32,454 bases of DNA, taken from contig JAQIBE010000100.1 in the NCBI GenBank assembly GCA_027859235.1, forward strand, positions 1 through 32,454, written 5' to 3'. This document shows, piece after piece, positions 1 to 32,454 of this stretch. The DNA comes from Desulfobulbaceae bacterium. GTDB taxonomy: Bacteria > Desulfobacterota > Desulfobulbia > Desulfobulbales > SURF-16. Every line of letters begins with the position of its first letter. Positions within the stretch are counted from its first letter, which is position 1. Below the pieces are notes generated by a model. It saw nothing but the letters and a program-made list of their open reading frames with translations, searched no databases and was not told where the DNA came from. The position numbers were made by a program, and so were the translations under genes.

Positions 1-872
1 CCTCCCGCATGCAGCCCTTTGAAGTACTTGGCGGAATGATTCTTTATTTTTCCGAGTAATCGTTCGGCCGGGAGATACTGCTCCACGAGGACCAGATAAC
101 GGAGAACGGCTCGCAACCGGTAGGCGAGGGATGGGTCAATATTCACGGAGTCATTAAAAATCCAGGGTGCGCCAAGGGCTGCCCGGCCGATCATAACCCC
201 GTCACAGCCGGTCTCTTTCATGAGTTTGAGACCCTCGTCGTGGGTGTGGATGTCGCCGTTGCCGATAACCGGGATGGTTAATTTTTCTTTCACCTGTTTG
301 ATCACAGAATAATCGACTTCACCGGAGAAGCCGTCGGTCCAGGTGCGTCCATGGATGGCCACTCCAGATGCCCCGGCGTCTTCTGCCATCTGGGCAAACT
401 CGGGTGCCGTGATGCTGTTGTGGTCCCACCCCGTTCTGAACTTAACGGTTACAGGCTTTGTCGTGTTCGCTACTACTTGTTGGATAATTTCACGGGCACG
501 GTTAGGGGTGCGCATGAGGGCGCAGCCTGCAACTTTCGTAATGACCTTGCGTACCGGGCATCCCATGTTGATGTCAAGGATGTCCACCGGGCTGTCATTG
601 ATGATGGCCGCCGCCTCCCCCATGATTTCAGGTTCCGCCCCGAAAAGCTGCAGCGCCACCGGTGACTCGCTCGGGTCGGTGGCCGTCATATGCATGGTTT
701 TATACTGGTGGCGCACAAGTCCATGACAGGAAATCATTTCGGTATAGACCAGTCCTGCGCCATATTCCCTGCAGAGGATCCGGAAGGGCAGATCTGTATA
801 GCCGGCCAGGGGTGCAAGAATGAAAGGATGCCGGATAGTTACGGATCCTATGGAAAATGAAGATGTTTGCAT
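1..872 (-). CDS. dusB: tRNA-dihydrouridine synthase (DusB-like), 3' end truncated by the window edge
   Basis: Manual translation of the - strand from ATG at 872: MQTSSFSIGSVTIRHPFILAPLAGYTDLPFRILCREYGAGLVYTEMIS...DINMGCPVRKVTK...GVAIHGRT...PVIGNGDI...GCDGVMIGRAALGAPW, which are the hallmark Dus motifs. Absent from the ORF track because it runs off the window. Confidence 0.9.
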   Translation of the reverse strand, partial: MQTSSFSIGSVTIRHPFILAPLAGYTDLPFRILCREYGAGLVYTEMISCHGLVRHQYKTMHMTATDPSESPVALQLFGAEPEIMGEAAAIINDSPVDILDINMGCPVRKVITKVAGCALMRTPNRAREIIQQVVANTTKPVTVKFRTGWDHNSITAPEFAQMAEDAGASGVAIHGRTWTDGFSGEVDYSVIKQVKEKLTIPVIGNGDIHTHDEGLKLMKETGCDGVMIGRAALGAPWIFNDSVNIDPSLAYRLRAVLRYLVLVEQYLPAERLLGKIKNHSAKYFKGLHAG

Positions 873-942
873 ATGATTTTTTGCTTTCAGCTTGGGGGAA
901 TTAAGGGTATGTTTCTGCGCATTTTAAAATATAAGTTTGTAC

Positions 943-948
943 TATAAT
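943..948 (+). promoter_or_regulatory. Putative -10 element (TATAAT) upstream of transketolase
   Basis: Exact TATAAT at 943-948 in an AT-rich intergenic region; the -35 is not convincing. Confidence 0.4.
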
Positions 949-953
949 ACATT

Positions 954-1017
954 CGTCACAGAATCCACAAAAAACTCTGCAAAAAATAAGTCTTTGTTTT
1001 CTGTGGATTCTGTGGCG
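954..1017 (+). promoter_or_regulatory. Imperfect 16-bp inverted repeat (hairpin) in the transketolase 5' leader
   Basis: CGTCACAGAATCCACA (954-969) versus TGTGGATTCTGTGGCG (1002-1017); reverse complement matches at 15/16 with the remaining position a G-U wobble; 32-nt loop. Confidence 0.7.
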
Positions 1018-1041
1018 AAAAAAATAACTGGAGATCATACT

Positions 1042-2976
1042 ATGGCACTCGATCTGAATCTGCAAAACAGCGAATTAAGCGCTGACGAACGAGCAACACT
1101 TGCTGAGATGCGCACCCGTTGTGCTAAACGTATTCTTATGTGCACCTCGCTGGCTTCGTCCGGACATCCTGGTGGGTCGTTGTCTACTCTGGATATGCTT
1201 CTTGTCACCTATGGTGCTGTGAAGCATAAACCTAACGATAGTCGCTGGGCTGGCCGTGACCGTGTGGTCATGAGTATTGGTCATGTATCCCCCGGTGTGT
1301 ACTCGGTGCTGACTGAAAATGGTTATTTCACTGAGGAAGATTTTCTCACCGGTTTTCGCCGGGCGGGCTCCGGTTTCCCAGGGCATGTGGAACGTATTGT
1401 GCCCGGTGTGGAGTGGGACGGCGGTAATCTCGGCCAGGGACTCTCCACTGCGGTGGGCATGGCGCAATCCTTTAAGATGCAGGGTACGGACCAGAAGGTC
1501 ATCTGTTTTATGGGTGACGGCGAGCAGCAGAAGGGGCAGATAGCTGAGGCCATGCGCTACGGTAATAAGTATAACCTGGATAATCTCATTGTTATTGTTG
1601 ACCGCAACAACCTGCAGATCTGCGGAACCACCGACGAGATTATGCCGATTGATATCTGCGGTCTCTTTGAGGTTGCCGGCTGGAATGTGCTGAAGCTCGA
1701 TGATGGTCATGATACCAATAAGTTCTTCAAGACCTTCCGTGCGGCCTATACGGGTGATGTGGCCAAGTCCGGCAAGCCCACCATGATTGAGGCCAAGACC
1801 GTGATGGCGAAGGGTATCTCCTTTATGGAGGATCTGTCCAAATATCACGGCTCACCCCTCAATCCCGCGCAGCTGGATGCTGCCATGCAGGAGCTTGGGG
1901 TTGAAAATGATTTTGCTAAATGGGCTGAGTTACGCAAAGAGGTGGTTAAAACCAATACCCGTCTTGAAAATGTGGTGCGTTACCCTGAAATAAAAGTTGG
2001 AGAAGCCATCACCTATGATGGGAAGACGGATTGCCGTTCGGCCTATGGCAATGCCCTGCATAGTCTGGCGGTTGAGAATAATGTGAACGGTGTCATCAAA
2101 ATTGCCGGTATCTCCTGTGACCTTGAGGGGTCGGTGAAGATGGGCGACTTCCATAAACATTCCCCTGCCGCCTATTTTGAGACCGGGATTCAGGAGCACC
2201 ATGCGGCCTCCATGGGTTCTGCCATCAGCCGTGAAGGGATTGCCTGTTTCTTCTCCACCTTCGGCGTCTTTGCCGTGTCCGAGGTGTATAACCAGAATCG
2301 TATTGCTGATATCAACGAGACCAATTTTAAGGTTGTGGCCACCCATTGCGGTCTTGATGTGGGTGAAGACGGCCCGACCCATCAGGGCATTGATTATATC
2401 GGCCTCATGAGCAATTATTTTCGCTTCAACGTGTATATTCCGTCTGATCCGAATCAGACGGATCGCGTGATCCGCGAGGCAACGGTGCAGTCCGGCAATG
2501 TCTTTGTGGGTATGGGACGTTCCAAGATGGAGATGGTGCAGGCTGAAGACGGCTCACCGTTTTTTGGCGGTGATTATACCTTCACTCCCGGCAAGGGTGA
2601 CTGGGTGCGTAAGGGTTCCGCTGGAACCATCATCACCTGCGGCGCCGTGACACCAAATGTTATGGAGGCTCACCAGATCCTCAAAGATCAGGGTATTGAT
2701 GTCGGTGTCCTGATTATGGCCTCCATCATCCCTATTGATGGAGATGCCATCCTTGAGGCCGCAAAAACAGGGGTTGTCTTGACCGTTGAAGATCACCATG
2801 TGGATACAGGTCTTGGCTCCATCGTTGCCAATGTTATGGCGGATGCCGGTGTGGCAACCACCTTCAAGCGCTTAGGTGTGACCCGTTACGGCGCATCCGG
2901 TAAGCCTGCTGATCTCTATGCAATGCAGGGACTGGACGGTAAGTCCATTGCTGCCTCTTTCCAATCCCTTGTCTAG
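1042..2976 (+). CDS. tkt: Transketolase
   Basis: ORF with MALDLNLQNSELSADERATLAEMRTRCAKRILMCTSLASSGHPGGSLS..., ThDP motif GDGEQQKGQIAEAM...NKYNLDNLIVIVDRNNLQ. ATG at 1042 preceded by GGAG; the track's 937 start is a TTG overlapping the putative promoter. Confidence 0.93.
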   Translation: MALDLNLQNSELSADERATLAEMRTRCAKRILMCTSLASSGHPGGSLSTLDMLLVTYGAVKHKPNDSRWAGRDRVVMSIGHVSPGVYSVLTENGYFTEEDFLTGFRRAGSGFPGHVERIVPGVEWDGGNLGQGLSTAVGMAQSFKMQGTDQKVICFMGDGEQQKGQIAEAMRYGNKYNLDNLIVIVDRNNLQICGTTDEIMPIDICGLFEVAGWNVLKLDDGHDTNKFFKTFRAAYTGDVAKSGKPTMIEAKTVMAKGISFMEDLSKYHGSPLNPAQLDAAMQELGVENDFAKWAELRKEVVKTNTRLENVVRYPEIKVGEAITYDGKTDCRSAYGNALHSLAVENNVNGVIKIAGISCDLEGSVKMGDFHKHSPAAYFETGIQEHHAASMGSAISREGIACFFSTFGVFAVSEVYNQNRIADINETNFKVVATHCGLDVGEDGPTHQGIDYIGLMSNYFRFNVYIPSDPNQTDRVIREATVQSGNVFVGMGRSKMEMVQAEDGSPFFGGDYTFTPGKGDWVRKGSAGTIITCGAVTPNVMEAHQILKDQGIDVGVLIMASIIPIDGDAILEAAKTGVVLTVEDHHVDTGLGSIVANVMADAGVATTFKRLGVTRYGASGKPADLYAMQGLDGKSIAASFQSLV

Positions 2977-3143
2977 CATGAGTGGCGGTTGAAAGTCTTG
3001 TGAGGTAACTAAACGCCCACCAGCTAAAGGAGGTGGGTTTTATTTGGAATGAAAGTCCATCACCGGCACAGGACGGTCTCAAGAAGCAATTTTAGCAGTG
3101 CAACGGATAAATTACCGACGATGTATCCCCTATACTCCCACAT

Positions 3144-3306
3144 TCCCCGCCCAACGTCCAACGCTGAATATGGTACTTTATTTTATCAAAATAGACGAGC
3201 GAAGCGATTTCCACGAACTGTAAACTGGCAACCGTAAACCGTAAACTTCGCGCTGAAACTCTGTCAAACCAATAATGCTCATATCATTGGCTGAAGTTGG
3301 GTGGTA
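3144..3306. repeat. Dispersed repeat family 2, copy A (rearranged/partial)
   Basis: Contains CCACGAACTGTAAACTGGCAACCGTAAACCGTAAACTTCGCGCTGAAACTCTGTCAAACCAATAATGCTCATATCATTGGCTGAAGTTGGGTGGTA, shared with copies at ~25.4 and ~31.1 kb. Left boundary is uncertain. Confidence 0.65.
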
Positions 3307-3316
3307 TAAGCATGAA

Positions 3317-3358
3317 TAAAAAAAGGGGTGATCAGATTTTCTGATCACCCCTTTTTTA
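3317..3358. terminator. Bidirectional intrinsic terminator (tkt side / hypothetical protein side)
   Basis: AAAAAAAGGGGTGATCAG ATTTT CTGATCACCCCTTTTTT perfect stem-loop with A/T tracts on both sides. Confidence 0.85.
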
Positions 3359-3377
3359 TTACGATATCTGGTGAAGT

Positions 3378-4385
3378 TTACCGGGTCTTAATACCGGCCT
3401 GGTAAATAATAAGGGCTTCAAGCCCGCCACTATAGACAAACTCTATCTTATATGTGCCTGGTGTATCTACATATTTAGAGATGTCAGCCGTGATTGGCGC
3501 AACATGTTCAGCTGCCGAGACAGCGTAAAAAGATGTCTTCTGAAGTTGCTCTGGCGACCAGTCGGCAACCTTGTGGGTGGAGCCGTCAGGAGTTGTAAGA
3601 TAAACATCGCCGGTGGAGTCGTTTGATTTTCTCCCATAGGCATGAAAGAAGAGTTCCGCGCCTCTTGGAGTCGGATTAATAGTAAAGGAGTAGGAGTTGT
3701 TCTTGTTATTCTCTCCAGAACCTGCAAAACCCTGTTTCGTTGAGCTGTATGTTTTAGGAACCGCAGATGATTTTTTTATGTTCTGGACTGCAGGAGCCAC
3801 CGCAACCTTTTTAACGGCCGCTTTTGGCGCAGGAGTTACAACTTTTATCGGTTTTGGAGCGGTCTTTCGGGGAGTAATTTCAGCAACGGTTGACCCTGCG
3901 TTTTGCATCGCCTGCTTGCGTTCTGTCTGGACAACAAGGGCCTCTGCAAGATTTCCCTGACGAATAAATTCGTCTTCCAGCTCTTTCAGGCTGGCAATAT
4001 AACGGGCCTGGATTTCTTTCTGGGCGTTCTGCTTTTGGCTTTCACGTAGAGCCTTATGCTTGCTCTCCACCACCTGCATTGTATTGTTTTTCAGTGTATC
4101 TTTTATCGCCTGATATTTATTTTTTATGGCTTGAATTTCCTTGGACTCCGCGGCATCGAGAGCACTCTTCTGGCGCATATAGGCCGGAGAGTTAAGGGCC
4201 TTCGCAGTATCTTTTTCGTATTGCTGCTGAAGTTTCTGGGGAGTGATGGATGCCTTCTTCTGTTTGGCATAGTCCTGCTTGAGCTGGATAAGTTGAGGTG
4301 GTTCCTGATCGATCGTGAGTACGGCAGCCTGTACTGATAAGGGCAGTAATGTGATGAATGTGAAAATAAATAGAAACTTAGGCAT
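3378..4385 (-). CDS. Secreted protein of unknown function: signal peptide, coiled-coil region, Pro/Ala/Lys linker, C-terminal beta-rich domain
   Basis: 335-aa ORF, MPKFLFIFTFITLLPLSVQAAV signal peptide; heptad-like charged region with 'YIASLKELEDEFIRQGNLAEALVVQTERKQAM'; linker TPRKTAPKPIKVVTPAPKAAVKKVAVAPAV; C-terminal ISKYVDTPGTYKIEFVYSGGLEALIIYQAG. Confidence 0.75.
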   Translation of the reverse strand: MPKFLFIFTFITLLPLSVQAAVLTIDQEPPQLIQLKQDYAKQKKASITPQKLQQQYEKDTAKALNSPAYMRQKSALDAAESKEIQAIKNKYQAIKDTLKNNTMQVVESKHKALRESQKQNAQKEIQARYIASLKELEDEFIRQGNLAEALVVQTERKQAMQNAGSTVAEITPRKTAPKPIKVVTPAPKAAVKKVAVAPAVQNIKKSSAVPKTYSSTKQGFAGSGENNKNNSYSFTINPTPRGAELFFHAYGRKSNDSTGDVYLTTPDGSTHKVADWSPEQLQKTSFYAVSAAEHVAPITADISKYVDTPGTYKIEFVYSGGLEALIIYQAGIKTR

Positions 4386-4655
4386 TTTTTTGTCCCTGAA
4401 AAATTAATGACCTGTGTCGGTCTGCAGTCTCACCGCTATCGAGCTCCGGTGAGGTGAGTTTTGTCTTATTGTCAAAAAAAAGCAGCATGTGGAGATTATG
4501 AAGAAAAGAGTGTGAGATAACCTTAAGATTTCCTGAAAATCTTCCGAAGTGCACGGTTATTTTTTTAACAAAATATTAGACTTGTGGATGCATAATTACA
4601 TGAATTCACCTGAATCTGCAAGTCTTGAGACAGGAAATTAAGGGTGTGCAGAGGG

Positions 4656-4703
4656 TTTTATTGGGAAGGGGATGATGAACTATCTATCTCCTTCCCAATA
4701 AAA
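4656..4703. repeat. Long intergenic hairpin downstream of lptE
   Basis: TTTTATTGGGAAGGGGAT (4656-4673) versus ATCTCCTTCCCAATAAAA (4686-4703), 18-bp stem with one G-T wobble and 12-nt loop; no U-tract 3' of the stem on either strand. Confidence 0.6.
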
Positions 4704-4714
4704 AAAACGAGGAA

Positions 4715-5326
4715 TTACTCGAGGCCTTCAATGTCATCGGTTGGGATAATGATCCTGTTGCCCTGGGAGGTGTCCAGGGTGAAGAGGTAAAAGAGCTGGA
4801 TATAGATATTGTCGGCTAAATCTTCAGACATGACGCCAAGTGCCTTTTTCAGATTGGAGTTGGTGCGTACAGCATCACTTCCCATACTATAAGTTGTTTC
4901 CTTGGCAATGCGCTCCTGTGTAAAAACAACCTTTCCTGTTTCTCTGTCAATGAGTTTATAGGAAAAATTGACTTCCGCCCGAAGTGTTGTGGCACGCTCA
5001 AATGCGCCGTAGGTTAATGCCGGTTGATTAACGGATTGAATGATTCCGCTGAGGATGTAGTCTGACTCATCCCTGTTCTGGGTCAGGTGAAACCGGTTTG
5101 ATTTCTTTAACCAGATAATGAGATCATGTTGAATGGTGGCCTGAAAGCCCAGGAGATTGGTCTTGTTCTCCCACATATCAAGGTAGAGATCAACTTGACC
5201 CTCCCCATCCTTGGCAAGCTTGTTGTTCGTGTTGTACGGGTTTGTATAGCCACATCCTGAAAGCAGAAATATACAGTAGAGCAGGGCGATAAGGAGAGTT
5301 GTCTTGGGGCTTGATGTTGGTTGCAT
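4715..5326 (-). CDS. lptE: LptE-like LPS-assembly lipoprotein
   Basis: Lipobox LLSGCGYTNPY; LptE-like pattern 'DYILSGIIQSVNQPALTYGAFERATTLRAEVNFSYKLIDRETGKVVF'; immediately downstream of leuS, a common lptE location. Confidence 0.75.
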   Translation of the reverse strand: MQPTSSPKTTLLIALLYCIFLLSGCGYTNPYNTNNKLAKDGEGQVDLYLDMWENKTNLLGFQATIQHDLIIWLKKSNRFHLTQNRDESDYILSGIIQSVNQPALTYGAFERATTLRAEVNFSYKLIDRETGKVVFTQERIAKETTYSMGSDAVRTNSNLKKALGVMSEDLADNIYIQLFYLFTLDTSQGNRIIIPTDDIEGLE

Positions 5327-5359
5327 ATCTTAAAGGATCCGTTGGGTAAATGGCTGAAA

Positions 5360-7852
5360 TTAATTTGCCACAATATTAACAAGTTTATTTTTTATAACAA
5401 TAATCTTGCGAATCTGCTTTCCTGCAGTGAATTTAAGAACCCGTTCATCTTCACTGGCCATCTGTTTGATTTCATCTTCGCTGATTGTCGGCAGCACCTG
5501 CAACCGGCTGCGCACCTTGCCGTTCACCTGAATAACTAAGGTTATCTCATCCACCCGGGTGGCTTCTTCATCAAAGACTGGCCAGGGGGAGTGGGTTAAG
5601 GTTCCCTCATTACCAACCAGTTGCCATAGCTCTTCGCTGAAATGGGGAACCATTGGCGAGAGAAGCTGGATGATGGCCAGGGCTGCTTCCTGAATAACGC
5701 CAGGTTCTGGATATTCCTGGCTTTCAGGGCTGGTCAGGCTGGCAAGAGTATTGTTTAACTCCATGACCGCGGCAATGGCGGTATTGAAATGAAACTTGTC
5801 ATCAATATCAGCCGTAACCTTGGCGATGGTTTGATGGGTCTTGCGATGCAGATCCTTGGAACTCCCTGATAACACTTCCGGGATGTTCAGGTTCTTGTCT
5901 TTAATTATGTCGAGGTGTTTCATGATAAAGCGGTGCACCTTATTCAGGAAACGATAGGCCCCGTCAACACCTTGATCACTCCATTCCAGATCCCGCTCAG
6001 GGGGCGCTGCAAAGAGTGAAAAGAGGCGCACGGTATCAGCGCCATATTTTTCAATGAGGATGGCCGGATCCACAACATTGCCCTTGGACTTACTCATCTT
6101 GAACCCGTCTTTGATCACCATGCCCTGAGTGAGAAGGTTCTTGAACGGCTCGCCAACGGTGAGATAGCCGAGATCCCGTAAGATCTTCGTGAAAAAGCGT
6201 GAGTAGAGGAGGTGGAGGATGGCATGTTCAACGCCGCCGATGTATTGGTCAACCGGGAGCCAATAGTCCACCGCTTCCCTGTCAAGGGGGGTCTCTGTGT
6301 TGGTTGGGCAGGTGTAACGGGCAAAATACCATGATGATTCAACAAAGGTGTCCAGGGTGTCTGTTTCCCGTCTGGCCGCGCCGCCGCATTTTGGGCAGCT
6401 CGTGGCGTAATAGGATTCCAGAGTGTGCAAGGGGGATTGACCGGACTTGTCAATGGTGACATCCATGGGCAGGGTGATGGGCAAGGATTCGAGTGGGGCT
6501 GGCTGCACCCCGCATTCCTGGCAATGAATCATGGGTATTGGTGTGCCCCAGTATCGCTGACGTGAGATCCCCCAATCACGGAGTCTGTAGGTGGTTTGCC
6601 TGCGACCAAACCCTTCCTGCTCACCCTTATGGGTGATGGCCTTTTTGGCCTTAGCTGATTTGAGGTCTGAAAATTCACCGGAATTGACCAGCACACCGGG
6701 GTCGGTGTACGCCTCCTCCATGCTGCTTGCCTCAAGAGGCTCTTTTGCTGGCTGCACCACAACCTTGATGTCTATGTTGTACTTCTTGGCAAACTCAAAG
6801 TCCCGCTGGTCATGGGCCGGAACCGCCATGACCGCACCCGTGCCGTATTCCATCAGGACGAAGTTTGCCGCATAAATGGGCACCCTGTCGCCGGTGTAGG
6901 GATTAATGCCGTACCCGCCGGTGAAGACACCTTCCTTGTCCAGTTCGTCCCCGGCCTTTTGCCGTTGTTTGGCTATGATGGTTTTCTTGACGAAATCCGC
7001 AACCTCGGCCTCACGGGAAGTGCCCTTGGTGAGTTCTGCAACCAGGGGGTGTTCCGGGGCAATGGACATGAAGGTCGCCCCATAAATGGTGTCGGGCCGG
7101 GTGGTAAAGATGGTCAAGACATCATCACGCCCCTCAACCTTGAAGTCAATATCAGCCCCTACAGACTTGCCAATCCAGTTGCGCTGCATGGTGAGAACTT
7201 TTTCAGGCCAGCCGTCCAGGTGATCACATTCCGCAAGGAGCTCTTCGGCGTAATCCGTAATCTTGAAGAACCAGCCGTTCATCTTCCGGGGTTCAACCCC
7301 CTGGTCGCAACGCCAGCAGCAGCCGTCAATAACCTGTTCACGGGCAAGAACCGTCTGACAGGTCTCACACCAGTTCACCACGGTGATCTTCTGGTAGATG
7401 AGATCCTTTTCATAACACTCGATGAAGAATTGCTGTTCCCATTTGTAATATTTTGGGTTGCAGGTGGCAATTTCACGATCCCAGTCATAGGACAGACCCA
7501 TTTGGCTGAGCTGGGTGCGCATGTAATCCATGTTCTCATAGGTCCATTTCGCCGGGTGAATACCATTTTTTATGGCGGCATTCTCAGCAGGAAGACCAAA
7601 GGCATCCCAGCCCATGGGGTGCAGGACATTATAGCCCTGCTTGCGTTTAAACCGGGCCACAACATCCCCGATAGTATAGTTGCGCACATGACCCATATGG
7701 ATACGTCCTGATGGGTAGGGGAACATTTCCAGGAGATAGTACTTCTCCTTTGTTTTGTCTTCTGAGACCTTAAATGTTTTATCCTGTAACCATTTATCCT
7801 GCCATTTTGCTTCAATTGCGGCAAAATCATAATGACTGGTATCTTGAGACAT
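5360..7852 (-). CDS. leuS: Leucyl-tRNA synthetase
   Basis: 830 aa; [21 protein letters not shown] (HIGH region), [14 protein letters not shown] (KMSKS), editing domain [14 protein letters not shown]-terminal [11 protein letters not shown]-like segment. Confidence 0.97.
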
Positions 7853-7897
7853 GGGTGTTCCTAAGGGTGAAAGTTATGGGTTGCTGAAATGAGCGAA

Positions 7898-9301
7898 CTA
7901 TTCTTGGTGGGGAGGACCGTTCGGATCCTGTTGAAATGCTAGGTTTTCAAAGGTGGTATACTTCCCAATCCAACTCAGCTTGACGGTTCCTGTGGGGCCG
8001 TTCCGTTGTTTGCCGATGATGAGTTCGGCAATACCCTTGTTGGGGTTGTCTTCCGATTTATTATACACCTCATCCCGGTAGATAAAGCAGATGACATCGG
8101 CATCCTGTTCAATGGCTCCAGACTCACGAAGATCAGAAAGTATGGGGCGCTTATTGGGGCGGGCCTCAAGGGAACGATTCAGCTGAGAAAGGGCCACAAC
8201 AGGAATCTCAAGCTCTTTTGCCATGGCCTTGAGGGATCTTGAAATTTCACTGATCTCCTGTTCACGACTGTCACCGCGTCCCTTCATGAGCTGCAGGTAG
8301 TCAACGACGACGAGACCGATATCATGCTCTATCTTGAGGCGTCTGGCCTTGGCGCGCATTTCAAGCACCGTGATGCCTGCCGTGTCATCAATAAAGATAG
8401 GCGCCTTGGTCAGCTCACCCGTTGCCCTGGTTAGTTTCGGCCAGTCATTTTCCTTGATATGACCTGTACGGACCATGTTGGAATCAACCTTGCTCACAGA
8501 ACAGAGGAGACGCATGGCGAGCTGATGCTTTGACATTTCAAGGGAGAAAACGGCCACAGATGTTTGATGATCCATGGCCGTATTCTGCACCATGTTCATG
8601 GCAATGGCTGTTTTACCCATACTGGGCCGGCCGGCAATAATGATGAGGTCGGATGGCTGCAACCCTGCGGTCATCTGGTCAAACTGATCAAACCCGGAGG
8701 GTGCCCCGGTGATGAGTTCTTTACGTTCGGCAAGGGCCGTGACCTTGTCAAAGGTGCCCTTCATAATTTCGCTTAAGGCCTCAAATTTTGAACCACTCTT
8801 ACTGGAGGATATTTCAAAAACAGTGGTTTCAACGTCATCGAGGAGACGGTCAATATCATCCTGCTCATCATAACAGCGGGAGGCAATGGATGTTGTGGTG
8901 GCAATGAGTTGCCTGAGAATGGATTTTTCCCGGACGATTTTCGCGTAATGCACAATATTTGAAGCAAGCGGCACGGTATCGGTGAGGGTTGCAATATAGG
9001 CTGGGCCGCCTGCAGCATCAAGCTTGTTCGTTGACGTCAGGTGGTTAATAATGGTGATCATGTCTTGAGGTTCGTTCTTCTCAAACAGGATGACCATGGA
9101 GTTGAAAATGGTTTTATGGGTGTCGAGGTAGAAATCTTCAGAGGCAATATGATCAACGGTTTTCGCCATCATGCCGGGTTGCTGCAGAACCGCGCCTAAG
9201 ACACATTGCTCGGCCTCCGTATTACGGGGGGGGATGCGTCTTGCAGGAGGTGGAGGTGTTGGGTACGGGTGATCCATGAGATTATCGTATGGTTCTTGCA
9301 T
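7898..9301 (-). CDS. dnaB: Replicative DNA helicase
   Basis: RIPPRNTEAEQCVLGAVL, GFDQFDQMTAGLQPSDLIIIAGRPSMGKTAIAMNM (Walker A), LVVVDYLQLM, VVALSQLNRSLEARPNKRP, LSDLRESGAIEQDADV. Start chosen internal to the track ORF because the longer N-terminus runs into a terminator; exact start uncertain. Confidence 0.95.
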   Translation of the reverse strand: MQEPYDNLMDHPYPTPPPPARRIPPRNTEAEQCVLGAVLQQPGMMAKTVDHIASEDFYLDTHKTIFNSMVILFEKNEPQDMITIINHLTSTNKLDAAGGPAYIATLTDTVPLASNIVHYAKIVREKSILRQLIATTTSIASRCYDEQDDIDRLLDDVETTVFEISSSKSGSKFEALSEIMKGTFDKVTALAERKELITGAPSGFDQFDQMTAGLQPSDLIIIAGRPSMGKTAIAMNMVQNTAMDHQTSVAVFSLEMSKHQLAMRLLCSVSKVDSNMVRTGHIKENDWPKLTRATGELTKAPIFIDDTAGITVLEMRAKARRLKIEHDIGLVVVDYLQLMKGRGDSREQEISEISRSLKAMAKELEIPVVALSQLNRSLEARPNKRPILSDLRESGAIEQDADVICFIYRDEVYNKSEDNPNKGIAELIIGKQRNGPTGTVKLSWIGKYTTFENLAFQQDPNGPPHQE

Positions 9302-9382
9302 AGGGTGTGAAACCATGAAAAAAAGAGCTGTGAGCAGGGTAAATAAGGCAATGGCAGAATGATGCTCACATTGCCATAAAGG

Positions 9383-9438
9383 CAAAAAAAAAGCGATTGA
9401 TTTCAAAGGGTCAACCCTAAGAAAAAAATCGCTTTAAA
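9383..9438 (-). terminator. Intrinsic terminator between rplI and dnaB
   Basis: On - strand: AAAGCGATT...(AGGGTTGACCCT palindrome in loop)...AATCGCTTTTTTTTT with U-tract. Confidence 0.6.
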
Positions 9439-9469
9439 ATACTACCGGCAAAGATAGAAAGTAACAGGC

Positions 9470-10000
9470 TTACTCAGTAGCTGCTTCTTCCACTTCAGCC
9501 ACTTCTGTAACTGCTGGAGCTTCTTCTTGGACGGTCTCTTTGACTTCTGGCTTGGCATCTATAGAAACGATATCAATGGTGAACTCCGCAGTGATCTGGT
9601 AGCCCGCCTTGTAATGTACGTTGTACTGACCAAGGGATTTTATCGCACTCTCAATAGTGAGCTTACGTTTGTCAATGGTGATTCCCTTTTCCTGCAATTT
9701 CTCAGCAATGTCCGCATTGGTTACAGAGCCGTAGAGCCTGGAGTCTTCACCGCAACGCATGGCAATCGTCAGAGTGGTTCCTGATAATTTCTTGGAAAGA
9801 ACGTTAGCTGTACCACGTTCGGTATCAATCCGGGCCTGAATAGCGGCCGTATTTTTTTCACGTTCCATCAGGGCATTTTTGGTTGCCACTACTGCCATGC
9901 CTTGGGGAAGGAGATAGTTGCGGCCAAAACCAGGTTTAACGTCGACAATGGCGCCTTCTGGTCCAAGTGTATCAATTGTTTGTTTTAAAATAAGTTCCAT
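9470..10000 (-). CDS. rplI: 50S ribosomal protein L9
   Basis: MELILKQTIDTLGPEGAIVDVKPGFGRNYLLPQGMAVVAT; internal ATG at 10000 has upstream GAGGTGA. Confidence 0.96.
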   Translation of the reverse strand: MELILKQTIDTLGPEGAIVDVKPGFGRNYLLPQGMAVVATKNALMEREKNTAAIQARIDTERGTANVLSKKLSGTTLTIAMRCGEDSRLYGSVTNADIAEKLQEKGITIDKRKLTIESAIKSLGQYNVHYKAGYQITAEFTIDIVSIDAKPEVKETVQEEAPAVTEVAEVEEAATE

Positions 10001-10070
10001 GATAATCACCTCAGGTGTAAACCTGTCGTTTATTTCAACCCTGCGTTTTGTAACAGGGTTGGGTTAATTC

Positions 10071-11036
10071 TTAATTTTCTTTCGGTTGTGAGTAAATCTT
10101 ACCCAAATCTTTCCAGACATCTATAATGCCGATAATGGCAATTATAAAAACTGAATAGGTTTGCACTACAAGCAGGACATAGATCAAAAAACGTACAGGG
10201 GTTGGTGTCTTAAATCGATCCAGTACAGCAAGCAGAACAGCTACTCCCTGGAAGAAGTAGATAGTTCCCATAATCAGCAGTAGGTTAAGTCCAAGACCTT
10301 TTATTGACGCCAGTGGAATGAGAGAACTCATACCAGCTATAATCAAAATCCAAATCAGATTGTCTGAAATCCGCCAGTATTTAAATACGGGCCATACTGT
10401 TATTCCAGAATCACTGTTTCGGATAATCCTGTTCCCCAAAACCATATTGACCCAGCTTGTAAAAATCGCTGTTGCGATGAGTAGGCTTGGGAAAATGGCT
10501 TGGGTTGCCTGCCGCATGGTTTCAATGCCCTGTATGACATCACGAAGGACATCTTCAGGGATATCGGAAGATGTCTTGTACATCTCCGCCAAATCAGCAA
10601 AGGCCTTATCCATGGCCTGTAATCCTTCATTATATGGGTTTTGACCAGTGGTGGTATAGTAAAAAAGACCACTGATGATCCAACCAGCAAGGATGAGCGC
10701 TGTTGTTATTAATCCTGCTTTAGCTGGAGAGTATTCCCACTCTGCAGTTAAGGCTAGCCCTATTCCAACAGGAAGCAGGGCTAAAGGGAAAATAATATTG
10801 CCACTGTTCCCTATAACTATTGAGAATGCGACGGCGACAAGAAACCCAAACAGGGTTATTCTTCTACCAATCTCCTGTCCAAAAAGCACACAAAAACAAA
10901 AAGGTGCCAGTGGAATAAACGTTCTCAGCCAGTCGAAACCAGTGGACAGAGCAGGAAGGACGCAACAAAGTGAGGTGAGGAGTATTCCCCGTATAACCTG
11001 TGATCTGTTTGGCTCTTCTTTAGCTTGAATACTCAC
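10071..11036 (-). CDS. DUF2232 / YybS-like multi-pass membrane protein
   Basis: 321 aa, multiple hydrophobic segments; position between rpsR and rplI is the usual context of DUF2232 proteins; GTG start at 11036. Confidence 0.75.
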   Translation of the reverse strand: MSIQAKEEPNRSQVIRGILLTSLCCVLPALSTGFDWLRTFIPLAPFCFCVLFGQEIGRRITLFGFLVAVAFSIVIGNSGNIIFPLALLPVGIGLALTAEWEYSPAKAGLITTALILAGWIISGLFYYTTTGQNPYNEGLQAMDKAFADLAEMYKTSSDIPEDVLRDVIQGIETMRQATQAIFPSLLIATAIFTSWVNMVLGNRIIRNSDSGITVWPVFKYWRISDNLIWILIIAGMSSLIPLASIKGLGLNLLLIMGTIYFFQGVAVLLAVLDRFKTPTPVRFLIYVLLVVQTYSVFIIAIIGIIDVWKDLGKIYSQPKEN

Positions 11037-11045
11037 GAAAGTTAA

Positions 11046-11282
11046 TTAGCTTTGTGTGTTTCCAGCATACGGCAACAGGGCTATTTGGCGGGCACGTTTA
11101 ATTGCTTCCGTCATTTGCCGCTGGTGCTTGGCACAGTTTCCATAAATACGGCGGGGAATTATTTTTCCACGCTCGGTGAGGAAACTTCTCAGAACTTTTA
11201 CTTCTTTATAATCAATGACAAGCTCTTTATCTGCACAGAATCGGCATACCTTACGACGTTGAAAAATTCTCTTTTTTCTCAT
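11046..11282 (-). CDS. rpsR: 30S ribosomal protein S18
   Basis: [62 protein letters not shown]. Confidence 0.97.
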
Positions 11283-11327
11283 GATCTATCCTTTATATAT
11301 AAGCTGAGTGATTTTGAGTTGGCTTTT

Positions 11328-11684
11328 TTAGGCTTCTGCTACTGCTGACTCTTCGTCTTCAGTTTCAGTGTCGGGAGCGGTGTCGGTGAGGACAAAGTCT
11401 TTGCCAAGCTTGATTGTCATATATTTAAGGACGTTATCATCAATACGGAAGATACGTTCCATCTCATTTACACCATCACTGTTTCCAGAGAACACGGTGT
11501 AGACGTAATAGCCTTGAGGTTCTTTTCTAATAGGGTAGGCAAGTGTTTTTATACCCCATTTATCAACTTTCAGGATTTCTCCGCCGGTATCAGTAATGAT
11601 TTTAGCGGTTTTTTCGTTGATTTGCTCAATAACTTCTTCACCAGCATTCGGCATGATGATCGAAATTGTTTCGTACATTCCCAT
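11328..11684 (-). CDS. rpsF: 30S ribosomal protein S6
   Basis: MGMYETISIIMPNAGEEVIEQINEKTAKIITDTGGEILKVDKWGIKTLAYPIRKEPQGYYVYTVFSG; ATG at 11684 preceded by AAGGAGAATCTT (SD). The track's longer start is unlikely. Confidence 0.96.
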   Translation of the reverse strand: MGMYETISIIMPNAGEEVIEQINEKTAKIITDTGGEILKVDKWGIKTLAYPIRKEPQGYYVYTVFSGNSDGVNEMERIFRIDDNVLKYMTIKLGKDFVLTDTAPDTETEDEESAVAEA

Positions 11685-12186
11685 AAGATTCTCCTTGTGG
11701 ACATGAGGCCCCCCGCAAAAGGGAGCAAGAAGGAAGTGAAAACTGAGTATCGTGCTGATGCTCAGTATGATACTGACGGCTAATCCATACAGTACCTGAA
11801 AATAAGTCGCTCTTGTTACCATGTATTATAGGTGAATGTCAATTGCTTTTTCCCCTAAAGGTCCTTGTGGCTTTAATAAAAAAGGGGATATGGGAGAATA
11901 TTTTTTTTTAAACAAAAAAAAGAAACATAACACAAAGTTTAATGTATACTTATGGGAAATTGCACCAGTGGTGGTATTAGCCTGTCTTCACAATTTATTT
12001 GACATTTATTGCATTACTGGATTATTAACTGAACCGTCGCCTGACTGCTATCTTTTCAGGCATCTTGCGTATGTCGATACTGTTTGCATCAATGCTGATG
12101 GCTTTATTCCCTTTGGATCAGGTGTCTTAAGAGAAGTCGTAAGCCTGCATGTGCCCATCTAATAAATAAGAAAATAAAAGAAAAAA

Positions 12187-13236
12187 ATGAGTAAACCTAC
12201 TTCTTCACGTTATGCCGAGTCCGGTGTTGATATTGACAAGGCCAATGATTTTATCTCTGATATAAAACCCTTTGTGGCCGCCACCTTTCGGCGTGGTGTT
12301 CTCACCGATATCGGCGGTTTCGGCGGCCTGTTTGCCTTGGGCGGTGATCGTTATAAAGATCCTGTTCTTGTTTCCGGTACGGATGGTGTCGGAACCAAAT
12401 TGCTCATTGCTAATAAGTGTAATGTCCATGACACCATTGGCATTGATCTTGTCGCCATGTGTGTGAATGATATTGTTGTGAGTGGCGCGACGCCTCTGTT
12501 CTTTCTGGACTATTTTGCTGTAGGCAAGCTTGAAACAGGTGTTGCCCTGGAAGTAGTGAAAGGCATTGCCAAGGGATGTGAAATCTCAAAATGTTCTCTC
12601 ATCGGCGGTGAAACTGCTGAAATGCCGGGTATGTACCAGAAGGGGCATTATGACCTTGCTGGTTTTGTGGTTGGTGTTGCAGAACGTGATAAGATTATTG
12701 ACGGCTCTGATATTAAGGTTGGCAATAAGATTATTGGCTTGTCATCAAGCGGTATTCACTCCAACGGCTTTTCTCTGGTGCGGAAAATCTGTTTTGAAGA
12801 GCTTGGGCTGGAGGTTGATGATTATATTGATGAGCTTGGCTGTACCCTCGGTGAAGAACTCATTAAGCCTACCCGAATTTATACCGAACCACTTCTGAAT
12901 TTGTTCAAGAATTATAAGGTCCGCGGCTTGGTGCATATTACGGGTGGTGGTTTTGACGATAATATCCCACGTGTCCTTCCCAAGAGCTGTAAGGCAGTTA
13001 TCAAAGAAGGAAGCTGGCCGATTCAGCCTATTTTCAAGTTCTTGGAAGAGAAGGGGAATGTTCCGGCAAGCGAGATGCGTCGGACCTTTAATTACGGTAT
13101 TGGTATGGCCATTGTTGTTGATGAAAATATCGTTGATGACGCCATGCAGCAGCTTGTTGCCCTTGGTGAGTCTCCACACCTCATCGGTGAGGTGGCTGCC
13201 CGTGCTGAAGATGAAGAGTCGGTTGAGTTTATTTAG
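12187..13236 (+). CDS. purM: Phosphoribosylformylglycinamidine cyclo-ligase (AIR synthetase)
   Basis: YAESGVDIDKAN, GGFGGLFALG, VSGTDGVGTKLLIA, GIDLVAMCVNDIVVSGATPLFFLDYFA, GGETAEMPGMY, HITGGGFDDNIPRVLP. Confidence 0.97.
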   Translation: MSKPTSSRYAESGVDIDKANDFISDIKPFVAATFRRGVLTDIGGFGGLFALGGDRYKDPVLVSGTDGVGTKLLIANKCNVHDTIGIDLVAMCVNDIVVSGATPLFFLDYFAVGKLETGVALEVVKGIAKGCEISKCSLIGGETAEMPGMYQKGHYDLAGFVVGVAERDKIIDGSDIKVGNKIIGLSSSGIHSNGFSLVRKICFEELGLEVDDYIDELGCTLGEELIKPTRIYTEPLLNLFKNYKVRGLVHITGGGFDDNIPRVLPKSCKAVIKEGSWPIQPIFKFLEEKGNVPASEMRRTFNYGIGMAIVVDENIVDDAMQQLVALGESPHLIGEVAARAEDEESVEFI

Positions 13237-13257
13237 CTTATTTTAATTGCATAGTAC

Positions 13258-13296
13258 AAAAAAAAGGCTTCTGGAATTTCCAGAAGCCTTTTTTTG
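13258..13296. terminator. Bidirectional intrinsic terminator between convergent purM and mogA
   Basis: AAAAAAAGGCTTCTGGAAATTTCCAGAAGCC-type perfect stem (AAAAGGCTTCTGGAA/TTCCAGAAGCCTTTT) with A/T tracts on both sides. Confidence 0.88.
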
Positions 13297-13318
13297 TTTG
13301 GGGAAGAGGGTATTGGTG

Positions 13319-13828
13319 TCAGGTGGCTCCACAATCTTTTGTTCCGCCATTGATCTTATACACGGCATGTTCAAGTCCTGTAATCACAGCGTCCAGATTC
13401 TCCCGTGCCCCCCGTTCACTTCCCGGCAGGTTGATGATGAGGGTGGACTTGCGTATCCCGGACACGCCCCTTGAAAGGATTGCGTTGACGGTTTTTTTTA
13501 TGCTTGCCGCGCGCATGGCTTCGCTGATTCCTGGAATTTCCTTGTCAAGCAGGGGGAGGGTGGTTTCTGGCGCCTGGTCTGTGGGGCTTACACCCGTGCC
13601 TCCTGTGGTGAGGATGAGATCAAGTTTTTTGTCGTCCACCCAGCTCAGCAATGTTGCTTTAATCTGTTCGGGGTTGTCCGCAACAATACTATATTCTCTC
13701 ACCTCAAAGGGGCCAGCCGCTTCAATCTGTTTTTTTAATTGCGGTCCGCTGGTATCTTCCCGTAACCCCTGGGACCCCTTGTCGCTCATGGTGAGGATGC
13801 CGCATTTAAATATGGTTTTTTCCACCAT
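13319..13828 (-). CDS. mogA: MogA/MoaB-family molybdopterin biosynthesis protein
   Basis: GILTMSDKGSQGLREDTSGPQLKKQIEAAG...LILTTGGTGVSPTDQAPETTLPLLDKEIPGISEAMR...NLPGSERGARENLDAV. Start overlaps the upstream gene's stop (TGATG). Confidence 0.9.
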   Translation of the reverse strand: MVEKTIFKCGILTMSDKGSQGLREDTSGPQLKKQIEAAGPFEVREYSIVADNPEQIKATLLSWVDDKKLDLILTTGGTGVSPTDQAPETTLPLLDKEIPGISEAMRAASIKKTVNAILSRGVSGIRKSTLIINLPGSERGARENLDAVITGLEHAVYKINGGTKDCGAT

Positions 13829-15453
13829 CAGGGCCTTTCTCCATCGGTTTTTTCATAATGGGAGAATAACGCCTTGAAATTTCCCCGTCCACCAGTCATA
13901 TCTGCCAGTTCTGCGCCGTATTCAAGGATTTCTGCCATGGGAACGTGGGCAATGATCATTTCGTCTCGGGATTCAGAGCGCATCTCCATGATTTTTCCCC
14001 GACGTCTTCCAAGGTCGGTGATCACTTCACCAACACAGTCAACAGGGATAGTGACGTTGAGTTTCATTACAGGTTCAAGGAGTATCTTATCCTCCTTGCC
14101 TGTATCGTCCTGCTGCTGGTAGGGGATTCTTGGTAACGTCAGCTCAAGTTCGACGCCAAATTTCCTTTTTATCCTTTCGATTGCCACATCGAGATGTAGT
14201 CGACCTCCTCCTGAAATAAGTGTTTCTCCTGTGGAGGGTTCCTGGGTCAAATGTAGGGCATGGTCTTCAGACATCATTTTTGCAAGCACTGTGAACATGG
14301 TCTCTGTGTCGGTTGACTTGCTGGTGACGGCACAGGTGGCACAAGCCCTGGCGATGGGAGGTAATTCTTCATGCAGCAGACTGGTCTGTGGAGATCCTGT
14401 AAGGGTATCACCTGGCCCGCTGGAGGAAAGGTCGGTAATGATGGCAAACATGCCTGCTGGAACAATATCTGTTGCAAGCAGTTCGTTTGCCTGGGGAATA
14501 TGGAGGGAGCGTATTGTTTCCTCGACATTACGGGTGTTGTTGAAGATGGTGCCTGGGGTGAGGGTGCCTGCATTGATTTTGCAATAATATTGTACGCCGT
14601 ACTCCGGGTTATGATCCACTTTGAATATCTGGCAGGAGAGCGGCTGGTCATGACTCTTTGCAGGGGGGAATAATTCGCTCATTATCTGCATGAGAAAATA
14701 GGTTGATTTGTCTTGGGATGCTGAACCAGGCAGGACAGGTGAAAGTGCGCCTGATGCCACACCCCTACGGAGACCCGTAATGAGGGCACTCTTTTCAAGT
14801 TCGCCCTCTTCAAGGAGTTCTTCGATGAGATCATCATCTGTTTCCGCCACCTGTTCCATGAGGTGGCCCAGGGCAAGATAGGCATCTTTTTTAAGTTCAG
14901 GGGGGATCTCCCGAGCCTCATCAGGTGCTGTGAAATAATAGGCCTGTTCATTAATCACATCGACAATGCCGGAAAAACTGGCACCCGAACCAATTGGCAG
15001 ATACAGGACTGCTGGATCCAGTAAGATGTTGGTGCGGATGGCCTTGATGGTGCCGTTGAAATCTGCATCTTCAGTATCCATCTTGTTGATAAACAGGATG
15101 GACGGCATGGTCGACTGCTGAATGAGGGCGGCGGCTTTTTCTGTCTGGAAATGATGAGACTCATTAGCACAAATAGTTAAAATGGCATTGTCAGACACAT
15201 GGGCCAAGACCTGTGCTTCGTGGATGAAGTTCTCGTCACCCGGGGTGTCGGTCAGCATGATCTGGGTATTATTCCAAGGAAAAGAGACATGGCACGATGT
15301 GGTGGTCATATGGTGGCGCATGGATTCCGGGTCATGGTCGAGGAGCTGCTGTTCCTCACCCGCCTGTTTGAGGATTGCTTTGGCGAGTGTTGTTTTGCCG
15401 CATTTAGAATGGCCAAGTAGGATGATGTTTCGTGTAGTGATGGCTGCCCCCAT
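13828..15453 (-). CDS. EF-G-like translational GTPase lacking domain IV (541 aa)
   Basis: P-loop GHSKCGKTTLAKAIL, G3 DTPGDENF, G4 NKMD; domain III 'LISGGGRLHLDVAIERIKRKFGVELELTLPRIPY'; domain V 'KILLEPVMKLNVTIPVDCVGEVITDLGRRRGKIMEMRSE...LADMTGGRGNFKALFSHYE'. About 10 residues join domains III and V. Confidence 0.88.
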   Translation of the reverse strand: MGAAITTRNIILLGHSKCGKTTLAKAILKQAGEEQQLLDHDPESMRHHMTTTSCHVSFPWNNTQIMLTDTPGDENFIHEAQVLAHVSDNAILTICANESHHFQTEKAAALIQQSTMPSILFINKMDTEDADFNGTIKAIRTNILLDPAVLYLPIGSGASFSGIVDVINEQAYYFTAPDEAREIPPELKKDAYLALGHLMEQVAETDDDLIEELLEEGELEKSALITGLRRGVASGALSPVLPGSASQDKSTYFLMQIMSELFPPAKSHDQPLSCQIFKVDHNPEYGVQYYCKINAGTLTPGTIFNNTRNVEETIRSLHIPQANELLATDIVPAGMFAIITDLSSSGPGDTLTGSPQTSLLHEELPPIARACATCAVTSKSTDTETMFTVLAKMMSEDHALHLTQEPSTGETLISGGGRLHLDVAIERIKRKFGVELELTLPRIPYQQQDDTGKEDKILLEPVMKLNVTIPVDCVGEVITDLGRRRGKIMEMRSESRDEMIIAHVPMAEILEYGAELADMTGGRGNFKALFSHYEKTDGERP

Positions 15454-15730
15454 GGAATGCTCCGTTCGCTCTGCGTGCTTTGTTGTAGTTGGCGGGTTGC
15501 CAACCCCTTGAATGTCGATGGCATCTGCAAGGGGATAATGTTATGTAAAACAACCGGTTAACGTATGTTGACTTCCTTATACTATCGGCTGGTTTCGGAG
15601 AAATCAAGAAGATATATAAAGCATCAAAATCTTTAAATGGTTATTGTTGTGGTCTTATTGTTTATGTACCATGTGTTGTTGTTTTTTCCTCTCTATTGAA
15701 TAATATTTATATCGTCTTTGTAGCTCGTCT

Positions 15731-17320
15731 ATGCAAAAAGCTTCTGCTGATACTACCACTGTTGCTAAATCTGCCGGCCTTGTTTCCATTGCCATCATGT
15801 GTAGTCGTGTCCTGGGTCTTATTCGGGAACAGGTGTTTGCCTATTTTTTTGGTGCAGGTTTTGCCTATGACTCCTTTGTGGTTGCTTTTCGTATTCCTAA
15901 TCTGCTCCGGGATCTTTTTGGTGAAGGGGCGTTGTCGGCAGCCTTTGTTTCAGTATTCTCAGATTATAACGTAAATAAGGGTGAGGTGGAGACGTGGAAG
16001 CTTGCCAATAATGTCCTGGCGTTTTTTGGGATTTTGCTCAGTCTGTTGACCTTGCTTGGTATTTATTTTGCGGAAGATCTTGTTCTGCTTCTCGTGGACG
16101 GGGAATTTGAAGCAGATGTTGCCAAGGTTGCTTTGACGACAACGCTTGCCTCCATTATGTTTCCTTTCCTGATCTTAATCTCCCTGTCGGCAGTGGTGAT
16201 GGGGGCGCTGAATACAAAGGGTAAGTTCTTTGTTCCGGCAATGGCCTCAGCCTTTTTTAATATGGGCTCTATTGTTGGCGGTCTTGGCTGTGTGTATTGG
16301 TTTTCAGCTCTGGGGTATCCACCTATTTCAGGTATGGCAGTGGGGACGCTCATTGGTGGAGGGCTGCAGCTTTGCTGCCAGCTCCCGTTACTGCGCAAGG
16401 TTGGTTTCAGGCTTCGCCCCTATCTGAATTTACGTGATCCTGGTCTACGGCGCATCCTTGTCTTGCTTGCCCCTGCTGTTATCGGTGTTTCTGCTACGCA
16501 ATTTAATGTTTTTGTGAATACGAAGTTTGCCTCAGCCTGTATCCCCGGTTCTGTTTCCTGGCTCAACTATGGCTTTCGTTTGGTGCAGCTGCCCATTGGC
16601 GTGTTTGGTGTGGCCTTGTCCACTGCAACTCTGCCGCTGCTTGCTAAATATATTTCAAGGGGAGAGGTGTCACGGGTGCGTGACTCCCTTGCTTCATCCC
16701 TCACCATGGGGTTTTGTCTCGCCATTCCTTCAGCTGTGGGGTTGTGGGTTTTGGCGGAACCCATTATTCGCCTCATCTTTGAGCATGGTAGGTTTAATGC
16801 CGTTGATACAATGAACACGGCGAGTGTTCTGCGCTTTTATTCCCTTGGTCTTTTTGCCTATGCCGCTGTGAAGATCCTGGCCCCGGCGTTTTACGCCTTG
16901 GAAGATTCCCGTGTGCCGGTTATCGGGAGCTTTCTTGCTGTGGGGGTAAACTATGGGTTTGTTTCCTATTTTGTTGGGGAGTATGGGTTCAATGCCATTG
17001 CCATGTCACTTGCCGTTTCCATGAGTTGTAATTTTCTTTTTCTTTTTGTGGTGCTGAGTAGAAAGCTGTCAGGGTTTTCCTATTCCTATGTTGGGCTGGC
17101 ACTTGTGAAAATTATCATTGCTGCAGGCTGTATGGGTGGGTGGCTGTACTTTGCTGCAGGTTTATTTGATCCGGCTGCATGGTCGCTGCTGCAGCAGGTT
17201 TTATCGGTGGGCTTTTATGTAGTGACCGGTGGTGCGGTGTATGGCGTGCTGCTGCATATGCTGCAGCTGCATGAAATGACAGCGATTATTGCAAAGGTGA
17301 AAACACGGATTGCAGGGTGA
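15731..17320 (+). CDS. murJ: Lipid II flippase MurJ (MviN family)
   Basis: VSIAIMCSRVLGLIREQVFAYFFGAGFAYDSFVVAFRIPNLLRDLFGEGALSAAFVSVFSDY, typical MurJ N-terminus; 529 aa polytopic. Confidence 0.95.
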   Translation: MQKASADTTTVAKSAGLVSIAIMCSRVLGLIREQVFAYFFGAGFAYDSFVVAFRIPNLLRDLFGEGALSAAFVSVFSDYNVNKGEVETWKLANNVLAFFGILLSLLTLLGIYFAEDLVLLLVDGEFEADVAKVALTTTLASIMFPFLILISLSAVVMGALNTKGKFFVPAMASAFFNMGSIVGGLGCVYWFSALGYPPISGMAVGTLIGGGLQLCCQLPLLRKVGFRLRPYLNLRDPGLRRILVLLAPAVIGVSATQFNVFVNTKFASACIPGSVSWLNYGFRLVQLPIGVFGVALSTATLPLLAKYISRGEVSRVRDSLASSLTMGFCLAIPSAVGLWVLAEPIIRLIFEHGRFNAVDTMNTASVLRFYSLGLFAYAAVKILAPAFYALEDSRVPVIGSFLAVGVNYGFVSYFVGEYGFNAIAMSLAVSMSCNFLFLFVVLSRKLSGFSYSYVGLALVKIIIAAGCMGGWLYFAAGLFDPAAWSLLQQVLSVGFYVVTGGAVYGVLLHMLQLHEMTAIIAKVKTRIAG

Positions 17321-17351
17321 TTCTGCAGCCAATGAATGGTTTGACTGCGGC

Positions 17352-18101
17352 TTACATGGATCGCAAAAGTGCGAGTTGGCTTAACAGGGCTGGCACCACG
17401 GAGTCAACCCGGAGTATGCGCTCCCCCATGGAAAAAGGCTTGGCTCCACATTCTGTAAATTTTTCCACCTCATACTCCACCCAGCCCCCCTCTGGTCCGA
17501 TAATGAGGAGTGTCTTGGCGCTACTGCCCCTGTTTCGGGATCCCAGGGGGATGATGTCTTGGAGTTGCGCAATAGCTCCGGGATGGGCCAGACCGCAATG
17601 TATGTAATCCGCCATGTGTTCGGGGAGTTCGTCTTCAATGAATGGCCGAAAACGTTTGTGGATGGACACGGTGGGCAGGGCTGTGGCGCCGGCCTGTTCA
17701 AGCCCTGCTATGAGACGGCTATGCATCTTCTCAGGATGAAGTTTTGAGGAGGAGAAGAAGCTCTTTTCCACCCGATTTGAATTGATGAGAAAGAGGTGGT
17801 CTATACCGAAGGTGGCCACCTGTGCCAAGACCCGTTTCAGCATAATGGGTCTGGGCAGAGCCATGACAAGATCGACCTGTGGTCTTGAACTGATACAGGT
17901 ATGTGTGATATCTGCAAAGGTGACACTGTTTGGGCCAATATGGAGAATGCGGCTGGTGCCCTTTGGGCCATTGATCTCGCCTGTGGTGAGGATGTCGCCG
18001 GGTTGTGCTTTTATAATTTTAATGATGTGGCGGGCCCGGTAATCTTCCACGGTAAGGGTTGGAAGCTTTAATTCGTCATGACTAAAAAGGATGATATTCA
18101 T
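17352..18101 (-). CDS. rsmE: 16S rRNA (uracil1498-N3)-methyltransferase
   Basis: ALPRPIMLKRVLAQVATFGIDHLFLINSNRVEKS...GLEQAGATALPTV...TLLIIGPEGGWVEYEVEKFTECGAKPFSMGERILRVDSVVPALLSQL (SPOUT knot). Confidence 0.93.
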   Translation of the reverse strand: MNIILFSHDELKLPTLTVEDYRARHIIKIIKAQPGDILTTGEINGPKGTSRILHIGPNSVTFADITHTCISSRPQVDLVMALPRPIMLKRVLAQVATFGIDHLFLINSNRVEKSFFSSSKLHPEKMHSRLIAGLEQAGATALPTVSIHKRFRPFIEDELPEHMADYIHCGLAHPGAIAQLQDIIPLGSRNRGSSAKTLLIIGPEGGWVEYEVEKFTECGAKPFSMGERILRVDSVVPALLSQLALLRSM

Positions 18102-19388
18102 AAGATGGTACGATTTGTTTATAATTTACTGCAGAATTTACTCATTCTGCTGCTTTGGCCGGTGGGCCTGCTTCTTGTTTTGTCAAAAGAAAAATATCGA
18201 ATCCGTTTCTGGGGAAGATGCGGTTTCGGTTTACGCAGGCAAATGCAAGATATGGGTGGTGCAACCCGCCGCTTTTGGGTGCATGCCCTGTCGGTTGGTG
18301 AATTGTCCTCCGTTGTATCACTGGTTAAGGCGCTGCGCAAGACATACCCGGATGCGGCCATTGTCCTTTCCTCCTCCACAACAGGCGGGATGCTCTACGC
18401 CAAGACGCGGCTTGAGGGTGTTGTTGATGGTTTCATAGAATTTCCCTATGACCATTTCCTGATTGCGCGTTATTTTGTTTCGGTGGTTCGGCCGGATCTG
18501 TATATTCAGGTGGAGACAGATTTTTGGCCGAATTTTCTGGCGGAGATGAAGAAATCGAGCGCGGCCTCTTTTCTGGTTAACGGTCGGATTTCCATCCAGT
18601 CTTTTCGGAACTATCAAAAATACCCGAGTTTGTTTTTACCCCTGTTTAATTCCTTTACCTGTCTAGGTATGCAAACCGCTGCCGATGTGCAGCGCATGCA
18701 GGAGCTTGGGGTGGCGAGTGAAAAAATAACAGTCCCCGGCAATTTGAAGATTGATGCTGCCATGCCCGAGTGGCAGCCTGAGGAGAAGGTTGTGGCGCCG
18801 GTGTTCCCGTTTAAAAGGGTTATTGTCTTTGGCTCCACTCACCCAGGGGAGGAGGAGGAACTGGCCTCTGTTCTTGCTGGGGTGAAAAAGGCCTGGGCTG
18901 ATGTGTGTTTTGTGGTTGCTCCGCGGGATATTAGCAGGGGGCAGGAGGTTGCCGGAATATTTAACAACCATGGGTTGAGTAGTTGTTTATGGAGTCGCTG
19001 TCCGACCATTGATTCCGAGATAGATTGTCTCATTGTCGACACTATGGGTGAACTGGTTTCCTTCTATAAACAGGCGGATATCGCCTTTATTGGCGGTTCG
19101 CTCAAACCCTTTGGGGGGCATAATCCTCTGGAGCCTGCGGCCTACGGGAAGCCGGTCATTTTTGGCCCGCACATGGAAGATTTTGAAGATATTTGTGATG
19201 AGATGCTTGCAGAGGAATGTGCTGTGCAGGTATCTGATAAAATCATGCTTGGTCAGGAGATATGTGGGTTGCTGAAAGATAGGGACCAATGTAAGAAGTC
19301 AGGGCAGGCAGCACTGGAGTATATTCTAAAACGTCAGGGGGTAACAAAGCGCCATCTTGATATTGTTGCCCGGCTGCTTGAGTCTTGA
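18078..19388 (+). CDS. waaA: 3-deoxy-D-manno-octulosonic acid (Kdo) transferase
   Basis: RRFWVHALSVGELSSV, VVRPDLYIQVETDFWPNFL, DTMGELVSFYKQADIAFIGGSLKPFGGHNPLEPAAYGKPVIFGPHMEDF. Start may instead be ATG at 18105. Confidence 0.94.
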   Translation: MTKKDDIHKMVRFVYNLLQNLLILLLWPVGLLLVLSKEKYRIRFWGRCGFGLRRQMQDMGGATRRFWVHALSVGELSSVVSLVKALRKTYPDAAIVLSSSTTGGMLYAKTRLEGVVDGFIEFPYDHFLIARYFVSVVRPDLYIQVETDFWPNFLAEMKKSSAASFLVNGRISIQSFRNYQKYPSLFLPLFNSFTCLGMQTAADVQRMQELGVASEKITVPGNLKIDAAMPEWQPEEKVVAPVFPFKRVIVFGSTHPGEEEELASVLAGVKKAWADVCFVVAPRDISRGQEVAGIFNNHGLSSCLWSRCPTIDSEIDCLIVDTMGELVSFYKQADIAFIGGSLKPFGGHNPLEPAAYGKPVIFGPHMEDFEDICDEMLAEECAVQVSDKIMLGQEICGLLKDRDQCKKSGQAALEYILKRQGVTKRHLDIVARLLES

Positions 19389-19401
19389 ATCTTATAATCT
19401 G

Positions 19402-19510
19402 TAATCAGTAGTTGTAAAAAAAATAACATGGCCAACGAGATGTCCAAAGCTGCATAAGGGGCCATAAAGAAATTGATATAAACGGCCAACATCTTTGACG
19501 GCCTCTAATT
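19402..19510 (+). repeat. Dispersed intergenic repeat family 1, copy 1 (waaA-lpxK)
   Basis: GTTGTAAAAAAAATAACATGGCCAACGAGATGTCCAAAGCTGCATAAGGGGCCATAAAGAAATTGATATAAACGGCCAACATCTTTGACGGCCTCTAA; near-identical to four other copies in the window. Confidence 0.93.
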
Positions 19511-19521
19511 AGGAATGAGCT

Positions 19522-20583
19522 GTGTCTGATAAAAGAACAATAAACCCCAATCCCCCAAGATTTTCCTTCATCTTCGGTCGCCCCTTTGCCCCCCTGTATG
19601 GCTGGGTCATGAGTCTGCGGGCCGCTTGGTATAAAAAGGGGAGATTCAAGTCTCGTAAGCTGGGTGTTCCTGTGGTCAGTGTCGGCAATTTGACCATGGG
19701 GGGGACCGGTAAGACGCCAATGGTTATGTATTTAGCGAAACTCTTTGCGGACCGGAAGGTGGCGATTGTCAGTCGCGGTTACAGCTCAAAGGGCAAAGGG
19801 GATATTAATCTCGTTGCCAATGGCCATGAGCTCTTGCTGGATGTTGAGCAGGCTGGTGATGAGCCGTATCTGATGGCAGAGTCATTGCCTGGTGTGGTGG
19901 TTGCAACAGGTAAAGATCGAGCCTTGGTTGGTGATTATTGCGCCCATGAGCTGGGCTGTGATCTCATCCTTTTGGATGACGGCTTTCAGCACCTGAAATT
20001 ACAGCGTGATCTTGATATTGTTCTTTTTAAAGTAGATAGCTTTTTGGGTAATAATAGAGTTTTTCCTGGCGGAGATATGCGTGAGCCATTGGCGGCGTTA
20101 CAGCGAGCCGATTGTTTTGTTCTTACCTGTGTGAGTGAAGAGAAACAGGCGAAGGCAGAGGCTATTAAGGTTGCACTCCAGGGTCGCTTTCCTGATGTCC
20201 CTGTTTTCTTTGCTGGTTATTCCCCTGTGTCTCTTAAGGATGGGTTGGGTGCAGAGCTTAAGATTGAGAACTGTTCAGGGATGAAGGTAGCAGCTTTTTG
20301 TGGTCTTGCTCAGCCTTTTTATTTTAGAGAGAGTCTGGCGGATGCAGGTCTTGATGTGAAGTTGTTTAAATCCTTCGCTGATCACCATAGGTATACCCAG
20401 GGGCAGGTGGATTCCATTGTTGCCAGGGCAAAAAAAATGCAGCTTGCAGCCCTTGTTGTAACAGAAAAAGATTTTGTGAAGCTGGCGGATTGTTCCTGCG
20501 GACTGCCGTTATATAAGTTGCAAATGGATGTGCAGATGGAGCCGGCATTTGCTGCGTTTATACTTGCTAGTGTGGGTAAATAA
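19522..20583 (+). CDS. lpxK: Tetraacyldisaccharide 4'-kinase
   Basis: VPVVSVGNLTMGGTGKTPMVMYLAKLF, IVSRGYSSKGKG, LLDDGFQHLKLQRDLDIVLFK, FPGGDMREPLAALQRAD; GTG start with AGGAATGAG upstream. Confidence 0.96.
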   Translation: MSDKRTINPNPPRFSFIFGRPFAPLYGWVMSLRAAWYKKGRFKSRKLGVPVVSVGNLTMGGTGKTPMVMYLAKLFADRKVAIVSRGYSSKGKGDINLVANGHELLLDVEQAGDEPYLMAESLPGVVVATGKDRALVGDYCAHELGCDLILLDDGFQHLKLQRDLDIVLFKVDSFLGNNRVFPGGDMREPLAALQRADCFVLTCVSEEKQAKAEAIKVALQGRFPDVPVFFAGYSPVSLKDGLGAELKIENCSGMKVAAFCGLAQPFYFRESLADAGLDVKLFKSFADHHRYTQGQVDSIVARAKKMQLAALVVTEKDFVKLADCSCGLPLYKLQMDVQMEPAFAAFILASVGK

Positions 20584-20803
20584 CCACGCAGGATAAGGAT
20601 GTTAAGGTTTGTGGTGTTTTTGTACACACTGAGGTATGAGATGTATTTCTGCCTGTAACTTCTTGTAGTTTGGTGGTTAAGCGGCTCATCTCTTCATGTT
20701 GTGTTGTTGGCCTGTTAATTGCATATTCTCTTGGTACAGTTTAATTGTGTCGAATTTAAAAGCCCTTGGATGTCTTGAGGGTGAAAAAAATAGAGAATTT
20801 AAT

Positions 20804-21772
20804 ATGTGGCAACATACAGTAAAAAAAGAAATTTCATTTGTCGGGGTTGGTTTACATTCTGGTAAGCCCGTCAAGCTTACCGTGAAACCCTCAGCTGCTG
20901 ATAGCGGTATTTGTTTTAAGCGTTCAGATCTTGCCGGAGACCGTGTTGTTAATGCCTCAGTTTATAAGGTGAGTGATACATCTCTTGCGACTACCCTTGC
21001 TCATGATGATGTTTTTGTCGGTACAACTGAGCATTTACTTGCCGCGTTATCCGGTCTTGATATTGACAATGTCCTTGTGGAGATTGACAGTGACGAACTG
21101 CCAATTATGGATGGTAGCGCCGCACCTTTTGTTCATCTTTTAAAGATGAATAGGAAGGTCCAGAAAGCTGCCCGTCTCATGATGAAAATTGTCAAGCCGA
21201 TGACCTTTAAGGATGGTGATACTGAGGTGACCGTGAAGCCGTTTAATGGTTTTAAGGTGACAAGTAACATTATCTTTGATCATCCTGTGATTGAGAGTCA
21301 GTCGTACACGGTGAATGTCAATTTCGAGTCTTTTTCCAAAGAGATTGCCTCTGCGCGGACATTTGGTTTCCTGGAGCAGGTTGAGTATCTTCGCGCCAAT
21401 GGCAAGGCCCTTGGCGGTTCACTTGATAATGCTGTTGTGATTGATCGTGACGGCATTGTTAATGCTGAAGGGTTGCGTTTTGGTGATGAATTTGCCCGGC
21501 ATAAGGTTTTAGATGTTATTGGTGACTTGGCACTCCTTGGTTGCCCGCTTCTTGGCCATGTAACAGCAACAAAGGCTGGACATACGCAGCATATTGCCTT
21601 TATGCAAATGCTGGCTGAGCATCAAGACTGCTGGCAGCTTGTGCACCGTGATGAAAATGGCTTTGAAGATGTTCTTGATAAGGTTGTTATGGCCACCAAG
21701 GCTGCTGGCAAGAAGGTATTACCATTTCTTTTGCCGCCAATGCCTGCCACTGTTCAGCAGGTTGCCTGTTAA
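20804..21772 (+). CDS. lpxC: UDP-3-O-acyl-N-acetylglucosamine deacetylase
   Basis: MWQHTVKKEISFVGVGLHSGKPVKLTV, TTEHLLAALSGLDIDNVLVEIDSDELPIMDGSAAPFV, EFARHKVLDVIGDLALLGCPLLGHV, GHTQHIAFMQML. Internal ATG at 20804 fits the LpxC N-terminus. Confidence 0.96.
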   Translation: MWQHTVKKEISFVGVGLHSGKPVKLTVKPSAADSGICFKRSDLAGDRVVNASVYKVSDTSLATTLAHDDVFVGTTEHLLAALSGLDIDNVLVEIDSDELPIMDGSAAPFVHLLKMNRKVQKAARLMMKIVKPMTFKDGDTEVTVKPFNGFKVTSNIIFDHPVIESQSYTVNVNFESFSKEIASARTFGFLEQVEYLRANGKALGGSLDNAVVIDRDGIVNAEGLRFGDEFARHKVLDVIGDLALLGCPLLGHVTATKAGHTQHIAFMQMLAEHQDCWQLVHRDENGFEDVLDKVVMATKAAGKKVLPFLLPPMPATVQQVAC

Positions 21773-21857
21773 GCAGTTGTAAAAAAAATAACATGGCCAA
21801 CGAGATGTCCATAGATGCATAAGGGGCCATACAGAAATTGCTATAAACGGCCCTTAA
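21769..21857 (+). repeat. Dispersed intergenic repeat family 1, copy 2 (immediately after lpxC)
   Basis: TTAAGCAGTTGTAAAAAAAATAACATGGCCAACGAGATGTCCATAGATGCATAAGGGGCCATACAGAAATTGCTATAAACGGCCCTTAAG; 3' segment shortened relative to the other copies. Confidence 0.93.
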
Positions 21858-21894
21858 GTAATAGATACCCTTTCCTGCCTCTCTTGGTAGGAGA

Positions 21895-21932
21895 CAAAAA
21901 AAGCCATGATCAATACGATCATGGCTTTTTTT
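21895..21932. terminator. Bidirectional intrinsic terminator between lpxC and the YtxH-like gene
   Basis: AAAAAAAGCCATGATC AATAC GATCATGGCTTTTTTT stem-loop. Confidence 0.85.
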
Positions 21933-21955
21933 ATTGGTGAAACTTTGCGTGGTGC

Positions 21956-22345
21956 CTACTCGTCTGAACTCAATGATGATGCCAAGTCCTCTTTTTCACG
22001 CTCCATCGCGTCCTTACCCGCCTCAATAGCATCGCTCAGGGCTTGTTTCTTTTCATCAAGATATTCCTTGCCTGATGTGACCATGTCTGTGCCCTGCTCA
22101 ATAAGATCTTTGCCACGATCAATAAGGTTACGACCACGATCAACAAGCCCATCTGCCGATTGGCAGGCGTTCATGGGTAAATTGGCGCTCTTGTCTTTTA
22201 GCTCCTGTCCATAGTCAACAAGGATTTCCCGTGTTTCTTTACCCGTTTTTGGAGCATAGAGTAGGGCAATACCTGCACCGATTACAGTGCCTGCTAGAAA
22301 TGAAAGGAGAGAAGTTCCTGAATTATGGTAGTCGTCTCTGTACAT
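21956..22345 (-). CDS. YtxH-domain small protein (general-stress-like)
   Basis: MYRDDYHNSGTSLLSFLAGTVIGAGIALLYAPKTGKETREILVDYGQEL: the 'G..G.G.ALL.AP.SGKETR' YtxH signature followed by an amphipathic helical tail. Confidence 0.8.
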   Translation of the reverse strand: MYRDDYHNSGTSLLSFLAGTVIGAGIALLYAPKTGKETREILVDYGQELKDKSANLPMNACQSADGLVDRGRNLIDRGKDLIEQGTDMVTSGKEYLDEKKQALSDAIEAGKDAMEREKEDLASSLSSDE

Positions 22346-22422
22346 TGGTGATTCTCCTTAGTGAAAATTAGTGAAATGGTTGTTTATATTTCAGGTAGAT
22401 TGCCAAGTCAACGGATCCATCT

Positions 22423-22563
22423 TTAAGCAGTTGTAAAAAAAATAACATGGCCAACGAGATGCCCATAGCTGCATAAGGGGCCGTGCATAAATTGCTACAA
22501 CGGAGTCTCTGCACTTACCCGGAGTCTGCGCTTACCTGGTCAATATTATTAACAGCCCCTAAC
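22423..22563 (+). repeat. Dispersed intergenic repeat family 1, copy 3 (with two tandem inserted modules)
   Basis: TTAAGCAGTTGTAAAAAAAATAACATGGCCAACGAGATGCCCATAGCTGCATAAGGGGCCGTGCATAAATTGCTACAA + CGGAGTCTCTGCACTTACC + CGGAGTCTGCGCTTACC + TGGTCAATATTATTAACAGCCCCTAA. Confidence 0.92.
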
Positions 22564-22939
22564 GTTTAAAGAAGTTGCTAAAGGCTTTAACGCCGGAGCT
22601 GACCCCGGCAAGTTGAATGAGAAGCGGGCTGACTTTATCTCGCAGGATAGCACTTGTTGTTGCAACAACATGGCTCGCTTCACCAATTTCTGCAAATAAG
22701 TTGTCTGTTTTGTCAATCTTATCATTTACTGAAATAGTGAGCAACTGAAGCTCTTCAGCCGTTGCATGTGCTGTTTCGAGAAGGGGGACCAGTTGCTTGT
22801 CGAGATTGTCCAGGGTTGTCTCCGCGTGCTTGGCTGTTCTGCGAACTTGTTTCAGTACAGGGATGAGCAGGATAACGAGGAGAAGATGGGCCAGGCTGAG
22901 AATGGCAAGAAAAATGATTGAAATGATTGAGGCGTTCAC
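22559..22939 (-). CDS. DUF948-like membrane-anchored coiled-coil protein
   Basis: 126 aa; single N-terminal TM IISIIFLAILSLAHLLLVILLIPVLKQVRRTAKHAETTLDNLDKQLVPLLETAHATAEELQ, typical of DUF948; adjacent to a YtxH-like gene. Confidence 0.65.
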   Translation of the reverse strand: MNASIISIIFLAILSLAHLLLVILLIPVLKQVRRTAKHAETTLDNLDKQLVPLLETAHATAEELQLLTISVNDKIDKTDNLFAEIGEASHVVATTSAILRDKVSPLLIQLAGVSSGVKAFSNFFKR

Positions 22940-23027
22940 GATAAGTCTCTTTAATTTATTAATCTGATAATATAAAATCTTTAGGTAGATATAGAGTATA
23001 TAAAACTACAGTAAACACAATAAATAC

Positions 23028-24419
23028 TTACGCTTTTGGTTTCTTTTTGATGGAGAATTTTTTCATCTTGTACTGCAGCAGGCTCTTGGTGATGCCGAGA
23101 CTTTTAGCCGCCCTTGTCTGGACATAGTCAGCCTGCTCCATGGCGCGCAGGAGTAATTTCTTTTCTATGGCGTCGAGGATGTCCGGCAATCTGATGTCCG
23201 GCCGAAAGAGATCATCAATGTTAATTTCTGCGCCTATATCCGGGTGGTTCGCGCTGAGGGTGTCAGGTTGCACATCCTCTGGTTCAATAATGTTTTGATT
23301 ACACAGTATTGATGCTCTCTCAATGGTGTTCTCAAGCTCCCTGATATTGCCGTCCCATGGAAGTGATGTCAGAAAACCAAGGGCTTCCTGGCTGATGGTT
23401 AATGTCGGCTTTTCCATCTCCCTGCTGAAATTTTCGACAAAATAACGTGCCAGTAAAGGGATGTCATCCATGCGTTCCCGCAGGGGCGGAACATGGATGT
23501 TAAGAACATTTAAGCGGTAGTAGAGGTCTTCACGAAAAGTCCCATTCTTTACCTCTTCTTTCAGATCCTTGTTGGTGGCGGCAAGGATACGGACATCCAC
23601 CTTTAACTCGGTAGAGCCGCCGACCCGTTCAAATGTCTGTTCTTGAATAATTCTCAGCAGTTTTGCCTGCAGACCTATGGCCATTTCGCCTATTTCATCG
23701 AGAAAGAGGGTGCCTGTGTCGGCTCGTTCAAACCTCCCCTTGCGTAAGGAGATGGCCCCGGTGAAAGCCCCTTTCTCATGGCCGAAAAGCTCGCTTTCCA
23801 GCAAGGTGTCAGGAAGGGCGGCGCAATTTACAGTGATAAACGGCGCCTTTTCGCGGTCGGAGTTGTAATGGATGGCCTTGGCGATGAGTTCCTTGCCTGT
23901 GCCGCTTTCACCTGTGATCAGTACAGAGGTGCGGGTTGGCGCTACCTTTTCGATGAGGGAATATACCTGCTGCATCTTGCGGTTCTTGCCAATCATGCCG
24001 GAAAAATTACATCTCTCTTTGGCCTCTTTACGCAGTCTGGTATTGTCACGAAGAATAGAGTGATGTTCAATTGCCTTCTTGATGTTGGCAATAAGTTCAT
24101 CATTCTTAAACGGTTTGGATAGAAAGTTGAATGCGCCGGCCTGCATGGCAGACACGGCCTTGTCAATCTCACCAAAGGCTGTGACCATTATAATCGGAAT
24201 GTCTGGCCAGCGTTTCTTGGCTTCAGCAAGGAGCTCCACACCATTCATCCCAGGCATTTGCATATCGGTGACAATGAGGTCGATGTCGGTTTCATGGGCA
24301 ATTTCGAGGGCCTTTACGCCGTCGCTTGCGGTTAAAACTTCAAACCCCTCATCCTCCAGTAGTTCTTCAAGGATAATGCGATAATTCGGCTCATCGTCGA
24401 CAACAAGGATGGTTTCCAT
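23028..24419 (-). CDS. Sigma-54-dependent response regulator, NtrC family
   Basis: Receiver METILVVDDEPNYRIILEELLEDEGFEV...LIVTDMQMPGMNGVELL; AAA+ GESGTGKELIAKAIHYNS, GAFTGA (GEKGAFTGAISLRKGRFERADTGTLFLDEIGEM); C-terminal Fis-like HTH TRAAKSLGITKSLLQYKMKKF. Confidence 0.95.
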   Translation of the reverse strand: METILVVDDEPNYRIILEELLEDEGFEVLTASDGVKALEIAHETDIDLIVTDMQMPGMNGVELLAEAKKRWPDIPIIMVTAFGEIDKAVSAMQAGAFNFLSKPFKNDELIANIKKAIEHHSILRDNTRLRKEAKERCNFSGMIGKNRKMQQVYSLIEKVAPTRTSVLITGESGTGKELIAKAIHYNSDREKAPFITVNCAALPDTLLESELFGHEKGAFTGAISLRKGRFERADTGTLFLDEIGEMAIGLQAKLLRIIQEQTFERVGGSTELKVDVRILAATNKDLKEEVKNGTFREDLYYRLNVLNIHVPPLRERMDDIPLLARYFVENFSREMEKPTLTISQEALGFLTSLPWDGNIRELENTIERASILCNQNIIEPEDVQPDTLSANHPDIGAEINIDDLFRPDIRLPDILDAIEKKLLLRAMEQADYVQTRAAKSLGITKSLLQYKMKKFSIKKKPKA

Positions 24420-24428
24420 GGCTAATAT

Positions 24429-25307
24429 CTATAGGGTATTGTTTTTAAGGGATTGCAAGCGGTTGTAGAGATCAGCAAAAATAAATGCGGGGATGCGGTG
24501 TCTTTTCTGAAATCCGCCAAGGCTTGTATTGGCTCGTATGCCACCATGATAATCGCTTCCGCCTGTTACAACGAGATCTTTTTCACTGCACAGGTTGAGG
24601 AGCCGTTTACGTATGGTGTTGCTATGGGTCGGGTAGTAGGCTTCAATCCCGTCAAGGCCCATGGAGGTGAAGGTGTTAATGAGCTGCATGGTTGTACCCT
24701 GGCTGCAGGGGATCAGGCCAGGGTGAGCGATAACGGCAACTCCTCCTGCCCCATGGATGATTCCAATGGCCTCTTCCACAGGGAGTTTTTCTCGCTCAGC
24801 ATAAGCTGGGCGACCTTTACGGAGGTAGATGTTAAAGGCTTCTTCATTATTTGCCACAATCCCTTGCTCAATGAGAAATGCAGCAAAATGGGGGCGACCA
24901 ACCTGCCCATCCCCGGAAATGGTTTTGATCTGATTCCAGGTGATGTCAATGTGCATTTTTTTGATGTTGGCAAAGATCTTATGGTTACGTGCCTCGCGTG
25001 TCTGCTGTATCTTTGCAAGATTCGTCAGCAGCCCGGTGTGCTTATGGTCGAATCCGTAGCCCAAAATATGCACAGGGATTTCGTCATGATTGGCACTTAG
25101 CTCTACTCCGGTAATGATTTCAACATCGTGCATTATTCCGGCAGCAAGGAGGGGTTCAATGCCTTCAATGGTGTCGTGATCCGTAAGGGCAATACCCGCA
25201 AGATTTTTGTCTTTGGCGATGACAGCAAGTTGCTCAGGGGTATTGGTGCCATCTGAATAGGTTGAGTGGCAATGGAGGTCGGTGAACGCTTTTATTGGGG
25301 CAATCAT
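24429..25307 (-). CDS. PHP-domain phosphoesterase (RNase AM/YciV-TrpH-like)
   Basis: AFTDLHCHSTYSDGTNTPEQLAVIAKDKNLAGIALTDHDTIEGI...GVELSA...HILGYGFD...GGVAVIAHPGLI...VVTGGSDYHG. Start set at the internal Met directly before the PHP motif. Confidence 0.85.
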   Translation of the reverse strand: MIAPIKAFTDLHCHSTYSDGTNTPEQLAVIAKDKNLAGIALTDHDTIEGIEPLLAAGIMHDVEIITGVELSANHDEIPVHILGYGFDHKHTGLLTNLAKIQQTREARNHKIFANIKKMHIDITWNQIKTISGDGQVGRPHFAAFLIEQGIVANNEEAFNIYLRKGRPAYAEREKLPVEEAIGIIHGAGGVAVIAHPGLIPCSQGTTMQLINTFTSMGLDGIEAYYPTHSNTIRKRLLNLCSEKDLVVTGGSDYHGGIRANTSLGGFQKRHRIPAFIFADLYNRLQSLKNNTL

Positions 25308-25392
25308 GAACAACCCACGGGAAGTATTGACATAAAATTTAATTCTACCTTGGGGGTTCATTCATTTCAAGGGTAACATTATCTATTATGGT

Positions 25393-25621
25393 TACCACCC
25401 AACTGATAGCTTAACTTATAGAGTGTCAAACAATATTCTGTAATGCCAACAAGTTACCAGTTGCCAGTTTACAGTTCGTGGATGTTGACGTTATCTGATT
25501 CGTTTTACCTTGAACCGTAAACTGGCAGATAAGCGCAGACTTCGACCGTAAACCGTAAACTTCAAGCTGAAGCTCTGTCAAAACCAATAATGCTCATGTC
25601 CTTGGCTGAAGTTGGGCGGTA
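25393..25621. repeat. Dispersed repeat family 2, copy B (MITE-like, terminal inverted repeats)
   Basis: TACCACCCAACT (25393-25404) and AGTTGGGCGGTA (25610-25621) form terminal inverted repeats (11/12); internal GAGTGTCAAACAATATTCTGTAATGCCAACAAGTTACCAGTTGCCAGTTTACAGTTCGTGGATGTTGACGTTATCTGATTCGTTTTACCTTGAACCGTAAAC is shared with the copy at 31.1 kb. Confidence 0.82.
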
Positions 25622-25751
25622 GTCGTATTATCTATATCATTATCTCATCCTAAAGGTGCAGTTTGGATTGTATTTGCCATTCAGGCCGTGCTATAGTACA
25701 GCTGGTTGAATCCCCTTGGAATGGTGAAGGATGTGGGGCACATAACTTGTC

Positions 25752-25856
25752 TTAAGCAGTTGTACAGAAATAACATGGCCAACGAGATGTCCATAGCTGC
25801 ATAAGGGGCCATAAAAAAATAATACAAACGGTCAACATTCTTAATGGCCCCTAAGT
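25752..25856 (+). repeat. Dispersed intergenic repeat family 1, copy 4 (upstream of pilT)
   Basis: TTAAGCAGTTGTACAGAAATAACATGGCCAACGAGATGTCCATAGCTGCATAAGGGGCCATAAAAAAATAATACAAACGGTCAACATTCTTAATGGCCCCTAAG. Confidence 0.93.
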
Positions 25857-25869
25857 ATGGAGAAGTTGC

Positions 25870-26952
25870 ATGGCTCAGATCGATGCCTTTTTTAAATTAA
25901 TGAACGAGCAGGGTGCCTCTGATTTACATATGGTGTCTGGGCAGCAACCTATCTTGCGCATTCGTGGTGATATTGAACGGATTAAGTATAAAATCCTGGA
26001 CAATGACACCCTTAAGGCCATGGTGTATGAAATTATCACCGAAGAAAAGGCCAAAAAATTCGAGGAAAAAGGTGACGTTGATTTTGGTTATGAAATCCCC
26101 GGTCTTGCCCGTTATCGTGGCAACCTCTTTCAGCAGAAAAATGGGGTTGGCGCTGTCTTTCGTGAAATTCCCAGTGATATTCTGACGGTTAAACAGCTTA
26201 ATCTTCCCAGTATAATCGGCAAGTTGTCGCAACTGCCTAAAGGGCTGGTGCTGGTTACAGGTCCAACAGGTTCCGGTAAGTCAACAACCCTTGCCGCGGT
26301 GGTTGATGAATGTAACCGTACCCGAAGTGATCATATTCTCACCATTGAAGATCCCATAGAGTTTGTCCATAAAAGCCAGAAGGCTCTTGTCAATCACCGT
26401 GAGGTTGGTACCCATACCGACAGTTTCTCGGCTGCCCTGCGCGGTGCTTTACGTGAAGACCCTGATATTATTATGGTTGGTGAACTTCGTGACCTTGAAA
26501 CCATCTCCCTTGCCATGGAGGCTGCCATGACAGGTCACCTGGTTTTTGCCACATTGCACACTTTGAATGCTGCCAAAACAGTGGACAGGATGATTGAGAT
26601 TTTCCCTTCAGATCAACAGGCTCAGGTCCGTTCTACCCTGGCTGATGCCTTGAAGGCGGTTATTTCGCAGACTCTTTTTAAGCGGATTGATGTGAAGGGG
26701 CGTTGTGCAGCCCTGGAAATTCTCGTGTGTACTCCTGCGGTCCGGAATCTCATTCGCGAAGGAAAGACATATCAGATTCCTTCCGTCATGCAGACCGGTA
26801 AGAAATACGGTATGCAGACCCTTGATGATTCAATTATGGACTATTTGCAACGTGGCTGGATTGCCCCGGAGGATGCTTATATGCAATGTATTGAAAAGGC
26901 AAAATTCGTGCAGTTTCTGAAGAAACCTCCCTCAGATTTTACCGACGTGTAA
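25870..26952 (+). CDS. pilT: Type IV pilus twitching ATPase PilT
   Basis: MAQIDAFFKLMNEQGASDLHMVSGQQPILRIRGDIERI...LVLVTGPTGSGKSTTLAAVVDECNRTRSDHILTIEDPIEFVHKSQKALVNHREVGTHTDSFSAALRGALREDPDIIMVGELRDLETISLAMEAAMTGHLVFATLHT. Confidence 0.94.
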   Translation: MAQIDAFFKLMNEQGASDLHMVSGQQPILRIRGDIERIKYKILDNDTLKAMVYEIITEEKAKKFEEKGDVDFGYEIPGLARYRGNLFQQKNGVGAVFREIPSDILTVKQLNLPSIIGKLSQLPKGLVLVTGPTGSGKSTTLAAVVDECNRTRSDHILTIEDPIEFVHKSQKALVNHREVGTHTDSFSAALRGALREDPDIIMVGELRDLETISLAMEAAMTGHLVFATLHTLNAAKTVDRMIEIFPSDQQAQVRSTLADALKAVISQTLFKRIDVKGRCAALEILVCTPAVRNLIREGKTYQIPSVMQTGKKYGMQTLDDSIMDYLQRGWIAPEDAYMQCIEKAKFVQFLKKPPSDFTDV

Positions 26953-26975
26953 TCTTCTTGTTGTTCCTGTTACAG

Positions 26976-27012
26976 GGGCCGCTTCCTGCACACAGGAAGC
27001 GGCCCTTTTTTA
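26976..27012. terminator. Intrinsic terminator between convergent pilT and comEC
   Basis: GGGCCGCTTCCTG CACA CAGGAAGCGGCCC TTTTTTA: perfect 13-bp stem plus T-tract on the + strand. Confidence 0.9.
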
Positions 27013-29481
27013 TGGAAGAGTGGTTGCAACGTGAAGGGTGTTATCTCTAGGTGTGAAGGTTATACCGCCCTTATCTGCTGTTTTCAGCGGAATGGAGTTA
27101 CGGTCTGTATAGCGTGTGACAATGGTTGGGGCTGGAAAGGTTGTTCTGCCGTATTGGCTGGCTGAGAAAACAACATATTGCGGCATTACACGGTTTATAA
27201 AGGCTGGTGTACTTGAGCTTTTACTCCCGTGGTGCGGGGCAACAATGACCGTGGATTGCAGATCTTTTTGGGTGTGCAGGAGATTTTCTTCAGACAGCTC
27301 TTCAATGTCCCCTGGAAATAGAAAGGAATATGGGCCAGAGGTGAAACGGATGACAAGGCTCTGGTTATTTTGAGACCAATGCGGTTCCATGCGGTGGGCG
27401 TTCGAGAGATTGCGTAACGTCCTGCCGTTCTGTAAAGGGTATGACTCATTTTCTTTTGGGATCCGTATTTTCACACCTTGGTCGTTGGCCTTTTTAAGCA
27501 TGGCATTCCATTGAGGATTATCAGCATATTCATAGGGGATCCATATCTCTTTGGGGTTAAAATGATCAATGAGAAATGGAGCACCGCTGTAATGGTCATT
27601 GTCACTATGGCTTAAGATCAGCAGGTCTACTTCACGTATCTTCCGGTGAAACAAAAATGGGCCAATGACTTGTCGGCCAATATTAAAGGTGGTGGAGTTT
27701 GGGCCGCCGCAGTCTATGAGAATTGTTTCCCCGGAGGCACATTCTATAAGGGAGCTATTGCCCTTTCCCACATCAATCATCGTAACGTGATCGTATTCAG
27801 GATGTTGCCTGAAGGGGATGAGAAGGAGAATAAGGGTCACAATAACCACACTCACTGATGCCCTGTTTCGAAATATAAGAAAGAATATTAGTCCACTGTA
27901 AAATAGAATCATCTTCCACCCTTCTGGGGCGGGAAGCCATAATGTTAGATTTGGGATTGTATTAATCAGGTTGCCGAGCCATAGGCTGCAATCAAAGCCC
28001 AGTGTGCCGACCTTTAACAGTATGGTAGCAGGTGTTGGAGCGAACACAGAAAGGGCTGAACCTGCAAGGCCAAACCCCAAGGCCCAGAGGCATAGGAGTG
28101 GCTCCATGATAAGGGTTGTGACGGGGCTTACCAGTGAAACTCTGTTGAAGTGGTAGAGGAGGAGGGGGAGTGTTGCCAGGGAGGCAATCAGCGATATGTA
28201 AAGGCCGCTGAGTATGGTTCGTTGCATGAGGCCAAGCCATGAGAGGGCGTGGTTTGGAGTGAAAAAACGCTGTTTAATAATCGGCAGAATGAGGACAATG
28301 GCCGTCACCGCAACGAAAGAGAGCTGAAAAGAGACCATGGTGAGGAGAAGAGGGTTGCCTATAAGCAGGATAAGTGCTGCAGCCCCAATGGCGGTTGGCC
28401 CATGCCATTTCCTGCGGAGAATGAAGCCGCTAAAGAGAACAACCGTCATGAGGCAGGCCCGTACAGCAGGGGGATGAAGTCCTGAAATAAAGCAATAAAA
28501 AATAACAGGGATCATGGCCAGTGCCGCAGCGCCTTGCTGTGCGGGAACATAAAGCAGTAAGCGTGGAAAGAGAGACAGGAACTTTGTGGAAAACCACATG
28601 GTAAAACCTGCAAGCAGCCCCATGTGCAGGCCTGAAATTGCCAGGAGGTGAATAATCCCAAGGTTCTTAAACATCTCCTGGGTCTCGTTGCTGAGACCGG
28701 ATCTGTCGCCCGTGATAAGCGCTTTGTAGAGAGAGCCATGGGTGATGCTCAGGTTTGTTTCATAAAAGCGAATAAGGTCTGCGCGAATATTTTCCGTAAA
28801 ATAGCCGGATAAACGGGTTGCTGTTTTCTTTTCAGGGTTGTGTTTGATAATGGTATCAGGCTGGGCAATCCAGCCCGTGATAAAGATATTATGGCTCTGC
28901 AGAAAAACGGGAAAGTCAAAGCCTCCCGGATTTGCAAATCCCCGTGGTGGTGATAGTTTGGCTTTAAACGTAATTCTGTCACCCGGGTTCAGGTGTCCAT
29001 GCTCAAAAAAGGGCATAGAAACCTGGATAGTACCGTGGGTTTTTGTGATAAAGAGGTTGTCCATCATCCTGTGACTTGTACTGTTTTGTGCTGATGGGGT
29101 GTATATGGTGTCAATGGCGATCTTTATTTTGATCCGTTCCCCGTTACGAGACAGTGTCTCGCTGATGACCCCGGTACAGGTGGTCAGAGCCGGCTGGGTA
29201 ATGAGACTGCGAATATGAGGTGCTGGGGGTATTTTCTGCCTATGAACGCCAAGGGTTGCCCCCATGAAAAATACAAATAAAAGCAGGAGGATGTGTCCCT
29301 TTTTCTGGCGGCGCAGAAGAAGGGAGAGGATGCCAGAGCTAATACTTGCTGCTAAAAGTACAGGTCCGGAAGAGGTGGGGAAGGCAAGGGCGTAGCCGAT
29401 ACCGCTCATGAGGCTCAGGGCGGCCTGGATAATGAGGTATCCTGGGTGAAAAAGGATTTTGACTTGAAACGGAGGGTTCAT
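27010..29481 (-). CDS. comEC: ComEC/Rec2-family DNA uptake channel protein
   Basis: ALITGDRSGLSNETQEMFKNLGIIHLLAISGLHMGLLAGF (ComEC signature), DUF4131-like N-terminus, C-terminal metallo-beta-lactamase MIDVGKGNSSLIECASGETILIDCGGPN...LILSHSDNDHYSGA...VAPHHGSKSSSTPAF. Start set after the upstream terminator. Confidence 0.92.
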   Translation of the reverse strand: MNPPFQVKILFHPGYLIIQAALSLMSGIGYALAFPTSSGPVLLAASISSGILSLLLRRQKKGHILLLLFVFFMGATLGVHRQKIPPAPHIRSLITQPALTTCTGVISETLSRNGERIKIKIAIDTIYTPSAQNSTSHRMMDNLFITKTHGTIQVSMPFFEHGHLNPGDRITFKAKLSPPRGFANPGGFDFPVFLQSHNIFITGWIAQPDTIIKHNPEKKTATRLSGYFTENIRADLIRFYETNLSITHGSLYKALITGDRSGLSNETQEMFKNLGIIHLLAISGLHMGLLAGFTMWFSTKFLSLFPRLLLYVPAQQGAAALAMIPVIFYCFISGLHPPAVRACLMTVVLFSGFILRRKWHGPTAIGAAALILLIGNPLLLTMVSFQLSFVAVTAIVLILPIIKQRFFTPNHALSWLGLMQRTILSGLYISLIASLATLPLLLYHFNRVSLVSPVTTLIMEPLLCLWALGFGLAGSALSVFAPTPATILLKVGTLGFDCSLWLGNLINTIPNLTLWLPAPEGWKMILFYSGLIFFLIFRNRASVSVVIVTLILLLIPFRQHPEYDHVTMIDVGKGNSSLIECASGETILIDCGGPNSTTFNIGRQVIGPFLFHRKIREVDLLILSHSDNDHYSGAPFLIDHFNPKEIWIPYEYADNPQWNAMLKKANDQGVKIRIPKENESYPLQNGRTLRNLSNAHRMEPHWSQNNQSLVIRFTSGPYSFLFPGDIEELSEENLLHTQKDLQSTVIVAPHHGSKSSSTPAFINRVMPQYVVFSASQYGRTTFPAPTIVTRYTDRNSIPLKTADKGGITFTPRDNTLHVATTLP

Positions 29482-29503
29482 GGGCAGATTTTTTTTGACA
29501 TAA

Positions 29504-29540
29504 AAAAGGCCCGAATGACATAAATCATTCGGGCCTTTTA
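29504..29540 (-). terminator. Intrinsic terminator downstream of the sigma factor gene
   Basis: AAAAAGGCCCGAATGA CATAAA TCATTCGGGCCTTTTA stem-loop; T-tract on the - strand. Confidence 0.85.
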
Positions 29541-29558
29541 ACAATGCTCAACCTGAAA

Positions 29559-30869
29559 TCAATCCAGGAAGAACTTAAGTTTCTCGCGACGACTGGAGTG
29601 GCGTAAGCGGTTCAACGCCTTTTTCTCAATCTGCCGGATACGCTCACGGGAGACATTAAAACGTTTACCGATTTCCTCCAAGGTGTACTCCGCGTCTTCG
29701 CCAATACCAAAGCGCAAACGGATAATCTTTTCTTCACGGGGGCTTAATGTTGAAAGGATACCTGTTACCCGGTCTGCAAGCTCACTGTTCTTTACTGCTT
29801 CGTAAGGAGAGACAGCCTCTTGGTTTTCAAGAAAATCTCCCAGGGTGGAATCATCATCGCCAACAGGTGTCTCGAGAGAAATTGGTTCTCTAGACGCCTC
29901 AAGAATGGCGAGAATTTTATCCATGGCAAGGCCCGTCTTTGCGGATATCTCTACTGGAGTAGGTTCACGGCCAAGTTCCTTGAGAAGAGAGTAGAACGCC
30001 TTGAAGAATTGCGACCGTAATTCAAGGAAATGGACAGGTAGACGAATGGTACGGGTCTTGTCCAGGATGGCTCTGGTGATCGCCTGACGAATCCACCAGC
30101 TGGCATAGGTGGAAAATTTATTCCCCTTGGTATAGTCAAAGCGAAATACAGCACGCATGAGGCCAAGATTTCCTTCCTGAATAAGATCGGCAAGGCTCAG
30201 TCCCTGATGCATATAGCGCTTGGCAATGGACACAACCAGACGCAGGTTGGCTTTGATCATAGCATCCTTTGCCGATTCAATGGAGCGGGTATAGAGGATG
30301 ATGCAATTATTAGCGTAAAGCACAGACTCGTTATCGGCATGTTTGCCGGCAATGGCAGCCATGGTGCGGCGCATGTGGTTCAGATGTTGTTTTTTTGGTT
30401 TGAGGGTCGGGTCGCGTTTTTCCCACAGGTCAATGCGGTCCACAAGGATGATAATATCCTCAACCCCTGATTCGTTGGTACGAATAGTCTGCAGAATAGA
30501 GTTGAACCCTTCACGAATTGTTTTGGAATATTTTTCTTCTTCATCAGGGGTTAAGAGATCAAATCGACCCATTTCCCGCAGGTAGGTTGTTGTGGTCTCC
30601 TCAACTTCCAGGGGGGATTCAACGGTATTGCCCTTGTCATCAAGCTTGCCTGTGTCGTCACCGTCAGCAGTGAGGGAACCCATCTTCGCAAGTGCTTCAG
30701 GGGGAAGCCGGGTGACAATTTTGATCTTATGTTCAGTTAGAAAATCGAGAATTTGATTGATGTAAGTGGCATCTTTGTCATCAGGGATGAGATCAGTAAG
30801 GATTCCAATGCTGATGAGACCAACTTCTTTACAAAGAAGAAGGATTCTGGCTTGAATGGCTGCTGGCAC
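29559..30869 (-). CDS. RpoD-family sigma-70 RNA polymerase sigma factor (compact)
   Basis: Region 1.1-like ILLLCKEVGLISIGILTDLIPDDKDATYINQILDFLTEHKIKIV; region 1.2 TYLREMGRFDLLTPDEEEKYSK; region 2 MIKANLRLVVSIAKRYMHQGLSLADLIQEGNLGLMRAVFRFDYTKGNKFSTYASWWIRQAITRAI; region 4 LSPREEKIIRLRFGIGEDAEYTLEEIGKRFNVSRERIRQIEKKALNRLRH. GTG at 30869 has a GGAG 7 nt upstream. Confidence 0.92.
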   Translation of the reverse strand: MPAAIQARILLLCKEVGLISIGILTDLIPDDKDATYINQILDFLTEHKIKIVTRLPPEALAKMGSLTADGDDTGKLDDKGNTVESPLEVEETTTTYLREMGRFDLLTPDEEEKYSKTIREGFNSILQTIRTNESGVEDIIILVDRIDLWEKRDPTLKPKKQHLNHMRRTMAAIAGKHADNESVLYANNCIILYTRSIESAKDAMIKANLRLVVSIAKRYMHQGLSLADLIQEGNLGLMRAVFRFDYTKGNKFSTYASWWIRQAITRAILDKTRTIRLPVHFLELRSQFFKAFYSLLKELGREPTPVEISAKTGLAMDKILAILEASREPISLETPVGDDDSTLGDFLENQEAVSPYEAVKNSELADRVTGILSTLSPREEKIIRLRFGIGEDAEYTLEEIGKRFNVSRERIRQIEKKALNRLRHSSRREKLKFFLD

Positions 30870-31120
30870 AGGCACGCTCCATATATTATATGCGATAAAT
30901 GTAACTAATCGTAAAGAGGTAGTTTTAATGATTGTGCTGTTAATGTAAATGTTGTGTAACATTCCTATTTCAGCATAACTAAAACGAACACGCCACTGTT
31001 ATTTTAAAAACTGATACTCTGGACGCGAAAACCCAACAACATACATAATTGTCATGCACTGTGCAAGGTGTTTCTGGGAAAAACCAAGATGGTTTGAATC
31101 CTCAGTATATTATATTATAT

Positions 31121-31331
31121 GATTATAATCGAACTTCAGCATAGCATAGAGAGTGCCAAACAATATTCTGTCATTCCAACAAGTTACCAGTTGCCAGTTT
31201 ACCGTTTACAGTTCGTGGATGTTGACGTTATCTGATTCGTTTTACCTTGAACCGTAAACCGTAAACTTCACGCTGAAACTCTGTCAAAACCAAATAATGC
31301 TCATATCATTGGCTGAAGATCGGTGGTAATC
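31121..31331. repeat. Dispersed repeat family 2, copy C (MITE-like)
   Basis: GATTATAATCGAACTTCAGC (31121-31140) is an imperfect inverted repeat (16/20) of GCTGAAGATCGGTGGTAATC (31312-31331); long internal identity with copy B. Confidence 0.8.
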
Positions 31332-31426
31332 GTGTTATATTAACATGATTATATCTATCGCCGTGTTACTGCTTACGCTGAATATAAAGCTGAAAGAATA
31401 ATCTGATGTGCAGAACAACTGTGATT

Positions 31427-31545
31427 TTAGGGGCCGTTAAGAATGTTGATAAGGTAAGCGCAGACTCCGTTATAGCAATTTCTTTATAGCCCCTTATGCA
31501 GCTTGGACATCTCGTTGGCCATGTTATTCTTTTACAACTGCTTAG
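31427..31545 (-). repeat. Dispersed intergenic repeat family 1, copy 5 (opposite orientation, upstream of malQ)
   Basis: Reverse complement: TAAGCAGTTGTAAAAGAATAACATGGCCAACGAGATGTCCAAGCTGCATAAGGGGCTATAAAGAAATTGCTATAA + CGGAGTCTGCGCTTACC + TTATCAACATTCTTAACGGCCCCTA. Confidence 0.93.
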
Positions 31546-31572
31546 CAGATTTTCATTTAAAAAAACGGAACA

Positions 31573-32454
31573 ATGATGCAACAACGAAAAGCCGGAATTC
31601 TTCTCCATATTAGCTCCCTCCCCGGTGCATATGGTATTGGTGATATTGGCAGCTCTCTTTCTTTTATTCCATTTCTTCAACGTGGAGGGATTGGCTGCTG
31701 GCAGTTCTTGCCAACCAGCCCGGTTGCCGAGGCCTTTGGTTATTCGCCATATATGGGATATTCAGCCCTTGCCGGTAATCCATTATTTATCAGTCCTGAA
31801 ATGCTGGTGGAAGATGGTTTCCTTGATGAGGCCGATCTGCCGCCACTCAAAGGGGCATCTCCCTATGTTGTGGATTTTCCATTGGCCAAAGAGGTGCGAA
31901 CCGGGTTGATTCAAAAATCTTATGCCCGTCTGGGAGGTCATTTCCCCGGGGAATTTACGTTGTTTTGCCGGCAACATGGCCACTGGTTGGATGATTATGC
32001 GTTGTTTATGGCTTTAAAAGACGAGTTTGCTCAGAAGTCATGGACAAAATGGCCCAGAGAGTTTCAATCCCGTGACAAGGCTGCGCTGTCGCTCTTTGCC
32101 AAATCCCATGAGCAGCAACTGCTGTATGTCAAATTTGAGCAGTTTATCTTTTTTAGCCAGTGGCAGAAGCTGCGTGGGGTCGCTGCAAAGCATGGTGTGT
32201 CCTTATTTGGTGATATTCCAATTTATGTAGGCCATGATTCTGCTGACGTATGGGCTCATCAATCCTGTTTTGAGCTTGATCCTGTAACGGGGGAGCCTCT
32301 CTCGGTTGCAGGAGTTCCCCCTGATTATTTCAGTGAAACAGGACAGCGTTGGGGGAATCCACTCTACAGGTGGCAGTCGGGGGGCAGGAAAAATGAACGT
32401 CTCTATAGGTGGTGGCAACATCGTTTCGAGCAAATTTGTCTCATGGTGGATCAG
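31573..32454 (+). CDS. malQ: 4-alpha-glucanotransferase (amylomaltase), 3' end truncated by the window edge
   Basis: Manual translation: MMQQRKAGILLHISSLPGAYGIGDIGSSLSFIPFLQRGGIGCWQFLPTSPVAEAFGYSPYMGYSALAGNPLFISPE...LFGDIPIYVGHDSADVWAHQSCFELDPVTGEPLSVAGVPPDYFSETGQRWGNPLY: GH77 motifs. Confidence 0.95.
   Translation, partial: MMQQRKAGILLHISSLPGAYGIGDIGSSLSFIPFLQRGGIGCWQFLPTSPVAEAFGYSPYMGYSALAGNPLFISPEMLVEDGFLDEADLPPLKGASPYVVDFPLAKEVRTGLIQKSYARLGGHFPGEFTLFCRQHGHWLDDYALFMALKDEFAQKSWTKWPREFQSRDKAALSLFAKSHEQQLLYVKFEQFIFFSQWQKLRGVAAKHGVSLFGDIPIYVGHDSADVWAHQSCFELDPVTGEPLSVAGVPPDYFSETGQRWGNPLYRWQSGGRKNERLYRWWQHRFEQICLMVDQ

Follow-up and report, generated by a model that had tools for sequence, protein, structure and literature searches.

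The working end of EF-G is considered to be its domain IV. Two described factors, BipA (TypA) and LepA (EF4), combine domains G, II, III and V without it; both also lack the G' insert and carry a distinctive C-terminal domain. A laboratory EF-G from which domain IV was removed has nearly the domain set of the protein described here, and this deletion is cited in PMC4896748 as abrogating translocation. EF-Gs that occur in addition to the normal one include the EFG II subfamily (T. thermophilus EF-G-2, 1wdt), which was described by Margus and colleagues as carrying a Gly before the P-loop His and a Leu at T. thermophilus position 28 and as lacking RGITI; domain IV is the part reported to be conserved to the same degree in both EFG I and EFG II (PMC3150367). 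Bacteroides EF-G2 (8dmf), reported to be without GTPase activity, has domain IV and translocates. Here we describe a natural EF-G-type protein that contains no domain IV.

The window analysed is a stretch of 32,454 nucleotides from a Desulfobulbaceae bacterium (contig JAQIBE010000100.1), in which no RNA families or tRNAs were found. A preliminary description, made from the sequence alone, had drawn attention to an EF-G-like open reading frame at 13828-15453; the frame and the quoted motifs were present exactly as claimed. The frame is intact, with the stop codon included at 13828, and encodes a protein of 541 amino acids (hereafter short EF-G) that consists of domain G with its G' insert and domains II, III and V (Table 1). 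Pfam matches were obtained with GTP_EFTU (residues 7-263), EFG_III (370-438) and the domain V family EFG_C (458-539, E 1e-23), while the match to EF-Tu/EF-G domain 2 was weak (E 0.04-0.15). Neither EFG_IV nor the LepA/BipA C-terminal domain was matched in the Pfam search of the protein, the latter result confirming the earlier statement that the C-terminal domain typical of BipA and LepA is absent. In an alignment with the solved EF-G of T. thermophilus, residues 7-447 corresponded to residues 12-485 and residues 452-536 to residues 595-679, and about 110 residues between domains III and V were absent. The segment between these domains is 6-8 amino acids long in seven short forms (eight in the window protein) versus 112-115 amino acids in full-length relatives from the same family.

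An AlphaFold model of short EF-G (pLDDT 86, pTM 0.84) matched ribosome-bound EF-G best (4v9h, TM 0.88 by query length), and no equivalent of domain IV was seen elsewhere in it. A full-length orthologue modelled in the same way showed the strands and helices of domain IV at residues 483-588 and a C-terminal helix at residues 673-683. No separately encoded domain IV was found, EFG_IV being present in the source genome only in two other EF-Gs. The absence of domain IV at the junction of domains III and V, the central claim of the preliminary description, was borne out by Pfam, by the T. thermophilus alignment, by the segment lengths and by the model.

Table 1. Features of the short EF-G gene and its neighbours (positions in the window).
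Feature	Position	Strand	Basis
short EF-G, 541 aa (G, G', II, III, V)	13828..15453	-	ORF, Pfam, alignment, AlphaFold model
P-loop GHSKCGKT, residues 14-21, intact	15391..15414	-	alignment
shortened switch I region, residues 31-53	15295..15363	-	alignment
switch II DTPGDENF, residues 69-76; Asp for catalytic His	15226..15249	-	alignment
G4 motif NKMD, residues 123-126	15076..15087	-	alignment
helix A of G', residues 196-217; presumed L7/L12 contact	14803..14868	-	conservation
truncated G-II linker, residues 264-272	14638..14664	-	alignment
domain II, residues 272-366	14356..14640	-	weak Pfam match, alignment
domain III, residues 367-446	14116..14355	-	Pfam, alignment
junction QDDTGKED, residues 448-455, replaces ~113-aa domain IV	14089..14112	-	alignment
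domain V, residues 456-531, then ~10 disordered residues	13861..14088	-	Pfam, model
mogA (MoCF_biosynth), downstream neighbour	13319..13828	-	Pfam family
murJ, divergent upstream neighbour	15731..17320	+	conserved across most of order

According to the preliminary description, the protein closes with an ordinary EF-G domain V. This part of the claim did not hold: the C-terminal helix that follows domain V is absent from all seven short forms in the alignment, and in the model of short EF-G some 10 disordered residues stand in its place. In S. aureus EF-G, domain IV is made up of residues 481-603 together with residues 675-693, the C-terminal helix (PMC3352095). Judged from the alignments, domain IV is lost as a structural unit, comprising the 113-amino-acid segment plus the C-terminal helix, in a deletion that follows the fold. 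Two further deletions common to the short forms were overlooked in the initial account of a clean removal of domain IV, which is otherwise confirmed: about 10-15 residues before the G2 motif of switch I, compared with full-length orthologues, and about 20 residues of the G-II linker.

At the nucleotide site, the P-loop was kept in the short forms, and so was NKMD, but in four species of one genus the latter reads NRMD. Short EF-G retains the Thr at the Mg-binding position of switch I, while RGITI (G2) and the DTPGH of switch II are absent from it. Both EFG II marks are present, the Leu lying two residues after the T of GKT, and the best NCBIfam match was PRK12740.1-5, i.e., the EFG II subfamily. 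The catalytic His position of switch II is occupied by Asp in six of the seven short forms and by Asn in the seventh; in all 21 full-length relatives examined it is Asp, from which we conclude that the His change preceded the loss of domain IV. With the H91E substitution, E. coli EF-G retains intact GTP binding, but its ribosome-stimulated hydrolysis is about 100-fold slower and its release of phosphate is also slowed (PMC4532990). Given the change of His to Asp, GTP hydrolysis by short EF-G is probably slow. The four short forms with NRMD (G004, G012, G016 and G018; loci L051, L050, L048 and L049) also have NTPG for DTPG, a combination that may weaken Mg and GTP binding further. Among the full-length paralogues, exemplified by L056:8492-10555, DTPGDDNF is found instead of DTPGHVDF, with Asp throughout the sampled order. 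This full-length paralogue, with its domain IV, is probably a GTPase-impaired EF-G and may merit study itself.

The short form was found in seven species of three genera within a family represented by 22 genomes; one of the seven lies in JAJRUT010000016.1, a deltaproteobacterial MAG. Identity to the window protein was 78% within the same genus and 50-60% in the other two genera, and the frames were intact in all seven genomes. In pairwise comparisons of short forms, dN was 0.10-0.15 versus a dS of 0.65-3, the larger dS values being near saturation, with dN/dS of about 0.05-0.2, which indicates that the short forms are under strong purifying selection. The preliminary description had named as support a clade of orthologues of about 540 amino acids that keep the junction, and such a clade, monophyletic and with low dN/dS, is what these seven species form. 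An intact domain IV in close relatives, which would have spoken for a local deletion, was not observed: relatives in its own genus and in two sister genera are without domain IV as well.

The best conserved stretch of the protein is helix A of G', which we take to be the L7/L12 contact (90% identity within short forms, 77% between short and long forms). Domain V, which in EF-G contacts the sarcin-ricin loop and the stalk base, is 70% identical within short forms and 53% between short and long forms. Since these two elements are kept best, the ribosomal recruitment surface appears to be retained. The corresponding short versus long identity is 40% for domain III and 29% for domain II, the most diverged domain; domain II contacts the 30S shoulder, so the binding mode may have changed.

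The gene is part of a conserved locus in which murJ lies divergently on one side and mogA downstream on the other, the ATG of mogA overlapping the TGA of the EF-G gene by one base. At the same locus, in the other genera of the family and across the order, a full-length EF-G paralogue of about 690 amino acids is found, within the whole or part of the same arrangement. We conclude from these comparisons that the full-length gene at this locus is the ancestral state kept in other genera and not a strain-level difference, and that the parent of short EF-G is an EFG II-type full-length paralogue, an assignment based on the same-locus full-length genes of this order. In a phylogenetic tree the short forms were monophyletic (100/100) and nested among the full-length forms of the order; their stem measured 1.25 substitutions per site, compared with 0.13 for the median end branch. 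In a LeuS tree the same seven species were likewise grouped together (100/100), and there the stem was just 0.15. Monophyly, nesting and the long stem at a shared locus argue that domain IV was lost once, in situ. The characterization of the protein as an EF-G-like GTPase holds as far as EF-G descent is concerned, but it missed that the ancestor was an EFG II-type rather than a canonical EF-G and that the switch II His had already been lost.

In the source genome, fusA is kept together with one more EF-G, and each of the two contains domain IV. One or two EF-Gs bearing EFG_IV were found per short-form genome versus three in two relatives with the full-length form; in a third such relative, G006, only one was found. 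From these copy counts, the short form most likely replaces the third copy and is not added to it. Towards their ends, two full-length orthologues, L063 (G020:C88) and one in G022:C61, are interrupted by an in-frame stop (TAA and TAG, respectively), which may reflect a frameshift, a truncation or an assembly error. Elsewhere in the window, at 3378-4385, there is a 335-amino-acid ORF without a Pfam match, which occurs at the same place in L047 (52% identity) and L048 (40% identity).

Among 258 genomes (69 genera) of the order, a contiguous match across domains III and V was given only by the seven short forms (E <= 1.5e-66); the next best match (3.7e-42) was split. In a sample of 395 genomes of the phylum, a search at E <= 1e-43 yielded no contiguous case besides the window protein; strongly diverged ones could escape this cut-off. 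The best EF-G matches listed for plasmids were about 29% identical and, like those of full-length forms, stopped at residue 447-452. In the accessible, largely open-access literature, no account of a naturally occurring EF-G that lacks domain IV was found.

Short EF-G was compared with described factors. It has domains G/G', III and V of the EF-G translocase but not domain IV, RGITI or DTPGH. BipA and LepA, with which it shares G, II, III and V without domain IV, are ruled out by the presence of G' and the absence of their C-terminal domain, RF3 (no domain V, a C-terminal domain of its own) by the EFG_C match, and the Tet(M)/Tet(O) protection proteins, whose domain IV loops dislodge tetracycline, by the lack of domain IV. 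Short EF-G shares with EFG II the P-loop marks, the lack of RGITI and its occurrence beside a normal EF-G; it differs in having no domain IV, with its conserved Lys-Lys loop, no C-terminal helix and a shortened switch I. Like Bacteroides EF-G2 it would be expected to hydrolyse GTP poorly, but it has no domain IV. Compared with the laboratory deletion, it is natural, also lacks the C-terminal helix and is changed in switch I, switch II and domain II. Since the domain that defines the translocase is absent, the annotation as elongation factor G is unsuitable.

We lean towards the view that short EF-G is a non-translocating, slowly turning-over occupant of the ribosomal factor-binding centre. In this role it would serve idle ribosomes or 50S subunits as a placeholder or brake. 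In much of the order, a full-length EFG II-type paralogue stands between murJ and mogA; in the common ancestor of the three genera the domain IV unit was lost, along with stretches of switch I and of the G-II linker. Branch lengths and dN/dS indicate that this loss was accompanied by a burst of change, after which constraint was renewed. The resulting protein should still bind GTP; its G' helix would bring it to the ribosome via L7/L12 and its domain V via the sarcin-ricin loop/L11 region, and it would occupy the factor site. Since it has no part that could reach into the decoding centre and carries an acidic residue in place of the catalytic His, neither tRNA translocation nor fast GTP hydrolysis is expected, and elongation and recycling would be carried out by the two full-length EF-Gs. 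Ribosome binding without translocation, as first proposed, is plausible and is strengthened by the conserved presumed L7/L12-binding helix and domain V; overall, the earlier interpretation is supported. As a counterpoint, nucleotide binding could be weakened in the four of seven species with Asn for the Asp of DTPG, and none of the gene neighbours points to translation control, the coupled gene being mogA.

The main rival, which we consider unlikely, is a BipA/LepA-like factor for large-subunit assembly or stress, acting on immature 50S subunits or cold-stressed ribosomes. The shared domain set and the NCBIfam scores of short EF-G (TypA/BipA, E 2.7e-35; LepA, E 1.1e-23) are consistent with such a function, but G' is present, a LepA-type C-terminal domain is not, the tree derives the protein from an EF-G paralogue, and the genome probably has BipA/LepA homologues of its own (matches of 604-656 amino acids covering domains II-V). 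A role in splitting ribosomes, or in some other partial EF-G reaction for which domains G-III and V suffice, is distinctly improbable: EF-G members with divided duties exist (mtEFG2, spdEFG2) and a good superposition of the model on 39S-bound mtEFG2 was obtained, but splitting together with RRF is believed to involve contacts of domain IV and two other full-length EF-Gs are encoded in the genome. Less probable still is an off-ribosome, GTP-dependent helper in molybdenum-cofactor synthesis working with the translationally coupled MogA. The stop/start overlap is in its favour, and mogA follows the EF-G paralogue in nearly all genomes examined; however, full-length forms with domain IV are linked to mogA just as the short forms are, so the linkage is older than the loss of domain IV and does not account for it, and the best kept parts are domain V and the helix presumed to contact the ribosome. 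A decaying gene or an assembly artefact, which the long stem might suggest, is ruled out by seven separate genomes with intact frames, low dN/dS and a conserved junction.

Returning to the factor-site occupant, we propose more tentatively that short EF-G may represent a new functional class, in which an EF-G paralogue was turned by loss of the whole of domain IV into a non-translocating, slowly hydrolysing protein, G-G'-II-III-V being useful alone. A natural removal of domain IV that has persisted while the proteins diverged to about 50% identity offers a ready test of what the remainder of an EF-G can do on a ribosome. It also bears on the purpose of the widespread, poorly understood EFG II paralogues: if translocation were their main activity, one would not expect a loss of domain IV first to be tolerated and later to be preserved.
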